Assembly (NCBI RefSeq): GCF_014268935.2
Contig: NZ_JABWRJ020000002.1
Coordinates: 984,001 to 1,048,000 of the forward strand
Origin: Pseudomonas peradeniyensis
GTDB taxonomy: Bacteria > Pseudomonadota > Gammaproteobacteria > Pseudomonadales > Pseudomonadaceae
Length of the DNA: 64,000 nt
Direction: 5' to 3'
In this document: positions 1 to 64,000 of the stretch, in pieces
Layout of the letters: each line of letters starts with the position of its first letter
Position numbering within the stretch: position 1 is the stretch's first letter
Program-made: the position numbers and the translations under genes
Notes under the pieces: model-generated
What the model saw: only the letters and a program-made list of their open reading frames with translations
Told to the model about the DNA's origin: nothing
The model's database searches: none

Positions 1-708
1 CTGGCCAGCGAGGTGCTGGGCAACGAGCGCGATATCTACCTCTACCGCCCGGCGGGCTGGCGCCCGGGCAAGGCCGACCAGGCCTTGCTGGTGCTGTTCG
101 ATGCCCATGCCTACACCCGCCAGGTGCCGACCCCGACGATACTCGACAACCTGATTGCCGACGGCCTGATCCCGCCCACCGCGGCGCTGATCATCGCCAA
201 CCCCAGCAGCGAAAGCCGCGAGCGGGAGTTGCCGCCCAACCCATTGTTCGCCCGGTTCATGGCCGAAGAGTTGATGCCCTGGGCCAGTCGCCAGGGATTG
301 GCGGCGTCGGCTGCGCGCACCGTGGTCGCGGGGTCCAGTTACGGCGGCCTGGCGTCGGCCTACATGGGCCTCAGGCACCCGGAATTGTTCGGTAATGTGC
401 TGAGCATGTCCGGTTCCTTCTGGTGGCCGATGGCCGGCGACGAGCCTGGCTGGTTGACCCGCGAGTACGTCAAGGCGCCGCGACAGCCGTTGCGGTTCTA
501 CCTGCAGGCTGGGCTGTTCGAGGGGCCGAGGATCCTCGATACCAACCGCCATCTGCGCGATGTGCTGCTGGCCAAGGGGTACCGGGTGGATCAGGTGGAG
601 TTTCCTGCCGGCCATGACTACCTGCAGTGGCGGGGGAGCCTGCCCTGTGGGTTGATCAGCTTGCTTGGGCAGGGGACACAGGCTGTTGCGCGGGCTTGTG
701 TGCCGTAA
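1..708 (+). CDS. Esterase of the enterochelin esterase (Fes) type, 5' end outside the window
   Basis: The open frame runs in from the left edge, so the start is missing and at least 235 residues remain. It has the C-terminal alpha/beta-hydrolase fold of Fes/IroD-type esterases. The nucleophile elbow is GSSYGG (G-x-S-x-G), the segment SGSFWW follows, and the catalytic His is probably in AGHDYLQW near the C-terminus. This family hydrolyses ferric-siderophore trilactones or other acyl esters in the cytoplasm or periplasm. The N-terminal part, which would decide between a full Fes with its extra domain and a shorter esterase, is not visible. No siderophore gene is in view, so the substrate is inferred from family alone. 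Confidence 0.75.
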   Translation: MASEVLGNERDIYLYRPAGWRPGKADQALLVLFDAHAYTRQVPTPTILDNLIADGLIPPTAALIIANPSSESRERELPPNPLFARFMAEELMPWASRQGLAASAARTVVAGSSYGGLASAYMGLRHPELFGNVLSMSGSFWWPMAGDEPGWLTREYVKAPRQPLRFYLQAGLFEGPRILDTNRHLRDVLLAKGYRVDQVEFPAGHDYLQWRGSLPCGLISLLGQGTQAVARACVP

Positions 709-737
709 GCGTTCGGTGATGGATCCTCTGCGTCTTT

Positions 738-771
738 GAGATCGAGCGCCACCCGCGCGGCGCTCGATCTC
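738..771. repeat. Intergenic hairpin between convergent genes
   Basis: Perfect 13-bp inverted arms (GAGATCGAGCGCC at 738-750 and its complement at 759-771) enclose an 8-nt loop between the convergent esterase and SulP genes. No clear U-run follows on either side. It may be a dispersed intergenic repeat or a weak bidirectional transcript end. Confidence 0.5.
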
Positions 772-823
772 ATAGGCGCTGCAAGGCTATCGCCAGGCAC
801 CTACTCGCCCAAATGGGTTTCCC

Positions 824-2524
824 TCAATCCGCCTCTCCCTCCCGCCGAGTCCTGTTACGCCACACCCGATACGCCCGAATCCCCGCCCGTACCGAGCCGA
901 ACAGCAGCTTGTCCTCCATCTCCCGCGCCATCCCGGAACGCACGAGCATGCGCAGGAAGGTGCCACGGGCGCGGGCGATGGCGAAGTGGATGCCCTGGGC
1001 GGCGAGGGTGTCGCGCACTTCGCGCAGGGCCGCCACGCCACTGACGTCGATGCTGGTCACGGCTTCGGCGTCGAACAGCACCACCTGTGGTTTCTCCACG
1101 CCCTGCACGGCTTCGAGCAGGCGCATCTTGAAGTAGTCGGCATTGAAGAACAGGATCGCGTCGTCGAAGCGGTACACCACCAGGCCTGGCACGGTGCGGG
1201 CGTCCTTGTGCTGGCGCACGTCCACCTGGCCCTCGATGCCCGGCACCCAGCCCAGCACGGCGTCGGTGGGCTGGTAGATGCTGTAGAGCAGGCGCAGGAT
1301 GGCCAGGGTCACGGCGAACACGATGCCCGGCAACACGCCCAGGCCGAGCACGCCGACCGTGGTCAGCAGGCACAGCCAGAACTCGAAGCGGCTGAGCTTG
1401 CGGATGGTCTTGAGCGACTTCACGTCGATCAGCCCCCAGCCGGCCATCAGCAGCACCGCGCCCAGCGCGGCCTGGGGAATCCAGGCCATGGGCGCGGTGA
1501 AGAACAGCAGGATCAGGGCGATCACCAGGGCGGCGATGATGCCCACCAGCTGGCTCTTGCCGCCGACCATGTCGTTGACTGCGGTGCGCGAGTCGGCGCC
1601 GCTGATGGCAAAGCCTTGCGATATGCCGGCGGCCAGATTGCTCACGCCCAGGGCGAGGAACTCGTGGTTGGCGTTGATCGCGTAGCCGTGGCGGGCGGCA
1701 AAGCTGCGGGCAGTGAGCATGGCGCTGCAGAAACTGATGGTGGCGATACCCAGGGCGTCGCGCAGCAGGCTCTTGGTTTCCGCCAGGCTGCTCTGCGGCC
1801 AGGCCAGCTCCGGGATGCCCGCCGGCACCGGGCCGAGGATCGCTACCCCGTAACGGTCAAGACCGAACAGCCCGGCCAGCGCGGTGAACACCACCACGGT
1901 CACCAGTGCCGCCGGCAGCCGTGGGTAGCGTCGCGGCAGCCAGATCAGCAGGCCCAACCCGGCCAGGCCGATGGCCAGGGTCAGCCAGTGGATCTCGCCC
2001 AGACGCTGGAGGAAGTTGATCAGGCTGAGGATGAAGCCGTCGCCTTCGATCTTGAAGCCCACCACCTTCGACAACTGCCCGGCGAGCAGGCTCAGGCCGA
2101 TGCCGTTGAGGTAGCCGATGAGGATCGGCCGCGAGAAGAAGCTGGCGATGAAACCGGCCCGGGCCACCCCGGCGGCGATCAGCATCACGCCCACCAGCAC
2201 GGTGACGATCACCGACAGCTCGGCGATGCGGTGCGGGTCGCCCATGGCCAGTGGCGCCACGGCTCCGCCGATCATGGCGCAGGTGGCGGCGTCCGGGCCG
2301 ACCATCAACTGGCGTGAGCTGCCGACCAGGGCATAGACCATCATCGGCAGCACGCAGGCGTACAAGCCGTACTGTGGCGGCAGGCCGACGATCTGCGCAT
2401 AGGCGATGGCGATGGGGATCTGGATCGCGGCCACCGACAGGCCGGCCTGCAGGTCAGCGTGGAACCACTCGCGGCGGTAGTGCAACAGGTTGGCCAGGCC
2501 TGGTAGCCAGCGGGAGAGAAACAT
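824..2524 (-). CDS. SulP family inorganic anion transporter with STAS domain
   Basis: This is a 566-residue inner-membrane permease of the SLC26/SulP family, which moves sulfate, bicarbonate or other small anions with H+ or Na+. Residues 1 to about 420 are strongly hydrophobic, with the family start signature (AGLSVAAIQIPIAIAYAQI, then GLPPQYGLYA). A cytoplasmic STAS domain follows at about 440-545 and contains SIDVSG. The ATG at 2524 is chosen over an in-frame TTG six bases upstream because AGGA stands six bases before it. Nothing nearby indicates the substrate. Confidence 0.88.
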   Translation of the reverse strand: MFLSRWLPGLANLLHYRREWFHADLQAGLSVAAIQIPIAIAYAQIVGLPPQYGLYACVLPMMVYALVGSSRQLMVGPDAATCAMIGGAVAPLAMGDPHRIAELSVIVTVLVGVMLIAAGVARAGFIASFFSRPILIGYLNGIGLSLLAGQLSKVVGFKIEGDGFILSLINFLQRLGEIHWLTLAIGLAGLGLLIWLPRRYPRLPAALVTVVVFTALAGLFGLDRYGVAILGPVPAGIPELAWPQSSLAETKSLLRDALGIATISFCSAMLTARSFAARHGYAINANHEFLALGVSNLAAGISQGFAISGADSRTAVNDMVGGKSQLVGIIAALVIALILLFFTAPMAWIPQAALGAVLLMAGWGLIDVKSLKTIRKLSRFEFWLCLLTTVGVLGLGVLPGIVFAVTLAILRLLYSIYQPTDAVLGWVPGIEGQVDVRQHKDARTVPGLVVYRFDDAILFFNADYFKMRLLEAVQGVEKPQVVLFDAEAVTSIDVSGVAALREVRDTLAAQGIHFAIARARGTFLRMLVRSGMAREMEDKLLFGSVRAGIRAYRVWRNRTRREGEAD

Positions 2525-2639
2525 GTGCAATCCTTTGGAGATGTTTCAGAAAGCGTAGCGGTTATGCACCGCGAATCACTGGGCATTCAAGCCAATCGGC
2601 GCGGCGCTGGCCATGGGCCAGATCAAGAAAGGAACGCTG

Positions 2640-2740
2640 GAAACGAAAAAAGGAGCCGAGGCTCCTTTTGACAGCGACGACGTTGTTGGAATGCCGTGCG
2701 GGGAATGCGAGTTGGGGTGGGTCGAGGGAGTTGAAATAGT
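2640..2740. repeat. Direct repeat copy 1: tRNA-Gly terminator plus decayed tRNA 3' end
   Basis: These 101 bp match 4538-4638 with about seven mismatches. The copy includes the tRNA terminator hairpin (2646-2669) and, at about 2713-2740, a degenerate version of the 3' end of the tRNA-Gly gene. With the second copy it brackets the Fic gene, so it reads as the outer att-like end of a small integrated segment or as a remnant of a second tRNA-Gly gene. Confidence 0.8.
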
Positions 2741-2890
2741 GCTTTCATTAACATTTTTAAGGTGATAGTTGAAATCAGTAGCGAATTTGTGCGTTCTGTA
2801 ACATTTTTGTATCTCACGGCTGATGGTATTGTTTTAGTGTGATATCTCAATAAGAGTAGCGTTTTTGGGCTTTCGGTAGAGGATTTTCCC
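2741..2890 (+). promoter_or_regulatory. AT-rich upstream region of the Fic gene
   Basis: This stretch is clearly richer in A+T than the surrounding genome and lies directly upstream of the Fic start, so it presumably holds the promoter. No single -10/-35 pair stands out. The base composition suggests acquired DNA. Confidence 0.4.
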
Positions 2891-4441
2891 ATGCAGGTCG
2901 GTTTCAAGGCGCTAGCCACTCGGTACGGCATTGATCCGGTGCAGCCTCTACGCGTCGATTCGACCATCGGCACGGTGCGGGCAAGCCGCGACACCGGTAG
3001 TCAGGTAGAAAACAAGTATCCGCCCAACTATCGGCCCGACGACGATTTTGCAGGCCACTTCGAATTCGGGCTCAAATACGAAGAGATTCACCTTGAATTC
3101 TTCGCCCGCTTGTTTGCAGTCATAGGACCCGAGCCAGTCGAAGCTTGGTGCCGGCGTTCCCCTTTTGGTCAGTACGCACGACGTACCGGTTTTCTGTACG
3201 AGTGGCTGACGGGGCAATATCTGGATGTGCCTGATGTGACCAATGGCGCCTATACCAATGCCGTGTCGTCGACCCACTACCTGACCCGCACCACGCCGCT
3301 TCGATCTCGCCGCTGGCGGGTCAACAACAATCTGCCAGGCACGCCTGAGTTTTGCCCGCTGATCCGGCGAACCGATGCCGTGCAGCGAGCCTTGCAGTTT
3401 GACCTGAGAGCCGCGTTGGCAGAGCTCGATCAGACCTTTGGCCCTGACATCCTGATGCGGACGGCGAGTTGGTTGACGTTGAAAGAGTCGCGCGCGAGCT
3501 TTCTGATTGAAAAAGAGGAAGGCCAAGCCCACCGCATCCAGCGCTTCGCACATGTCATTGCGCAACACTGCGGCTATATCGAAGACCCCTTGAGTGATCG
3601 AAGTCTGCATCTCTTGCAGGCAGGTATCCTGGGGCGCGATGCGTTTGGCCTTGGGTTGCGGCACTCTCCCGTTTTTGTAGGGCAATCCACGATGCGCGAG
3701 AACATCGTGCACTACGTCGCCCCACATTTTGACGACCTGGCTCCGATGCTTGCTGGCCTCAATGAATTCGAGAGGGCCACCCGGGGCGCCGAATCGCTTG
3801 CGCGCGCCGCGGCATTGGCGTTCGGCTTCGTCTACATCCATCCGATGAGAGACGGCAATGGGCGAATCCACCGCTTCCTGATCAACGACACCCTGGTTCG
3901 GGACCAGGCGGTTCCGAATGGCGTGATATTGCCTGTTTCAGCAACCATTACCAGCTCGACCGAGTTCCGTGCCGGCTATGATGCGACACTGGAGGTGTTC
4001 TCTCGCCCCTTCATGCGGCGCTATGCGGCATCCTATCGCTTTGGCAGGCTCGTGACCTACGAAGACGGTACACCGAGCAACTTCGAGTTCGACGACTACG
4101 AAGATGCGCGCTTCGCCTGGCGCTATCCGGATCTGACCGCACATGTTCTCTATACGGCGCGCGTCGTCGAGCACACGATTCGAACGCAGATGGCGGACGA
4201 AGCCAGGATTCTTGTCATCTTCCAGCTCGCCCAGGAGCGGCTCAAAGACGTCGTGGAGATGCCAGACCAGGATGCAAATCGCATCATTCGCGCGGTCAAG
4301 GAGAATGGCTGGAGTGTTTCCGGCAAGCTCAGGAAGCACTATCCGCAGCTCGAGGATGAGCGCTTGGCAGCGCGAATCGTGGAGGCCGTTCGGTCGGCGT
4401 TTGAAGACCGAGATAGGCAAGACGAGGAGACTCTCCCATGA
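2891..4441 (+). CDS. Fic family protein (AMP-transferase-like) with its own inhibitory motif
   Basis: The protein has 516 residues. The Fic catalytic motif HPMRDGNGRIHR lies at 317-328, with catalytic His317 and the anion-binding GNGR. Fic enzymes transfer AMP or other nucleotide parts from NTPs to target hydroxyls; some work as toxins. S203-x3-E207 (SFLIE) fits the (S/T)xxxE inhibitory-helix motif found N-terminal to the core in self-inhibited class II Fic proteins, although the usual Gly/Asn after the Glu is Lys here. This could explain why no separate antitoxin gene is present. The ATG follows AGAGG. The gene is lower in GC than its neighbours and lies between two copies of a tRNA-Gly 3'-end repeat, which points to lateral acquisition. 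Its target is unknown. Confidence 0.88.
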   Translation: MQVGFKALATRYGIDPVQPLRVDSTIGTVRASRDTGSQVENKYPPNYRPDDDFAGHFEFGLKYEEIHLEFFARLFAVIGPEPVEAWCRRSPFGQYARRTGFLYEWLTGQYLDVPDVTNGAYTNAVSSTHYLTRTTPLRSRRWRVNNNLPGTPEFCPLIRRTDAVQRALQFDLRAALAELDQTFGPDILMRTASWLTLKESRASFLIEKEEGQAHRIQRFAHVIAQHCGYIEDPLSDRSLHLLQAGILGRDAFGLGLRHSPVFVGQSTMRENIVHYVAPHFDDLAPMLAGLNEFERATRGAESLARAAALAFGFVYIHPMRDGNGRIHRFLINDTLVRDQAVPNGVILPVSATITSSTEFRAGYDATLEVFSRPFMRRYAASYRFGRLVTYEDGTPSNFEFDDYEDARFAWRYPDLTAHVLYTARVVEHTIRTQMADEARILVIFQLAQERLKDVVEMPDQDANRIIRAVKENGWSVSGKLRKHYPQLEDERLAARIVEAVRSAFEDRDRQDEETLP

Positions 4442-4537
4442 GGACAACATCCCGCGCCAGAAAGGCAGAACGCTTTGGCTGCTGGCTGGCGGGGTTAGTC
4501 CGGGTCTAGGGGGAGGCCAGATCAATGCTTTGGCGCA

Positions 4538-4638
4538 GAAACGAAAAAAGGAGCCGAGGCTCCTTTTGACAGCGACGACGTTGTTGGAACGTCGTGCGGG
4601 GAATGCGAGTTGGAGCGGGTAGAGGGAATCGAACCCTC
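4538..4638. repeat. Direct repeat copy 2: intact tRNA-Gly 3' end and terminator
   Basis: This is the intact partner of the copy at 2640-2740. It holds the last ~28 bp of the functional tRNA-Gly gene (minus strand) and about 73 bp of its downstream flank with the terminator. The Fic gene and nothing else of size lies between the two copies. No integrase gene remains. Confidence 0.8.
4544..4567 (-). terminator. Rho-independent terminator of tRNA-Gly
   Basis: Read on the minus strand, a GC-rich hairpin (AGGAGCC / GGCTCCT) is followed by a run of T, about 45 bases past the tRNA 3' end. The same hairpin is repeated at 2646-2669. Confidence 0.8.
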
Positions 4639-4684
4639 CTCAATAGCTTGGGAAGCTATAGTTTTACCAATAAACTATACCCGC
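4611..4684 (-). tRNA. tRNA-Gly (anticodon CCC)
   Basis: The 74-nt gene folds as a tRNA with acceptor arms GCGGGTA/TACCCGC, anticodon stem ATAGC/GCTAT and loop TTCCCAA, which gives anticodon CCC. The T-loop is TCGATTC and the CCA is encoded. Its 3' end is the repeated sequence that flanks the Fic segment, so this gene is the likely integration target. Confidence 0.95.
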
Positions 4685-4737
4685 TTCGAAGCACGACTTT
4701 TTACCAGAACCCTCCCCGAATGAGAAGCCCAAGGCTG

Positions 4738-4795
4738 TAAAAAAGCCTGTCGGCGGCCCGTAGCCTGCGGTTTTCGAGGGCTACAGGACGCCGAT
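4738..4795 (-). terminator. Probable phaG terminator
   Basis: Just after the phaG stop on the minus strand an imperfect stem (TGTAGCCC pairing with GGCTACGGG) is followed by a six-T run. The stem is not perfect, so this is tentative. Confidence 0.45.
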
Positions 4796-4799
4796 GCGC

Positions 4800-5684
4800 T
4801 CAGATGGCCAGTGCATGCTGCCCCGCTTCCTGTGTGTAGCGGTGGCGGGTTTCGCGCAGCGCCGGCTTGAGGAAACCGAGCATTGCGCTGCGGGTGTCCT
4901 CGCAGGCGGTCTTGTGCTCCATGTCGAGGAAGTGGCCGGCGTCACGGATCACGCTGAAGTGGCTGCGTCCGACATGGCGGCTGAACTGGCGGGCATCCTC
5001 GACGGTGGTGTACTCGTCACGGTCGCCGTTGATGAACAGCACCGGGATGTCGATGTTGCGCGCGGCCTTCAGCGCCCGCTCCAGGTCATGCTCGAGCACC
5101 TGGTTGATGTGGAAGTGCATCTGCGCGTACTCATGGCTGTCCAGGCTGCTGACATGCCGGTAGTTGAAGCGCTTGAACAGCGACGGCAGGTGCTTGCCGA
5201 TGGTGTCGTTGACCAGGTTGCCCACCTGATAGCGGTCGCAGGCGGCCAGGTACTGGCAACCGCGCTCCAGGTAGTCGCGCATCGGTTCGTTGATCACCGG
5301 CGAGAACGAGCTGACGATGGCCTTCTTCACCAGTCGCGGCTGGTGCGCCAGCGCCAGCAGGGTGCAGGCGCCGCCCCAGGAGAACGACATCACGTGGTCG
5401 GCACGGAAGTGTTCGATCAGCTCGAGCAGGATGTGTGCCTCGGCTTCCTTGGTCAGCAGCCGTTCATGGCGGTTGTGGGGTTTGGACTTGCCGGCGTACG
5501 GCTGGTCGTACAGCACCACGTTGAACTGTGGGTGCAGGTTGCGCACTGTCTGTGCAAAGGACGCCGTGGTGGCCAATGAGCCATTGATCAGGATGATCGT
5601 CTTCTCGGCGCCTTCCGCGCGATGGAACTCCGTGTAAACCCGGTACTGCCCTTGGATATCAAGTACAGCGATTTCTGGCCTCAT
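4800..5684 (-). CDS. phaG: PhaG, 3-hydroxyacyl-ACP thioesterase/transacylase
   Basis: This 294-residue alpha/beta hydrolase links fatty-acid synthesis to medium-chain polyhydroxyalkanoate formation by releasing or transferring the (R)-3-hydroxydecanoyl group from ACP. It lets P. putida make PHA from sugars. The sequence agrees closely with remembered P. putida PhaG from the N-terminus (MRPEIAVLDIQGQYRVYTEF) onward. The nucleophile Ser102 is in SFSWGG, an S-x-S-x-G variant of the usual elbow, and a late HFLDM segment supplies a likely catalytic His. RhlA is the closest alternative family, but the match favours PhaG. The ATG at 5684 is preceded by AGGAG with an 8-base spacing. The gene stands alone, away from the pha synthase cluster. 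Confidence 0.95.
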   Translation of the reverse strand: MRPEIAVLDIQGQYRVYTEFHRAEGAEKTIILINGSLATTASFAQTVRNLHPQFNVVLYDQPYAGKSKPHNRHERLLTKEAEAHILLELIEHFRADHVMSFSWGGACTLLALAHQPRLVKKAIVSSFSPVINEPMRDYLERGCQYLAACDRYQVGNLVNDTIGKHLPSLFKRFNYRHVSSLDSHEYAQMHFHINQVLEHDLERALKAARNIDIPVLFINGDRDEYTTVEDARQFSRHVGRSHFSVIRDAGHFLDMEHKTACEDTRSAMLGFLKPALRETRHRYTQEAGQHALAI

Positions 5685-6063
5685 GTCATCGACTCCTGGC
5701 GCAAAAAGGGTATTCGCGTCACCTGGTGGCGTGTGCGATCGGCAGGCGGGCTAGGCGCCGAATCGACCGGACAGGCCATTAGGGTGCACGTGCTTTATGA
5801 CAGGTAGGCATTCGCCTGGAACTGAAACCGGTGGGCCCTTGTGTCGATCCTTGACGCGTGTAGTCGACGGTATTGTTGTGCGGGCGATTACCGTGCCCCA
5901 GGGCATCGAGACCCCGGGTGGCCGGTAAAGGGCGTCTTGGACTGCGGTTGTGACCGATGAGTCACATGCAGACCGACGAGTTAGCAGTCAAGCAGGGAGG
6001 GCGGGATCGCGCAAGTGCCGTTGAGGCAATCTTTCGTGGGAAACCGCCGAATGGCGAGTCCGC
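5685..6063. other. Gene-free interval upstream of phaG
   Basis: This interval lies between the phaG start and the rsuA stop, both on the minus strand. It should contain the phaG promoter. I see no tRNA, convincing palindrome or coding potential, and no clear sigma-70 element. Confidence 0.5.
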
Positions 6064-6756
6064 TCAGACCGAGGCGATTTCCTCGTCGGTAAGCGCCCTG
6101 AACGCTCCCGGATGCAATATCGGGTCCAGTGTGATCGACCCCATGCTTTCCCGATGCAGTCCCACCACCTTGTTCTGGAAGTGCCCGAACATCCGCTTCA
6201 CCTGGTGATAGCGGCCCTCGACGATGGCCAGGCGCGCGCTGCGCGGGCCGAGGATGTCCAGCTGCGCGGGCAGGGTGGTGAGGTCTTCGAAGGCGAAGTA
6301 GAACCCTTCGCGGAACCGATCGATGTAATGTGCACCAATCTCGTCCTCGGTGTGCACCAGATAGGTCTTGGGCTGCTTGGTCCGTGGCTGGGTCAGGCGC
6401 CGCGACCACTGGCCATCGTTGGTCAGGATCATCAGCCCGGTGGTGTTGTAGTCCAGGCGCCCGGCGATGTGCAGATCATTGCGCAGCTCTTCCGGCAGCA
6501 GGTCGAGCACGGTGCGGTGCTGCGGGTCCTGGGTTGCGCTGACGCATCCGGCGGGCTTGTGCAGCATCAGGTAGCGCGCCGGACGCCCGGCCTGGTGCAC
6601 CTGCTGGTCGACCTCGACGCGGTTGAACTCGCGCACCTCCAGCAGCGGGTCGCCGGTCGGCAGGCCATCCACGCGCACGCGCCGCTGCGCCAGCAGCAGG
6701 CGCACTTGCTGGCGGTTGTAGCAGGGCAGGTTGCCGAGGAATCGGTCGAGGCGCAT
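6064..6756 (-). CDS. rsuA: 16S rRNA pseudouridine(516) synthase RsuA
   Basis: This 230-residue RluB/E/F/RsuA-type enzyme isomerises U516 of 16S rRNA. An S4-like RNA-binding domain (1 to about 55, MRLDRFLGNLPCYNRQQVR) precedes the catalytic domain, which holds the signature GRLDYNTTGL with catalytic Asp102. The usual Asp two positions later (LDxDTTGL) is Asn here. The C-terminal motif EGRYHQVKRMF is intact. The length is normal for RsuA. RluE-like activity cannot be excluded from sequence alone. Confidence 0.9.
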   Translation of the reverse strand: MRLDRFLGNLPCYNRQQVRLLLAQRRVRVDGLPTGDPLLEVREFNRVEVDQQVHQAGRPARYLMLHKPAGCVSATQDPQHRTVLDLLPEELRNDLHIAGRLDYNTTGLMILTNDGQWSRRLTQPRTKQPKTYLVHTEDEIGAHYIDRFREGFYFAFEDLTTLPAQLDILGPRSARLAIVEGRYHQVKRMFGHFQNKVVGLHRESMGSITLDPILHPGAFRALTDEEIASV

Positions 6757-6790
6757 GGGACGGGTCGCTTGCGGGAAATCGGCGCGCAGT

Positions 6791-7012
6791 CTAGCGGATC
6801 GTGCGCGCTGGTGCTGCCTTGAGCTGCTCGTCCACCTGCGCGCAGCGCGGGCACAGGCAGGCCTTGTCGCGCAGTTCGGCAGGCAGGGCCTCGATCAGCG
6901 CCGGGTCGATGGCCACGTCGAAGCACCAGCAGCCTTGCGCGGCATTGCGCGGGTCGGCCAGGCCGCACTGGTTGAGGGCGCCGCAGGCGGGGCAGTGTCG
7001 AGGATCAGGCAT
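6791..7012 (-). CDS. Small cysteine-rich CWC-type protein
   Basis: The protein has 73 residues, with CPACG near the start, then CGL, GCWCFDV and ACLCPRCA. This is the Cys pattern of the cysteine-rich CWC family, probably a metal-binding knuckle. The start at 7012 lies inside the end of the diguanylate cyclase gene in an 8-nt overlap (ATGCCTGA), so translation is likely coupled. A longer in-frame start exists further upstream but would lie deep inside that gene. Function is unknown. Confidence 0.75.
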   Translation of the reverse strand: MPDPRHCPACGALNQCGLADPRNAAQGCWCFDVAIDPALIEALPAELRDKACLCPRCAQVDEQLKAAPARTIR

Positions 7013-8495
7013 GGTCGGGTCCGGGCATTTCGCTGCAGACGCGGTTGCGTCCGCCTTGTTTGGCACGATAGAGCGCGTGGTCGGCGCGGGTCAGCAGGCT
7101 GTGCAGGCTGTCGTCGCGCTGCAGGGCGGACAGGCCGATGCTCACGGTCAGGCGCAGTGGCTGGTCGGCATGGCTGAAGGTCAGTTGCTCGGTGCGTCGG
7201 CGGATCTTTTCCGCCACTTCGATGGCCTGGCGGCCTTCGGCTTCGCGCAGCAGCACGACGAACTCCTCGCCACCCCAGCGGCACAGTATATCGGACTGGC
7301 GCAGGCTGCTCTGCAGCACATTGGCGAACTGGCGCAGCACTTCGTCGCCGGCCAGGTGGCCATGGGTGTCGTTGAGGGTCTTGAAGTGGTCGAGGTCGAT
7401 CAGCAGGGCGACCAGCGGCGCGCTGTCGCGCTGGGCTTCGATGAGCGCCTGGCCGGCAAGCAGGTCGAAACTGCGGCGATTGGGCAGGCCGGTGAGGCTG
7501 TCGAGGGTGGCCAGTGCCTCGGCGTTGTCCTGGTGCCGCTTGATCATGGCATTGAGCAGCGACAGGACCACCAGGGTGATCATGGCGCAGATCACCAGGT
7601 TCAGGTACAGCGACTGGCGGATGCGGTCCAGGGCGCCGGTTTCGCGCTTGTCCACCAGCAGGTACCAGTCCAGTTCCGGCAGCAGACGCACATTGAGGAA
7701 ATGGCTGTGGCCGTCGTTGTCGGTGTACTCGTGGCTGCCGCTGGCCGGTGTCGGCATGCGTGCCAGCAGGTCCTGCCACTGGCTGCTGTCGGCCAGTTGC
7801 TGTCCGGCGCGCAGGCCATGAGGGCCGCCGTCGGAGCCGGTCAGCAGGACCTTGCCCCGGGCGTCGGCGAACAGCACCGAGCGCTGGTAGCGCCGTTGGT
7901 AGTCGTCGATCAGGCGGACCACCGATTCCACGCTCAAGCCCACGCCGGCGGCGCCGATGAAACGCTGCTGGTAGTCGAGCACCCGGTGGTTGATGAACAC
8001 GGTGAGCTTGTCCTGGTTGGCCATGTCCAGGTCGACGTTGATCTCGTAGGGCTTGCTCGACTGGCGCAGGCGAAAGTACCAGGCGTCGCGCCAGGCGTCG
8101 GCCCGCACCTGCTTGAGCACGCCCTTGGCCTGGTAGTAGGTGAGGCTGCGGTCGGAGACGAAGAAGCTGGTGCAGGTGGCCTGGCTGCCCATCACCGCGC
8201 CCAGGTAGCGGGTGATGCGCCCGGTGTCCTGCTCGCCGGCCAGCACCCAGTCGCGCAGGAAGGTGTCCTGGGCCATCATCGAGGCGATCAGCACCGGGCG
8301 GATCAGGTCCTTCTGGATCTCCGAGTAGACGTTGTCGGAGGTCAGCGGCAGCTCGGTATTGATGATGCCGTCGCGGATCGCACCGCGCGAGGCGTAGTAG
8401 CCGAGCAGCGAGGTGGCGAGGAAGCCGCCGGCCAGCAACAGCAGTAGGGCGAAGATCAGCGAGCGTTGCGAGAACAGGGCGGAAGGCGAGGGCAT
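7005..8495 (-). CDS. Membrane diguanylate cyclase with extracytoplasmic sensor domain
   Basis: This is a 496-residue c-di-GMP synthase. A first membrane helix (about 11-34) and a second (about 310-330) bracket a ~275-residue periplasmic region whose text (GYYASRGAIRDGIINTELP, ... YFRLRQSSKPYEINVDL) resembles a double-Cache sensor. The C-terminal GGDEF domain has the active motif GGEEF at about 406-410. No RxxD inhibitory site is obvious before it. The ATG at 8495 is chosen over an upstream GTG at 8525 because GGGA precedes it at a good distance. It overlaps the CWC gene downstream. Confidence 0.88.
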   Translation of the reverse strand: MPSPSALFSQRSLIFALLLLLAGGFLATSLLGYYASRGAIRDGIINTELPLTSDNVYSEIQKDLIRPVLIASMMAQDTFLRDWVLAGEQDTGRITRYLGAVMGSQATCTSFFVSDRSLTYYQAKGVLKQVRADAWRDAWYFRLRQSSKPYEINVDLDMANQDKLTVFINHRVLDYQQRFIGAAGVGLSVESVVRLIDDYQRRYQRSVLFADARGKVLLTGSDGGPHGLRAGQQLADSSQWQDLLARMPTPASGSHEYTDNDGHSHFLNVRLLPELDWYLLVDKRETGALDRIRQSLYLNLVICAMITLVVLSLLNAMIKRHQDNAEALATLDSLTGLPNRRSFDLLAGQALIEAQRDSAPLVALLIDLDHFKTLNDTHGHLAGDEVLRQFANVLQSSLRQSDILCRWGGEEFVVLLREAEGRQAIEVAEKIRRRTEQLTFSHADQPLRLTVSIGLSALQRDDSLHSLLTRADHALYRAKQGGRNRVCSEMPGPDHA

Positions 8496-8707
8496 GATCG
8501 TCCCGTGAGGTGTGCCGGTGGCCACATTCTAGTGAGATGACTGAAAAATGACTGCATGTTTTTCAGGGGTATAGGACCTGTTTCAATTTGTTGCGAAAAT
8601 GGCACTGAACCTTGTTGCGACGGTCTTATCCTGTGTCGACCTACTGCTTGTCGTCGACGCCCGCCAGCGTCGCTGTGCCGGGCACCCCTGCGGTCCAGGA
8701 GGCCGCC

Positions 8708-9145
8708 ATGTACCCACGAATCCTGCTCGTCGTCCTGCTCGGACTGCTGACCTCCGCCTGCGCCCCTTACTACGAGAGCGGCGGCTATTACCGCAGCGAC
8801 TACTACACCAGCGATCGCTACGTTTACCCAGGCTATTACCGCCAGGACCGCTATTACGTGGTACCGCAGACCCGTTACTACTACCAGCCTGCGCCGCGTT
8901 ACTACAGGCCGGCGCCGGTGCCGCAGTACCGACCTTATCCAGCGCCCGGCATGCAACCGCGCTGGCACGGGAATCCGCGTTACGACTACGGCAACCGCCA
9001 GCGCTACGACTACGGTCGGGATCGCGACCGCCACGACTACCGCAATGATGATCGCCGGGGCGATCGCTGGCATTCCAACGGGCAGGGCAACCGTGACCGT
9101 CGACCCGATGGGGGCCGGGGTGGCGAGCGGGGCTGGTCGCGGTGA
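8708..9145 (+). CDS. Tyr/Arg/Pro-rich small lipoprotein
   Basis: The protein has 145 residues. A signal peptide ends in a lipobox (LLTSAC, Cys18). The mature part is low complexity: a Tyr-rich half (GGYYRSDYYTSDRYVYPGYY and more) and then an Arg/Asp/Gly-rich tail. The start is fixed by AGGAGG at 8697-8702. The composition is that of a surface or envelope-anchored disordered protein. No enzymatic motif is visible. It is transcribed divergently from the diguanylate cyclase. Confidence 0.8.
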   Translation: MYPRILLVVLLGLLTSACAPYYESGGYYRSDYYTSDRYVYPGYYRQDRYYVVPQTRYYYQPAPRYYRPAPVPQYRPYPAPGMQPRWHGNPRYDYGNRQRYDYGRDRDRHDYRNDDRRGDRWHSNGQGNRDRRPDGGRGGERGWSR

Positions 9146-9158
9146 CAGGGCACTGACG

Positions 9159-10265
9159 TCATCCCAGTTCCGCCAACGGATGGCGCCCCTCCCAGACCTC
9201 GCTGAAGTGCGCCTCCACCACCGCCGCTGGCACCTGTGCCACATCCGGCCAGTGCCAGTGCGGGGTGTTGTCCTTGTCCAGCAGACGGGCGCGCACCCCT
9301 TCGCTGAACTCCGGGTGACGGCAGCAGTTCAGGCTCAGGGTGTATTCCATCTGGAACACCTGCGCCAGCGACAGGTGTCGCGCCCGACGGATCTGCTCCC
9401 ACACCAGGTGCGCCGTCAGCGGGCAACCCTCGTGCAGGCGCTGGCCGGCCGACGCCAGCAAGGGATCGGCGTGCGTGGCCAGGCCGGCCAGGGCCCGCCA
9501 GGCCGCCACCGGATCGGCCACGTCGAGCACTTCGTCGATCACAGCGCGGCGCGTCAGCCACTGGCCTTGCGGCAGTTCGGCGCAGGCGCGGTGCTGCTCG
9601 GCCTTGAGCAGGCTGTTAAGCTGCAGGGCGGTCTGCTCCTGCCAGTTCAATTGCAGCAGTTCTTCGATCAGCGCCTCCTGCTGGTGCTCGCCCAGGAAGC
9701 GATCGGCCAGGTCCAGGTCCAGCGCATCGCGGGCATTGAGCGGGGCGCCGGTCAGCCCGAGGAACAGGCCGAGCTTGCCCGGCAGGCGGGCGAGGAACCA
9801 GCTGGCGCCGACATCCGGGTACAGGCCGATGCTGATTTCCGGCATGGCCAGGCGGCTGCTGGGGGTGACGATACGCACCGCGGCGCCCTGCAGCAGGCCC
9901 ATGCCGCCGCCCAGTACATGGCCGTGGCCCCAGCACAACAAGGGCTTGGGATAGGTGTGCAGGCGATGGTCGAGGCGGTATTCGCTGGCGAAGAACGTCG
10001 CGGCCAGCGGTGGCACGCTGCCGGGGTGTTCGCGACAGGCCTCGACCAGGGCGCGGACATCACCGCCGGCACAGAAGGCCTTCGGCCCGTTGCCGCGCAG
10101 CAGCACGCAGACAATCCCGGGATCGCTGGCCCAGGCGCGCAGCCGTTCGTCGAGCACTTCGATCATGGGCAGCGTCAGGGCGTTCAGCGCCTTGGGCGCA
10201 TCCAGGGTGGCGATGCCGATACGGGCGCCGTCGGCGCCGGTCAGTACCTCGCATTGTATGGACAT
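9159..10265 (-). CDS. Enoyl-CoA hydratase family protein, 3-hydroxyisobutyryl-CoA hydrolase type
   Basis: The protein has 368 residues, longer than simple enoyl-CoA hydratases (about 260) and typical of 3-hydroxyisobutyryl-CoA hydrolase, which acts in valine breakdown. The crotonase fold shows FCAGGDVRAL (oxyanion loop), GGGMGL and PEISIGLYPDVGASWFLARL. The C-terminal HPEFSEGVRARLLDKD is characteristic of the HIBYL-CoA hydrolase group. The ATG follows GAGG. It stands alone between a lipoprotein and ung, so the pathway assignment rests on family. Confidence 0.85.
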   Translation of the reverse strand: MSIQCEVLTGADGARIGIATLDAPKALNALTLPMIEVLDERLRAWASDPGIVCVLLRGNGPKAFCAGGDVRALVEACREHPGSVPPLAATFFASEYRLDHRLHTYPKPLLCWGHGHVLGGGMGLLQGAAVRIVTPSSRLAMPEISIGLYPDVGASWFLARLPGKLGLFLGLTGAPLNARDALDLDLADRFLGEHQQEALIEELLQLNWQEQTALQLNSLLKAEQHRACAELPQGQWLTRRAVIDEVLDVADPVAAWRALAGLATHADPLLASAGQRLHEGCPLTAHLVWEQIRRARHLSLAQVFQMEYTLSLNCCRHPEFSEGVRARLLDKDNTPHWHWPDVAQVPAAVVEAHFSEVWEGRHPLAELG

Positions 10266-10393
10266 GGACTACCTCGCGCAGGTCATCCCCTCAGTATGGC
10301 CTGCCGCGGCGAAGCTGCCGGTCGTCGGTCGGATCGATTGACAAGCTGGCCCGGCTTTCCTAGTGTCGCGGCACTTTGCTTTTGGATGCCCCC

Positions 10394-11086
10394 ATGACCG
10401 ACGACGATCGCATCAAACTCGAACCCAGCTGGAAAGCCGCGCTGCGCGCCGAGTTCGACCAGCCCTACATGCAGCAGCTGCGCGAGTTCCTGCGTGCGGA
10501 GTACGCCGCCGGCAAGGAGATCTACCCACCTGGGCCGCTGATCTTCAACGCCCTGAATTCCACGCCGCTGGAGCAGGTCAAGGTGGTTATCCTTGGCCAG
10601 GACCCGTACCACGGCCCCGGCCAGGCCCATGGCCTGTGCTTCTCGGTGCAGCCGGGCATCCCCACGCCGCCGTCGCTGGTCAACATCTACAAGGAGCTGC
10701 AGCGCGACCTCAACCTGCCGATCCCCGCCCATGGCTACCTGCAGAGCTGGGCCGAGCAGGGCGTGCTGCTGCTCAACACCACCATGACCGTGGAGCGCGC
10801 CAATGCCGCGTCCCACGCGAAGAAAGGCTGGGAGTTCTTCACCGACCGGATCATCCAGGTGGTCAGCGAACAGTGCCCGAACGTGGTGTTCCTGCTGTGG
10901 GGCTCCCATGCGCAGAGCAAGCAGAAGCTGATCGATGCCAGCAAGCACCTGGTGCTCAAATCGGTGCATCCGTCACCGCTGTCGGCCTACCGTGGGTTCT
11001 TTGGTTGCGGGCATTTCAGCCGTACCAACAGCTTCCTGGAGCAACGCGGGATGGCGCCGATCGATTGGGCGTTGCCACCGTTGTGA
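10394..11086 (+). CDS. ung: Uracil-DNA glycosylase
   Basis: This 230-residue family 1 UDG removes uracil from DNA to start base-excision repair. The catalytic water-activating Asp70 is in [13 protein letters not shown], and the Leu-intercalation loop with His192 is [11 protein letters not shown]. The ATG start gives the usual N-terminus [13 protein letters not shown]; an in-frame TTG lies 18 bases upstream. A strong bidirectional terminator follows. Confidence 0.97.
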
Positions 11087-11127
11087 CATGAAATCAAAGG
11101 GCCGCTTCGCGGCCCTTTGATTTCATG
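11087..11127. terminator. Bidirectional terminator between ung and the AbrB-family gene
   Basis: A long perfect stem runs from 11087 to 11104 and from 11110 to 11127 around a TTCG-type loop, with A-rich and T-rich outer segments. It overlaps the stop codon of the convergent AbrB-family gene. Confidence 0.85.
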
Positions 11128-12148
11128 ACCTGGCCCAGCGCCTGAACAGCGGCTCGGCCAGGAACAGCACGAACAACAGCCTCATCACCTGCAACGCCGT
11201 CACCAGCGGCACGGACAGTTGCAAGGTCTCCGCCGTCAGGCTCATCTCGGCGATGCCCCCGGGCATCATCCCCAGCGTCAGCGAGCGCAGGTCCAGGTGC
11301 GTCAGCAGGCTCAACCCCCAGGCCGCGCCTGCGGCGATCAGCATGCACAGCGCCGTGGCCAGCAATGTCCGGCCAAGGAACGACGGCGCCCGGCGGAAGA
11401 ACGCACGGTTGAAATGACAAGCCAGGCCGCTACCGATCAGCCACTGACCGATCTGGCTGGCGCCGTTGGGCAGGCCGATCTGCAGGTTGCCCGCCAGGCT
11501 CACGCTGGCTGCCACCAGCAACGGCCCGAACAACCAGGGATTGGGCTGGCGCAGGCGCTGCCAGAGCAGCGCCACCAGCACCCCCAGCGGTGCGATCAAC
11601 GCCAGCCAGCCCCAGCTCACGCTGCCGGCATGGTTCAGCGGCACGCCATCGCCGAGCAAGAACTTGAACAGCGCCGGCACGCACAGCACCACCGCCAGCA
11701 CCCGCAGGCTCTGCGCCGCGGCCACCTGGCTGAGCACCGCGCCGTTGCGCGCGCCAAGATTGACCATCTCGCCCGAGCCGCCCGGCATGCTGGCGAAGAA
11801 CGCCGTAGCGCGGTCTTCACCGGTGCGCCGCAGCAGCCACACGCTGATCACGCTGGAGAGGGTGGTGAACAATGCACCGAAGAAGATCAGCGCGAAGTGG
11901 CTGGCCACCTGCTCGATCACCGCCGGGGTGAAGTGCAGGCCGATACCGATGCCGATGATCCATTGCCCGCATTTGCGGCCATTGGGGATTTCGCTGAGCT
12001 GCCAGGGGGTCAGGCAGCGCACCAGGATGATCGCCAGCAACGAGCCGACCATCCACGGCAAGGGCCAGCCGACCTTGCTGGCGAGAAATCCGCCGGCAAG
12101 ACCGACCAGCCCGGTGGCCCAGAACAGTGGCAACGACCGGTCAGGCAT
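11123..12148 (-). CDS. AbrB-family membrane protein (AbrB duplication)
   Basis: The 341-residue polytopic membrane protein has about ten hydrophobic segments in two similar halves, each with a P-x-x-x-G-rich stretch (LPWMVGSLLAI and LPNGASQIGQWLIG). This fits the AbrB duplication family, sometimes called 'ammonia monooxygenase' or 'AbrB regulator' in annotation. The actual role is unknown, and transport is plausible. The start at 12148 overlaps the tctA stop by 8 nt (ATGCCTGA), so it belongs to the tct operon. Confidence 0.78.
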   Translation of the reverse strand: MPDRSLPLFWATGLVGLAGGFLASKVGWPLPWMVGSLLAIILVRCLTPWQLSEIPNGRKCGQWIIGIGIGLHFTPAVIEQVASHFALIFFGALFTTLSSVISVWLLRRTGEDRATAFFASMPGGSGEMVNLGARNGAVLSQVAAAQSLRVLAVVLCVPALFKFLLGDGVPLNHAGSVSWGWLALIAPLGVLVALLWQRLRQPNPWLFGPLLVAASVSLAGNLQIGLPNGASQIGQWLIGSGLACHFNRAFFRRAPSFLGRTLLATALCMLIAAGAAWGLSLLTHLDLRSLTLGMMPGGIAEMSLTAETLQLSVPLVTALQVMRLLFVLFLAEPLFRRWARS

Positions 12149-13655
12149 CGGCCATGGCCCGGCGCTGCAGGGCACGTTTGCGCCAGATGCGCAGCAGCGG
12201 CAGGCTCAGCATGCACACCACCAGCACCCATACGCCCATGCTGATCGGGCTCGACCAGAGGATGCCCAGTTCACCGTTGGAGATCGACAGCGCGCGGCGC
12301 AGGTTCTGTTCCATCAGCCCGCCGAGGATGAAGCCCAGCAGGATCGGCGACAGCGGGAAGTCCAGCTTGCGCAGGATGTAACCCATGATGCCGATGCCGA
12401 CCATCAGGAACAGGTCGAAGGTGGTGGCATGCACCGCGTACACACCGATCGCGGTGATGATCGCGATCACCGGCACCAGCGCCCAGTTCGGCACGGCGAG
12501 GATGCGGGTGAACACGCGGATCATCGGCACGTTGAGGATGATCAGCATCAGGTTGGCGATGAACAGCGAGGCGATCAGGCCCCAGACGATGTCCGGCTGT
12601 TGTTCGAACAGCAGCGGGCCGGGGGTGATGTTGTACAGGGTCAGCGCGCCGATCATCACCGCGGTGGTGCCCGAGCCTGGCACGCCGAGGGTCAGCATCG
12701 GCACCAGGGCGCCGCAGCAGGAGGCGCCGATGGCGGTTTCCGGCGCGGCCAGGCCACGGGCGTCGCCCTTGCCGAACTTGCCTTTGTCGCCGGCGATGCG
12801 TTTTTCGGTCATGTAGGCCACGGCACTGGCCAGGGTCGCGCCGGCACCCGGCAATACGCCCATGAAGAAGCCCAACAGGCCGCAACGGATGTTGACGAAG
12901 AACACCGAGGCCGCTTCCTTGAAGTTGAACAGCATGCGCCCGGTGGCCTTGACCGCCACGTGACCGTGGTGGGTCTTTTCCAGCAGCAGGAGGATCTCGC
13001 TGATGGAGAACAGGCCCAGCACCAGCACCACGAACTGGATGCCGTCGGCCAGGTGCACGCTGTCGCCGGTGAAGCGGTACACGCCGCTGTTGGCGTCGAT
13101 GCCCACCGCCGAGAGGAACAGGCCGATCAGCGCGGCGATGAAGGTCTTCAGCGGCTTGTCGCCGGCCATGCCGCCGAGGGCGACGATGGCGAACACCATC
13201 AGCACGAAGTACTCCGCCGGCCCGAAGGCGATCGCCCATTTCGCCAGCAGCGGGGCGAACAGCACCATGCCGCAGGTGGCGATGAAGGCGCCGATGAACG
13301 AACTCCAGGCCGACAGCGACAGCGCCACGCCGGCCAGGCCCTGGCGGGCCATGGGGTAGCCGTCGAGGGTGGTCATCACGGTGGAGGCTTCGCCGGGGAT
13401 GTTCAGCAGGATCGAACTGATACGTCCGCCGTATTCGCAGCCCAGGTACACGGCAGCGAGCAGGATCAGCGCCGACTCAGGCGGCAGGCCAAGGGCGAAG
13501 GCAATGGGGATCAGCAGGGCCACGCCGTTGATCGGGCCCAGGCCCGGCAGCAGGCCGACCACGGTGCCGATCAGGGTGCCGGTCAGGGCGGTGACCAGGT
13601 TGTACGGGCTCAGGGCGACGCCGAAGCCCTGGCCCAGGTAGCTCAAGGTATCCAT
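12141..13655 (-). CDS. tctA: Tripartite tricarboxylate transporter large permease TctA
   Basis: The 504-residue permease has about twelve membrane segments and is the main translocation subunit of the TTT citrate/tricarboxylate importer. The conserved GLLPGLGPINGVALLIPI near the N-terminus and GVLPGAGATLASAVAYMTEK in the second half are TctA signatures. It starts three bases after tctB, with GGAGA before the ATG, and is followed by the AbrB-family gene. Confidence 0.95.
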   Translation of the reverse strand: MDTLSYLGQGFGVALSPYNLVTALTGTLIGTVVGLLPGLGPINGVALLIPIAFALGLPPESALILLAAVYLGCEYGGRISSILLNIPGEASTVMTTLDGYPMARQGLAGVALSLSAWSSFIGAFIATCGMVLFAPLLAKWAIAFGPAEYFVLMVFAIVALGGMAGDKPLKTFIAALIGLFLSAVGIDANSGVYRFTGDSVHLADGIQFVVLVLGLFSISEILLLLEKTHHGHVAVKATGRMLFNFKEAASVFFVNIRCGLLGFFMGVLPGAGATLASAVAYMTEKRIAGDKGKFGKGDARGLAAPETAIGASCCGALVPMLTLGVPGSGTTAVMIGALTLYNITPGPLLFEQQPDIVWGLIASLFIANLMLIILNVPMIRVFTRILAVPNWALVPVIAIITAIGVYAVHATTFDLFLMVGIGIMGYILRKLDFPLSPILLGFILGGLMEQNLRRALSISNGELGILWSSPISMGVWVLVVCMLSLPLLRIWRKRALQRRAMADA

Positions 13656-13658
13656 GTG

Positions 13659-14117
13659 TCAGTTCTCCAGTACGTCGAGCAGGCCGAGGGGCAGGGGCAC
13701 GTCCATCACGCGGTCGAATAGCCAGTAGAGGAACAGGCTCATGCCCACCACCACCAGGGCGCTGTGCAGCCAGCGGCCACCGTACAGGCGGGCCATGGGC
13801 ACGCCGACCAGGATGGCGCTGAGGATGAAGCCCAGGGCTTCGAAGGTGCTGGCGAAGACGAGCAGCAGGCCGACGCAGGCGGCGATCTTGATCAGGCTTT
13901 CGCGGTCCAGTTCCGGCTCGTCGTCCTTGCGCACGATGGGCGTGGGGCGGATCGCCAGGTACAAAAGGCCCAGGCTCATCAGGCCGAGCATCAGCAGCGG
14001 GTAGGCGCGCGGGCCCACCGGTTCATAGGAGAAGGCGGCCTGGTAGGGCCAGGCCATCACGGCCAGCACGGCGCACAGCGCCAGCAGGGCCAGGGCGAAG
14101 AGGCGTTGCAGGATCAT
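13659..14117 (-). CDS. tctB: Tripartite tricarboxylate transporter small permease TctB
   Basis: The 152-residue protein has four predicted membrane helices and is the small subunit that pairs with TctA. The ATG at 14117 (MILQRLFALAL) is preferred to an upstream in-frame ATG at 14144 because GAGGA stands eight bases before it. The next gene, tctA, begins after a three-base gap. Confidence 0.9.
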   Translation of the reverse strand: MILQRLFALALLALCAVLAVMAWPYQAAFSYEPVGPRAYPLLMLGLMSLGLLYLAIRPTPIVRKDDEPELDRESLIKIAACVGLLLVFASTFEALGFILSAILVGVPMARLYGGRWLHSALVVVGMSLFLYWLFDRVMDVPLPLGLLDVLEN

Positions 14118-14155
14118 GGGAGAATCCTCGGTAATGTTCGACACGGCGCGGCCCC

Positions 14156-14186
14156 CTGTAGGAGTGGCACAAGGCCGCTCCTACAG
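14156..14186. repeat. Short palindromic repeat between tctC and tctB
   Basis: CTGTAGGAG and CTCCTACAG arms lie around a short centre. It is a compact version of the longer palindromic pairs at 45539-45661 and 59329-59446. Lying between tctC and tctB it could act as a transcript-stabilising or attenuating hairpin that keeps tctC mRNA abundant. Confidence 0.65.
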
Positions 14187-14205
14187 AGGGAGCTGTGTGA
14201 GTGGC

Positions 14206-15186
14206 TTACTGGATCAGCCCGAACTCACGGGCCAGCGCCTTGTAGTCCGCCACCTGCTTCTTCACATAGCCGTCCAGCTCCTCGCCGGTCATGGCGAACG
14301 GGAACAGCTCGCGCTGGTCACGCAGCTTGGCGAAGTCCTCGGAGGCCAGCAGCTTGTCGAACGAAGCCTTCCACCAGGCATAGTCCTCGTCGCTGACCTT
14401 TGGCCCCAGGTAGAAGCCGCGCACCACCGGCCAGACGATGTCGTAGCCTTGTTCCTTGGCGGTGGGGATGTCCTTCATTTCCGGCTCGTCCAGGCGCTTG
14501 TCGGAGAACACCGCGAGGATGCGCATGTTGCCGCTCTGGATGTGCGGCATGGAGTCGGAAATGTCGGTGGAGCCGACCTGGATGTGCCCGCCCAGCAGCG
14601 CGGTGGCGATCTCGCCGCCGCCCTCGAGTGCCACGTAGCGCAGGTCGCGCGGATTGATCCCGGCGGCCTTGGCGATCAGCGCGGTCTGCATCCAGTCCTG
14701 GCTGCCGACGGTGCCGCCGGAGCCGATCACCACCTTGCTCGGGTCTTTCTTCAACGCCGCGACCAGGTCGTCGAGGGTCTTGTAGGGCGAGTCGCTCTTC
14801 ACCGCGATGGCGCCATAGCTGGTGCCGACCGCCGCCAGCCACTTCACCGCGTTCTCGTCGAAGCGGCCGAACTTGCCCTGGGCCAGGTTCAGCAGCGAGC
14901 CGCTGGACCAGGCCACCAGCGTGCCGGCGTCGGCCGGGCGCTGGGCGACCACGGCGTTGTAGGCCACCGCGCCGACGCCGCCGGGCATGTAGGTCACGCG
15001 CATGGGCTTGCTGAGGATCTTCTCGTTGACCAGGGCGCTCTGCACCAGCTTGCAGGTCAGGTCGAAACCGCCGCCGGGCGAGGCCGGGGCGATGCATTCG
15101 GGGCGTTTCGGTTCGGCGGCCAGGGCGTTGCCGGCCAGCAGCAGGCAACCGGTGGCCAGGACGAGGCGGCGCAGTGAAAAGGTCAT
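14206..15186 (-). CDS. tctC: Tricarboxylate-binding periplasmic protein TctC
   Basis: The 326-residue protein has a clear signal peptide cleaved near AAEPKRPE. The mature part is a Bug/TctC-type solute-binding protein: APASPGGGFDLTCKLVQ near the start, then GSGGTVGSQDWM for ligand contact. It captures tricarboxylates in the periplasm and delivers them to TctAB. GGAG precedes the ATG. It is the first transporter gene after the porin, and the same strand suggests one operon, porin-tctC-tctB-tctA-abrB. Confidence 0.94.
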   Translation of the reverse strand: MTFSLRRLVLATGCLLLAGNALAAEPKRPECIAPASPGGGFDLTCKLVQSALVNEKILSKPMRVTYMPGGVGAVAYNAVVAQRPADAGTLVAWSSGSLLNLAQGKFGRFDENAVKWLAAVGTSYGAIAVKSDSPYKTLDDLVAALKKDPSKVVIGSGGTVGSQDWMQTALIAKAAGINPRDLRYVALEGGGEIATALLGGHIQVGSTDISDSMPHIQSGNMRILAVFSDKRLDEPEMKDIPTAKEQGYDIVWPVVRGFYLGPKVSDEDYAWWKASFDKLLASEDFAKLRDQRELFPFAMTGEELDGYVKKQVADYKALAREFGLIQ

Positions 15187-15217
15187 CGTCTATCTCCGTG
15201 AGCGTTGTTGTTATGGG

Positions 15218-16507
15218 TTACCACAGAGCCACGCTGTAGCTCACCAGCAGCCGCACCTCGTCCGCGTCGCGGGTGAAGTTGGAGCGGAAGGTGGCGTTGC
15301 GCAGGCGCACGGCGACGTTCTTCAACGGGCCGCTTTGTACCACGTACTTCAGTTCGGTGTTGCGTTCCCACTCCTTGCCCTCGCCACCGGCGGCGCGGCT
15401 GACGTTGTCGCCGCTGATATAGCGGGTCATGAAGGTCAGGCCGGGGATGCCGAGGGCGGCGAAGTTGTAGTCGTAGCGTGCCTGCCAGGAGCGTTCGTCG
15501 GCGCCTGCGAAGTCGTTGATCTGGACGAAGTTGACCAGGTACGGGTCGGCACCATCGACGTAGGGGAAGGCGCTGTCGCCGGACAACTGCTGCCAGGCGC
15601 CGCTGACCTTGTGCCCGCCCAGGGTGTAGCTGAGCATGCCGTTGACGGTGGTGTTGTCGATCTTGCCGGCCTTGGCCGCGCCAGCGTCGTCGCTGACTGC
15701 CAGGCGCAGGTCGGCGCCGAAGGTGCCCGGGCCCCAGGGCTGGGTGGCGAGCAGGCCGATGAAGTGCTGGCGGTAGATGTCGTCGAGCTGGGCGAAGTGG
15801 TAGCTGCCGGTGATGCGGTCGGTGAACTGGTAGTCCAGGCCGCCCATGTCGAAGTTGTCGGCGCTGAAGGTGCCGCCGAAGCGACCGTTCTTGTTGTTCA
15901 GGGCCAGGTCTTCCCAGTTGCTGTCGTCGCGGTCCTTGGCCTTTTCCAGGCGCCCGCCGGTGAAGGTCAGGCCCTTGATCTCCTTCGAGGTGACCAGGCC
16001 GCCTTCGAAGGTCTGCGGCAGGATGCGCCCGTCGTTGGGCTGCAGGGTGGGCAGCTCGGGAATCAGCGTGCCGATCTTCAGCTCGGTCTGCGAGACCTTG
16101 ACCTTGCCGGTGAGGCCCAGCTTGGAGTACTCGTCAGCCGCCTTGCCGTTGTCGTGGGTGGGCAGCAGGCCTGTGCCCGTGCGGTCCTTGCTGGAGTCGA
16201 GCTTGACCCCGACCATGCCCAGCGCGTCCAGGCCGAAGCCCACGGTGCCCTCGGTGTAGCCGGACTCGAAATTGAGCATGAACCCCTGGGCCCATTCGTC
16301 GCGCTTGGATTGCTGCGCGCTGGTGCCGTCGCGGAAGTCGCGGTTGAAGTACATGTTGCGGGTTTCGAAGGTGGCCGTGCTGTCTTCGAAGAAGGCGGCT
16401 TGGCTCATGGGCGCGACACCGGCAAGGGCGAAGGCGCTGGCGAGGGCGGAAGGTCGGGCGGCGAACGAACGGGTAGGCGCGAACGCCTGCGGCTGCATGG
16501 ACAGCAT
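15218..16507 (-). CDS. opdH: OprD-family porin, tricarboxylate channel (OpdH-like)
   Basis: The 429-residue outer-membrane porin has a signal peptide ending in SQAAFFED, alternating beta-strand sequence throughout, and a C-terminal aromatic (VSYSVALW). This is the OprD family. The position upstream of tctCBA matches the OpdH tricarboxylate porin of P. aeruginosa. The first ORF codon at 16522 is TTG; the ATG at 16507 has GGAG nine bases before it and is chosen. It is divergent from tctDE, the regulator pair that controls this operon in known systems. Confidence 0.9.
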   Translation of the reverse strand: MLSMQPQAFAPTRSFAARPSALASAFALAGVAPMSQAAFFEDSTATFETRNMYFNRDFRDGTSAQQSKRDEWAQGFMLNFESGYTEGTVGFGLDALGMVGVKLDSSKDRTGTGLLPTHDNGKAADEYSKLGLTGKVKVSQTELKIGTLIPELPTLQPNDGRILPQTFEGGLVTSKEIKGLTFTGGRLEKAKDRDDSNWEDLALNNKNGRFGGTFSADNFDMGGLDYQFTDRITGSYHFAQLDDIYRQHFIGLLATQPWGPGTFGADLRLAVSDDAGAAKAGKIDNTTVNGMLSYTLGGHKVSGAWQQLSGDSAFPYVDGADPYLVNFVQINDFAGADERSWQARYDYNFAALGIPGLTFMTRYISGDNVSRAAGGEGKEWERNTELKYVVQSGPLKNVAVRLRNATFRSNFTRDADEVRLLVSYSVALW

Positions 16508-16599
16508 CGTCGGTGACTCCAATTATTGTTCTTATGTGTTGCACCTTGCTGGTGCTTTTTGCGGCGCGCGGGGCGACCGTGGTGCGATGCTAGGCAACC

Positions 16600-16631
16600 A
16601 ACCTTTCGCTAACCTTTCAGCATGAAAGGTT
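16600..16631. promoter_or_regulatory. Candidate TctD operator: three AACCTTTC half-sites
   Basis: In the divergent opdH-tctD interval AACCTTTC occurs at 16600 and again at 16611 (11 bp apart, one helical turn). A perfect inverted partner TGAAAGGTT follows at 16623-16631. Direct repeats spaced one turn apart are typical of OmpR-family regulators such as TctD. Confidence 0.6.
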
Positions 16632-16706
16632 TCCGGCGAGGGCTTCACAGCACCCGCCACGGCGTTACACTCCGCGCAAAAAGCCCAGCCGAACAGGGAG
16701 AATCCG

Positions 16707-17378
16707 ATGCGTGTGCTGCTGGTCGAAGACCATCTGCAACTGGCCGAAAGCGTTGCCCAGGCCCTCAAGAGCCAGGGCCTGACCGTGGACGTGCTGCATG
16801 ACGGCGTTGCCGCCGACCTGGCCTTGGCCAGCGAGGACTACGCCGTGGCAGTGCTGGATGTCGGCCTGCCGCGCCTGGACGGCTTCGAGGTGCTGGCGCG
16901 CCTGCGCGGGCGCGGCAAGACTCTGCCGGTGCTGATGCTCACCGCCCGCAGCGATGTGAAGGACCGCGTGCATGGCCTGAACCTGGGGGCCGACGACTAC
17001 CTGGCCAAGCCTTTCGAGCTGACCGAACTGGAGGCGCGGGTCAAGGCCCTGCTGCGCCGCAGCGTGCTCGGCGGCGAGCGCCAGCAGCGCTGCGGCCCGC
17101 TGGTCTACGACCTGGATACCCGACGCTTCAGCCTGGGCAGCGAACCGCTGACCCTGACCCAGCGCGAGCAGAGCGTGCTCGAGGCACTGATCGCCCGCCC
17201 TGGCCGGGTGATGAGCAAGGAGCAGTTGGCGGCCCAGGTGTTCGGCCTCGACGAGGAGGCCAGCCCCGACGCCATCGAGATCTACATCCACCGCCTGCGC
17301 AAGAAGCTCGACGGCCACCCGGTGGCCATCGTCACCTTCCGTGGCCTGGGCTACCTGCTCGAGCACCGCGATGCGTGA
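16707..17378 (+). CDS. tctD: Response regulator TctD
   Basis: The 223-residue OmpR-family regulator has a receiver domain with phospho-acceptor Asp51 (VLDVGLPRLDG) and a winged-helix DNA-binding domain from about 130. It regulates tricarboxylate uptake genes in response to substrate sensed by TctE. GGGAG precedes the ATG. It overlaps tctE by eight bases and is divergent from opdH-tctCBA. Confidence 0.93.
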   Translation: MRVLLVEDHLQLAESVAQALKSQGLTVDVLHDGVAADLALASEDYAVAVLDVGLPRLDGFEVLARLRGRGKTLPVLMLTARSDVKDRVHGLNLGADDYLAKPFELTELEARVKALLRRSVLGGERQQRCGPLVYDLDTRRFSLGSEPLTLTQREQSVLEALIARPGRVMSKEQLAAQVFGLDEEASPDAIEIYIHRLRKKLDGHPVAIVTFRGLGYLLEHRDA

Positions 17379-18750
17379 CAACGGCAGCCTGCGTGGGCGC
17401 TTGCTGGGCAACCTGGCGCTGCTGCTGGTGGTGCTGATGCTGGCCAGCGGCCTGAGCGCCTACTGGAACGGTCGCGAAGCCGCCGACACCGCCTATGACC
17501 GGACCCTGCTGGCCTCGGCACGGACCATCGCCGCCGGCCTGTCGCAGCGCGACGGCACCCTCAGCGCCGACGTGCCCTACGTGGCACTGGACACCTTCGC
17601 CTACGACAGCGCCGGGCGCATCTACTACCAGGTGCTGGACATCCACCAGAAGCTGATTTCCGGCTACGAGAACCTGCCGCCCCCGCCACCGGGCACGCCG
17701 CGCACCGACGACTATCCGGCGCTGGCGCGTTTCTACAACGCCACCTACCTGGGCCAGGACGTGCGTGTGGTCAGCCTGCTCAAGGCGGTGAGCGAACCGA
17801 ACATGAACGGTATGGCCGAGATCCGCGTGGCCGAGACCGAGGAGGCGCGGGTGCGCATGGCCCGCGGGCTGATGGCCGATACCCTGCTGCGCCTGGGCAT
17901 GCTGGCCTTTGGTGCACTGGTGATGGTGTGGTTCGCGGTGAGTGCCGCGCTGCGCCCGCTGGAGCGCTTGCGCACGGCGGTGGAGGAGCGCCAGCCGGAC
18001 GACTTGCGCGCCCTGCCGGTGGTCCAGGTGCAGCGCGAGCTGGGGCCGCTGGTGCGCGGCCTCAATCATTTCACCGAGCGCTTGCGGGGCCAGTTCGAAC
18101 GCCAGGCGCAGTTCATCGCCGACGCCGCCCACGAGCTGCGCACGCCGCTGGCGGCGCTCAAGGCACGTGTCGAACTGGGGCTGCGCTCACGGGAGCCGGA
18201 TGAATGGCGCAAGACCTTGGAGGCAGCGGCCCAGGGCACCGACCGGCTGACCCACCTGGCCAACCAGCTGCTGTCGTTGGCGCGGGTGGAAAACGGCGCC
18301 CGCGCCATCGCCGAGGGCGGCGCCCAGCGTCTGGACCTGAGCCAGCTGGCTCGAGAACTGGGCATGGCCATGGCGCCCCTGGCCCATGCCCGCGGCGTCG
18401 CCCTGGCGCTGGAGGCCGAGGCGCCGGTGTGGCTCAAGGGCGAGCCGACCCTGCTCAACGAACTGCTCAGCAACCTGGTGGACAACGCCCTGGCCCACAC
18501 CCCGCCCGGTGGCGATGTGGTCCTGCGGGTACTGGCGCCGGCCGTGCTCGAAGTCGAGGACGACGGGCCGGGGATTCCCGAGGACGAGCGTGAGCGGGTG
18601 TTCGAGCGCTTCTACCGGCGCAGTGCCCAGGGCAGCGGGCTGGGGCTGGCCATCGTCGGCGAGATCTGCCGGGCGCATCTGGCGCAGATCAGCCTGCACG
18701 ACGGCGAGCGGGGCGGGCTGAAGGTGCGGGTGAGTTTTATCGCGGATTGA
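17371..18750 (+). CDS. tctE: Sensor histidine kinase TctE
   Basis: The 459-residue membrane kinase has a first helix at about 10-32, a ~140-residue periplasmic sensor, and a second helix at about 170-194. HAMP-like linker, phospho-acceptor His254 (DAAHELRTPL), N box (NLVDNALAHT) and GLGLAIVGEI ATP lid follow. The chosen ATG at 17371 overlaps the tctD stop as ATGCGTGA, so the pair is translationally coupled. Confidence 0.93.
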   Translation: MRDNGSLRGRLLGNLALLLVVLMLASGLSAYWNGREAADTAYDRTLLASARTIAAGLSQRDGTLSADVPYVALDTFAYDSAGRIYYQVLDIHQKLISGYENLPPPPPGTPRTDDYPALARFYNATYLGQDVRVVSLLKAVSEPNMNGMAEIRVAETEEARVRMARGLMADTLLRLGMLAFGALVMVWFAVSAALRPLERLRTAVEERQPDDLRALPVVQVQRELGPLVRGLNHFTERLRGQFERQAQFIADAAHELRTPLAALKARVELGLRSREPDEWRKTLEAAAQGTDRLTHLANQLLSLARVENGARAIAEGGAQRLDLSQLARELGMAMAPLAHARGVALALEAEAPVWLKGEPTLLNELLSNLVDNALAHTPPGGDVVLRVLAPAVLEVEDDGPGIPEDERERVFERFYRRSAQGSGLGLAIVGEICRAHLAQISLHDGERGGLKVRVSFIAD

Positions 18751-18773
18751 AGGTCATCGTGGGGCAAGTCGAT

Positions 18774-19580
18774 TCAGCGCAGCATGCTCCGCGCATCCAG
18801 CAGTTCGGCGATATCCAGCTCGGTGCCATAGGGCAGCCCCAGGTGGCGGTAGGCGGGCAGGGCCGCCAGGGGCCGACTGCGTTCGCGCTGGCTGATGCAG
18901 CGGGCGATCTGCACGATGTCGATGTAGTCGATCTGGTCGGTGCGCCGATCCAGGTCCTGCACCTGGCTGGGTACGTTGACCAACTGCTCGGGGAATTCCC
19001 AGGCGCTGAGGATCTTGTCACCCAGCACCGGCTGGATCTGCTCGATCACGAAATGCAGGCAGATCGGATCGGACAGCAGCTCATTGTGCTCCTCGGCATA
19101 GATCAGTACCGGCAAGGCGCCGATCTGGTGCACCAGGCCGCCGAGGGTGGCCTGGTCGGGCTTGAGCTGGGTGTAGCGTCGGCACAGTTCATAGCTGATG
19201 CCCGCGACTTCCAGACTGTTGGCCCAGATATCCCGCAGCTTGTGCTCCACCGCCGGTGCGCGGGCATGGAAGATCTGCTCGATCACCAGGCCGATGGCCA
19301 GGTTGCAGCTGTAGTTGATGCCCAGGCGGGTGATGGCGGTGTGCAGGTCGGTGACTTCGACGGCGGCGCGCATCAGCGGGCTGTTGACCACCTTGATCAG
19401 GCGGGCCGACAGCGCGGCGTCGCGGCCGATCACCTTGCTCAGGGCGGAAACGCTGATCTCGCTGTCTTCGGCGGCTTCGCGGATGCTCAGGGCGACTTCC
19501 GGCAGCGTCGGCAGGACCAGGTCGTCCCGGTCGATGGCGGCGAGCAGTTGCGCTTGGACCTTCTCGGCCAGCTTGTTCAT
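18774..19580 (-). CDS. HDOD domain protein
   Basis: The 268-residue protein consists almost entirely of an HDOD domain (LPTLPEVALSIREAAED, then LSARLIKVVNSPLM). HDOD proteins act as non-catalytic signalling modules and are often tied to c-di-GMP or stress regulation. No partner domain is present. The start follows AGAGAAG. Its target cannot be told from sequence. Confidence 0.88.
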   Translation of the reverse strand: MNKLAEKVQAQLLAAIDRDDLVLPTLPEVALSIREAAEDSEISVSALSKVIGRDAALSARLIKVVNSPLMRAAVEVTDLHTAITRLGINYSCNLAIGLVIEQIFHARAPAVEHKLRDIWANSLEVAGISYELCRRYTQLKPDQATLGGLVHQIGALPVLIYAEEHNELLSDPICLHFVIEQIQPVLGDKILSAWEFPEQLVNVPSQVQDLDRRTDQIDYIDIVQIARCISQRERSRPLAALPAYRHLGLPYGTELDIAELLDARSMLR

Positions 19581-19635
19581 GGACTTCTCTACGGCAAAGG
19601 TGGTGCAACCCCGGCATGCCGCCGGGGCGGGCTGG

Positions 19636-20577
19636 TCAGCGCTGGATTTCCCGGTCGCGGTCCAGTTCGTAAGGCAGGTCGAGCAGCGTCAGGCGCGGGC
19701 CTTCCAGGCTGCCCAGGTGCAGGTTGTCGTCCGCCACCGCTTCGGCGCTGAGCACGGCCAGCAGTTCGACGGCGCTGCCGGTACTGGCCCCGATCACCAC
19801 CTCGCCGACCGACGAGCCGTGGGTCGGCGAGAAGATCTCGGCGCCCGGCTGGGGTACCGCTGTCTCGGCCAGCGCCAGGCGATATTGGCGGCGCTTGAGC
19901 TTGCCCAGGTACTGCATGCGGGCGACGATTTCCTGGCCGGTGTAGCAGCCTTTCTTGAAGCTCACGCCATCGACGGCCTGCAGGTTGATCATCTGCGGGA
20001 TGAACAACTCGCGGGTCGGGCCCATGACCTGGCCGATGCCGGCGCGGACCTGGCCCAGCAGCCAGTCGTTGAGCGTGCCTTCGGGCAGTGTGGCGGCGAG
20101 TTTTTCACGAACGGCGCCAGCCTGATCGGCGGGTACCCACAGTTCGACCCGGCCGGCCGAGGCGCGGACGGCGATCTGGCCATCATGACGGGCGGTCGCG
20201 CCGGCCTCGTCCGCCACGGACAGGCCCAGCGCCTGCAGGGTGGCGTCGCCCTGCTGCAGGCCGAAGCGCGTCCAGGCGGCGCTGTCGTCGCTCAGCGTGG
20301 CCTTGGAGAACACCGCGTACTTCTTCAGGTCGGCCAGTTGCGCCTCGAGCAGCTCGCTGGCCATGGCCAGCAGGTAGCCATTGCCCTCGGGCAGGATACG
20401 GAAGCTCGACTGCATGCGGCCCTTGACCATGCAACGGGCGCCAAGGCTCGCATGCTGGTCACTGAGGTAACCGATGTTGCAGGTCAGCTGACCTTGCAGG
20501 AACTTGCCGGCGTCGGAGCCGCGGACGGCGAGGATGCCCTCATGGGAGAGGGTACAGAAGAAAGCGGAATCGGCCAT
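19636..20577 (-). CDS. ygfZ: YgfZ, folate-dependent Fe-S cluster protein
   Basis: The 313-residue GcvT-like protein carries the diagnostic motif KKGCYTGQEIVARM with the conserved redox Cys. YgfZ uses tetrahydrofolate and helps assembly or repair of certain Fe-S enzymes such as MiaB and succinate dehydrogenase. It is divergent from sdhE, a common pairing in proteobacteria. Confidence 0.93.
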   Translation of the reverse strand: MADSAFFCTLSHEGILAVRGSDAGKFLQGQLTCNIGYLSDQHASLGARCMVKGRMQSSFRILPEGNGYLLAMASELLEAQLADLKKYAVFSKATLSDDSAAWTRFGLQQGDATLQALGLSVADEAGATARHDGQIAVRASAGRVELWVPADQAGAVREKLAATLPEGTLNDWLLGQVRAGIGQVMGPTRELFIPQMINLQAVDGVSFKKGCYTGQEIVARMQYLGKLKRRQYRLALAETAVPQPGAEIFSPTHGSSVGEVVIGASTGSAVELLAVLSAEAVADDNLHLGSLEGPRLTLLDLPYELDRDREIQR

Positions 20578-20655
20578 GGGTCATCGCGGTAGCTAAAGAC
20601 TGGCGGCCATCATAGAACGCCGGTAACAAAATAGGTAGGTGACTAGACCAACGCC

Positions 20656-20686
20656 TTGTGCCGCTTCGTTCACTGCGCGGTATACT
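20656..20686 (+). promoter_or_regulatory. Candidate sdhE promoter
   Basis: TATACT at 20681-20686 is a good -10 match. The best upstream element, TTGTGC at 20656, is 19 bases away, wider than ideal. The site lies 25 bases before the sdhE start. Confidence 0.45.
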
Positions 20687-20710
20687 GCGCGACCACTCGA
20701 GGAGGGCCCC

Positions 20711-20965
20711 ATGGTCGAACAAACTGAACTCAACCGGCTTTTCTGGCACAGCCGCCGCGGCATGCTGGAACTGGACGTGCTGCTGGTACCTTTCACCCAG
20801 GAGGTCTACCCGAGCCTGAGCGAAGCGGACCGCGAGCTGTATCGTCGCCTGCTGACCTGCGAGGATCAGGACATGTTCGGCTGGTTCATGGAGCGCAGCG
20901 AGTCCGAGGACCCGGAGCTGCAGCGCATGGTCCGCATCATCCTGGACCGTGTCCAGCCCAAGTGA
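20711..20965 (+). CDS. sdhE: SdhE, FAD assembly factor for succinate dehydrogenase
   Basis: The 84-residue protein has the RGxxE motif (RRGMLELD at 15-22) needed for covalent flavinylation of SdhA and FrdA. It is also known as YgfY/CptB. The ATG at 20711 follows GAGGAGGG. It overlaps the next gene by 17 bases and is divergent from ygfZ. Confidence 0.95.
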
Positions 20966-21401
20966 ATGCTTCGAGTGCCGTTGGCAAGGCTCGCGCCTGC
21001 TGCTGACGGCCTACCTCGCCAGCCTGGCGCTGGCACTGCTTACCCTCGCGCTGATAGCGCTGCCCGGATGGCTGTGCGGCCTGCTGGCCGTCTCCTGTCT
21101 TGCCCATGCCTGCTGGGCCGTTCCCCGGCGAATCCTGCTGATACATCCCGAGGCCATCACCGGCCTGCGCCGTGACCTGCGTGGTTGGCGTATATATAGC
21201 CGCGCCCGGGGCTGGCAGCCGGCGCGTCTGTGCCGGGATAGCGTCGCCCTGCCGAGCATGGTGGTTTTGCGGTTCGTGCCCAAGGGGCGCAGGTTAAGCC
21301 AGAGCCAGTGCATCCCCAGGGACGCACTGGATCGTGAGGCGCACCGGCGATTGCGGGTGCGCCTGAAGTTCAGCCGGCGCCGCTGGGCCGCGCCGGCCTG
21401 A
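20949..21401 (+). CDS. ygfX: YgfX/CptA-like membrane protein
   Basis: The 150-residue protein has two adjacent membrane helices (about 17-60) and a basic cytoplasmic tail, as in the YgfX (CptA) family that pairs with SdhE/CptB. In E. coli, YgfX was reported to affect the cytoskeleton proteins FtsZ and MreB, with CptB as antidote. The GTG start at 20949 lies inside sdhE. Assignment rests on size, topology and position more than on motif identity. Confidence 0.75.
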
Positions 21402-21404
21402 CCC

Positions 21405-22325
21405 TCAGACCCCCTGCGGGATCTCTTCGCCGCCCAGGGCTTCGAACAGCACCGGCAGGAACTCGGTGAAGGTCATCATCATCAGCTGGAAGCTGGCGTC
21501 GAACTGTTGCTGGGCCTCGTCGCCGCCATCCTGTTCGGCCTGCTCCTGCAGCAGCTCCTCGAACTTCAGACGCTTGATCACCATCTTGTCGTCGAGCACG
21601 AACGACAGCTTGTCCTGCCAGGCCAGGGCCAGCTGGGTGACCAGCTTGCCGGTGCTCAGGTGCAGCTGGATTTCCTCGCTGGTCAGGTCCTGGCGTTTGC
21701 AGCGCACGATGCCGCCGTCCTCTGCGGTGTCGCGCAGTTCGCACTCGTCGAGGACGAAGAAGCCCTCGGCGGCCTGTTGCGACTTGACCCAGTCGGTCAT
21801 GGTCGCGCTCGGTGCGATCTTCACGGTGGCCGGGCGCACCGGCAGCGAGCCGATCACTTCACGCAGGGTCGACAGCAGGTCTTCGGCGCGCTTGGCGCTG
21901 GCCGAGTTGACCAGGATCATGCCCAGGCGTGGGGCGATGGCGGCGAAGATCATCGAACGACGGATGAAGGCGCGCGGCAGGAAGGCCTGGATGATCTCGT
22001 CCTTGATCTGGTCGCGTTCCTTTTTATAGACCTTGCGCATCTGCTCGGTCTCGATCTCCTCGACCTTCTCCTTGACCGCGTCGTTGACCACGCTGCTGGG
22101 CAGGATGCGTTCTTCCTTGCGGGCAGCAATCAGCATGAACTCGCCACTGACGTGGACCAGGGGGGCGTCCTCGCCCTTGCCGAACGGCGCGACGAAACCG
22201 TAGGTGGTCAGTTCCTGGCTGGCGCAGGGGCGGGCCGGCTTGCTGGCCAGGGCGGCCTCCAGGGCCTCTGCCTCGAACGGTACTTCCTGGGTCAGGCGAT
22301 AGGACAGCAGGTTCTTGAACCACAT
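21405..22325 (-). CDS. rdgC: Recombination-associated protein RdgC
   Basis: The 306-residue DNA-binding protein forms a ring-shaped dimer around duplex DNA and modulates RecA loading. The N-terminus [13 protein letters not shown] and the C-terminal Gln-rich part match RdgC. The ATG at 22325 has AGGAGAG upstream; a longer ORF start has none. It converges on ygfX with a three-base gap. Confidence 0.96.
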
Positions 22326-22492
22326 GAGGGGGAATCTCTCCTTAATACATAAGGCGGGCATTATTCTCCGAGGGGCGCTTCCAGGCCAACCCTGTCATAG
22401 GGCCAGCAGTCCTATATGGAGGAAGAAAATCGTGGCGCGGCTAGGTCTTTGAAAGGCCTGGAAATTTTTTTCAAAAATTTTGAAAAAAGTGC

Positions 22493-22521
22493 TTGCCAGG
22501 GTAGGAGGTCCTCCGTAGAAT
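22493..22521 (+). promoter_or_regulatory. Promoter of the tRNA-Val/tRNA-Asp unit
   Basis: TTGCCA at 22493-22498 and TAGAAT at 22516-22521 are 17 bases apart, about 20 bases before the first tRNA. An A/T-rich tract at about 22460-22487 lies just upstream and resembles an UP element, as expected for a strong stable-RNA promoter. A GC-rich segment follows the -10. Confidence 0.75.
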
Positions 22522-22541
22522 GCGCGCCACACCGAGACGAA

Positions 22542-22617
22542 GGGTGATTAGCTCAGCCGGGAGAGCATCTGCCTTACAAGCAGAGGGTCGGCGGTTCGAT
22601 CCCGTCATCACCCACCA
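22542..22617 (+). tRNA. tRNA-Val (anticodon TAC)
   Basis: The 76-nt tRNA has acceptor stem GGGTGAT/ATCACCC, anticodon loop CTTACAA (anticodon TAC), T-loop TTCGATC and encoded CCA. It is followed 13 bases later by tRNA-Asp. Confidence 0.96.
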
Positions 22618-22630
22618 CTCGATGTATAGC

Positions 22631-22707
22631 GCGGCGGTAGTTCAGTCGGTTAGAATACCGGCCTGTCACGCCGGGGGTCGCGGGTTCGAGTCCCGTCCGC
22701 CGCGCCA
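22631..22707 (+). tRNA. tRNA-Asp (anticodon GTC)
   Basis: The 77-nt tRNA has acceptor stem GCGGCGG/CCGCCGC, anticodon loop CTGTCAC (anticodon GTC), T-loop TTCGAGT and encoded CCA. It is cotranscribed with tRNA-Val. Confidence 0.96.
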
Positions 22708-22750
22708 TATTTAGCTTCCAGGGCCCACTGAACACTCGGAAGCAACAGAG

Positions 22751-22776
22751 AAAGCGACCTTAGGGTCGCTTTTTTT
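22751..22776 (+). terminator. Terminator of the tRNA operon
   Basis: The hairpin AAAGCGACC/GGTCGCTTT is followed by a seven-T run, about 45 bases after tRNA-Asp and before hscC. Confidence 0.88.
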
Positions 22777-22864
22777 GTTTCTGGCATTGCGCCAGAATGC
22801 CCCTGTCCGCCGCATGTGGCCAGCAGGCCCCGCGTCGGTTCCTATCGCAAGCCAGAGACCGATC

Positions 22865-24571
22865 ATGCAGGATGCCAGCCTCTCCAACGCCCCCACCTAT
22901 TCCACGCCACTGCTCGGTATCGACCTCGGCACCACCAACAGCCTGATTGCCGTCTGGCAGGACGGTGAAGCTCGGCTGATCCCCAATGCCGTGGGTGAAG
23001 TGCTCACCCCCTCGGTGGTCAGTGTCGATGACGACGGCTCGATCCTGGTCGGACAGGCCGCCCGGGCGCGTTTGACCACGCACCCCGAGCGCACCGCCGC
23101 GGCGTTCAAGCGTTTCATGGGCAGCGACAAGCGTTATGAGCTGGGGGAGCATCGATTCACGCCTGAAGAATTGTCGGCACTGGTGCTGGGCGCGTTGAAG
23201 CAGGATGCCGAGGCGTACCTGGGCTGCGCGGTCGATGAAGCCGTGATATCGGTGCCGGCGTATTTCAGCGACGAGCAGCGCAAGCGCACGGTGTTCGCGG
23301 CTGAATTGGCCGGGCTGAAGGTCCAGCGGCTGATCAACGAGCCGACTGCCGCGGCCATGGCCTATGGCCTGCACGAGCAGAAGTTCGAGCGCACCCTGGT
23401 GTTCGACCTGGGCGGCGGCACCTTCGATGTCACCGTGCTGGAGTACGCCTTGCCGCTGATCGAGGTGCATGCTTCCACCGGCGACAATTATCTGGGCGGC
23501 GAGGATTTTACCGACGCGTTGTTGCAGGCCTGCCTGCGCGACTGGAATCTCAAGGCCGAGGAGCTTGCACCCCAGGCCCTGGCCAGCCTGCATGACGCCA
23601 TCGAACAGCTCAAGCGCGAGGCGGGCGAGGGCAGCCGCGTGCTGGACTGGCACGATGGAGTGCAGTCACGCGAGTGGCGGTTGGACGACCTCAAGCTGCA
23701 GGCGATCTGGGCGCCCTTGCTGACCCGGGTGCGAGCGCCCATCGAACAGGCCCTGCGCGATGCCCGGTTGAGCCCGCGCGAGCTGGACAGCCTGGTGCTG
23801 GTCGGCGGCGCCACGCGCATGCCGCAGGTGCAGCAACTGGTGGCCAAGCTGTTCGGCCGCCTGCCGTACCGGCACCTGGACCCGGACACCATCGTCGCCC
23901 TCGGCGCGGCCAGCCAGGCCGCCTGCAAGGCCCGCGACGCAGCCATCGACGAATTGATCCTGACCGATGTCTGCCCCTACACCCTCGGTGTGGCCTCGTC
24001 CCGGGGCGAGGACGTCACCGGGGCGTTCTCGCCGATCATCGAGCGCAATACGGTGATCCCCACCTCGAAGGTGCAGCGCTTCTACAGCAGCCACCCGGAA
24101 CAGAAGTTCGTGCGCATCGCCGTGTACCAGGGCGAGCGGCCGTGGGTGCGTGACAACATCCTGGTGGACAGTTTCGAGATCCCCTTGCAGTCGACCGGCG
24201 AGATCCAGTCACTGGACGTGCGTTTCAGCTACGACATCAACGGTCTGCTGGAAGTGGACGTGACCTTCCTCGAAAGCGGCCAGAAGCACAGCCACAGCAT
24301 CGACCGCAGCCCCACCGGGCTGGATGCCGAGGCGCGCCTGGCCAGCGAGGAACGACTGGCGCGGCTGAAGATCCACCCGCGTGACACGTTGCCCAACCGG
24401 ACCTTGCTTGCCCGCCTGGAGCGGGCCTGGATGCAGAGCCTGGGCGACGAGCGCGAGCTGATCGGCAACTGGCTGGACGCCTTCAACGCCGTGCTCGCCG
24501 GGCAGCAGGCCGGTGAGATCAGCCGTGAGCGCCAGGCGTTGAGCCAGGCGCTGGACGAACTGCGCTACTGA
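22865..24571 (+). CDS. hscC: Hsp70-family chaperone HscC
   Basis: The 568-residue protein has the nucleotide-binding signature GIDLGTTNSLIAVW, then VPAYFSDEQRKRTVFAAELA and VFDLGGGTFDVTVLEY, followed by a short substrate domain. It is shorter than DnaK (about 640) and lacks the long C-terminal lid and EEVD-like tail, as in HscC. In E. coli, HscC works with J-proteins DjlB/DjlC. The ATG at 22865 is used; upstream frame is not conserved-looking. It converges with a J-domain gene by 7 bases. Confidence 0.92.
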   Translation: MQDASLSNAPTYSTPLLGIDLGTTNSLIAVWQDGEARLIPNAVGEVLTPSVVSVDDDGSILVGQAARARLTTHPERTAAAFKRFMGSDKRYELGEHRFTPEELSALVLGALKQDAEAYLGCAVDEAVISVPAYFSDEQRKRTVFAAELAGLKVQRLINEPTAAAMAYGLHEQKFERTLVFDLGGGTFDVTVLEYALPLIEVHASTGDNYLGGEDFTDALLQACLRDWNLKAEELAPQALASLHDAIEQLKREAGEGSRVLDWHDGVQSREWRLDDLKLQAIWAPLLTRVRAPIEQALRDARLSPRELDSLVLVGGATRMPQVQQLVAKLFGRLPYRHLDPDTIVALGAASQAACKARDAAIDELILTDVCPYTLGVASSRGEDVTGAFSPIIERNTVIPTSKVQRFYSSHPEQKFVRIAVYQGERPWVRDNILVDSFEIPLQSTGEIQSLDVRFSYDINGLLEVDVTFLESGQKHSHSIDRSPTGLDAEARLASEERLARLKIHPRDTLPNRTLLARLERAWMQSLGDERELIGNWLDAFNAVLAGQQAGEISRERQALSQALDELRY

Positions 24572-27210
24572 CCGTTGAGCCGGCGCAAGGTGGCCTGCAG
24601 GCCACCTTCCAGTGCCGGGCCCTTGCCGGGTACCGGGCCGTAGCGGTTCGGCAGCTTGTCCCCGGGCAGGCCCAGCAGCACCAGTGACGAGAAGGGCAGC
24701 ACCCGGGTCAGCAGCATCACCACCATCAGGGTCGGCACACCGTGGCCGAGATCGCGCAGGCGACGCAGGAAGCCGCTGATTGCCAACACGCTGATCACCA
24801 CCATCACGCCCGGTACATGGAGCATCAGGCTGGCGCACAAGGCGATGAGCGCGACATGCGCCGCCAGGCCGGTGCGGTTCAGGCGACTCTTGAGCTTCCA
24901 GAAGGCCCATATCGGCGCCGGTGGCTCCTTGACCTCATTGAGCAGCATGCGTTCGCTCCAGGACAGTACGGCCATGATCGCGCAGCGCAGGCCGGGATCC
25001 TGCTCGGGATCATCCTTGACCTTCTGCAGGGCGCGCAGCAACCGGGTCCTGGGTGGCGTGCACTCGCCGAGCAGGCTGCGCAGCGCATCCTGCACGTCGG
25101 TGAACGCACGGCTGTCGATGCCTTGAGCGCCAAGCACGCCGATCGGCGGCCGCCTGGGTCGGCCGTCCAGCAATGCCTGGCGCCATGCGTCGAACCAGGC
25201 ATCCTCAAGCTGTGCGGCTTCAATGCGTTGGTGCAACCGCGCGCGTTGTTGTTCGTCCAGTGATCGGTCGTGGTACAGCACCGCGCAGAACAGCAGGTAG
25301 CCCAACGGATAGTCGCTGCGCAGGGTGCCGTCGTCGTTTTCCAGGCAGGCCAGCAGTTGCTGGGCGCTTGGCAGGCGGGTGCTGTTGAGCGCCTGCTGCA
25401 GGGTCAGCAGGCGAGCCGAGATCATCGCCTGCACAGGGTCGTGGATGTCCAGGCTGCCGAGCAACCCAATGCAGCCGTCAGGGCTGGCCAATTGTTGGCA
25501 GAGCAGGGCGTGTGCCGCGGCGAACGGGTGTTCTACCGGGTAGTGCAATTGCCCGGGCAGCACGGGATCGATCAGTGCCAGCCAGCGCGAGGGCTGCTCC
25601 AGCAGGGCAAGCATGAACAAGTGCTGGCGGTGCCAGTTCCACAGCGCGTCACCCTCGGGCATGGCTGGCAGCATTACGCCGGTCTCGGCGAGCGTGTCCT
25701 GCAGTTGCAGGGCGAACGGCGTGGTGAACAGGCGGCGCATGTCGAATTGCGCATTCAGGGCGTGCAGGGCGTGGGCCGGGTAGACCCGCATGCGCCGCAG
25801 CCATTCGCGGCAGACCGGGCGAATGGCGTCTTCGGTCAAGGCCTCGGGCAGGACCGCCACCGGGTCCTCGCTGGCGCAGAAGTCCACCAGCACCTTGACC
25901 ACCGGGGCCTGTTCAAGCCAGTGCAACTGTTGGCTGGCCTGGCGCTGGAAGCCTTCGAGAATCAGCGCGTCGAGGGCATCTTCGGCGAGCGGTTGGGCGA
26001 GCACCTGGCGTAGCAGGCCGGCTTCCCCGCGTTGCAGCGCCCAGGCCTGCCAGTAGAGGCGGTGCAGGTCGTGGTCCTGCTGGTCCTGCAACAGCCAGGC
26101 GAGCAGCGGCAGTTCGTCGTCGCCGTCCAGCCGCCAGTCGACGAAGGTCGCGGCGATGCCTTGCAGTTCCAGGCGCGAGGCTTCGGACCAGCGCGCCAGG
26201 GTCTGCGGGGACTGCCCGGGGCTGCCCCAGTTCTGCGCGGGGTCGTCCAGCTCGGCGGGCCAGCCGGCCGGGGTGTGCAGGCGGTCGAAGGCCTGGATCA
26301 GCAACGGCAGGCGCTGGGGCTGGTGACGGGCGCAGAGGTCGATCAGCCAGCGTTCGGCCTGGGGGTGCTGGTGTTCGCGATACAGCCGCAACCAGCAGTC
26401 CAGGGCCTGTTGCTCGGCGCCCAGGGCATCGGCCTGGCGAGCCAGCAGGTAGAGCAGGTCGGCATCGTCCGGGGCCTGTTGCTGGCGTGCCTGGAGCAGG
26501 TCGTGGAAGGTCCGGCTGGGGATGCCGGCCTGGCTGAACTGCACCAGCAGGCGTTGTACCAGGGCGGGGTCATCCGGCATGGCCAGGCAGGTATGCACGC
26601 CGGCAAATTGCTCGTATTCGAACAGTGGGCGTTGCTGGTAGCAGTACTCGAGGCTGCGGAAATACCACAGGCTTTCCATCTGTGCGCTGGCCGGCCAGTC
26701 GCGCATGCAGGCGGTGTCGAAGGGGTCGGGCTCTTCCAGGCGGTCGAGGAAAGCCTCCACTTCGTGGCGGTCGTCCAGGCGCAGCAGCTGTTCGGCCCAG
26801 CCCAGGCGCCGGGCCAGCAGGCCCGCGCAGTGGTGGGACAGCGGTCCGCAGTCGCGCAGGGTGTGCAGCAGTTGCCAGCCGAGGTCGTCCAGTTCGTCCA
26901 GCGGCAACTCGTCCAGTTCGGCGATATAGCGCTGCCAGGCTTGTGGGTCGAAGCGCAGGGACGGCTCCTCGAGCAGGGTGTGGAACTGCTTGAGTGCCGG
27001 ATGGGGGGCGTCTTCCTCGGCGACGGGCTCGGCCTCCCGGGGCGCCTGATCGCGGGCCAGGCGCAACGCTTCCTCGTAGGCTGCCCGCAATGCCTGGAAC
27101 CCTTCGGGGTCGGTTTCCGGGTGGTGCGAGGGCAGGCGGCCGCGATAGGCCAGGCGGATGGTGTCCAGGTCCTGGGTCGGTTCGATTCCCAGGCGAATCC
27201 AGCAACTCAT
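24565..27210 (-). CDS. J-domain protein, likely HscC partner (DjlB/DjlC type)
   Basis: The 881-residue protein starts with a J-like domain (1 to about 60). The classical HPD tripeptide is HPE (His30-Pro31-Glu32, in HHPETDPEGFQ), as I recall for E. coli DjlB/DjlC. A long helical, Leu/Gln-rich central region resembling helical repeats follows. Two or three hydrophobic segments at about 775-835 anchor the C-terminus. It is most likely a membrane-tethered cochaperone of the convergent hscC product. It overlaps the upstream DUF1266 gene by four bases (ATGA). Confidence 0.85.
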   Translation of the reverse strand: MSCWIRLGIEPTQDLDTIRLAYRGRLPSHHPETDPEGFQALRAAYEEALRLARDQAPREAEPVAEEDAPHPALKQFHTLLEEPSLRFDPQAWQRYIAELDELPLDELDDLGWQLLHTLRDCGPLSHHCAGLLARRLGWAEQLLRLDDRHEVEAFLDRLEEPDPFDTACMRDWPASAQMESLWYFRSLEYCYQQRPLFEYEQFAGVHTCLAMPDDPALVQRLLVQFSQAGIPSRTFHDLLQARQQQAPDDADLLYLLARQADALGAEQQALDCWLRLYREHQHPQAERWLIDLCARHQPQRLPLLIQAFDRLHTPAGWPAELDDPAQNWGSPGQSPQTLARWSEASRLELQGIAATFVDWRLDGDDELPLLAWLLQDQQDHDLHRLYWQAWALQRGEAGLLRQVLAQPLAEDALDALILEGFQRQASQQLHWLEQAPVVKVLVDFCASEDPVAVLPEALTEDAIRPVCREWLRRMRVYPAHALHALNAQFDMRRLFTTPFALQLQDTLAETGVMLPAMPEGDALWNWHRQHLFMLALLEQPSRWLALIDPVLPGQLHYPVEHPFAAAHALLCQQLASPDGCIGLLGSLDIHDPVQAMISARLLTLQQALNSTRLPSAQQLLACLENDDGTLRSDYPLGYLLFCAVLYHDRSLDEQQRARLHQRIEAAQLEDAWFDAWRQALLDGRPRRPPIGVLGAQGIDSRAFTDVQDALRSLLGECTPPRTRLLRALQKVKDDPEQDPGLRCAIMAVLSWSERMLLNEVKEPPAPIWAFWKLKSRLNRTGLAAHVALIALCASLMLHVPGVMVVISVLAISGFLRRLRDLGHGVPTLMVVMLLTRVLPFSSLVLLGLPGDKLPNRYGPVPGKGPALEGGLQATLRRLNGQ

Positions 27211-27899
27211 GACCAGCAGTCCTCTTCCAGCGTGGTGGGCCGTACGGGCTCGGGCAGGGGCATGTCCCAGGGCAGCCCGGCCAGCAGGTCATGGGCGCCG
27301 AGGCGCAGGTTGAGCACGATGCAGCGGTTCCAGTGCTCGCAGCCCTGGCGCTCGAGGTTGGCGGCCAGGGTCTCGTCGCTGCTGTCGCTGGCATTCCACA
27401 GCGCCTTGCCGAACAGGTAGCCGGCCAGGTAGCCGTCCCAGCGGTTGTAGTAATGGCGGGCGCGCAGGGCCAGGCGGTAATGCAGGTAGAGGCTCTCGTC
27501 GCGATCGATCAGGCCCTTCTTGACCCCGGCACGCAGCAGGAAACCCATGCGCCCCAAGTCCCAGGCACGGGTGCCGCCCGGGCCGCAGTCGGGGAAGGTG
27601 CGGGCGGCGTACTCGTGGCGGATGCGCTCGCGCGGGGGCAGGGTGTCGAGCAGGGCCTGCCACTGGCTGGGCAGGCAGCGCTGGTACTGCCAGTAGGCCT
27701 CGCTCATCTCGGTGGCGTGGCCGTTGTCGGCCATGCTCAGCATGTCCAGCAACTGGGCGCGGTTGCTGATGCCCCACCAGCGCTCGAGGTCGGTCTGGTC
27801 TTCGCCCTCGAAATAGTCGGGGGCGGTGTAGCTGGCGCCGTTGAGGGCGGCCATGGGGGCGGAGAGGGCATGCAGCCAGTGCTGCGCGGTTTCGTCCAT
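27207..27899 (-). CDS. DUF1266 protein linked to the HscC/J system
   Basis: The 230-residue protein has DUF1266 features: WWGISNRAQLLDML near the start, GHATEM, and AWDLGRMGFLLRAGVKKGLI in the middle. The E. coli hscC-djlC-djlB cluster also contains DUF1266 genes (ybeU, ybeR), so the association is conserved across genera. AGGA precedes the ATG at good spacing, and the J-protein follows with a four-base overlap. It may be a client or an adaptor of HscC; this is inference. Confidence 0.82.
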   Translation of the reverse strand: MDETAQHWLHALSAPMAALNGASYTAPDYFEGEDQTDLERWWGISNRAQLLDMLSMADNGHATEMSEAYWQYQRCLPSQWQALLDTLPPRERIRHEYAARTFPDCGPGGTRAWDLGRMGFLLRAGVKKGLIDRDESLYLHYRLALRARHYYNRWDGYLAGYLFGKALWNASDSSDETLAANLERQGCEHWNRCIVLNLRLGAHDLLAGLPWDMPLPEPVRPTTLEEDCWS

Positions 27900-27962
27900 G
27901 AAAGGGGTCCTGGAGGCGCTGGGAACTGGCGGGGATTGTATAGGAAGATGCCCGCCGGGTTG

Positions 27963-28895
27963 TCAGGGATAGGTCCCGAGTCGATAGGCCTCAGCCACTT
28001 CGCGGAGCACCTCGCACACCCACTGCGCTGGCAGGTTCTGGGGCAGGGCCGCATTGCGGCAGATGCCCACCGACCCGCCCGGTTCGCGCACGCCGAGGTC
28101 GAGTTCGGCCAGCTCGCCACGCCCGAGGTCGATCAGCACGGCGTCCCGTGGCGCCACCCAGACCGCCTCGCTGCCCAGCACATAGCGCCTGCTCAGGGCC
28201 AGCGACAGGGTTTCCAGGCGCTGCGCCGGCAGCGCAATGGCGCATTGCACGAACAGGCTGTCGGCATGCTGGCGGATGGTCGTCCCCGGCGGTGGCAGCA
28301 CCAGCGGGTAATCACCGACCTGCCTGCGCTCGACGGGTCGCTGCGCCAGCAGCGGATGCCCCGGGCGCACCACCAGGGTCATCGACTCGCTGTACAGGTG
28401 CTCGAACGACAGCCCCTGGATCTGCGGGCTGTCGGTCATCCGCCCGACCACCAGCTCCAGTTCCCCCAGGTGCAACTGGCCGAGCAACTGGGCACTGGCC
28501 CCGGTCACCACGCTGATCAGCAACGCTTCGTGACGCTGGTGCAGGCGGCACAGCACCTCGGGCATCAGCAGCCCTTCGACTGTCGACAGCACGCCGATGC
28601 GCACCTGCGACGGCGCCCGCGCCTCGCCGCGCACACTGCCGACCCCATCGCGCAACGCCTGCACGCTGGGGCCGGCGTAGCGCATGAAGCGCGTGCCGGC
28701 CGGGGTCAGGGTAACGCCGTTATGGCCACGTTCGAACAGGCGTGCCTCGAGCAGCTCCTCCAGTTCCTTGAGGGTCTTGGAGATCGCCGGCTGGCTGATC
28801 GCAAGCACGTCGGCGGCCCTGGCCAGGCTGCCCTGCCGGGCAATCTCCAGGAAGCACAGCAGGTGGCGGAACTTGATGCGGGTATCGAGGTTCAT
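27963..28895 (-). CDS. pcaQ: LysR-type regulator, PcaQ-like
   Basis: The 310-residue LTTR has an N-terminal winged helix (FLEIARQGSLARAADVLAISQPAISKTLKELEELL) and a substrate-binding domain. The start MNLDTRIKFRHLLCFLEIA resembles PcaQ, the regulator of protocatechuate genes. No pca gene is in this window, so the symbol is tentative; it would act in trans or control something else. Confidence 0.7.
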   Translation of the reverse strand: MNLDTRIKFRHLLCFLEIARQGSLARAADVLAISQPAISKTLKELEELLEARLFERGHNGVTLTPAGTRFMRYAGPSVQALRDGVGSVRGEARAPSQVRIGVLSTVEGLLMPEVLCRLHQRHEALLISVVTGASAQLLGQLHLGELELVVGRMTDSPQIQGLSFEHLYSESMTLVVRPGHPLLAQRPVERRQVGDYPLVLPPPGTTIRQHADSLFVQCAIALPAQRLETLSLALSRRYVLGSEAVWVAPRDAVLIDLGRGELAELDLGVREPGGSVGICRNAALPQNLPAQWVCEVLREVAEAYRLGTYP

Positions 28896-29026
28896 GCCCG
28901 GCAGTGTATCCGTGCGGGCCAGACCTGCAACGTCTGGGTGATGTTCGTCACCGGGCGGCAGTTCCTCCCTTGCAGGCGAAGCCGTGAAGCTTTAGCGTGT
29001 GCCACTTCGATGCATGGAGCTGCGTT

Positions 29027-29452
29027 ATGACCGCCTACCTGACCCAGGATCTGGTCCTCGAACTGGGCGATGAAACACCCGAAGACACCACCATGAACAT
29101 GCTGACCTTCCGTCAGCGTGGCACCACCCTGGTGATCGCCCGCAGTCCGCTGGCGGCCGGGCAGACGCTGGAGGCGCTTTACCAGCAGCAACTGGCGCAG
29201 TTGCGTGAGCGCCTGGGGGCGGTCATCAGCGAACCACAGCCGGTCAGCGCAGGCGTCGATCATGGCATCCACGGCCTGGAAGTCAGCCTGCAGTTCAAGC
29301 GCGGCGAAGTGGTCTCGTACCAGCGTCAGTTGGCCTACGCGCCAAGCGGGCAGGCCCGTTTCGTGGCAGTCAGCTATAGCAAGGAAACACCGCTGGAGGC
29401 GGTCGACCTCGCCCATTGGGAAGCCATCAAGGCAGGCTTGCGGCTGAACTGA
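29027..29452 (+). CDS. DUF1795/DcrB-like small protein
   Basis: The 141-residue protein has no signal peptide. It has the DUF1795 pattern (DTTMNMLTFRQRGTTLVIAR, ... LEQLY-type helix, then QRQLAYAP and FVAVSYSK). This family includes EagR chaperones that guard the membrane segments of type VI effectors, but no effector or VgrG gene is next to it. It lies alone between a LysR regulator and nirD. Confidence 0.75.
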   Translation: MTAYLTQDLVLELGDETPEDTTMNMLTFRQRGTTLVIARSPLAAGQTLEALYQQQLAQLRERLGAVISEPQPVSAGVDHGIHGLEVSLQFKRGEVVSYQRQLAYAPSGQARFVAVSYSKETPLEAVDLAHWEAIKAGLRLN

Positions 29453-29507
29453 TTACCCGCGGCAAGAGCCGGGCACCGGCCGGGGGCATGCCCCGGCAGG
29501 CTGATCG

Positions 29508-29876
29508 TTATCTGAGTCTCTGTCCCAGTTCGACCGTCATCCCACGGATACGCACCGGCCACACCGGTAGGCGCTGTGTCTGATCTTCCAGGCAGTTGCC
29601 GTTTTGCAGGCAGAAATGCTGCTTGTACAGCGGTGCCGCTACCACCACGGTTGCTCCCAGGCTGGCCACCAGCCCACGCCCGATGATGTTCGCGCCCGAG
29701 CGCGGGTCGCGGTTGCCGACGGCGTACAGCTCCCGCCCCTGTCCCGGCAGGTAGAACAAGGCCACCTGCTCACCCTCGTGCCACACCACCACCCCGGAGT
29801 CGGCGACCAGGTCGCCGGCCTGGCACACCGCCTGCCAGCGGGTTTCACTTGCTACTGCCGTGTTGGACAGGCTCAT
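29508..29876 (-). CDS. nirD: Nitrite reductase small subunit NirD
   Basis: The 122-residue Rieske-like protein is a partner of NirB in NADH-dependent assimilatory nitrite reduction. The fold is kept (VASLGATVVVAAPLYKQHFCLQNG), but the paired Cys-His ligands of a true Rieske cluster are not, as usual for NirD. The ATG at 29876 shares one base with the nirB stop (TGATG), so translation is coupled. Confidence 0.93.
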   Translation of the reverse strand: MSLSNTAVASETRWQAVCQAGDLVADSGVVVWHEGEQVALFYLPGQGRELYAVGNRDPRSGANIIGRGLVASLGATVVVAAPLYKQHFCLQNGNCLEDQTQRLPVWPVRIRGMTVELGQRLR

Positions 29877-32428
29877 CACATCGCCTCCTCATGGGTGGGA
29901 ATCAGCTGCAGTGGCGCCGCCGGCCGGCGCTGGCCACGCTCGCGCACGAAGTGCACATCCGGATCGGCGCGCTGGTCGTTGACGAAGGTGCGAAAGCGCT
30001 TGAGCTTTTCCGGATCGCCCAGGGCGTTGGCCCATTCGCATTCGTAGCGATCGACCACCTGCTGCATCTGTGCCTCGAGTTCGGCGGCCAGGCCCAGGCT
30101 GTCGTCGATCACCACCTGCTTGAGGTACTCGAGGCCGCCTTCGAGGCCCTCGCGCCATACCGAGGTGCGCTGGAGCTTGTCGGCGGTGCGGATGTAGAAC
30201 ATCAGCACGCGGTCGATCAGCCGTACCAGGGTTTCGTCGTCGAGGTCGGTGGCGAACAGTTCGGCGTGGCGCGGGCGCATGCCGCCGTTGCCACACACGT
30301 ACAGGTTCCAGCCCTTGTCGGTGGCGATCACGCCGATGTCCTTGCTTTGCGCTTCGGCGCATTCGCGGGTGCAGCCGGATACCGCGAACTTGAGCTTGTG
30401 CGGTGAGCGCAGGCCCTTGTAGCGATCCTCCAGACGCAGTGCCATGGCCACGCTGTCCTGCACGCCATAGCGGCACCAGGTGCTGCCGACGCAGGATTTC
30501 ACCGTGCGCGTCGATTTGCCGTAGGCGTGTCCGGTCTCGAAGCCGGCGGCGATCAGTTCACCCCAGATCAGTGGCAGTTCATGCAGCTGGGCGCCGAACA
30601 GGTCGATGCGCTGGCCGCCGGTGATCTTGGTGTAGAGGTCGTATTTCTGCGCCACCTGGCCGATCACGATCAATTTCTGCGGGGTGATCTCGCCGCCAGG
30701 AATACGCGGCACCACCGAGTAGGTGCCGTTTTTCTGCATATTGGCCATGAAGGTGTCGTTGGTGTCCTGCAGCGGCACCAGTGCCGGGTCCATGATCGGC
30801 TGGTTCCAGCATGAAGCGAGGATGTTGCCCACCGCCGGTTTGCAGATGTCGCAACCGACGTGGCCTTTGCCATGGCGTTCGAGCAGCTCGCCGAAGGTGC
30901 GGATGCCTTCCACCCGCACCAGCCCGTAGAGTTCCTGGCGGGTGTAGGCGAAGTGCTCGCACAGGCTCTTGTCGACCGTCACGCCACGGGCGGTCAGTTC
31001 GTGCTCGAAGACCTGCTTGAGCAGTGCCGCGCAGCCACCGCAGCCGCTGGCGGCCTTGGTGCAGCCCTTGACGGCGGCGAGGTCGCCGCAGCCACTGTCG
31101 ATGGCGGCGCACACCGCGCCCTTGCTGACGTTGTGGCAGGAGCAGATGGTCGCGCTGTCGGGCAGCGCATCGGCGCCCAGGGCCGGCGCGCCACCGCCTT
31201 GCGGCAGGATCAGCGCGGCCGGGTCGGCCGGCAGGGCGATGCCGTTCTGGGCATACTGCAGCAAGGTGTCGTAGTAGCTGTTGTCGCCCACCAGCACCGC
31301 GCCGAGCACGTGCTTGCCGCTGGCATCCACCACCAGCCGGCGGTAGGCGCTGTTGGCCTCGTCGATGAAGCGGTAGCTGCGTGAGCCGGGCGTGGCGCCG
31401 TGGGCATCGCCGATCGAGCCGACATCCACGCCCAGCAGCTTGAGCTTGGTTGACATGTCGGCGCCGGTGAAGTCGTCCGCCGCCTCGCCCAGCAGCCGCG
31501 CGGCCAGGTTGCGCGCCATGGCGTAGCCGGGGGCGACCAGGCCGAACACGCTGCCGTTCCACGACGCGCACTCGCCGATGGCGAAGATCCGTGGATCGCA
31601 GGTCCCGCACTGGCTGTCGATCACAACACCTCCGCGCGCGGCGATTTCCAGGCCACAGGCCCGGCCAAGGGCGTCCTGTGGGCGGATGCCGGCGGAAAAG
31701 ACGATCAGATCGGTCTCCAGGTGTTCGCCACCGTCGAAGTTCATTCGGTAGCGGTACTGCTCGCCTGGGCTGATCGACTGGGTCGCGCGGGACAGGTGCA
31801 CGCCCACGCCGAGGGCCTCGATCCGTGCCTTGAGTGCCGCGCCGCCTTCGCTGTCCAGCTGTACCGGCATCAGGCGTGGGGCGAACTCCACCACATGTGC
31901 CTCCAGGCCCAGGGACTTCAGGGCGTTGGCTGCCTCGAGGCCGAGCAGGCCGCCGCCGACCACCACGCCACGGCGGGCATCCGCGGCGGCGGCGCGGATC
32001 GCGTCGAGGTCCTCGAGGGTGCGGTAGACCAGGCGTGCATTGCCGCTGGAACCTTCGATTGGCGGCACGAACGGATAGGAACCGGTAGCCAGGATCAACT
32101 GGTCATAGCCCAGGCGGCCCTCGGCGGTGACCAGCTCCCGGCGCTCGCGATCGATGTCCAGCACCGTCTCGCCCAGGTGCAGGTGCACGCCGTGGCGGCT
32201 GTAGTAATCCGGGGCGCACAGGGCCAGGGTCTCGGCGCAGCTACCGGTGAAATACTCCGACAGGTGTACCCGGTCGTAGGCGCGCTGGCGCTCCTCGCCG
32301 AACACATGCAGCTCGAAGTGTGCCGTGGCGCCGCGTTCGATCAGCTGCTCGACGCAGTGATGGCCGACCATGCCATTGCCGACGATGACCAGTCGTGCTC
32401 GTTGTGCCCCGTTCGCTGTTGCCTGCAT
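29876..32428 (-). CDS. nirB: Nitrite reductase large subunit NirB
   Basis: The 850-residue cytoplasmic enzyme reduces nitrite to ammonium with NAD(P)H. An FAD/NAD domain occupies about 1-415 (VIVGNGMVGHHCVEQL). A BFD-like [2Fe-2S] segment follows (CSCHNVSKGAV ... CGGC, about 425-465). The siroheme/[4Fe-4S] core has Cys ligands in CVGSTWC (about 645) and CTREC (about 685). GAGGATC precedes the ATG. A strong terminator hairpin lies just 26 bases upstream of the start. Confidence 0.96.
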   Translation of the reverse strand: MQATANGAQRARLVIVGNGMVGHHCVEQLIERGATAHFELHVFGEERQRAYDRVHLSEYFTGSCAETLALCAPDYYSRHGVHLHLGETVLDIDRERRELVTAEGRLGYDQLILATGSYPFVPPIEGSSGNARLVYRTLEDLDAIRAAAADARRGVVVGGGLLGLEAANALKSLGLEAHVVEFAPRLMPVQLDSEGGAALKARIEALGVGVHLSRATQSISPGEQYRYRMNFDGGEHLETDLIVFSAGIRPQDALGRACGLEIAARGGVVIDSQCGTCDPRIFAIGECASWNGSVFGLVAPGYAMARNLAARLLGEAADDFTGADMSTKLKLLGVDVGSIGDAHGATPGSRSYRFIDEANSAYRRLVVDASGKHVLGAVLVGDNSYYDTLLQYAQNGIALPADPAALILPQGGGAPALGADALPDSATICSCHNVSKGAVCAAIDSGCGDLAAVKGCTKAASGCGGCAALLKQVFEHELTARGVTVDKSLCEHFAYTRQELYGLVRVEGIRTFGELLERHGKGHVGCDICKPAVGNILASCWNQPIMDPALVPLQDTNDTFMANMQKNGTYSVVPRIPGGEITPQKLIVIGQVAQKYDLYTKITGGQRIDLFGAQLHELPLIWGELIAAGFETGHAYGKSTRTVKSCVGSTWCRYGVQDSVAMALRLEDRYKGLRSPHKLKFAVSGCTRECAEAQSKDIGVIATDKGWNLYVCGNGGMRPRHAELFATDLDDETLVRLIDRVLMFYIRTADKLQRTSVWREGLEGGLEYLKQVVIDDSLGLAAELEAQMQQVVDRYECEWANALGDPEKLKRFRTFVNDQRADPDVHFVRERGQRRPAAPLQLIPTHEEAM

Positions 32429-32453
32429 AGCCGATCCTCGATCACGGAAAACG

Positions 32454-32489
32454 AAAAAGGCGCCTGGAGCGGAAGCTCCAGGCGCCTTT
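32454..32489 (-). terminator. Leader terminator immediately before nirB
   Basis: On the minus strand a 15-bp GC-rich stem (GGCGCCTGGAGC arms, TTCC loop) is followed by TTTTT, ending 26 bases before the nirB ATG. A terminator inside the nas-nir transcript and just before nirB suggests control by antitermination, as known for NasT or NasR (ANTAR) regulated nitrate genes. Confidence 0.75.
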
Positions 32490-32584
32490 GCCTGTACTCA
32501 TCAGTGTGAGGCCCCTGTTGACCGCCGTTGGTCGTTGGGGCTGTTGTGCATTGGGTAAAGCAGGGAGTGTGCCAGGCTCCCGGT

Positions 32585-32610
32585 CATCGCGGGGCAAGCC
32601 CGCTCCCACA
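32585..32610. repeat. REP element in the nasA-nirB interval
   Basis: TCATCGCGGGGCAAGCCCGC followed by TCCCAC is a single copy of the REP type common in P. putida; complete inverted pairs occur at 60953-61018. Confidence 0.75.
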
Positions 32611-32701
32611 AGGCTTGCAGCGTGTCACGCTGCCTTTGGGCATCAGTTGGCCAGGTGATGTGGCCGCACAAGCAGGGTGCAGTACTCACCACCGTGGTGC
32701 A

Positions 32702-35700
32702 TCAGTACACATCCCGCCGGTAGCGCTTGTCCCGCCCCAACCCTTCGACATAGGCCGCTGCCGTGGTCTCGTCCAGGCCGCCGTGCTGCGCCACTACCCG
32801 GCGCAAGGCCGCATCCACATCCCGGGCCATGCGCTGGGCATCGCCACAGACATACACATGCGCGCCGTCCTGCAGCCAGCGCCACAGTTCGGCGCCCTGT
32901 TCCAGCAGGCGTTGCTGCACATAGATCTTCTCCGGCTGGTCGCGGGAGAACGCGGTGCTCAGGCGTACATGGCCCTGCGCTTCCCAGGCCAGCAACTGCT
33001 CGCGATAGTAGAAGTCGTGCTGCGCGTGCTGCTCGCCGAAGAACAGCCAGTTGCGGCCAGGCGCTGCACGTGCCCGGCGCTCTTCGAGGAAAGCCCGGAA
33101 GGGCGCGATGCCGGTGCCGGGGCCGATCATGACGATGGGCGTGCCGTCGTCGTCGGGCAGGTGGAAGTGTTTGGATGGTTGGGCAAAGATGGCCACTTCG
33201 ACATTCGCCGCACGGTCGGCGAGAAAGGCCGAGCAGACCCCCTTGCGTTCGCCGTAGCGCACTGTGGACACCGTCAGGTGCACCTGCCCTGGGTGTGCCT
33301 TGGGGCTCGAGCTGATCGAGTACAGCCGTGGCTGAAGGGGCTTGAGCAGTTCCAGCCAGCGGGCCAGAGGCCATTGCCGGGGGAACTCGCGCAGTACATC
33401 GGCCAGTTGCCGGCCCCACAGCCAGTCCTTGAGCGCGGTCTGGCATTCAGGCTGCAGCAGCTGTTGCAGAGAGGGCGCGTTTTCGCTGAACGCCTCGAGC
33501 TGTCGTGGCGTGACACGGGCAATCTCCAGATGCCGTTCCAAGGCCAGGCTCAGGGGCATTGGCTGCTGGCCTTCAAGCTCGACCACGGCCTGGCCATCGA
33601 GCTGCATCAGGCCGAGCAGTTCCTCGACCAGCGCCGGGCAGTTGCGCGGCCACACCCCCAGCGCATCGCCGGGCTGGTAGTCCAGGCCGCTACCTGCGAG
33701 GTCGAACACCAGTTGGCGGGTCTCCTTGGTCGAGCCGTGGCCATTGAGCAGGCGGTTCTGCACCAGGCGCGCAGGCCATGGCTGGTGTCTGCCGTGAGAT
33801 TCGACGGTTGCGGGTGCCGATGTCGCGGGGGTGCTTGCGCCGAGGGCCGCCAGCAGGGCCTCGAGCCACGCACTGAATGCGGCATCGAAATCCGGCTCGC
33901 AGTCGACCCGCTCCAGCAGGCGCTGGCCGCCCAGTTCCGCCAGGCGCTGGTCGAGCTTGCGGCCGAAGCCGCAGAACTGATCGTAGCTGGAGTCGCCCAG
34001 GGCCAGCACCGCATAGGGCAGCTTGGCGCAGTCGGCGTCGCTCGCACCCTGCAGGGCCTGCCAGAACGCGGCGCCACTGTCCGGGGCGTCGCCGTCGCCG
34101 AAGGTGCTGGCAATCAGCAGTACGCTGGCGCAGCCGCGCAGTTGTGTCGGGCTGACGCTTTCCATGCTGCTGAGCTCCACCTTCAGCCCCGCCTCGCGTA
34201 GGCGTCTGGCGCAGCGCTCGGCCAGCGCCTCGCCGTTGCCGGTCTGCGAGGCCCACAACACGCGATGGCAAGGTACTGCCGCCTGTGCTTGGGGCTGGGC
34301 GAACAGCCCCGCCAGCAGGCCATCGACGAACAGGCGCCGGGCTGGCGCCAATGGTGCGGTGGCCGGCAGGCTTGGCACACCCTCGGCCCGTGTCTGCTGC
34401 AGGCCAAGCAGGAAGCCTTGCAGGTAATGGCGCTCCTCTTCGACAAGCACCGGAGCAGGTCGTGTCTCCAGGCCCAGCAGGCGGGCGAGGGTGGCGGTCG
34501 GCATGGTGACGGGCTCCGCAGGAATGGTGACGTTCAGGTCGAGGATCTCGATGCGTTCGCCCGCGACCCGTTCGAGGGTTACGGCGCAGTACTTGAAGGC
34601 CGGTTGCAGCGAGGTGGGGTCGACGGCGTCGCTGGTCACCGCGTTGATCGCCAACTGCTCGCCGTACAGGTCGTTCCAGTGGAACGGCGCGAAGCAGCCG
34701 CCGGGCAGCACCCGGTCGCTGAGGCGGGCCGGCAGCAGCGCCTGGCCTCGGCGTGAACGGATCGCCACCTGGTCCTTGTCGCCGATGCCCAGGCGCCGGG
34801 CATCGTCGGGATGGATCTCGACGAAGGGGGCGGGTTCGAGGCGGTTCAGGCTTGGGACCTTGCCGGTCTTGGTCAGGGTGTGCCACTGGTGTTGCACGCG
34901 GCCGGTGTTGAGGACGAAGGGGTAGACGTCGTCCGGCAGCTCGGCGGGCGCCAGCCAGGGCCGCGCATGAAAACGCGCCTTGCCGGTGGCGGTCGGAAAG
35001 GCCAGCGCCGCTGGTTGGCCGTGTTCGTCGTAGCGATAGCGCAGCGGGCTGCGGTCATCCTCGCGCCCCGGCGCGCAGGGCCACTGCCGGGGGCTGGCGC
35101 GCAGCCCGGCATAGTCGATGCCGCGCAGGTCGTAGCCGGTGTCCGGGTTATGGAAGCGGCGGATCTCATCGAACACCGCCTCGGCGTCGGGGTAGTCGAA
35201 GGCATGCGCGTAGCCCAGGGCACAGGCGATGCGCGCGATCAGGCGCCAGTCCTCAAGGCTCTCGCCGGGCGGTTCGACGGCGCGGGGCATCAGGGTCAGG
35301 TTGCGCTCGCTGTTGATCATCACCCCTTCACCCTCGGCCCACAGCGCCGCCGGCAGGAGAATGTCGGCATAGCGGTTGGTCTCGGTGTCGAGGAAGGCGT
35401 CCTGGCTGATCACCAGTTGCGCCTGGTTCAGGCCGTCGATCACTTGCTGGCGATTGGCGACGCTGGCCACCGGGTTGCTGCAGATGATCCAGCAGGCCTT
35501 CACCTCGCCGCTCTTGAGCTGTTCGAACAGCGCCACCGTGCCTTCACCGCCCTCGCTGCGCAATGTGCCGGGTGCCAGCTGCCATTGCCGCTCGACGAAG
35601 GCGCGGTCCGCCGCCACCTGCGCCGAACGCTGGCCCGGCAGGCCCGGCCCCATGTAGCCCATCTCGCGGCCGCCCATGGCGTTGGGCTGGCCGGTCAGCG

Positions 35701-36682
35701 AGAACGGCCCGCTGCCGGGGCGGCAGATGGCGCCGGTGGCCAGGTGCAGGTTGCACAGGGCATTTGTGTGCCAGGTGCCGTGGATGCTCTGGTTCAGGCC
35801 CATGGTCCAGCAGCTCATCCATTCACCGGCCTCGCCGATCAGGCGGGCGGCTTCGCGGATGTCGGCCTCGTCCAACCCGGTGATGGCCGCGACCCGTTGC
35901 GGGGTGTAGTCCTCGAGAAACGCCGGCAGGTCTTCCCAGCCCTCGGTGTGGCGAGCGATGAAATCCGCGTCGGTGTGGCCGTTGGCATGCAGCAGGTATA
36001 AAAGACCATTGAGCAGCGCCAGGTCGGTACCCGGGCGCAGTTGCAGGAACAGGTCGGCCTTGTCGGCGGTGGCGCTGCGCCGGGGATCGACGACGATCAG
36101 CCTGGCCCCTGCCTTGAGCCGGTCGAGCAGGCGCAGGAACAGGATCGGGTGGCAGTCGGCCATGTTCGCGCCGATCACCAGGAACACCTCGGCGCGTTCG
36201 AAGTCCTGATAGCTGCCCGGCGGTCCGTCCGCCCCCAGCGACTGCTTGTAGCCGCTGCCGGCACTGGCCATGCACAGCCGCGAGTTGGACTCGATATGGC
36301 GGGTACGGATGAAGCCCTTGGCCAGTTTGTTGGCCAGGTACTGGGCTTCCAGCGACATCTGCCCGGACACGTACAAGGCCAAGGCATCCGCGCCATGGGT
36401 GTCGATGATCGCGCGCAACCGCGCGGCGGTTTCGCTGATGGCGGTGTCCAGGCTGCGGCGCGCCGGCTGCTGGCTGCGCTGGTCGCGCACGAAGGCGTGG
36501 GCCATGCGTCCGACCTGCAGCGGCACATGGGCGCTCTGGCCCTTGGTGCACAGGCGACCGAAGTTGCTCGGGTGCTGCTTGTCGCCACTGACCTTGATCA
36601 CCTTGCCATCGCTCACGTGCATGACGATGCCGCAGCCGACCCCGCAATACGGGCACACACTGCGCTCTTGGCTGTCGCTCAT
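32702..36682 (-). CDS. nasA: Assimilatory nitrate reductase fused to a CysJ-like flavoprotein
   Basis: The 1326-residue fusion starts with a molybdopterin nitrate reductase with an N-terminal [4Fe-4S] ligand set (Cys10, Cys13, Cys17, Cys45) and a Mo-bis-MGD catalytic part to about 720. A flavodoxin-like FMN domain begins at about 805 ([17 protein letters not shown]). The ferredoxin-reductase FAD/NADPH part has [10 protein letters not shown] and [14 protein letters not shown] (about 1184). Electrons would pass from NADPH through FAD and FMN to the Mo centre in one chain, replacing a separate reductase subunit. The ATG at 36682 has AGGAGA upstream. nirB and nirD follow on the same strand. Confidence 0.94.
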
Positions 36683-36704
36683 CGGCAATCTCCTGCTGAT
36701 GAAA

Positions 36705-36766
36705 CGACAAAGGCGCCGGCTGCCCGGCCTGCAAACGGCAAGCGGGGCAACACGGCGCCTTCGTCG
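36705..36766 (-). promoter_or_regulatory. Hairpin in the nasA leader
   Basis: The inverted arms CGACAAAGGCGCCG (36705-36718) and CGGCGCCTTCGTCG (36753-36766) pair with one G-U, closing a ~34-nt GC-rich loop 23 bases before the nasA start. The AAGGCGCC core is shared with the nirB leader terminator, so both could respond to the same antiterminator. Confidence 0.55.
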
Positions 36767-36833
36767 TGATGGGAGGGGACCATCGGCGTTGATGGTCTCG
36801 ATGGCGTATGAGCAGCAAATCCCGGGCCATGTC

Positions 36834-36860
36834 ATCGCGGGGCAAGCCCGCGCCCACGCT
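36834..36860. repeat. REP element upstream of nasA
   Basis: One REP copy (TCGCGGGGCAAGCCCGC then GCCCAC) lies between the nasA leader and the ParD-like gene. Confidence 0.7.
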
Positions 36861-36947
36861 CAGCGAGGTGGCATGGGCTTGACCTGTGACGGGTGTGCAC
36901 CGATACGGGGAGCCACGCACCAACGGATGACACATGCAAACGGACGG

Positions 36948-36975
36948 ATATATGATTCGAATACGTTTCATATAT
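36948..36975. promoter_or_regulatory. Palindromic operator upstream of the ParD-like/map pair
   Basis: Perfect arms ATATATGA (36948-36955) and TCATATAT (36968-36975) surround a 12-nt centre that contains TTCGAA. The site is very AT-rich in a GC-rich setting and ends 12 bases before the ParD-like start, where a ribbon-helix-helix autorepressor would bind. Confidence 0.65.
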
Positions 36976-36987
36976 AGGTAACCACAC

Positions 36988-37191
36988 ATGGGCATCGTCA
37001 AGATCTCCGACGACCTCCACGAAGACCTGCGCGTGGCCAGCGCCGCGCTGTCGCGTTCGATCAACGCCCAGGCCGAGCACTGGATCCGCATCGGCATGCT
37101 GGCCGAACTGCACCCGCAAGCGACCTACCAGGAACTGCTGCGCCAGTTGCTGCGCCAGGAACAGGCCAACCTCAAGGAGTTGCTGCAATGA
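36988..37191 (+). CDS. ParD-like antitoxin family protein
   Basis: The 67-residue protein starts with a ribbon-helix-helix-like strand and helix (MGIVKISDDLHEDLRVASAALSRSINAQAEHW). It fits the ParD-like family. No ParE or other toxin follows; instead a methionine aminopeptidase gene overlaps its stop by four bases (ATGA). Autoregulation through the palindrome just upstream is likely. Whether it is an antitoxin at all is open. Confidence 0.8.
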   Translation: MGIVKISDDLHEDLRVASAALSRSINAQAEHWIRIGMLAELHPQATYQELLRQLLRQEQANLKELLQ

Positions 37192-37967
37192 GCAAGGTCA
37201 TCCTCAAGGACGCCGCCGAGCTCGAGCTGATGCGCAACGCCGGCCAACTGCTGGCCCGGGTGTTCGCCGACCTCGACGGTTTCATTCGCCCCGGTGTGAC
37301 CACGATGCAGATCAACGACCGCGCCGAGGCCTTCATCGTCGAAACCCTCAAGGCCCGCCCGGCGAGCAAGGGCCAGTACGGTTTCCCCTATTCGCTGAAC
37401 ACCTCGGTGGACCATGTGGTCTGCCATGGCATGCCCAAGGTCGACGAAGTGCTCAAGGAAGGCTCGATCGTCAACGTCGACATCACCCTGGAGCAGGGCG
37501 GCTACATTGCCGACTCGTCGAAGATGTACTGCATCGGCAAGATCGGCGACGAGGCCAGGCGCCTGGTCGACACCACCTATGCCGCCTTGTGGAAGGGCAT
37601 CGAGCAGGTGCGCCCCGGCGCGACGCTCGGCGATATCGGCCATGCCATCCAGGCCCACGCCGAGGCCGCCGGCTACAGCGTGGTGCGCGAGTACTGCGGG
37701 CACGGCATCGGCCGGCAGATGCACGAGGCACCGGAGGTGCTGCACTACGGCCAGCGCGGCCTGGGCATGGCGCTGCAAGCGGGGATGGTGTTCACCATCG
37801 AGCCGATGATCAACCAGGGCGGGCGTGGTACGCGCGGGTTGCGCGATGGTTGGACGGTGATCACCCGTGACCACAGCCTGTCGGCGCAGTGGGAGCACAC
37901 GGTGGCGGTGACCGAAAGCGGGTTCGAGGTGCTGACGCTGCGAGAGGAAGAGCAGCGGCCTGTATGA
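37188..37967 (+). CDS. map: Methionine aminopeptidase, type I
   Basis: The 259-residue enzyme has all five metal ligands of the pita-bread fold in place: Asp98, Asp109, His172, Glu205 and Glu236, plus substrate His80. It removes initiator Met from new proteins. The principal map gene of pseudomonads usually lies beside rpsB, so this is probably a second copy. Its overlap with a ParD-like gene is the odd feature. Confidence 0.92.
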   Translation: MSKVILKDAAELELMRNAGQLLARVFADLDGFIRPGVTTMQINDRAEAFIVETLKARPASKGQYGFPYSLNTSVDHVVCHGMPKVDEVLKEGSIVNVDITLEQGGYIADSSKMYCIGKIGDEARRLVDTTYAALWKGIEQVRPGATLGDIGHAIQAHAEAAGYSVVREYCGHGIGRQMHEAPEVLHYGQRGLGMALQAGMVFTIEPMINQGGRGTRGLRDGWTVITRDHSLSAQWEHTVAVTESGFEVLTLREEEQRPV

Positions 37968-38159
37968 AATTCATCCGGCAACACGCCCTTGAACCGTCAA
38001 TACTGGCCATTGGCTTCAAGCGCCGAGGATGAACAACCTTTCACCCAGGAACTTCCTGCGCGCAACCCGCTCTTATGCCGGTAGCCATTGGTCGCGGCCG
38101 CCTGCTAAGCTCGCGGCTTTACCCTGATTGCCCTCATGGCGCATGAACAAGGAAATTAC

Positions 38160-38882
38160 ATGAAACAGCATCGTTTGGCGGCTGCGGTTGCCCTGGTAGG
38201 CCTGGTCCTCGCGGGCTGCGACGCCCAGACCAGCAGCGTCGAGCTGAAGACTCCGGCACAGAAGGCCTCCTACGGTATCGGCCTGAACATGGGCAAGAGC
38301 CTGGCCCAGGAAGGCATGGACGACCTGGACTCGAAAGCCGTCGCCCAGGGCATCGAGGACGCGGTAGGCAAGAAAGAGCAGCGCATCAAGGACGAAGAGC
38401 TGGTCGAAGCCTTCACCGCCTTGCAGAAGCGCGCCGAGGAACGCCTGGCCAAGGCCAGCGAGGAAGCTGCCGCCGCCGGCAAGAAGTTCCTCGAGGAAAA
38501 CGCCAAGAAGCCTGGCGTGATCACCACCGCTTCGGGCCTGCAGTATGAAGTGGTCAAGAAGGCCGACGGCCCGCAACCCAAGCCGACCGACGTGGTCACC
38601 GTCCACTACGAAGGCAAGCTGACCGACGGCAAGGTCTTCGACAGCTCCGTCGAGCGCGGCAGCCCCATCGACCTGCCGGTCAGCGGCGTGATCCCGGGCT
38701 GGGTCGAAGGTCTGCAACTGATGCACGTCGGCGAGAAGTACAAGCTGTACATCCCGGCTGAGCTGGCCTATGGCGCCCAGAGCCCGAGCCCGCTGATCCC
38801 GGCCAACTCGGTCCTGGTCTTCGACCTGGAACTGATTGCCATCAAGGATCCGGCCAAGGCCGACCAGGCACCGGCCAAGTAA
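38160..38882 (+). CDS. FKBP-type peptidyl-prolyl isomerase, lipoprotein (Mip/FkpA-like)
   Basis: The 240-residue protein has a lipobox (VLAGC, Cys20), a helical N-terminal dimerisation domain (about 30-125, KASYGIGLNMGKSLAQ) and a C-terminal FKBP domain (VHYEGKLTDGKVFDSS to FDLELIAI). It is an envelope folding catalyst. The ATG at 38160 follows AAGGA. A strong terminator lies downstream. Confidence 0.93.
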   Translation: MKQHRLAAAVALVGLVLAGCDAQTSSVELKTPAQKASYGIGLNMGKSLAQEGMDDLDSKAVAQGIEDAVGKKEQRIKDEELVEAFTALQKRAEERLAKASEEAAAAGKKFLEENAKKPGVITTASGLQYEVVKKADGPQPKPTDVVTVHYEGKLTDGKVFDSSVERGSPIDLPVSGVIPGWVEGLQLMHVGEKYKLYIPAELAYGAQSPSPLIPANSVLVFDLELIAIKDPAKADQAPAK

Positions 38883-38900
38883 TACCCGGCCCGTTGCAAG

Positions 38901-38935
38901 AAGACGCCCCGTTTCGACGGGGCGTCGTCGTTTTC
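38901..38935 (+). terminator. Terminator of the FKBP gene
   Basis: The hairpin GACGCCCCG/CGGGGCGTC with a TTTCGA loop is followed by a T-rich stretch (GTCGTTTTC). Confidence 0.8.
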
Positions 38936-39116
38936 AGTCCGGCTTGACGCGAACCGTCGGCGTCATTCACTGTCGCAAGCAGTAGCCGCGCAGACGCGGG
39001 TGCCGGTGTCGCAAAACGTTTGCGCGGTTGAAACGGTTGTGTAAAAAACGCCCGATTCGTACCTGGCCCTTGCCCGGCGGGCACCACGCGGCGTCAATGT
39101 CGCCCTGTTCACAAGG

Positions 39117-39139
39117 TTATCCACAATAAATGTGGATAA
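39117..39139. promoter_or_regulatory. Two inverted DnaA boxes before a DUF1232 gene
   Basis: TTATCCACA (39117-39125) and its exact inverse TGTGGATAA (39131-39139) are separated by ATAAA. Each arm is a perfect match to the DnaA-box consensus TTATNCACA. They lie 22 bases upstream of the start codon, in promoter or 5' UTR position. Confidence 0.6.
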
Positions 39140-39161
39140 CCCCTGCTCCTCTGGAGGTCCC

Positions 39162-39602
39162 ATGAGCGCACCCTGGAATTTCGCCCGCTTCCTGCCCTTG
39201 GCCGAGCGCCTGCTCAGTCGTGGCCGGCTGCCGGCCCTGCTGTTCGCGGTAGCCCGCAAGGGGCCGAAGCTGGGCCAATTACGCGAGGACCTGCGCCTGA
39301 TGCAGGCGCTGTGCCTGGCCTGGTGGCGTGGCGAGTACCGCGCCGTCAGCCCCAGGGCGCTGGTGACCATCGTTGCCGGGCTGCTGTATTTCGTCAGCCC
39401 CCTGGACGCCATCCCCGACTGGTTGCTGGGTGTCGGCCTGCTCGATGACATCGCCGTGCTGGGCTGGGTGCTCAAGACCGTGGCCGATGAGCTGGGCCGT
39501 TTCAAGGCCTGGCGCGATGCCCAGTCGCCGGAACGGCTGCGGGTGGTCGAGCGTCTGCCTGATACTCCCGAGGCCCTGCGCCTTGAGCGTCCTGGCAGCT
39601 GA
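39162..39602 (+). CDS. YkvA-family (DUF1232) membrane protein
   Basis: The 146-residue protein has the DUF1232 core ALVTIVAGLLYFVSPLDAIP followed by DWLLGVGLLDDIAVLGWVL, forming one or two membrane helices. GGAGG precedes the ATG at 39162. The function of the family is not established. The pair of DnaA boxes directly upstream is unusual for it. Confidence 0.85.
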   Translation: MSAPWNFARFLPLAERLLSRGRLPALLFAVARKGPKLGQLREDLRLMQALCLAWWRGEYRAVSPRALVTIVAGLLYFVSPLDAIPDWLLGVGLLDDIAVLGWVLKTVADELGRFKAWRDAQSPERLRVVERLPDTPEALRLERPGS

Positions 39603-39636
39603 TTCCGCACAGACCCCCGAGGTTGGTAATATAATT

Positions 39637-39675
39637 GGCATAAGGGTTATGCCTACGGATTACATGCCGTAATCC
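39637..39675. promoter_or_regulatory. Two tandem perfect palindromes upstream of an XRE regulator
   Basis: GGCATAA-GGG-TTATGCC lies at 39637-39653 and GGATTAC-ATGCC-GTAATCC at 39657-39675. Both have 7-bp perfect arms, and the second ends 17 bases before the start codon. They are probably operators of the downstream helix-turn-helix protein. Confidence 0.6.
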
Positions 39676-39692
39676 AACGTCAAGGGGGTTGT

Positions 39693-40037
39693 ATGGGTAT
39701 TCAGGTCATCAGCCGGGACGGTCAGCCCGAGTACGCAGTGGTTCCCTGGGAGCACTATCAGAAGTTGCTGGCGGCCGCAGGCCAGGCGCCGGCCGTAGCT
39801 CCCGACTCAGTCAGTCACAACGAGAGCACTCAACCGAGTACCAGCCAGTCCTCCCTGGACCAGCTGGCGTCCTTGCGTCAGGCCAAGGGCCTGGCCCCGG
39901 AGCAACTGGCACGCAGTGTCGGCATTAGCCCGGCCTACCTGGCGATGATCGAGTCCGGGGAGCGACGCCCGGACGCTGCGATCCTGCGCAGCCTGGCCTG
40001 GCACCTGGGCGTGTCCGGCTGGAGCGAGCCGTCATGA
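39693..40037 (+). CDS. XRE-type helix-turn-helix regulator with Phd-like N-terminus
   Basis: The 114-residue protein has residues 1-28 (ISRDGQPEYAVVPWEHYQKL) that resemble the start of Phd/YefM antitoxins. A Ser/Gln-rich linker leads to an XRE helix-turn-helix (about 54-110, LRQAKGLAPEQLARSVGISP). This composition, the short upstream palindromes and the overlap with the next gene suggest an autoregulated two-gene module. Confidence 0.82.
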   Translation: MGIQVISRDGQPEYAVVPWEHYQKLLAAAGQAPAVAPDSVSHNESTQPSTSQSSLDQLASLRQAKGLAPEQLARSVGISPAYLAMIESGERRPDAAILRSLAWHLGVSGWSEPS

Positions 40038-40402
40038 GTCAGGTCAGGATCAGCCGTCAGCAGTGGCAGAGCCTGCTGACCGAGCTCGACCTGGCCCGCC
40101 GTCAACGCCACCTGCTCACGTACCGTGCGCTGCTCGAGCGTCTGCAATTGCCCAGCCCGGCCATGCAGACCCTGACGGCGGCCCTCGAGTACCTGGCGAC
40201 GCTCGACGCCCGCGCCGAGCAGCCGCTGCGCAGCTCGCTGGTGATCAGCCAGGGGGCCAGCCGTCTGCCGCGTACCGGGTTCTTCGAGTGTGTCGAGCGC
40301 CTGGGGCGGTTTTCCGGGCCGGTGGATGGCATGGAGGCGGCATCCTGGCATGCCTCGGAAGTGGTGCGGGTGTTCGAGTATCGCTACCCGGAAGAAGCCT
40401 GA
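40034..40402 (+). CDS. Uncharacterised protein paired with the XRE regulator
   Basis: The 122-residue soluble protein is rich in Leu and Arg, mostly helical in its first 70 residues (LLTELDLARRQRHLLTYRAL), with a mixed C-terminus (TGFFECVERLGRF, RVFEYRYPEEA). I do not recognise the family. It overlaps the XRE gene by four bases (ATGA), so the two are made together. Confidence 0.7.
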   Translation: MSQVRISRQQWQSLLTELDLARRQRHLLTYRALLERLQLPSPAMQTLTAALEYLATLDARAEQPLRSSLVISQGASRLPRTGFFECVERLGRFSGPVDGMEAASWHASEVVRVFEYRYPEEA

Positions 40403-40423
40403 AATTGGGGCTGTAGGCTGGAT

Positions 40424-40467
40424 TGTGGGAGCCGGCTTGCCGGCGAAAGGACCGCATAGCGGTCCCC
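40424..40467. repeat. REP-like hairpins after the XRE module
   Basis: GTGGGAGCCGGCTTGCCGGC is followed by a second small stem GGACCGC-ATA-GCGGTCC. It lies between the convergent XRE module and the EAL gene and may end both transcripts. Confidence 0.55.
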
Positions 40468-40471
40468 TGGT

Positions 40472-42229
40472 TTAACTCAGCACAGTCGTATCGATCAGGC
40501 TCAGGCCTGAGCCACCGCCATCCTTGGCCTGGCGCTTGGCCTGGGAGGCGAGCTCGGCCAGTTGACCGGCATCCAGCCCGTCGCAGCTGCCGGGCTCCAG
40601 CCAGACCACGCCGATCGACAGTGACAGCAAGGCGAACGTCTCCCGCTGCCCCTGGCGGTTGTGGGCGATGAAGCACCCGGCCTCCAGGTGTTCGCTACGG
40701 TAGAAGCGCCGGCATTGCCGGCCAAAAGCCTCCAGCAGCAATTGCAGGCGCTCGCGCCAGTCCGCCGAGCCCAGCACCAGCATGAAGTCATCCCCGCCGA
40801 TATGGCCGACGAAATCCCGACTCGGATCGACGCGGTCGTTCAGGCACTGGGCCAGGCACAACAGCACTTCATCGCCTCGGGCGTAGCCATAGATATCGTT
40901 GAAGGGCTTGAAACTGTCGATGTCCACGTAGCACACAGCTGCCTTGCGCCGCTGCAACAGCAGGCGCGCCAGGCACTGCTGGATCGGCACGTTGCCCGGC
41001 AGCAAGGTGAGCGGATTGGCATGCCGTGCCTGCTGGATCTTCTGCTCGGTGATCAGCTTGAGCACGTCGATCACCCGCCCCAGCCCCAGGTAACGCCCAT
41101 TCTGGGTGATGATGAAGTCCTCCTCGATACGCTGGCGCGCACGGCTGGTAAGCAGGCGGCTGACCTGCTGCAACGACTGGCCACGCTCGACGGCGAGAAA
41201 GTCCTGGCTCATCAGGCGGCTGATCGGCTTGCGCGCGAACAGGTCGGTGCCGAAGGGCTGGAGCAGGGCGTCGGCGAGCGAGTGGCGGTGGACGATGCCA
41301 CAGGGGCGGCCTTGCTCGTCCAGCACGGCGAGGGAATTGAGGTTGGCCTGTCGACGGAAAGCGTCGAGCACCTGTTGCGTGGCGGTGTCGAGGGTGACCG
41401 AGGGTTGCTGGATAAGCAGGGCGCTGAGGTCGCGGCTGTCCTCGCACAACGCAACGCCCGAGCTTGTCATTGGGGGCGGCAGGCCGAGGCTGTCCACGAC
41501 CGGAAACTCCTGGGGGCGGCCGAGCAGGTAGCCCTGGACCAGGTTCACGCCCATGTCGCCCAGTACCGCCAGTTCCTCGGCCAACTCGATGCCCTCGGCG
41601 ATCACCTGGGCACGGGAGGCACGGGCAATTTGCAGGATGGAGCCGACGAATTCGCGCTTGAGCGGGTCCTGGTGGATGCCGTCGATGAAGTGGCGGTCGA
41701 TCTTCACATAGTCCGGACGCAGCTCCGACCACAGGCGCAGGCTCGAGTAGCCGGCGCCCAGGTCGTCCAGGGCAATGGAAAAGCCCATGTCGCGGTAGTG
41801 GTGCAGGGCGTTGTACAGCAGCTGGAAATCTTCGGTGGGCGTTTGCTCGGTCAGTTCGATGACTACCCGGCTGGGCGCCAGGCCGAGCTGTTCGAGCATT
41901 TTCAGGGTGCGCCCGGACGGGTAGTCGGGCTCGACCAGGGACTCGGGCGAGACGTTGAGGAACAACTGTCCCGGCAGGTTCAGCTCGCTGAAACGGCGGC
42001 AGGCAGTTTCCCGGCACAGCACCTCCAGTTCGGCGAGGCGGCCCGCCTGGCGGGCGATGGCGAACAGGTTCAGCGGCGAGTGCAGCGGGCTGTTGGATGG
42101 CCCGCGGCTCAGGGCCTCGTAGCCGAGGATGCGCCGTTCGGAAAGGCAGACGATGGGTTGGAACAGACAGTGGACGCTGCGTTGAGCCAGGATGGCGCTC
42201 AATGCGCTGAGCTGTTCGGTGACGGTCAT
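40472..42229 (-). CDS. EAL-CBS-GGDEF signalling protein
   Basis: The 585-residue cytoplasmic protein has an N-terminal EAL phosphodiesterase domain (EAL at 38-40, ELTEQ, DDLGAGYSS, KIDRHFI), so cleavage of c-di-GMP is likely. A CBS pair follows at about 275-410. The C-terminal GGDEF domain has GGDDF at about 476-480, a Glu-to-Asp change that may leave it as a GTP-binding regulatory domain. The order EAL first and GGDEF last, with CBS between, is uncommon. The ATG at 42229 has AGGA upstream. Confidence 0.88.
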   Translation of the reverse strand: MTVTEQLSALSAILAQRSVHCLFQPIVCLSERRILGYEALSRGPSNSPLHSPLNLFAIARQAGRLAELEVLCRETACRRFSELNLPGQLFLNVSPESLVEPDYPSGRTLKMLEQLGLAPSRVVIELTEQTPTEDFQLLYNALHHYRDMGFSIALDDLGAGYSSLRLWSELRPDYVKIDRHFIDGIHQDPLKREFVGSILQIARASRAQVIAEGIELAEELAVLGDMGVNLVQGYLLGRPQEFPVVDSLGLPPPMTSSGVALCEDSRDLSALLIQQPSVTLDTATQQVLDAFRRQANLNSLAVLDEQGRPCGIVHRHSLADALLQPFGTDLFARKPISRLMSQDFLAVERGQSLQQVSRLLTSRARQRIEEDFIITQNGRYLGLGRVIDVLKLITEQKIQQARHANPLTLLPGNVPIQQCLARLLLQRRKAAVCYVDIDSFKPFNDIYGYARGDEVLLCLAQCLNDRVDPSRDFVGHIGGDDFMLVLGSADWRERLQLLLEAFGRQCRRFYRSEHLEAGCFIAHNRQGQRETFALLSLSIGVVWLEPGSCDGLDAGQLAELASQAKRQAKDGGGSGLSLIDTTVLS

Positions 42230-42245
42230 GGACTGCTTCCTGAAG

Positions 42246-42288
42246 TGAAAAAGGCCGGACGCTTGCACGTCCGGCCCTTCCATTTCAC
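42246..42288 (-). terminator. Terminator downstream of prc
   Basis: Read on the minus strand, a stem GGGCCGGACG/CGTCCGGCC is followed by TTTTT, about 50 bases past the prc stop. It also lies just upstream of the EAL gene start and so insulates it from prc. Confidence 0.8.
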
Positions 42289-42337
42289 GACAGTCCGGTG
42301 ACTGTTTGATGACAGGTCACATTATTTCGCCATCATT

Positions 42338-44419
42338 TCAGTGCTTGGCCACCGACGTGCTGAGGCCCAGATAGTCGAGCAGGATGCGACCGGTCTCGGA
42401 CAGGTAGGCATCGTCCTCGGGCTTGGTGTCGTCCGGCTCGGCGGGCAGGGCGTCCTCGTCTTCCTTTTTAAGTTCCTTGAGCGGCTCTTCGCCCTTGGCC
42501 TTGCGGCGGATGTTCTCCAGCGCCAGCTGCTTGGCCTCGATCTCATCGTGGCGGGCGCGACGTTGCTGCTCGTTGAGGCTGACGGTCTTCTCGTTCATCA
42601 GCTTCTGGGTCAGCGCCAGGCGGTCGCGGATGTAGACGAACTCGGCATCCTTGTCGCTGCGCGCCTCATGCTGCGCCTTGAGTTGGGCCAGGAACGGCTT
42701 GAACGGATCGGAAGCCGGTTTGACCACCGGGCGGATGGTGTCCCACGGCATGGCCTCCGGCAGGGCGCTTTCGCCGATTTCCTTGGTGTCGATGATCGAC
42801 GGATAGGCGATGTCCGGCAGCACGCCCTGGTGCTGGGTGCTCTGTCCGGAAACCCGGTAGAACTTGGCCAGGGTCAGCTTGAGCTCACCGTGGTTGAGCG
42901 GCTGGATGGTCTGCACGGTACCCTTGCCGAAGGTCTGGCCGCCGATGATCAGCGCGCGGTGGTAGTCCTGCATGGCACCGGCGAAGATCTCCGAGGCCGA
43001 GGCCGACAGGCGGTTTACCAGCAGCGCCAGCGGGCCTTTGTAGAAGGCGCCCGGGTTCTCGTCCTCGAGCACGTCGACACGGCCGTCGGCGTTGCGCACC
43101 AGTACGGTCGGGCCCTTCTCGATGAACAGGCTGGTCAGCTCGGTGGCTTCCTGCAACGAGCCGCCACCATTGTTGCGCAGGTCGATGACCACGCCGTCGA
43201 CTTTTTCCTTCTGCAGCTCGGTGAGCAGCTTCTTCACGTCGCGGGTGGTGCTCTTGTAGTCCGGATCGCCAGCGCGATAGGCCTTGAAGTCCAGGTAGAA
43301 CGCCGGGATCTCGATGATGCCCAGCTTGTAGTCACGCCCGTCCTGCTTGAGCTTGAGCACCGACTTCTTCGCCGCCTGCTCTTCGAGCTTGACCGCTTCG
43401 CGGGTGATCGAGACGATCTTGCTGGTCTGGTCGTTCGGCGCGTTGCTGGCCGGAATCACCTCCAGGCGCACCACCGAGCCTTTCGGGCCGCGGATCAGCT
43501 TGACCACTTCGTCCAGGCGCCAGCCGACCACGTCGACCATTTCCTTGTTGCCCTGGGCCACGCCGATGATCTTGTCGGCCGGGGCCACCTGCTTGGTCTT
43601 GGCGGCAGGGCCTGCCGGCACCAGGCGCACGATCTTGACCTGGTCGTTGTCGCTCTGCAGCACCGCGCCGATGCCTTCCAGCGACAGGCTCATGTTGATG
43701 TCGAAGTTCTCGGCGTTGTCCGGCGACAGGTAGTTGGTGTGCGGGTCGTAGGACTGGGCGAAGGTGTTGATGTAGGCCTGGAAGATGTCTTCCGCGCGGG
43801 TCTGGTCCAGGCGCGCCAGCTGGTTCTTGTAGCGCTTGATCAGGGTTTCCTGGACCTGCTTGAGTTCCTTGCCGGAGATCTTCTGGCGCAGCACCTCGTC
43901 TTTCACGCGCTTGCGCCACAGGTCGTCGAGTTCGGCCTGGTTCTTCATCCACGGCGCGTCCTTGCGGTCGACCAGCAGGTCTTCCTTGACGCTGAAGTCG
44001 ATCTTGTCGACGCCCTTGTTCAGTTCGCCCAGGGCATAGTCCAGACGCTGCTTCACGCGGTCCAGGTAGCGCTTGTAGATGGTGAAGCCGGGCTCGAGGT
44101 TGCCGCTCTTGAGGAAGTCGTCGAACTGGGTCTTCCACTTGTCGAATTCGGCGATGTCGGTCGCGGTGAAATAGCTGCGCGACGGGTCGAGCAGCTTGAT
44201 GTAGCTGTCGTAGATGATGACCGAACGGGCGTCGTCCAGCGGCGGCTTGCTGTAGTGATGGCGTTTGAGCAGCTCGACGATGTTGAGGCTGGCCACGACC
44301 TCGTCGCGGTCCGGCTGCAGGCTGTCCCACTTGTTGGCGGCGGCCGCATTGCCACCGAGCGTGAGGCTGCCCAGGCCGATCATGAGGGCGAGGGCGGTGC
44401 TGGGGAGGAAATGCTTCAT
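42338..44419 (-). CDS. prc: Tail-specific periplasmic protease Prc (CtpA-type)
   Basis: The 693-residue S41 protease has a signal peptide (LMIGLGSLTLGGNAAAAN), an N-terminal helical domain, a PDZ domain (about 225-320) and the catalytic core with Ser in RLSASASEIFAGAMQ and Lys in GGQTFGKGTVQ. A C-terminal domain ends in a Lys/Glu-rich tail. It degrades periplasmic proteins with exposed C-termini; in pseudomonads it can cleave truncated MucA and so links to AlgU control nearby. The start at 44419 begins at the signal peptide. Confidence 0.94.
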   Translation of the reverse strand: MKHFLPSTALALMIGLGSLTLGGNAAAANKWDSLQPDRDEVVASLNIVELLKRHHYSKPPLDDARSVIIYDSYIKLLDPSRSYFTATDIAEFDKWKTQFDDFLKSGNLEPGFTIYKRYLDRVKQRLDYALGELNKGVDKIDFSVKEDLLVDRKDAPWMKNQAELDDLWRKRVKDEVLRQKISGKELKQVQETLIKRYKNQLARLDQTRAEDIFQAYINTFAQSYDPHTNYLSPDNAENFDINMSLSLEGIGAVLQSDNDQVKIVRLVPAGPAAKTKQVAPADKIIGVAQGNKEMVDVVGWRLDEVVKLIRGPKGSVVRLEVIPASNAPNDQTSKIVSITREAVKLEEQAAKKSVLKLKQDGRDYKLGIIEIPAFYLDFKAYRAGDPDYKSTTRDVKKLLTELQKEKVDGVVIDLRNNGGGSLQEATELTSLFIEKGPTVLVRNADGRVDVLEDENPGAFYKGPLALLVNRLSASASEIFAGAMQDYHRALIIGGQTFGKGTVQTIQPLNHGELKLTLAKFYRVSGQSTQHQGVLPDIAYPSIIDTKEIGESALPEAMPWDTIRPVVKPASDPFKPFLAQLKAQHEARSDKDAEFVYIRDRLALTQKLMNEKTVSLNEQQRRARHDEIEAKQLALENIRRKAKGEEPLKELKKEDEDALPAEPDDTKPEDDAYLSETGRILLDYLGLSTSVAKH

Positions 44420-44563
44420 GCTGATTCGACGTGGAGGCAATTGATCACGCATAGTAGGCCGTCTTATCCGTTCGCCGGTTCCATCGGAGCCGGACGCATA
44501 CTGCAAAAAGCCTGGGACTTGGCGTTCCCAGGCTCGGTCATATGATTCAACTATGGAGGCACT

Positions 44564-45526
44564 GTGAAGGCATTGCAAGGCGTTGACGGACATGTGGCGT
44601 GGGTCGAGGCCGAGCGCCCGGCCTGCGATGCCGGGCAGGTGCGCATTCGCGTGGCCGCCGCCGGGTTGAATCGTGCCGACCTGCTGCAGCGGGCCGGGCT
44701 GTACCCGCCACCGCCCGGCGCCAGCCCTTATATGGGCCTGGAGTGCTCGGGGATCATCGAGGAGGTGGGTGCCGGCGCCGACTGGCGCGTGGGCGACCGG
44801 GTTTGCGCGCTGCTGGCCGGTGGCGGCATGGCCGAGGAGGTCGTGGTCGACGCCCGGCATGTGTTGCCGGTGCCTGAGGGCCTGAGCCTGCACGAGGCGG
44901 CGGCGGTGCCGGAGGTGTATGCCACGGCCTGGCTAAACATCTTCCAGTTGGGCGCGTTGAAAGCCGGTGAGAAGGTGCTGGTGCATGCCGGTGCCAGTGG
45001 CGTGGGCTCCGCGGCGATCCAGTTGTGCAAGGCGTTCGGTAACCCGGTGTGGGTCAGCGTTGGCTCAGCGGAGCGCCTGGCCTATTGTCAGTCCCTTGGC
45101 GCCGCAGGCGGCGTGGTGCGCAATGGCAACCTCGACGACCTGGAACTGCTTGGGCCGTTCGATGTGATCCTCGATCCGGTGGGCGCCAGCTATGGCCCGC
45201 TCAACCTCAAGCTGCTGGCCCGTGACGGGCGTTGGGTGATCATCGGCCTGATGGGCGGTCGCAAGGTCGAGCTGGACCTGGCGCTGGTGCTGGGCAAGCG
45301 CCTGGAGATTACCGGTTCGACCTTGCGCAACCGCGATGACGCGTTCAAGGCAGAGTTGTTGCGTGAGCTGCGCCAGCAGGTGTGGCCGCTGTTCGCCGAG
45401 GGGCGCCTGTCGCCACAGCTGGTCGACACCTACCCGGTGGCGTTCGCCGAGGCGGCCTATGCGGAGCTGGCGAGCAATCAAGTGTCCGGCAAGCTGGTGT
45501 TGGTGATTGATCCGACGCTCGTGTGA
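44564..45526 (+). CDS. Quinone oxidoreductase (MDR family)
   Basis: The 320-residue protein of the medium-chain reductase family is of the NAD(P)H:quinone oxidoreductase or PIG3 type, without the structural-zinc Cys cluster. Motifs: AGLNRADLLQRAGLYPPPPG, HAGASGVGSAAIQL (nucleotide-binding). The GTG start has GGAGG five bases before it. It is divergent from prc. Confidence 0.88.
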   Translation: MKALQGVDGHVAWVEAERPACDAGQVRIRVAAAGLNRADLLQRAGLYPPPPGASPYMGLECSGIIEEVGAGADWRVGDRVCALLAGGGMAEEVVVDARHVLPVPEGLSLHEAAAVPEVYATAWLNIFQLGALKAGEKVLVHAGASGVGSAAIQLCKAFGNPVWVSVGSAERLAYCQSLGAAGGVVRNGNLDDLELLGPFDVILDPVGASYGPLNLKLLARDGRWVIIGLMGGRKVELDLALVLGKRLEITGSTLRNRDDAFKAELLRELRQQVWPLFAEGRLSPQLVDTYPVAFAEAAYAELASNQVSGKLVLVIDPTLV

Positions 45527-45538
45527 TCTGGCGCATGC

Positions 45539-45661
45539 CCCTGTAGGAGCGGCCTTGTGTCGCGAAAGGGGTGCGAAGCACCCCCATCGATTGATGCGTT
45601 ATCGCTGATATCCTGGGGCCGCTTCGCGACCCTTTCGCGACACAAGGCCGCTCCTACAGGG
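45539..45661. repeat. Long inverted palindromic pair
   Basis: Perfect 32-bp arms (45539-45570 and 45630-45661) begin CCCTGTAGGAGCGGCCTTGT. A ~59-nt centre includes small hairpins. The same arms occur at 59329-59446, and a short relative at 14156-14186. It lies between the convergent quinone reductase and nadB genes and may terminate or stabilise both transcripts. Confidence 0.85.
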
Positions 45662-45679
45662 ATCGCGCAGGCCGCAACC

Positions 45680-47293
45680 TCACTCGTGGTTCTGCGGCAC
45701 CAGGATGGTATCCCGGGCCTCGGGCATCATCCCCGGGTAGTCCAGGGTGTAGTGCAGCCCCCGGCTTTCCTTGCGCTGCATGGCCGAGCGGATCATCAGC
45801 TCGGCCACCTGCGCCAGGTTGCGCAGCTCGATCAGATCGCGGCTGACCTTGTAGTTGCTGTAGAACTCATCGATCTCGTCCAGCAGCATGCGTACCCGGT
45901 GCTCGGCGCGCTGCAGGCGCTTGCTGGTGCGCACGATGCCGACGTAGTCCCACATGAACCGCCGCAGCTCGTCCCAGTTGTGGGCGATGATCACGTCCTC
46001 GTCCGAGTCGGTCACCTGGCTTGCGTCCCAGCAGGGCAGGGCGTGGGGCATGGCCACCTGGTCCAGGCGCGCCTCGATGTCGGCGGCGGCGGCGCGGCCA
46101 TAGACGAAGCATTCGAGCAGCGAGTTGCTGGCCATGCGGTTGGCGCCGTGCAGGCCGGTGAAGCTGGTTTCACCGATGGCGTACAGGCCGGGCACGTCGG
46201 TGTGGCCGTGCTCGTCGATCATTACCCCGCCACAGGTGTAGTGGGCCGCGGGCACCACCGGGATCGGCTGGCGGGTGATGTCGATGCCGAAGGTCAGGCA
46301 GCGTTCGTAGACCGTCGGGAAGTGGCTGGTGATGAAGTCGGCCGGCTTGTGGCTGATGTCCAGGTAGACGCAGTCCACGCCCAGGCGCTTCATCTCGTGG
46401 TCGATGGCGCGGGCGACGATGTCCCGTGGCGCCAGCTCCTCGCGCGGATCGAAGCGCGGCATGAAGCGCTCGCCGTTGGGCAGGCGCAGCAGGGCGCCCT
46501 CGCCGCGCAGGGCCTCGGTGATCAGGAAGCTCTTGGCCTGCGGGTGGTACAGGCAGGTCGGGTGGAACTGGTTGAACTCCAGGTTCGCCACCCGGCAGCC
46601 GGCGCGCCAGGCCATGGCGATGCCGTCGCCGCAGGCGCCGTCGGGGTTGCTGGTATACAGGTAGACCTTGGCCGCGCCGCCGGTGGCCAGCACGGTGAAG
46701 CGTGCGCCGAAGGTGTCCACCTCACCGGAGTTGCGGTTCAGTACGTAGGCGCCCAGGCAGCGGTCGCCGTCCAGGCCCAGGCGGCGCTCGGTGATCAGGT
46801 CGACGGCCACGCGCTGCTCGAGCAGTTCGATGTTCGAACGTTGCCGGGCCTGTTCCAGCAGGGTGGTGAAGATCGCGGCGCCGGTGGCGTCGGCGGCATG
46901 GATGATGCGCCGGTGGCTGTGGCCGCCCTCGCGGGTCAGGTGGAATTCGAAGCCGCCGTCGTCGACGCTGTAGTGTTCATCACGGGTGAATGGCACGCCT
47001 TGCTCGATCAGCCACTGGATGGCCTCGCGGCTGTGCTCGACGGTGAAGCGCACGGCGTCCTCGTGGCACAGCCCGCCACCGGCGTTGAGGGTGTCCTCGA
47101 CATGGGACTGCACGGTGTCGGTGTCGTCGAGTACCGCGGCGACGCCGCCCTGGGCCCAGAAGGTCGAGCCGTTGGCCAGGTCGCCCTTACTCAGCACGGC
47201 GATGCGCAGGTGGCGCGGAAGGTTCAGTGCCAGGCTGAGACCGGCGGCACCGCTGCCGATCACCAGGACATCATGTTGGAATTGTTGGCTCAT
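45680..47293 (-). CDS. nadB: L-aspartate oxidase NadB
   Basis: The 537-residue FAD enzyme oxidises L-aspartate to iminoaspartate in NAD biosynthesis. The dinucleotide-binding [11 protein letters not shown] is at the N-terminus. [23 protein letters not shown] and the C-terminal helical domain are characteristic. It is divergent from algU, the usual pseudomonad arrangement. Confidence 0.96.
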
Positions 47294-47448
47294 GTCGGGA
47301 CACTAGTAATCTTTGGAAGGGGCACGGCACAATAGTCGAGCGCAGATGGCACTGTGAAACTATCGTGAAACCTGGCCGGGATGCCTTTATAGCAGCCCCG
47401 GGCGCCTGATTTCCAATGGCGCATACGGGGTGGTGGCGATCTTTTTAG

Positions 47449-47476
47449 GAACTTTCCGATACTCTTGGAAATCCTA
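47449..47476 (+). promoter_or_regulatory. Distal candidate AlgU-dependent promoter of algU
   Basis: GAACTT (47449-47454), a 17-base spacer and TCCTA (47472-47476) resemble the AlgU consensus GAACTT-N16/17-TCtgA. The start would give a ~250-base leader. Multiple AlgU promoters are known upstream of algU in P. aeruginosa. Confidence 0.5.
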
Positions 47477-47643
47477 TGAAGGCTGCCCGTACGCCACAGA
47501 TTGCCGCGGCGACGCAAGGCGGCAGCTCTATCTTGGGCTGACACCTGCGTAACGAAACCAGATTATCGACGCAGCCGGCCGTGACCGCGCTGCGTCTTTC
47601 GTGCGAGCCGACCAAGGGCCGCAGGAAACTTGCTTGGAGGGGA

Positions 47644-47670
47644 GAACTTTTGCGCAAAGCCCGAGTCTAT
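47644..47670 (+). promoter_or_regulatory. Proximal AlgU-type promoter of algU
   Basis: GAACTT (47644-47649), a 16-base spacer and TCTAT (47666-47670) fit the AlgU/RpoE promoter pattern, about 60 bases before the algU start, consistent with autoregulation. Confidence 0.65.
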
Positions 47671-47729
47671 GGTTGCAAGCCTGAACGATGGCTGTTGCAG
47701 CGCTCCTTCGAGATCACTGAGGAGTGTTC

Positions 47730-48311
47730 ATGCTAACCCAGGAAGAGGATCAGCAGCTTGTCGAGCGCGTGCAGCGTGGCGACAGGCGAGCGTTCGATCT
47801 GTTGGTGCTGAAGTATCAGCACAAGATTCTCGGGTTGATCGTGCGTTTTGTACACGACACCCATGAGGCGCAGGACGTGGCGCAGGAAGCCTTCATCAAG
47901 GCATACCGGGCGCTTGGGAATTTTCGCGGTGACAGTGCTTTTTATACCTGGCTGTACCGCATCGCCATCAACACGGCGAAGAACTATCTGGTGTCCCGCG
48001 GCAGACGGCCACCAGACAGCGATGTGAGCTCCGAGGATGCGGAGTTTTACGACGGCGATCATGGTCTCAAGGATCTCGAGTCCCCAGAGCGCGCGTTGTT
48101 GCGGGATGAAATCGAAGGCACTGTCCATCGCACCATCCAGCAACTGCCGGAAGACCTGCGTACAGCATTGACGCTGCGCGAGTTCGATGGACTGAGTTAC
48201 GAGGACATTGCCAGCGTCATGCAATGTCCAGTGGGTACCGTGCGCTCTCGAATCTTCCGCGCTCGGGAGGCCATAGACAAAGCCCTGCAACCCTTGTTGC
48301 AGGAAACCTGA
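47730..48311 (+). CDS. algU: Extracytoplasmic-function sigma factor AlgU (RpoE, sigma-22)
   Basis: The 193-residue ECF sigma factor has region 2 with AQDVAQEAFIKAYRALGNF and TWLYRIAINTAKNY, and region 4 with LPEDLRTALTLREFDGLSYEDIA. It directs envelope-stress and exopolysaccharide genes. The ATG at 47730 has GAGGAG upstream; a GTG six bases earlier is less likely. It is the first gene of algU-mucA-mucB-mucD. Confidence 0.97.
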   Translation: MLTQEEDQQLVERVQRGDRRAFDLLVLKYQHKILGLIVRFVHDTHEAQDVAQEAFIKAYRALGNFRGDSAFYTWLYRIAINTAKNYLVSRGRRPPDSDVSSEDAEFYDGDHGLKDLESPERALLRDEIEGTVHRTIQQLPEDLRTALTLREFDGLSYEDIASVMQCPVGTVRSRIFRAREAIDKALQPLLQET

Positions 48312-48342
48312 GACAGCGGCGACAGCCAAGAGAGGAACCGCC

Positions 48343-48933
48343 ATGAGTCGTGAAGCTTTGCAGGAATCGCTGTCCGCGGTGATGGATAACGAAGCGGACG
48401 AACTGGAACTGCGTCGCGTGCTGAATGCCGTCGACGATGCCGAAACCCGTGCCACCTGGTCGCGTTACCAGGTCGCCCGCGCAGCCATGCACAAGGAGCT
48501 GCTGCTGCCCAAGCTGGACATCGCCTCGGCGGTTTCCGCGGCGCTGGCTGACGAGGCCGTGCCGGCCAAGGTCAAGCAGGGCCCGTGGCGCAGCCTCGGC
48601 CGCCTGGCCGTGGCCGCTTCGGTGACCGTTGCCGTGCTGGCCGGCGTGCGTTTCTACAACCAGGACGAGATCACCGGTGCCGAACTGGCCGCCCAGCAGC
48701 CTGCCCAGCAGGGCCTGAGCATGCCACAGGCGCAAGGCCCAGCCGTATTGGCAGGCTATAGTGAAGGCAACGAGCAACCGACCGGGCCGATGGCCAACGG
48801 TGTGCTGCAGAACCAGGCCGGCTGGGATCAACGCCTGCCGGGCTACCTGCGCCAGCACGCCCAGGAGTCCGCGCTGAAGGGCAACGAGACCGCGCTGCCT
48901 TACGCCCGCGCCGCCAGCCTGGAAAACCGCTAA
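48343..48933 (+). CDS. mucA: Anti-sigma factor MucA
   Basis: The 196-residue inner-membrane protein has an N-terminal AlgU-binding part (MSREALQESLSAVMDNEADE), a single membrane helix (about 84-105) and a periplasmic tail ending LENR. It is full length with no frameshift, so a non-mucoid, regulated state is expected. GAGG precedes the ATG, 31 bases after algU. Confidence 0.96.
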   Translation: MSREALQESLSAVMDNEADELELRRVLNAVDDAETRATWSRYQVARAAMHKELLLPKLDIASAVSAALADEAVPAKVKQGPWRSLGRLAVAASVTVAVLAGVRFYNQDEITGAELAAQQPAQQGLSMPQAQGPAVLAGYSEGNEQPTGPMANGVLQNQAGWDQRLPGYLRQHAQESALKGNETALPYARAASLENR

Positions 48934-48946
48934 GTTAAGGAGGATC

Positions 48947-49912
48947 ATGCGCGCGCTACCTCTCCTGTCGCTGCTGCTTGGCAGCAGCCTGACGGTGCAG
49001 GCCCTGGCCGCCAACTCATCGCCCGAGGCGAGCGAGTGGCTGAACAAGCTGGCACGGGCCGAGCAGCAGCAGAGTTACCAGGGATCCTTCGTCTACGAAC
49101 GCAACGGCAGCTTCTCATCCCACGATATCTGGCATCGCGTCCAGGACGGCAAGGTCAGCGAGCGGCTGCTGCAGCTCGACGGCTCGGCCCAGGAAATCGT
49201 GCGGGTCGATGGCAAGGTGCAGTGCGTCAGTGGCAACCTGGTCAGCAGCGTGGGCACACCGCCGGACAGCGCTCCGCGGGTGCTTGATCCCCTGAAGCTC
49301 ATGAGCTGGTACGACCTGAGCGTGGCAGGCAAGTCACGCGTCGCCGGGCGCGACGCGGTGATTGTCGCGCTCACCCCGCGTGACCAGCATCGCTATGCCT
49401 TCGAATTGCACCTGGACCGCCGCACCGGCTTGCCCCTGCGCTCGTTGATGCTCAACGACAAGGGCCAGTTGCTCGAGCGCTTCCAGATGACCCGCCTGGA
49501 CACCGACGCTGTGCCAACCGACGCCGAGCTGGCTGCCAGTGCCAGCTGCAAGCCAGTCGAACGTTCGGTGGCCGGCACAGCCGAAACCGTCGCCGGATGG
49601 CGTTCGGACTGGCTGCCGCCGGGGTTCGAGCTGGTCAACAGTTCGGTTCGCCGCGACCCTGAGCGCAAGAGCAGCGTCAGCAGCCTCATGTATGACGACG
49701 GCCTGGCCCGTTTCTCGGTGTTCCTCGAGCCGATCGGCAACGAGGCCGGTGTCGATACCCGTGCCCAGCTTGGCCCCACCGTCGCGGTGTCGCGGCGCCT
49801 GAACACACCCAAGGGCAAGGTAATGGTCACCGTGGTCGGCGAGATCCCGCTGGGCACCGCCGAGCGTGTCGCCCTGTCGATGCGGGCCCAGGATGCCCAG
49901 GCGCGTCAATGA
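48947..49912 (+). CDS. mucB: Periplasmic regulator MucB (RseB-like)
   Basis: The 321-residue periplasmic protein has a signal peptide (LLLGSSLTVQALAANS) and the two-domain MucB/RseB lipid-sensing fold. It binds the MucA tail and guards it from proteolysis. AAGGAGG precedes the ATG. mucC, present after mucB in P. aeruginosa, is absent; mucD follows after ~170 bases. Confidence 0.95.
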   Translation: MRALPLLSLLLGSSLTVQALAANSSPEASEWLNKLARAEQQQSYQGSFVYERNGSFSSHDIWHRVQDGKVSERLLQLDGSAQEIVRVDGKVQCVSGNLVSSVGTPPDSAPRVLDPLKLMSWYDLSVAGKSRVAGRDAVIVALTPRDQHRYAFELHLDRRTGLPLRSLMLNDKGQLLERFQMTRLDTDAVPTDAELAASASCKPVERSVAGTAETVAGWRSDWLPPGFELVNSSVRRDPERKSSVSSLMYDDGLARFSVFLEPIGNEAGVDTRAQLGPTVAVSRRLNTPKGKVMVTVVGEIPLGTAERVALSMRAQDAQARQ

Positions 49913-50079
49913 CGGCGCGCCTTCTGACAGCTCTTGTTACACAGGGCTGACATGAAATTAAGGCATTGTCATTTGCAATCCTGCCGCAAATTTTCTATAG
50001 GTCAGGCTTCTCGGAGTCTGGCCTTTCCTGCGTCTGCGGGAACCTTACTGCTAACTACGCTCGTTGTGACGGGAGCCGT

Positions 50080-51519
50080 ATGTCAATACCACGCTTGAAA
50101 ACCTACCTATCGATGTTCGCCGCCGTGCTCATGCTCGGCCAGGTGCTCAGCGCCCAGGCCGAGGAGTCCCTGCCGGACTTCACCACCTTGGTCGAGCAGG
50201 CCTCGCCGGCGGTGGTCAACATCAGTACCAAGCAGAAACTGCCGGACCGCCGCATCGCCGCCGGGCAGATGCCGGACCTCGAAGGCCTGCCGCCGATGTT
50301 CCGCGAGTTCTTCGAGCGCAACATGCCGCAGCAGCCGCGTTCGCCCCGTGGCGACCGCCAGCGCGAGGCGCAGTCGCTGGGTTCGGGCTTCATCATCTCC
50401 AGCGACGGCTATGTGCTGACCAACAACCACGTGGTGGCCGACGCCGACGAGATCATCGTCCGTCTGTCCGACCGCAGCGAACTGCAGGCCAAGCTGGTAG
50501 GCACCGACCCGCGCACCGATGTGGCCCTGCTCAAGGTCGAAGGCAAGAACCTGCCGACCGTCAAGCTGGGCGACTCGGAGAAGCTCAAGGTTGGTGAGTG
50601 GGTGCTGGCCATCGGCTCGCCGTTCGGCTTCGACCATTCGGTGACCAAAGGTATCGTCAGCGCCAAGGGCCGTACGCTGCCCAACGACACCTATGTGCCG
50701 TTCATCCAGACCGACGTGGCCATCAACCCGGGCAACTCCGGTGGTCCGCTGTTCAACATGAAGGGCGAGGTGGTGGGGATCAACTCGCAGATCTTCACCC
50801 GTTCCGGCGGCTTCATGGGCCTGTCGTTCGCCATCCCGATCGACGTGGCGATCGATGTGTCGAACCAGCTGAAGAAAGACGGCAAGGTCAGCCGCGGCTG
50901 GCTGGGCGTGGTGATCCAGGAGGTCAACAAGGACCTGGCCGAATCCTTCGGCCTGGACAAGCCGGCCGGCGCCCTGGTGGCCCAGGTCCTGGAAAACGGC
51001 CCGGCAGCCAAGGGCGGCCTGCAGGTGGGTGACGTGATCCTGAGCATGAATGGCCAGCCGATCGTCATGTCCGCCGACCTGCCGCACCTGGTTGGCAGCC
51101 TCAAGGACGGCGAGAAGGCCAAGCTGGAGATCATCCGCAACGGCAAGCGCCAGAACCTGGATGTCACCATTGGCGCTTTGCCAGAGGATGACGCCGACAT
51201 CGGCCTGGGCGCGGGTGTCGATGGCAGCGCCGAGCGCAGCAGCAACCGCCTGGGCGTATCCGTGTCCGACCTGACCGCCGAGCAGAAGAAGTCGCTGGAG
51301 CTCAAGGGCGGCGTGGTCATCAAGGAAGTCCAGGATGGTCCGGCGGCCATGATCGGCCTGCGTCCGGGTGATGTCATCAGCCACCTGAACAACCAGGCCA
51401 TCGCCTCGGCCAAGCAGTTCACCGAGATCGCCAAGGAGCTGCCGAAGAACCGTTCGGTGTCCATGCGCGTGCTGCGTCAGGGGCGTGCGAGCTTCATCAC
51501 GTTCAAGTTGGCTGAATAA
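50080..51519 (+). CDS. mucD: Periplasmic serine protease/chaperone MucD (DegP-like)
   Basis: The 479-residue HtrA protease has a signal peptide to about 27 (AQAEES), catalytic triad His117, Asp147 and Ser220 (NPGNSGGP), and two PDZ domains (about 265-355 and 385-475). It degrades misfolded envelope proteins and dampens AlgU activity. The ATG at 50080 follows GGGAG. Its last 171 bases are duplicated at 53187-53357. Confidence 0.96.
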   Translation: MSIPRLKTYLSMFAAVLMLGQVLSAQAEESLPDFTTLVEQASPAVVNISTKQKLPDRRIAAGQMPDLEGLPPMFREFFERNMPQQPRSPRGDRQREAQSLGSGFIISSDGYVLTNNHVVADADEIIVRLSDRSELQAKLVGTDPRTDVALLKVEGKNLPTVKLGDSEKLKVGEWVLAIGSPFGFDHSVTKGIVSAKGRTLPNDTYVPFIQTDVAINPGNSGGPLFNMKGEVVGINSQIFTRSGGFMGLSFAIPIDVAIDVSNQLKKDGKVSRGWLGVVIQEVNKDLAESFGLDKPAGALVAQVLENGPAAKGGLQVGDVILSMNGQPIVMSADLPHLVGSLKDGEKAKLEIIRNGKRQNLDVTIGALPEDDADIGLGAGVDGSAERSSNRLGVSVSDLTAEQKKSLELKGGVVIKEVQDGPAAMIGLRPGDVISHLNNQAIASAKQFTEIAKELPKNRSVSMRVLRQGRASFITFKLAE

Positions 51520-51536
51520 GCGGGTTGAATGGTAGG

Positions 51537-51563
51537 AAAAGGGCAGCTTTGGCTGCCCTTTTT
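51537..51563. terminator. Terminator after mucD
   Basis: AAAAGGGCAGC-TTTG-GCTGCCCTTTTT follows the mucD stop. A/T runs on both sides allow it to serve the convergent delta-60 gene too. Confidence 0.88.
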
Positions 51564-51652
51564 CATGAATATCACAAACTCCCGGGTGGAGATGGGCATT
51601 TCTTTGTGGGGCACAGCCGATCCCGATTTCATCTATGGGTGCTCATGGGCCA

Positions 51653-52975
51653 TCAGATCCTATTTTTCACAAGGCGAATAACATAGCCAATATATCCACC
51701 GGTACTTCTGAGGTTGGCGGCAAGCACTATTTTCTCATCCTGTTCTAATGCAATCATCGCATTGATTGTATCTTTTATCTCATCCGGAAGAGGGGTAAGA
51801 GGATCAGCCGTTCCATTCTTTTCATAACGCTGCAAGTGCGAGGTTCCGAAGGAACCGGCGCCAAATAAGAGTGCTCCGTGATCCTGCTCGATGACCCCTG
51901 TCTTCCATTCGACTCCGTCGTTTTCGCGTTCTGTAATCTGCGGATTGCCAGCGTTGAAATGTTCGTCTCGCTGCCCCGTGATCAAAAGTTGCCAGGCCCA
52001 GCCGTCCAATTTGACGGTATTCGGTTTATCGGTCTGCTCGAATCGACGACTGCCGGTGGCCAGTATTTCATCCGTGTTGCGAATGCACAGCTGTTGTACT
52101 CTCGTTTTATATTGCGTCGCGTGTTTGGATTCACGGTCGATCTGGAATGTAAGGGTTCCATCTTTGCCAAAGGTAGTGTCCAGCTCTCCGTTAGTCTGAT
52201 AGCGTGCAATAAAACCACTTTCACTATTCTCATTGGACAGGTAGCCGCAGATCAGCAGCGCGTTGTTGCTGACGGCTAGCCCGGTCAGCGTGACGTTTCC
52301 GCCTGTATGGGTGATCTCTATAAAAGACAACTCGCCGAATCCCGGTTCGCCGTTGAAACCTTGGCGGTAGAGGCGAGGCGGGATTCCTTGGGTATCAAAG
52401 TTTGCAGTTGCAATCAGGTGGTTGTCGTGTACAAGAAGGCTTGATCGGCCCTCCTGTAAACGAAGACCCTGTTCAGCTTCTTTTTCCCATCCTGGACGCG
52501 CCACCTGCAAACTCGAGTTGGTTGGCTGGGGAAGGTAATACGGGGTTGGGTCTATTGTTGCATCCTGGTCAAATTTGGCGATGAGAACGCTTTTGGGAGC
52601 GTCTCTGTGCTCACTGCTCCAGCCGAGCATCCAGATTGACGAGCCGTCCTTGCCATCTATGGCAATTGATACACAGCCAGAGTCTGACGCCTGGCCATGG
52701 TTGCTGCTGGGATCGAATAGCCCGAATACGATGCCTTTGTTTCCCGGCTTACCGAAAGTCGTGTCAATGCTCCCGTCGTTGTCAAAGCGAGTGAGTGCGT
52801 AATAGTGGGTAAGCGAGCCATCGCCGTTGATTTTTTCTGTCACGGCGGCTGCCAGTAATTTTTTACCTTGGTGTGTGAGATCGATGACATGTCGGTCAGT
52901 AGAATTGTCATACATAGGGAGTTGCGCCAGTCCGCTCCCATTGAATTCAGTGTCTAACACATAGGATGTTGCCAT
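51653..52975 (-). CDS. Delta-60-like repeat protein A (accessory)
   Basis: The 440-residue protein has recurring segments of the delta-60 type, for example SIDTTFGKPGNKGIVF near 70 and ELDTTFGKDGTLTFQID near 265, suggesting a beta-propeller-like architecture. There is no signal peptide or membrane helix. It is a paralogue of the gene at 53411-54730, sharing order and motifs (PPRLYR, GFGE/GFGD, VTLTGLA/VTITGLA, GVEWKT). GC content is visibly lower than in the flanking mucD and lepA. GAGG precedes the ATG. Function unknown. Confidence 0.72.
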   Translation of the reverse strand: MATSYVLDTEFNGSGLAQLPMYDNSTDRHVIDLTHQGKKLLAAAVTEKINGDGSLTHYYALTRFDNDGSIDTTFGKPGNKGIVFGLFDPSSNHGQASDSGCVSIAIDGKDGSSIWMLGWSSEHRDAPKSVLIAKFDQDATIDPTPYYLPQPTNSSLQVARPGWEKEAEQGLRLQEGRSSLLVHDNHLIATANFDTQGIPPRLYRQGFNGEPGFGELSFIEITHTGGNVTLTGLAVSNNALLICGYLSNENSESGFIARYQTNGELDTTFGKDGTLTFQIDRESKHATQYKTRVQQLCIRNTDEILATGSRRFEQTDKPNTVKLDGWAWQLLITGQRDEHFNAGNPQITERENDGVEWKTGVIEQDHGALLFGAGSFGTSHLQRYEKNGTADPLTPLPDEIKDTINAMIALEQDEKIVLAANLRSTGGYIGYVIRLVKNRI

Positions 52976-53032
52976 TGTCCTTGCCTCAAGTGTGTGTAGG
53001 TTTTCAACCTATACTCGCCCCCGTCACCAGGG

Positions 53033-53091
53033 TACTGGCAAAAATATCAGGTCACCTCCTGGCTCACCCAGGCACCGAGCGGGCATGGCGA
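53033..53091. repeat. Upstream repeat, copy A
   Basis: These 59 bp match 54772-54830 with four mismatches. Each copy lies about 40-60 bases upstream of a delta-60 gene. The centre AGGTCACCT (53049-53057) is palindromic and becomes AGGTAACCT in copy B, so the palindrome is kept while its middle base changed. It probably contains the shared promoter or operator. Confidence 0.75.
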
Positions 53092-53131
53092 TGTATCAGC
53101 AAGAATGACGTCGATCTCTCCTCCGCTCTGG

Positions 53132-53357
53132 GGCGATGGCAGCGCGAACGCAGCAGCAACGCCTGGGGCTGCCTGTGTCGGCAGCCATGATCGGCCTGCG
53201 TCCGGGTGATGTCATCAGCCACCTGAACAACCAGGCCATCGCCTGGACCAAGTAGTTCACCGAGATCGCCAAGGAACTGCCGAAGAACCGTTCGGTGTCC
53301 ATGCGCGTGCTGCGTCAAGGGCGTGCGAGCTTCATCACGTTCAAGTTGGCGGAGTGA
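53132..53357 (+). pseudogene. Broken copy of the mucD 3' end
   Basis: Bases 53187-53357 align without gaps with the last 171 bases of mucD (51349-51519) with eight differences. Bases 53132-53186 match an earlier mucD stretch with small indels and an internal deletion. An in-frame TAG at 53253 disrupts it. Five of the eight differences are synonymous, including TAA to TGA at the stop, so the fragment likely came from another strain's functional mucD rather than from decay of this one. Confidence 0.85.
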
Positions 53358-53366
53358 TTGTGGAGT

Positions 53367-53398
53367 AAAAAAAGCCGACGCAATGCGTCGGCTTTTTT
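53367..53398. terminator. Bidirectional terminator between mucD fragment and delta-60 gene B
   Basis: AAAAAAGCCGACGC and GCGTCGGCTTTTTT form a near-perfect stem with T-runs in both directions, 13 bases past the stop of gene B. The sequence differs from the terminator after intact mucD, supporting a separate origin. Confidence 0.88.
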
Positions 53399-53410
53399 AT
53401 TTAAGTGGAC

Positions 53411-54730
53411 TTATGCTTTCCGGAAGCTACTCAAGCTGCCTGCGAACCCTTTGTCGGTGAAAGTGTTGGTTGCAATGATAATGTCCTGGTCGCGCTGAAT
53501 TGAGAGCAGTGCATTTTCAGTCCAGGGGACTTCAAGGTAAGTAAGTGGTAGTTGAGTACCGTCCAGTCCATAACGACGTGCACAAAAGTCACCGTACTCG
53601 CTCCGTCCCCAAGCTATAATGCCATCGTTGTCAGCGGTGACTGTTTTCCACTCGACGCCAAATGGGTTGCCGGCTTCATCGGTGAGGTTGTCGATAACCG
53701 CTTTTCCCTCATTGAATCCCGGATCTGCCGCGCCATTCTGCAAGTACTGCTGGATCCATCCAGCATCAGGGTATTCATCGATCTCTCGTAGTGCCCCGGC
53801 TACCAGAATCTTCCCGTTTGGAAGAAGGGGCATGTGCCGAATTCTAGTTTTGAAATGTTCAATCTGAAACGTAACGAAGCCTGAAACGCCGAACTTTTTA
53901 TCCAGCGTCCCATCGGTCAGGTAGCGTGCAATGAATGCAGATTGGCTAACCCCTTTGGTAACGTACCCGCTCACCAGAAGCCCCTGGGTGCTTGCTGCCA
54001 GACCGGTGATCGTTACAGGTCCAGCGGGGTGTTCGATTTCTATTTGATCGCGTGAGTCGCCGAAACCCGGCCGACCGTCAAGGGTGAGTCGATACAGACG
54101 CGGTGGATAGTGGCGGCGTGTTTTCTGGCGTCGTGCGACCGAAGGCGAACGCTCGATGAATCTTTCGAAGTTCACCGCGGCAACAAGATGGTTCTGATCA
54201 ACCAGTAAACGAGAAAAGATCGGTCGTTCAGTGCGGCCTTCAGAAGATCTTATTGACGAGCCCTCCGGAAGAGAGAGACGTTGAACGTTACGGAGTGAAG
54301 CGGCGTCACGGTCGAGTTCTGCCAGGACGGGTAATCTGCGCGAAAATTGTTCCTCAGCAAGCCATCCCAGCACCCAGATGGAGTTGTCAGAAACCGCAAC
54401 GGCTTCGCTGGAAGAGTGAAAAATATTCTCCTCGAATTTGCCGAATGCATGACCTTGTGTCTCTTCCTGGTGGAGTATGCTGCTTGAGGGTAGTGAGGAA
54501 GGCTTACCAAAACCGAAATCCGGAACGCCTCGGCTGCTGAAACGAGCAAGGGCGAAGTAGTGTTCATCTGTTATGCCGGAGATCGACAGTGCCGAAACGA
54601 TGATGTCCTGCCCTTGTAGGGCAACATCTGTTACGTGACGATAGTCGGATACGAAGTTGGGGAGTAAAGCAATTCCGTTATTGCCGAATTTTCTATTGAG
54701 CTCGCCGAAGGCCATGGCAATCGTCTCCAT
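53411..54730 (-). CDS. Delta-60-like repeat protein B (accessory)
   Basis: The 439-residue paralogue of gene A has delta-60-like segments such as ELNRKFGNNGIALLP at the N-terminus and TLDKKFGVSGFVTFQIE in the middle. The proteins share a scaffold but much of the surface sequence differs. The start at 54730 has GGAGG eight bases before it; an ATG at 54715 gives the N-terminus that aligns best with gene A, so either is possible. Lower GC than flanking genes. Function unknown. Confidence 0.72.
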   Translation of the reverse strand: METIAMAFGELNRKFGNNGIALLPNFVSDYRHVTDVALQGQDIIVSALSISGITDEHYFALARFSSRGVPDFGFGKPSSLPSSSILHQEETQGHAFGKFEENIFHSSSEAVAVSDNSIWVLGWLAEEQFSRRLPVLAELDRDAASLRNVQRLSLPEGSSIRSSEGRTERPIFSRLLVDQNHLVAAVNFERFIERSPSVARRQKTRRHYPPRLYRLTLDGRPGFGDSRDQIEIEHPAGPVTITGLAASTQGLLVSGYVTKGVSQSAFIARYLTDGTLDKKFGVSGFVTFQIEHFKTRIRHMPLLPNGKILVAGALREIDEYPDAGWIQQYLQNGAADPGFNEGKAVIDNLTDEAGNPFGVEWKTVTADNDGIIAWGRSEYGDFCARRYGLDGTQLPLTYLEVPWTENALLSIQRDQDIIIATNTFTDKGFAGSLSSFRKA

Positions 54731-54771
54731 GCAGGGAGCCTCCAATCTATGACCGCTCCCCCCCACCGCGA

Positions 54772-54830
54772 TACTGGCAAAAATATCAGGTAACCTCCTG
54801 CTTCACCCAGGCAACGAGCGGGCATGGCGA
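54772..54830. repeat. Upstream repeat, copy B
   Basis: This is the second copy of the 59-bp sequence at 53033-53091, upstream of delta-60 gene B and abutting the presumed lepA promoter. It contains AGGTAACCT at 54788-54796. Confidence 0.75.
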
Positions 54831-54853
54831 CGGCCCGTCGCTTGAGGTACAAT
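54825..54853 (+). promoter_or_regulatory. Candidate lepA promoter
   Basis: TACAAT at 54848-54853 is a fair -10. The segment 17 bases earlier (TGGCGA) is a weak -35. It overlaps the end of upstream repeat copy B. Confidence 0.35.
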
Positions 54854-54907
54854 TCCCGGCTATTTTTCGGCGGGCGTCCGGCTCGCAGCCTTTTCGAGTG
54901 TTGACCC

Positions 54908-56707
54908 GTGAGTGATTTGAGTCATATCCGCAATTTCTCCATCATCGCCCACATCGACCATGGCAAGTCGACGCTGGCCGACCGTTTCATCCAGATGTGC
55001 GGTGGCCTGACTGCGCGCGAAATGGAAGCTCAGGTTCTCGACTCCATGGATCTCGAGCGCGAGCGCGGTATCACCATCAAAGCCCACAGCGTCACGCTGC
55101 ACTACAAGGCTCAGGATGGTAAGACCTACCAGCTGAACTTCATCGATACCCCCGGCCACGTCGACTTCACCTATGAAGTCTCGCGCTCGCTGGCGGCGTG
55201 CGAAGGTGCGCTGCTGGTGGTCGATGCCGGTCAAGGTGTCGAGGCCCAGTCCGTGGCCAACTGCTACACCGCCATCGAGCAGGGCCTGGAAGTCATGCCC
55301 GTACTGAACAAGATGGACCTGCCCCAGGCCGACCCGGACCGCGTCAAGGACGAGATCGAGAAGATCATCGGCATCGACGCCACCGACGCCGTGGCCTGCA
55401 GCGCCAAGAGCGGCATGGGCGTCGACGAGGTACTCGAGCGCCTGGTGCAGACCATCCCCGCGCCGGAAGGCGAGATCGATGCGCCGCTGCAGGCGCTGAT
55501 CATCGACTCCTGGTTCGACAACTACCTGGGCGTGGTCTCGCTGGTGCGCGTGCGCCAGGGCCGCGTCAAGAAAGGCGACAAGATCCTGGTCAAGTCCACC
55601 GGCAAGGTGCACCTGGTCGACAGTGTCGGCGTGTTCACGCCCAAGCACACCCAGACCGCCGACCTGAAAGCCGGTGAAGTGGGCTTCATCATCGCCAGCA
55701 TCAAGGACATTCACGGCGCGCCGGTGGGTGACACCCTGACCCTGTCCAACACCCCTGAAGTCGAAGTGCTGCCAGGCTTCAAGAAGATCCAGCCGCAGGT
55801 CTACGCCGGCTTGTTCCCGGTCAGCTCCGACGACTTCGAGGATTTCCGCGACGCCCTGCAGAAGCTCACGCTGAACGACTCGTCGCTGCAGTACATGCCG
55901 GAAAGCTCCGACGCCCTGGGCTTCGGCTTCCGTTGCGGCTTCCTCGGCATGCTGCACATGGAGATCATCCAGGAGCGCCTGGAGCGCGAATACGACCTGG
56001 ACCTGATCACCACCGCGCCAAGCGTGATCTACGAGCTCGAACTCAAGACTGGCGAGACCATCACCGTCGACAACCCGTCGAAGCTGCCGGACGTCTCGGC
56101 GGTCAACGACTTCCGCGAGCCGATCGTCACCGCGACCATCCTGGTACCCCAGGAGCACCTGGGCAACGTCATCACCCTGTGCATCGAGAAGCGTGGCGTG
56201 CAGCGCGACATGCAGTTCCTCGGCAGCCAGGTGCAGGTGCGCTACGACCTGCCGATGAACGAAGTGGTGCTGGACTTCTTCGACCGCCTGAAGTCCACCA
56301 GCCGCGGCTACGCCTCGCTGGACTACCATTTCGACCGCTACCAGTCGGCCAACCTGGTCAAGCTGGACGTGCTGATCAACGGCGACAAGGTCGATGCCCT
56401 GGCGCTGATCGTGCACCGCGACAACGCCGCCTACAAAGGCCGTGCGTTGACCGAAAAGATGAAGGAACTGATTCCTCGGCAGATGTTCGATGTGGCGATC
56501 CAGGCAGCCATTGGCGGCCAGATCATCGCGCGGACAACCGTCAAGGCGCTCAGAAAGAACGTACTGGCCAAGTGCTACGGTGGTGACGTCAGCCGTAAGA
56601 AAAAGCTGCTGGAGAAGCAGAAGGCCGGTAAGAAACGCATGAAGCAGGTGGGTAACGTGGAGATTCCACAGGAAGCCTTCCTTGCCGTGCTCAGGTTGGA
56701 TAGCTAG
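54908..56707 (+). CDS. lepA: Translation factor LepA (EF-4)
   Basis: The 599-residue GTPase of the elongation-factor family has G1 AHIDHGKS at 14-21, G2/G3 in [10 protein letters not shown] and DTPGHVDF, and the LepA-specific C-terminal domain with the Lys-rich [20 protein letters not shown]. It acts on stalled or assembling ribosomes. A GTG start gives [20 protein letters not shown]. lepB follows after five bases. Confidence 0.97.
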
Positions 56708-56712
56708 GTCCT

Positions 56713-57567
56713 ATGTCGCTAAATTTCCCGCTGTTGCTCGTCATCGCCGTCGCCGTCTGCGGTCTGTTGGGTCTGATCGACCTGCTGTTCCTGGCCCCGC
56801 GCCGGCGGGCGGCGATCGCCAACTACCAGGGCAGCGTCAGCCAGCCCGAAATGGCCGTGGTTGAACGTCTGAACAAGGAGCCCTTGCTGGTTGAATACGG
56901 CAAGTCGTTCTTCCCGGTGCTGTTCATCGTGCTGGTGCTGCGTTCGTTCCTGGTCGAGCCGTTCCAGATCCCGTCGGGGTCGATGAAGCCGACGCTGGAA
57001 GTGGGCGACTTCATCCTGGTGAACAAGTTCTCCTACGGCATTCGCCTGCCGGTGATCGACAAGAAGGTCATCGAGGTGGGCGATCCGCAACGCGGGGATG
57101 TGATGGTGTTCCGCTACCCAAGCGACCCCAACGTCAACTACATCAAGCGTGTGGTTGGCTTGCCGGGCGACGTGGTGCGCTACACCAGCGACAAGCGACT
57201 GTTCGTCAACGGCCAGTCGATCGCCGAGCAATTGGTCGGCAGCGAGCCGGGTACCCTGGGCAGCGCCGAGCTGTACAAGGAAAAACTCGGTGAAGCCGAG
57301 CACCTGATCCGCAAGGAAATGACCCGCTACCGCATGCCGCCGGACCAGCAATGGACCGTGCCGGCGGGGCATTACTTCATGATGGGCGACAACCGCGACA
57401 ACTCCAACGACAGCCGTTTCTGGGATGACCCGAACATTCCCAAGGAGCTGCACGGCATGGTTCCGGACCGCAACATCGTCGGCAAGGCGTTCGCGGTATG
57501 GATGAGCTGGCCGGAGCCGAAACTCAGCCACTTCCCGAACCTGTCGCGGGTCGGGCTGATCCATTGA
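56713..57567 (+). CDS. lepB: Signal peptidase I LepB
   Basis: The 284-residue inner-membrane peptidase has two N-terminal helices, nucleophile Ser90 (PSGSMKPTL) and general base Lys145 (YIKRVVGLPGD). The late GDNRDNSNDSR box is present. It removes Sec and Tat signal peptides. Cotranscribed with lepA. Confidence 0.97.
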   Translation: MSLNFPLLLVIAVAVCGLLGLIDLLFLAPRRRAAIANYQGSVSQPEMAVVERLNKEPLLVEYGKSFFPVLFIVLVLRSFLVEPFQIPSGSMKPTLEVGDFILVNKFSYGIRLPVIDKKVIEVGDPQRGDVMVFRYPSDPNVNYIKRVVGLPGDVVRYTSDKRLFVNGQSIAEQLVGSEPGTLGSAELYKEKLGEAEHLIRKEMTRYRMPPDQQWTVPAGHYFMMGDNRDNSNDSRFWDDPNIPKELHGMVPDRNIVGKAFAVWMSWPEPKLSHFPNLSRVGLIH

Positions 57568-57574
57568 GTAACGA

Positions 57575-57598
57575 CGGCGCTGTCCACGGACAGCGCCG
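57575..57598 (+). promoter_or_regulatory. Hairpin in the lepB-rnc interval
   Basis: CGGCGCTGTC pairs with GACAGCGCCG around a tight loop, 8 bases after lepB and ~130 bases before rnc, with no T-run. In E. coli, the rnc leader is cut by RNase III itself, so this stem could serve the same feedback; it could also be a weak attenuator. Confidence 0.45.
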
Positions 57599-57728
57599 AT
57601 TGCATTTCTGACATAGGCTGTGTTCTCAGGGAGCGAGAGCTTTCGCCGTTTCCGGCGACAGACCGCAGTCAAACCGTCTTTCAGGATGTTGATTTGAACA
57701 ACGCGTTGAACATTGCACGGGTGGCCCC

Positions 57729-58418
57729 ATGAGCGCTTCCCTGGCCCGCCTGGAGCGCAAGCTCGGCTACACCTTCAAGAACCAGGACCAGATGCTGCTG
57801 GCCCTGACCCATCGCAGCTACGCCGGGCGCAATAACGAGCGCCTGGAATTCCTCGGCGATGCCATCCTCAACTTCGTGGTCGGCGAGGCGCTGTTCGAGC
57901 GCTTCCCGCAGGCCCGCGAAGGCCAGCTGTCGCGTCTGCGTGCCCGCCTGGTCAAGGGCGAGACCCTGGCCCGCCTGGCCCGTGGCTTTGACCTGGGCGA
58001 GTACCTGCGACTGGGCTCGGGCGAACTCAAGAGCGGGGGCTTTCGTCGCGAGTCGATCCTCGCCGACGCCCTCGAGGCCCTGATCGGCGCCATCTACCAG
58101 GACGCCGACATGCAGACCGCCCGCGAGCGCATCCTGGCCTGGCTGACCGATGAATTCGACGGGCTGACCCTGGTCGACACCAACAAGGACCCCAAGACCC
58201 GCCTGCAGGAGTTCCTGCAGTCGCGTGCCTGCGAGCTGCCACGTTACGAAGTGGTAGACATCCAGGGCGAACCGCACTGCCGGACCTTCTTCGTCGAATG
58301 CGAAGTGGTCCTGCTGAACAAGAAAAGCCGCGGCCAGGGCGTGAGCCGGCGTATCGCCGAGCAGGTCGCCGCTGCCGCCGCATTGATCGCCCTGGGCGTG
58401 GAGAATGGCAATGACTGA
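57729..58418 (+). CDS. rnc: Ribonuclease III
   Basis: The 229-residue enzyme cleaves double-stranded RNA in rRNA and mRNA processing. The catalytic domain has [12 protein letters not shown] (Glu40, Asp44) and [12 protein letters not shown] (Asp113, Glu116), followed by a dsRNA-binding domain from about 155. Overlaps era. Confidence 0.96.
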
Positions 58419-59313
58419 GAACACTTCGACCCGCTGCGGCTACGTGGCCATTGTCGGTCGCCCGAACGTGGGCAAGTCCACGCTGCTCAACCATATCCTC
58501 GGGCAGAAGCTGGCGATCACCTCGCGCAAGCCGCAGACCACCCGTCACAACATGCTCGGCATCAAGACCGAGGGTGACGTGCAGGCGATCTATGTCGATA
58601 CCCCCGGCATGCACAAGGCCAACGACAAGGCGCTGAACCGCTACATGAACCGCAACGCCTCGGCGGCCCTCAAGGACGTCGACGTGGTTATTTTCGTGGT
58701 CGACCGTACCAAGTGGACCGACGAGGACCAGCTTGTGCTGGAGAGAGTGCAGTACGTCACCGGCCCGTTGATCATTGCGGTCAACAAGACCGACCGCATG
58801 GAAGAGAAGGCCGAGCTGATCCCGCATCTGCAATGGCTGCAGGAACAACTGCCGAACGCCGAAGTGATGCCGATCTCCGCGCAGCAGGGGCACAACCTCG
58901 AAGCGCTGGAAGCCCAGATCGCCAAGCACCTGCCGGAGAACGAACACTTCTTCCCGGAAGACCAGATCACCGACCGCAGCAGCCGCTTCCTCGCCGCCGA
59001 ACTGGTGCGCGAGAAGATCATGCGCCAGCTCGGTGCGGAGCTTCCGTACCAGATCACCGTGGAGATCGAGGAGTTCAAGCAGCAGGGTCATGTGCTGCAC
59101 ATCCATGCGCTGATCCTGGTCGAGCGTGACGGACAGAAGAAGATCATCATTGGCGACAAGGGCGAGCGTATCAAACGCATCGGTTCCGAGGCGCGCAAGG
59201 ACATGGAAGTGCTGTTCGACTCCAAGGTCATGCTCAACCTCTGGGTCAAGGTCAAGGGCGGCTGGTCCGATGACGAGCGCGCCCTGCGTTCGCTGGGTTA
59301 CGGCGACCTGTAA
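58411..59313 (+). CDS. era: GTPase Era
   Basis: The 300-residue protein has a P-loop GRPNVGKS at 16-23, DTPG, NKTD and a C-terminal KH domain ([20 protein letters not shown]). It binds 16S rRNA 3' end in 30S assembly. The ATG at 58411 overlaps the rnc stop as ATGACTGA; another ATG six bases earlier is possible. Confidence 0.96.
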
Positions 59314-59328
59314 GCCCAAGCACTTCAC

Positions 59329-59446
59329 CTGTAGGAGCGGCCTTGTGTCGCGAAAGGGCTGCGCAGCAGCCCCCAAGATCTCGACTGATACGTAGATCCC
59401 TGGGGCCGCTGCGCGGCCCTTTCGCGACACAAGGCCGCTCCTACAG
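59329..59446. repeat. Long inverted palindromic pair
   Basis: Perfect 30-bp arms (59329-59358 and 59417-59446) have the same sequence as the pair at 45539-45661. The centre contains two more short stems (GGGCTGCGCAGCAGCCC and GGGCCGCGCAGCGGCCC types). It lies between era and recO, which are on the same strand, so it must be read through or end part of the transcript. Confidence 0.85.
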
Positions 59447-59479
59447 GGGTTCTGTCAAATCTGGGTTTCGAGATTCATC

Positions 59480-60163
59480 ATGGACCAACCCACCCCCCAA
59501 CCCGCCTACGTGCTGCACAGCCGCGCCTACAAGGAAACCAGCGCGCTGGTGGACTTCCTCACCCCCCAGGGACGGGTGCGGGCGGTGCTGCGCCGGGCGC
59601 GAGGCAAGGGTGGCAGTCTGGTGCGGCCGTTCGTGCCGCTGGAAGTCGAACTGCGCGGGCGCGGCGAACTGAAGAACGTCGGTCGCCTGGACAGCATTGG
59701 CATCGCGGCCTGGCTGCATGGCGATGCGCTGTTCAGCGGGCTCTATCTCAACGAGCTGTTGATGCGCCTGCTGCCTGCCGAGGCGCCGCATCCGGCGTTG
59801 TTCGAGCACTACACCCTGACCTTGCAGGCCCTGGCCGCCGGACGCCCGCTGGAGCCGCTGCTGCGCTCCTTCGAATGGCGCCTGCTGGACGAACTGGGTT
59901 ATGCCTTCGCTTTGGACCATGACGTCAACGACAATGCCGTTGTCGCCGAAGGGCTCTATCGCCTGCAGGTGGACGCTGGCCTGGAGCGGGTCGAGCTGTT
60001 CCAGCCCGGACTGTTCAAGGGTAGCGAGCTGCTGGCCCTGGCCCAGGCCGACTGGGAGGCGCCCGGTGCCCTGCTCGCCGCCAAGCGCCTGATGCGCCAG
60101 GCCCTGGCGGTGCATCTGGGGCCCAAGCCGCTGGTCAGCCGGGAACTGTTTCGCAAGCGCTGA
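59480..60163 (+). CDS. recO: DNA repair protein RecO
   Basis: The 227-residue protein has an N-terminal OB fold ([20 protein letters not shown]) and a helical C-terminal part. It loads RecA onto SSB-coated gaps in the RecFOR pathway. The zinc-finger Cys of some RecO proteins is absent, as usual in gammaproteobacteria. pdxJ follows after 44 bases. Confidence 0.94.
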
Positions 60164-60207
60164 TCAGCACGTATGCTGTGGCCCTCAACCTTCAGGAGTG
60201 CCCCTTC

Positions 60208-60948
60208 GTGACTCACAGCAACCGCATGCTTCTCGGCGTCAACATCGACCACGTGGCGACTCTGCGCCAGGCCCGGGGCACCCGCTATCCGGATCCGGTC
60301 AAGGCCGCCCTGGACGCCGAGGAAGCGGGTGCCGACGGCATCACCGTGCACCTGCGCGAAGACCGCCGGCATATCCAGGAGCGCGACGTGCTGCTGCTCA
60401 AGGACGTGCTGCAGACCCGCATGAACTTCGAGATGGGCGTCACCGAAGAGATGATGGCCTTCGCCGAGAAGATCCGCCCGGCGCATATCTGCCTGGTACC
60501 GGAAACCCGCCAGGAGCTGACCACCGAGGGCGGCCTCGACGTGGCCGGCCAGGAGGCACGGATCAAGGCGGCGGTCGAGCGCCTGTCGCGCACCGGCGCC
60601 GAGGTGTCGCTGTTCATCGATGCCGACGAACGGCAGATCGAGGCTTCGCGTCGCGTCGGCGCGCCGGCCATCGAATTGCACACGGGGCGCTACGCTGACG
60701 CCGAGACGCCGACCGAGGTGGCCGAGGAGCTCAAGCGTATTGTCGATGGCGTGGCATTTGGCGTTGGCCAGGGGCTGATCGTCAATGCCGGCCATGGCTT
60801 GCACTACCACAACGTCGAGGCCGTCGCGGCAATCAAGGGCATCAATGAACTGAACATTGGCCACGCGCTGGTGGCCCATGCGCTGTTCGTCGGCTTCAAG
60901 GCGGCGGTGGCGGAGATGAAGGCGCTGATCGTCGCCGCTTCGCGCTGA
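60208..60948 (+). CDS. pdxJ: Pyridoxine 5'-phosphate synthase PdxJ
   Basis: The 246-residue TIM-barrel enzyme makes PNP from DXP and 3-amino-2-oxopropyl phosphate. Signatures [30 protein letters not shown] and HTGRYA are intact. The GTG at 60208 has AGGAG upstream and gives the normal N-terminus. Confidence 0.97.
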
Positions 60949-60952
60949 GTCG

Positions 60953-61018
60953 ATCGCGGGGCAAGCCCGCTCCCACGCATTGGCTTGAGCTTCTGTGGGA
61001 GCGGGCTTGCCCCGCGAT
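60953..61018. repeat. Inverted REP pair
   Basis: Perfect 24-bp arms, starting ATCGCGGGGCAAGCCCGC (60953-60976) and inverted at 60995-61018, lie between the convergent pdxJ and kinase genes. This is the typical P. putida REP doublet. Confidence 0.88.
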
Positions 61019-61022
61019 AGCT

Positions 61023-62408
61023 TTATTCGGCCTTGAACACCAAGGTAAACCGAGTCGGCCCTTCGACCTGGCTGCTCACCTCGACCCGCCCCTCATGCAG
61101 CTGCATGATCGACTTGACGATCGCCAGCCCCAAGCCCGTCCCACCCTCCAATCGCGAACGCCCGGCCCCGGCCCTGTAGAACCGCTCGAACAGGTGCGGC
61201 AAGTGCGCCTCGCCAATTCCCGGCCCGCGATTTTCCACCCACACGCCGATCTGGTCGCCGATTCGCTCGATGCCCACGGCCACCGGCTGACCTTCAGGGC
61301 CATGGCGAATCGCATTGCTGAGCAGGTTCGACAGCGCCCGCTGGAACATCAGCTTGTCCGCCATCGCGGTACCCCAGCCTTGCAGGTGCAGGGAGATGCC
61401 CTTGAGTTCGGCGCTGAAGGTGAACAGCTCGCTCACCCGCGCCACTTCGTCCGCCAGCGCCACGGGAACCAGGGCAACCTGGGTCTGCGGCTGGCTGACC
61501 TGGGCCAGGAACAGCATGTCGTTGATGATGCGGTTGAGCCGAGTCAGTTCCTCGACGCTGTCCTCCAGGGCTTCGCGGTACTTGTCGCCGTCACGCTCGC
61601 GGGCCAGGGTCACCTGGGCCTTGCCCATCAGGTTGCCGATGGGCGTGCGCAGTTCGTGGGCCAGATCATCGGAGAACTGCGACAGCTGGCGCACGCCCTG
61701 GTCGAGCCGGTCGAGCATGACGTTGATGGCGCGGGCCAGGTCGGCCAGTTCGGCGGGCAGGCCCTCGTCCGGCAGGCGATGCGCCAGGTCCTGGGTCGAA
61801 ACCTGCCCGGCGATCCGGCGAAAATGCCGCAGCGGACGCAGGCCACGCTGCACCAGCTTCCACGCGGCGATGCCGATCAGCACCAGCAGCAGCGGCAGGG
61901 CCAGCAGGGTCGAGTTCAGGTAGGCCTGCAACAGGCTGTTGTCGTCGCTGCGGTTGAGCGACATCAGCACCTTGACCGGGGTGTCGTCGCGCAGGCGCAT
62001 CAGACGGCTGGCAGTGAGGATCTGATTACCATCATCGTCGCGCCAGGTATGGAAGGTCAGCCGGTTGTCGGCCTCCTGGTTCAACAGGTGCTGTGACTGC
62101 AGCGCCGGCCCCAGGCTGAGCAGGGCGGGGTGGCGGCCGTTGACGGCCAGCACGCTGAGGCTGAGGTTGTCGTGGCCCATGACCAGGTCGAGCAGGGGGT
62201 GGGCTCGGGCGCCGAGGTCGTCGCTGCGCAGATCGACGCGCAAGTTGTGTTCGACCTGCTGCATCTTGCGCGCCAGGTCCTTGCGCGCCCGGCTGTCCAG
62301 TTCATGATCGAGGGCGAACACCGCCAGGCACGCCAGCAGCAAGACCAGCGCTGCCCCCAGCAAGGTGACGGTCAGGCCCAGGCGCAGCGACAGGCTGGAG
62401 CGCTTCAC
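61023..62408 (-). CDS. Heavy-metal-type sensor histidine kinase
   Basis: The 461-residue membrane kinase of the CusS/CzcS/CopS group has helices at about 11-33 and 163-183, a periplasmic sensor between them, HAMP, His251 ([11 protein letters not shown]), N box [10 protein letters not shown] and the lid [12 protein letters not shown]. The GTG start at 62408 overlaps the regulator stop as GTGA. Metal specificity cannot be read from the sequence. Confidence 0.9.
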
Positions 62409-63079
62409 GTCCGTGCCTCGAGCACGTAACCGACGCCGCGCAGGGTGTGGATCAGCTTGTCCTCGAACGGGTCGTCGATCTTTGCCCGCAAGCGGCGGAT
62501 CGACACTTCCACCACGTTGGTGTCGCAATCGAAGTTCATATCCCACACCAGCGAGATGATCTGTGTGCGCGACAGCACCTCGCCGCTCTGGCGCATCAGC
62601 AGGTGCAGCAGGGCGAATTCCTTGGCGGTCAGGTCGATACGCTGGCCACCGCGCCAGGCGCGGTGGCGGCCGGGGTCGAGCTCAAGGTCAGCGACTTTCA
62701 GCGTGCTCGGCTGCAGGTGCTGGTCGTTGCGTCGCAACAGGCTGCGGATGCGCGCCAGCAGTTCGGGAAACTCGAAGGGCTTGAGCAGGTAGTCGTCGGC
62801 GCCCAGGTCCAGCCCCTTGACCCGGTCTGCCAGACGGCCATGGGCGGTGAGCATCATGATCCGCGTCGAGGATTCGGCGCGCAGGCGCTGCAGCACGCCC
62901 CAGCCATCGAGCCCGGGCAGGTTGACGTCGAGGATCACCAGGTCGTACGCCTGCTGGCGGGCCAGGTGCAGGCCGTCGGTGCCGGTGTGGGCGCAGTCGA
63001 CCACGTAGCCGTTCTCGCGCAGGCCCTGTTGCAGGTAGTCGGCGGTGCGGGGTTCGTCCTCGATGATCAGTAGGCGCAT
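62405..63079 (-). CDS. Response regulator of the CopR/CzcR/CusR group
   Basis: The 224-residue OmpR-family regulator has phospho-acceptor Asp51 ([16 protein letters not shown]) and a winged helix ending [19 protein letters not shown]. Together with the kinase gene it forms a two-component operon. An inverted repeat upstream (63113-63135) may be its own binding site. Confidence 0.92.
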
Positions 63080-63112
63080 GGTCGGGCTCTGTGTGGAAAG
63101 GGGGCGATTCTC

Positions 63113-63135
63113 GACCCTGTAGTGACATCAGGGTC
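63113..63135. promoter_or_regulatory. Inverted repeat upstream of the metal-type regulator
   Basis: GACCCTG (63113-63119) and CAGGGTC (63129-63135) are separated by nine bases, one helical turn centre to centre, 34 bases before the regulator start. It is a candidate autoregulatory site. Confidence 0.5.
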
Positions 63136-63227
63136 AAGCGGCGAGGATGTTACTGGATGCGAATGGGCAAGCGGCGGGAATAACGGATTTGTAATACGCG
63201 GGTCATGTGCCTGACAGGGCCGCCGCC

Positions 63228-63292
63228 ATCATGGGACAAGCCCACTTCCACAAAACCAGCAGGATCCCGTGGGAGCGGGCTTGCCCCGCGAT
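63228..63292. repeat. REP pair, one arm degenerate
   Basis: A complete REP arm lies at 63269-63292 (GTGGGAGCGGGCTTGCCCCG...), and a decayed inverted arm at 63228-63251. It separates the two-component genes from the small secreted protein gene. Confidence 0.75.
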
Positions 63293-63390
63293 GCGGTTCT
63301 CTTGCAAGACTGTAATGTCCGCCTCACCTTGGCGTTAGCTGCCGCTTGCGATGATGGCCCTGTCGAAACGGTTATCACGAGGCAAGCACG

Positions 63391-63594
63391 ATGAACCTGA
63401 CCAAGTACCTGCTGCTGGCGATTCTCGCCCTGGGCAGCACCAGCGTTTTCGCCGAAGGCGGCGCCGAGCGTTCGAAGCAATTCTGGCAAGCGTTCCGCGA
63501 CGACCAGGCGCGCCTGTACGGCGACAAGCAGCAGGCGCTGGCCGAGCGCGAGCGCAAGGCCGAGGAAAAGGCCCGCGAACTGGCCAAGGACTGA
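63391..63594 (+). CDS. Small secreted Glu/Lys-rich protein
   Basis: The 67-residue protein has a signal peptide (YLLLAILALGSTSVFAEG, cleaved near 22) followed by a 45-residue highly charged, probably single-helix region (RERKAEEKARELAKD). GAGG precedes the ATG. It lies divergent from the two-component genes. Not a recognised family. Confidence 0.75.
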   Translation: MNLTKYLLLAILALGSTSVFAEGGAERSKQFWQAFRDDQARLYGDKQQALAERERKAEEKARELAKD

Positions 63595-63641
63595 GTACCA
63601 CACACCTGCGCCGCGACAGCTCCTCGCCGCTGGTGGACCTG

Positions 63642-63667
63642 GGCGCCCGAACGGGCGCCTTTTTTTA
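63642..63667. terminator. Terminator between small secreted gene and cmoB
   Basis: GGCGCCCG-AA-CGGGCGCC followed by seven T. It overlaps the cmoB stop codon on the other strand. Confidence 0.88.
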
Positions 63668-64000
63668 TTTGCGTGCCAGCAATGTGGCGCGGCGCGGGGC
63701 CGGCAGGCCTTCGACGGTCTTGCCGTGGTCGTTCGGATCGAGGAAGTCGCCCAGCGACTGGTAGCGCATCCACTCGGTGCTGCGCTGCTCCTCGACGCTG
63801 GTGACACTGACATCGACGCAGCGCACATCGCTGAAGCCGGCGCGGCGCAACCAACGCTCCAGGGCCGGCACCGACGGCAGGAACCAGACGTTGCGCATCT
63901 GCGCGTAGCGGTCCTCGGGTACCAGCACCTGGTTTTCGTCACCCTCGATCACCAGGGTTTCCAGCACCAGTTCACCGCCCTTGACCAGGCAGTCCTTGAG
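63665..64000 (-). CDS. cmoB: tRNA U34 carboxymethyltransferase CmoB, 3' part
   Basis: The last 112 residues are visible; the gene continues past the right edge. The segments [29 protein letters not shown] and [20 protein letters not shown] are the conserved C-terminus of CmoB, which uses carboxy-SAM to form cmo5U34 in tRNAs. cmoA would be expected just upstream, outside the window. Confidence 0.93.

Follow-up and report, generated by a model that had tools for sequence, protein, structure and literature searches.

In the orphan cassettes of Rhs and CDI systems, diverged alternative genes are located next to each other at one locus. LuxR-type proteins act as class II activators at approximately 43 nt before the transcription start. 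For PpoR of P. putida and the LuxR solos of subgroup A, neither a box nor direct targets are described in the available parts of two articles (PMC2703642 and PMC8546723). The accessible text of PMC8546723 describes flanking genes that, when tested, showed no promoter activity dependent on the PpoR-type solo, and refers to the mechanism of this subgroup as unknown. In a search that left most subscription journals outside its reach, we found no paper on the delta-60 repeat or DUF5122 in Pseudomonas, nothing on the mucD-lepA intergenic region of this genus beyond work on a whitefly endosymbiont, and no description of the box or regulon reported below in the literature on LuxR solos, lux boxes, Rhs, and PpoR.

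The present study concerns an insert between mucD and lepA in a stretch of 64,000 nt (the window) of Pseudomonas peradeniyensis contig NZ_JABWRJ020000002.1; coordinates are positions in the window on the forward strand. The insert resembles the Rhs and CDI orphan cassettes (the subject of PMC3150448) in its two diverged neighboring genes, A and B, and RHS-core proteins are encoded among the genes headed by the same promoter element. However, family searches of A and B matched DUF5122/delta-60 only and no toxin domain, no long ORF in the insert was a candidate immunity gene, and the two proteins do not combine a common N-terminal part with variable tips; their identity is 38% and the differences are spread over the whole length. 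We consider the most probable account (probability of roughly 0.56) to be an allele-exchange site carrying a recombined A/B pair, which would be expressed from lux-box promoters as part of a PpoR regulon and encode binding propellers produced in response to neighbors.

The mucD-lepA site and its propeller genes

The site consists of mucD, gene A, a repeat, a decayed mucD tail, gene B, the repeat again, and lepA, and each part of this order, as given in a preliminary description of the locus, was found in its place. Intact mucD (50080..51519, + strand, 479 aa) forms the left border and lepA (54908..56707, +) the right border. Gene A, a long open frame (51653..52975, −, 440 aa), and gene B (53411..54715, −, 434 aa if the ATG at 54715 is taken as the start) encode delta-60/DUF5122 beta-propeller proteins. 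Gene B has alternative starts at ATG 54730 and GTG 54766, with a length of 434 or 439 aa depending on the start codon; its reference in the searches began one codon early, at 54718. The repeat lies upstream of each gene (53019..53091 and 54758..54830, both −). Its presence at both genes had been recognized correctly; however, it measures 73 nt instead of the 59 bp reported, and the two copies are 88% identical.

Similar to known delta-60/DUF5122 proteins, A and B scored 42.9 and 32.8 bits against DUF5122 (PF17164), exceeding its Pfam gathering cut-off of 27. Matches to TIGR02608 (delta_60_rpt) were significant at 59.3 and 69.5 bits, under the curated NCBIfam cut-off of 76.5, and few of the repeats scored individually against either model. 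The predicted structure of A (pLDDT 78, pTM 0.83) is all beta and matches propellers. A fold search returned generic propellers only, with the best TM (query) of 0.59–0.62 to CylK; a function by likeness to CylK was set aside because these matches are generic. The most likely role of A and B, although weakly supported, is that of binding proteins that diversify rapidly and are produced when the cell senses other bacteria.

The preliminary description proposed a survey of the interval, and in 68 congeners whose mucD immediately precedes lepA the interval was variable: the gap was empty (137–328 bp) in 62, contained one delta-60 (DUF5122) gene in six, and contained two genes in none. The site subfamily was detected in seven of 398 genomes. 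It is far removed from the delta-60 proteins elsewhere in the genus, with eight members at 9e-173 to 6e-149 and the next protein at 3.6e-66 in a search with a profile built from those same eight members. A search of the contigs of named-species genomes with gene A yielded no relative. Proteins at the site differ strongly even between similar hosts: L085 and L058 share 93.9% identity in mucD and 32% in the site proteins, and L098 and L100 share 92% and 46%, respectively. We regard the gap as a probable site of presence/absence and allele exchange for a single accessory gene, which encodes a DUF5122/delta-60 beta-propeller and moves together with its own promoter.

The variable occupancy of one chromosomal site would also be expected of a mobile cassette array that comprises both genes and the repeat and depends on a dedicated recombinase for its movement, and the low G+C of the insert (51 and 52% in the two genes and 58% in the stretch between them, vs 65% in the window) is compatible with such an array. 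However, a scan of long ORFs found A and B to be the only long non-overlapping ones of the insert, leaving no long ORF for a recombinase. Moreover, the inverted repeats detected were not at the insert borders, and the occupied genomes have border sequences unlike one another. We rejected this explanation as very improbable.

Origin of the gene pair

The mucD remnant (53097..53357, +) contains a well-preserved 3′ part (53179–53357), which is approximately 95–96% identical to local mucD. In the 59-codon stretch that runs to the stop, it shows nine differences from local mucD, of which six are synonymous (one stop-to-stop) and three nonsynonymous, including a premature in-frame stop. The earlier counts of eight differences in 171 positions and five synonymous changes need correction to nine and six. 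The synonymous excess (6/9; P 0.007–0.03 vs a neutral simulation) fits an allele that diverged while functional, which agrees with the proposal that the fragment was under selection elsewhere. That the tail is recognizably foreign was not borne out. When compared with the strain's own mucD and 68 others (L099 gave no match), the fragment was closest to the former, with seven mismatches in 175 nt and the next at 10 in 173, a small margin. Since none of the 68 other mucD genes was closer, a distant donor is unsupported, and under the refuting condition set in the preliminary description the fragment appears to follow the strain's own lineage or a close one, again by that small margin. L041 showed little identity across the first two thirds (5′) of mucD; we disregarded this value as most likely an artefact of ungapped comparison because its MucD protein is 97% identical.

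The remnant reaches farther 5′ than previously recognized, and its indels and internal deletion had also been overlooked. Its 5′ part (about 53097–53178) is a badly decayed match, with single-base indels, to mucD 51182–51266 (local score of 75.6, with 52 as the highest value among 200 shuffles), and approximately 75 nt of mucD is absent inside the remnant. In view of these indels and the internal deletion, we regard the tail as a relic.

The A/B leaders are 86% identical over 74 nt (the only pairwise leader value kept, as the aligned lengths of the others ranged from 8 to 74 nt) and the mucD tails 95%, in contrast to 38% for the proteins. Since the flanks are far more alike than the proteins, assembly from diverged alleles is favored over duplication in place. 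The contrast in identity, the variable interval, and the synonymous excess agree with the mosaic origin suggested earlier, and the pair was most likely built by recombination between diverged alleles, an event deduced from the sequence. Recombination with another lineage would have placed two diverged alleles head to tail, and the decaying mucD tail would mark their joint.

Alternatively, the mucD tail, gene, and leader may have been duplicated in tandem, followed by fast divergence of the genes in place. A and B are sister proteins in the tree, with a support of 96/96 among the proteins compared, and their units share the same order and leader. Fast evolution of site proteins is evident from the L098–L100 comparison above, and the tail could owe its similarity to later gene conversion by intact mucD; the 5′ part of the remnant is far more decayed. 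However, the branches leading to A and B each measure approximately 1 change per site in the tree, with approximately 2 separating the two proteins, against nine differences in 177 nt of the relic tail. Furthermore, the hairpins with T-runs past the two mucD ends differ by eye: the one 3′ of intact mucD (51540..51563) is of a type common in empty-site congeners, whereas that 3′ of the remnant (53367..53399) resembles the hairpins at L098 and L100, two occupied sites. The ratio of divergences disfavors in-place duplication, which we consider unlikely, and recombination between diverged alleles remains the preferred origin.

The lux-box-like element and its proposed regulon

The promoter nature of the upstream repeat, as well as its spread in congeners, had escaped notice. 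Each copy contains a 20-bp lux-box-like element with a CT-N12-AG frame, ACCTGATATTTTTGCCAGTA, which is identical at gene A (53033..53052, −; the ATG is 57 nt further on) and gene B (54772..54791, −). A −10 hexamer starts 21 nt past the box at gene A (TAGGTT, 53006..53011, −) and 22 nt past it at gene B (TAGATT, 54744..54749, −). We consider the repeat to be a candidate promoter of each gene, with box and −10 at fixed spacing. This spacing recurs in congeners: of 72 non-redundant promoters, 31 have a TAnnnT-type −10 exactly 21 nt past the box and eight more have one at 22 nt (39/72 in total), while shuffles gave 2.6 at the fullest position. The fixed spacing places the box center approximately 43 nt before the inferred transcription start, and each gene copy would be driven by its box from a class II position.

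The class II promoter of Vibrio fischeri luxI has the same 20-bp CT-N12-AG frame, position of approximately 43 nt before the start (inferred here), and fixed −10. In contrast to the luxI lux box, putida-type boxes are only partly palindromic, and their binder is a candidate; the near-palindromic form CTGTCA-N4-TGACAG occurs in some congeners, such as G194. LexA was rejected as the binder: CTGT-N8-ACAG is present in some congeners, but absent from the putida-type box, and the genes headed by the box do not make up an SOS-like set.

In 20 genomes, including the present one (a non-random sample, seven of them chosen for an occupied mucD-lepA site), 80 box matches were obtained, eight of which are the seed sites, with none in the backwards control. 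A further 61 genomes yielded 113 matches in 35 (control, six), giving 193 located matches in 54 of the 81 genomes. Box-headed genes encode RHS-core proteins, acyl carrier proteins, other delta-60 proteins, and hydrolases. The CT-N12-AG frame belonged to the search pattern, and its free test comes from the seed sites and a pattern-free set fetched by protein similarity from other places in the genus. In this set, a box with four or fewer mismatches was present at 11 of 22 delta-60 genes (shuffles, mean of 0.2); the genes came from 29 loci after omission of the occupied-site loci L003–L007 and L012, and of L015 (wrong ORF). One of the 11 boxes, that of L031, has a different core.

Since many other genes of congeners also lie behind this element, A and B appear to belong to a regulon. 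On sequence grounds, it may be a LuxR-type regulon of accessory genes with PpoR as the likeliest activator. We tentatively extend this to a genus-wide regulon of scattered, swappable genes (RHS-core, delta-60, stand-alone acyl carrier proteins, and hydrolases) under one class II lux box, with PpoR switched by the acyl-homoserine lactones of neighbors; new alleles would dock behind ready-made boxes, two of them stacked at mucD-lepA. This wider picture has less than an even chance of being correct. If true, orphan genes of the RHS-core and delta-60 types in these bacteria would gain a common trigger. The mucD-lepA site illustrates how alternative alleles of such genes can accumulate.

PpoR as the candidate regulator

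The genome contains a PpoR-type gene (L195:5415-6119, −) with Autoind_bind and GerE domains, flanked by ferredoxin-NADP reductase-like and methyltransferase-like ORFs (named by eye); the PpoR designation is based on domain content and neighbors. The accessible part of PMC8546723 gives the same ferredoxin-NADP reductase/methyltransferase context for subgroup A, the LuxR solo subgroup of P. putida PpoR. A PpoR-type protein is present in all seven occupied-site genomes. Among 80 genomes, 49 had both box and PpoR-type protein, four the box only, eight PpoR only, and 19 neither (Fisher 1e-8, uncorrected for kinship); at a stricter PpoR cut of 1e-45, the counts were 39, 14, 5, and 22 (Fisher 3e-6, likewise uncorrected). 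In ten box-positive genomes, the PpoR-type protein was assigned solely from weaker matches (1e-27 to 1e-43), and the matching proteins may be different LuxR proteins.

PpoR, a LuxR solo, would most likely activate A and B on acyl-homoserine lactones. LuxI was not found in this genome in a search whose own control likewise gave no match. Since no LuxI was found, the lactones would probably come from neighbors.

The box may instead be bound by another regulator, either a different LuxR protein or a member of a different family, and not reflect a PpoR/acyl-homoserine lactone response; we regard this as a sizeable possibility, albeit a minority one. The four box-positive genomes without a PpoR-type protein, one of which (G194) has three boxes, the eight PpoR-positive genomes without a box, and the imperfect dyad of the putida type point in this direction. 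In addition, an array of PpoR overexpression lists 62 genes, with seven hypothetical proteins and none of the box-headed gene types named in the part of PMC2703642 available; that list follows KT2440 gene names, and accessory genes may have been off the array. The main text of PMC11543582, on PplR, contains neither Rhs nor acyl carrier protein. However, the 20-bp CT-N12-AG frame in the class II position and the near-palindromic form in congeners such as G194 argue against a different regulator. PpoR remains the preferred candidate. In contrast to the PpoR articles cited above, the present study provides a candidate box and target set, and a box with fixed promoter geometry together with a candidate regulator makes the direct targets of PpoR a testable question.

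Two other LuxR solos of this genome were rejected as the regulator because they occur in only 10 and nine of the 80 genomes and are absent from the other six occupied-site genomes. All of the genomes that carry them are box-positive (10/10 and 9/9; Fisher 0.01 and 0.02, respectively).

Layout of the mucD-lepA site in the window and in relatives

In the window, an insert lies between mucD (50080–51519) on its left and lepA (54908–56707) on its right. It carries two delta-60 genes, A (51653–52975) and B (53411–54715), both on the minus strand. A 73-nt repeat precedes each gene, the two copies being 88% identical, and a mucD 3' remnant (about 53097–53357) lies between A and B. The layout in the preliminary description (mucD, gene A, repeat, mucD 3' fragment, gene B, repeat, lepA) was borne out, with every element located. 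Both proteins matched DUF5122 above the Pfam cut-off, and their TIGR02608 match was below the NCBIfam cut-off. In its own genome, protein A matched only itself and B.

The DNA 5' of lepA was obtained from 80 of the 298 genomes with a LepA match, a non-random set with mainly the most similar LepA; in 12 of these 80 stretches, two of which end at contig ends, mucD was not found beside lepA. The interval is not invariant. The gap was empty of a delta-60 gene in 62 of 68 congeners (137–328 nt), and 6 of the 68 (L058, L085, L088, L091, L098, and L100) had a single minus-strand delta-60 gene in a gap of 1455–1533 nt. A profile built from the eight site proteins (A, B, and these six alleles) gave four matches in the window's genome, with A and B alone among the matches listed. 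Across 398 genomes, its own members scored 9e-173 to 6e-149, values built in by their membership, and the next protein scored 3.6e-66, a drop that is not built in.

The predicted promoter box and the genes behind it

Both copies of the repeat hold the identical 20-mer ACCTGATATTTTTGCCAGTA, a lux-box-like element oriented toward the gene, and variants of this box precede all six single-gene alleles. A narrower first pattern found five sites in the window's genome, two of them at mucD-lepA. A wider pattern built from the eight seed sites, TACTGNYANAANTNNYAGGY (opposite strand), gave 80 matches in 20 genomes, with at least one match in 19 and none for the backwards-read control; the 80 include the seed sites, and 7 of the 20 genomes were selected for an occupied site. 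In 61 further genomes, there were 113 matches in 35 genomes, against 6 for the backwards control. A start codon lay 40–80 nt past the box in 61 of the 80 cases, most commonly at 58 nt, in an uncontrolled tally of rule-picked starts. The best -10 hexamer began exactly 21 nt past the box in 31 of 72 non-redundant promoters and at 22 nt in 8, whereas the fullest position in shuffled sequence held 2.6. This fixed spacing places the box center near -43, the position bound by class II activators of the LuxR type. The repeat at A and B is a predicted promoter. In several congeners with a more distant LepA (G123, G253, G010, G111, G172, and others), the form of the box differs (about TACTGTCAGAAMTNACAGGT), which may reflect co-evolution of half-site preference and regulator.

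We consider the shared box and its gene set to be the part of the finding worth pursuing. Among the proteins downstream of the 80 boxes, for which start codons were picked by rule and some ORFs are wrong, 13 matched the RHS core model, 12 delta-60 (8 of them seed sites), and 7 acyl carrier protein models. Thioredoxin, acyl-CoA-binding protein, and GbpA-like matches were each found in two, and RNase T2, subtilase, a reprolysin-like protease, a trypsin-like protease, and the EF-Tu GTP domain in one each; many of the 80 had no family match. A pattern-free check found a box with at most 4 mismatches 5' of 11 of 22 delta-60 genes (0.2 on average in shuffles) and none upstream of the other 11; these genes, from other places in the genus, were retrieved through protein similarity, and many are mutually related and non-independent. 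In genome G188, a box-headed 211-aa protein (L163:1741–2373) had a single Pfam match, to the elongation factor Tu GTP-binding domain. Two stand-alone acyl carrier protein-like genes (L116:1185–1442 and L116:1592–1828) lie at ~767 kb on C1 of the window's genome; one is confirmed by Pfam, each has a box of its own, and the pair adjoins an acyl-CoA ligase-like gene named by eye.

The structure model of A was nearly all beta (pLDDT 78, pTM 0.83). Its fold search matched many propellers weakly and indicated no catalytic family. From the company of box-headed genes and the fast change of the propellers, A and B might be guessed to be binding proteins in contact with other cells; we regard this role as rather unlikely.

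A PpoR-type LuxR solo as the candidate activator

The window's genome has three Autoind_bind proteins. LuxI was not found in it by a search that gave no match in control genomes either. One of the three (L195:5415–6119; G000:C3:913417–914118) neighbors ferredoxin-NADP reductase-like, MscL-like, and methyltransferase-like ORFs, named by eye, which is the PpoR context given in PMC8546723. At ≤1e-25, a threshold within an empty E-value range (2.6e-27 to 3.4e-14), 49 of the 53 box-positive genomes had a PpoR-type match, compared with 8 of the 27 box-negative ones (Fisher 1e-8, ignoring kinship); the 49 include imperfect genes in G189 (internal stop) and G065 (split over two frames). The link is weaker under the stricter cut of ≤1e-45 (39 of 53 versus 5 of 27; Fisher 3e-6, again ignoring kinship), which slightly lowers our confidence in this explanation and in the regulon reading. 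Against PpoR, the accessible part of an overexpression array report gives 62 genes, seven of them hypothetical and none of the box-headed types (PMC2703642), and neither Rhs nor acyl carrier protein appears in the main text of a deletion study on a relative (PMC11543582).

The other two LuxR solos were rejected as general box regulators because they occur in only 10 and 9 of 80 genomes, all box-positive, and leave most box-positive genomes unexplained.

The PpoR-type solo is 61% identical to its G173 counterpart, although MucD is 99.6% identical, suggesting exchange or rapid evolution of the receptor itself. Genome G194 lacks a PpoR-type protein yet has three near-palindromic boxes, so the box may also be recognized by a second regulator. 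G194 also encodes a protein related to another of the LuxR solos in the window's genome.

History of the mucD remnant and the site alleles

The mosaic at mucD-lepA is real but modest. The 175 nt of the remnant from 53179 match the local mucD at 96%; about 75 nt of mucD are absent from inside the remnant, and a premature stop is present. Across 177 nt, nine differences separate the intact and remnant mucD ends, and six of them are synonymous, exceeding neutral drift (P = 0.007, 0.013, 0.025, and 0.030 in neutral simulations under four transition biases). This excess suggests that part of the divergence probably arose in a functional mucD allele, before function was lost; the premature stop and indels are later. 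The preliminary description called this tail foreign. However, the closest mucD is the strain's own (7 mismatches in 175 nt, versus 10 in 173 for the second closest). In a comparison with the eight nearest relatives, three of the nine differences recurred in one of them and the remaining six in none; two are absent from all 46 close relatives. Therefore, donor and host were close relatives.

Decay is much heavier in the 5' part of the remnant (53097–53178) than in the 3' part, and a uniform age fails to account for this contrast. The intact mucD possibly converted the remnant later; if so, the argument from synonymous changes is weakened.

Proteins A and B are 38% identical and are sisters (support 96/96), each on a branch of approximately 1 change per site. 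Site alleles also seem to swap in other congeners, as suggested by sequence comparisons at similar mucD identity: the site proteins of L085 and L058 are 32% identical (mucD 93.9%), whereas those of L085 and L088 are 91% identical (mucD 95.0%).
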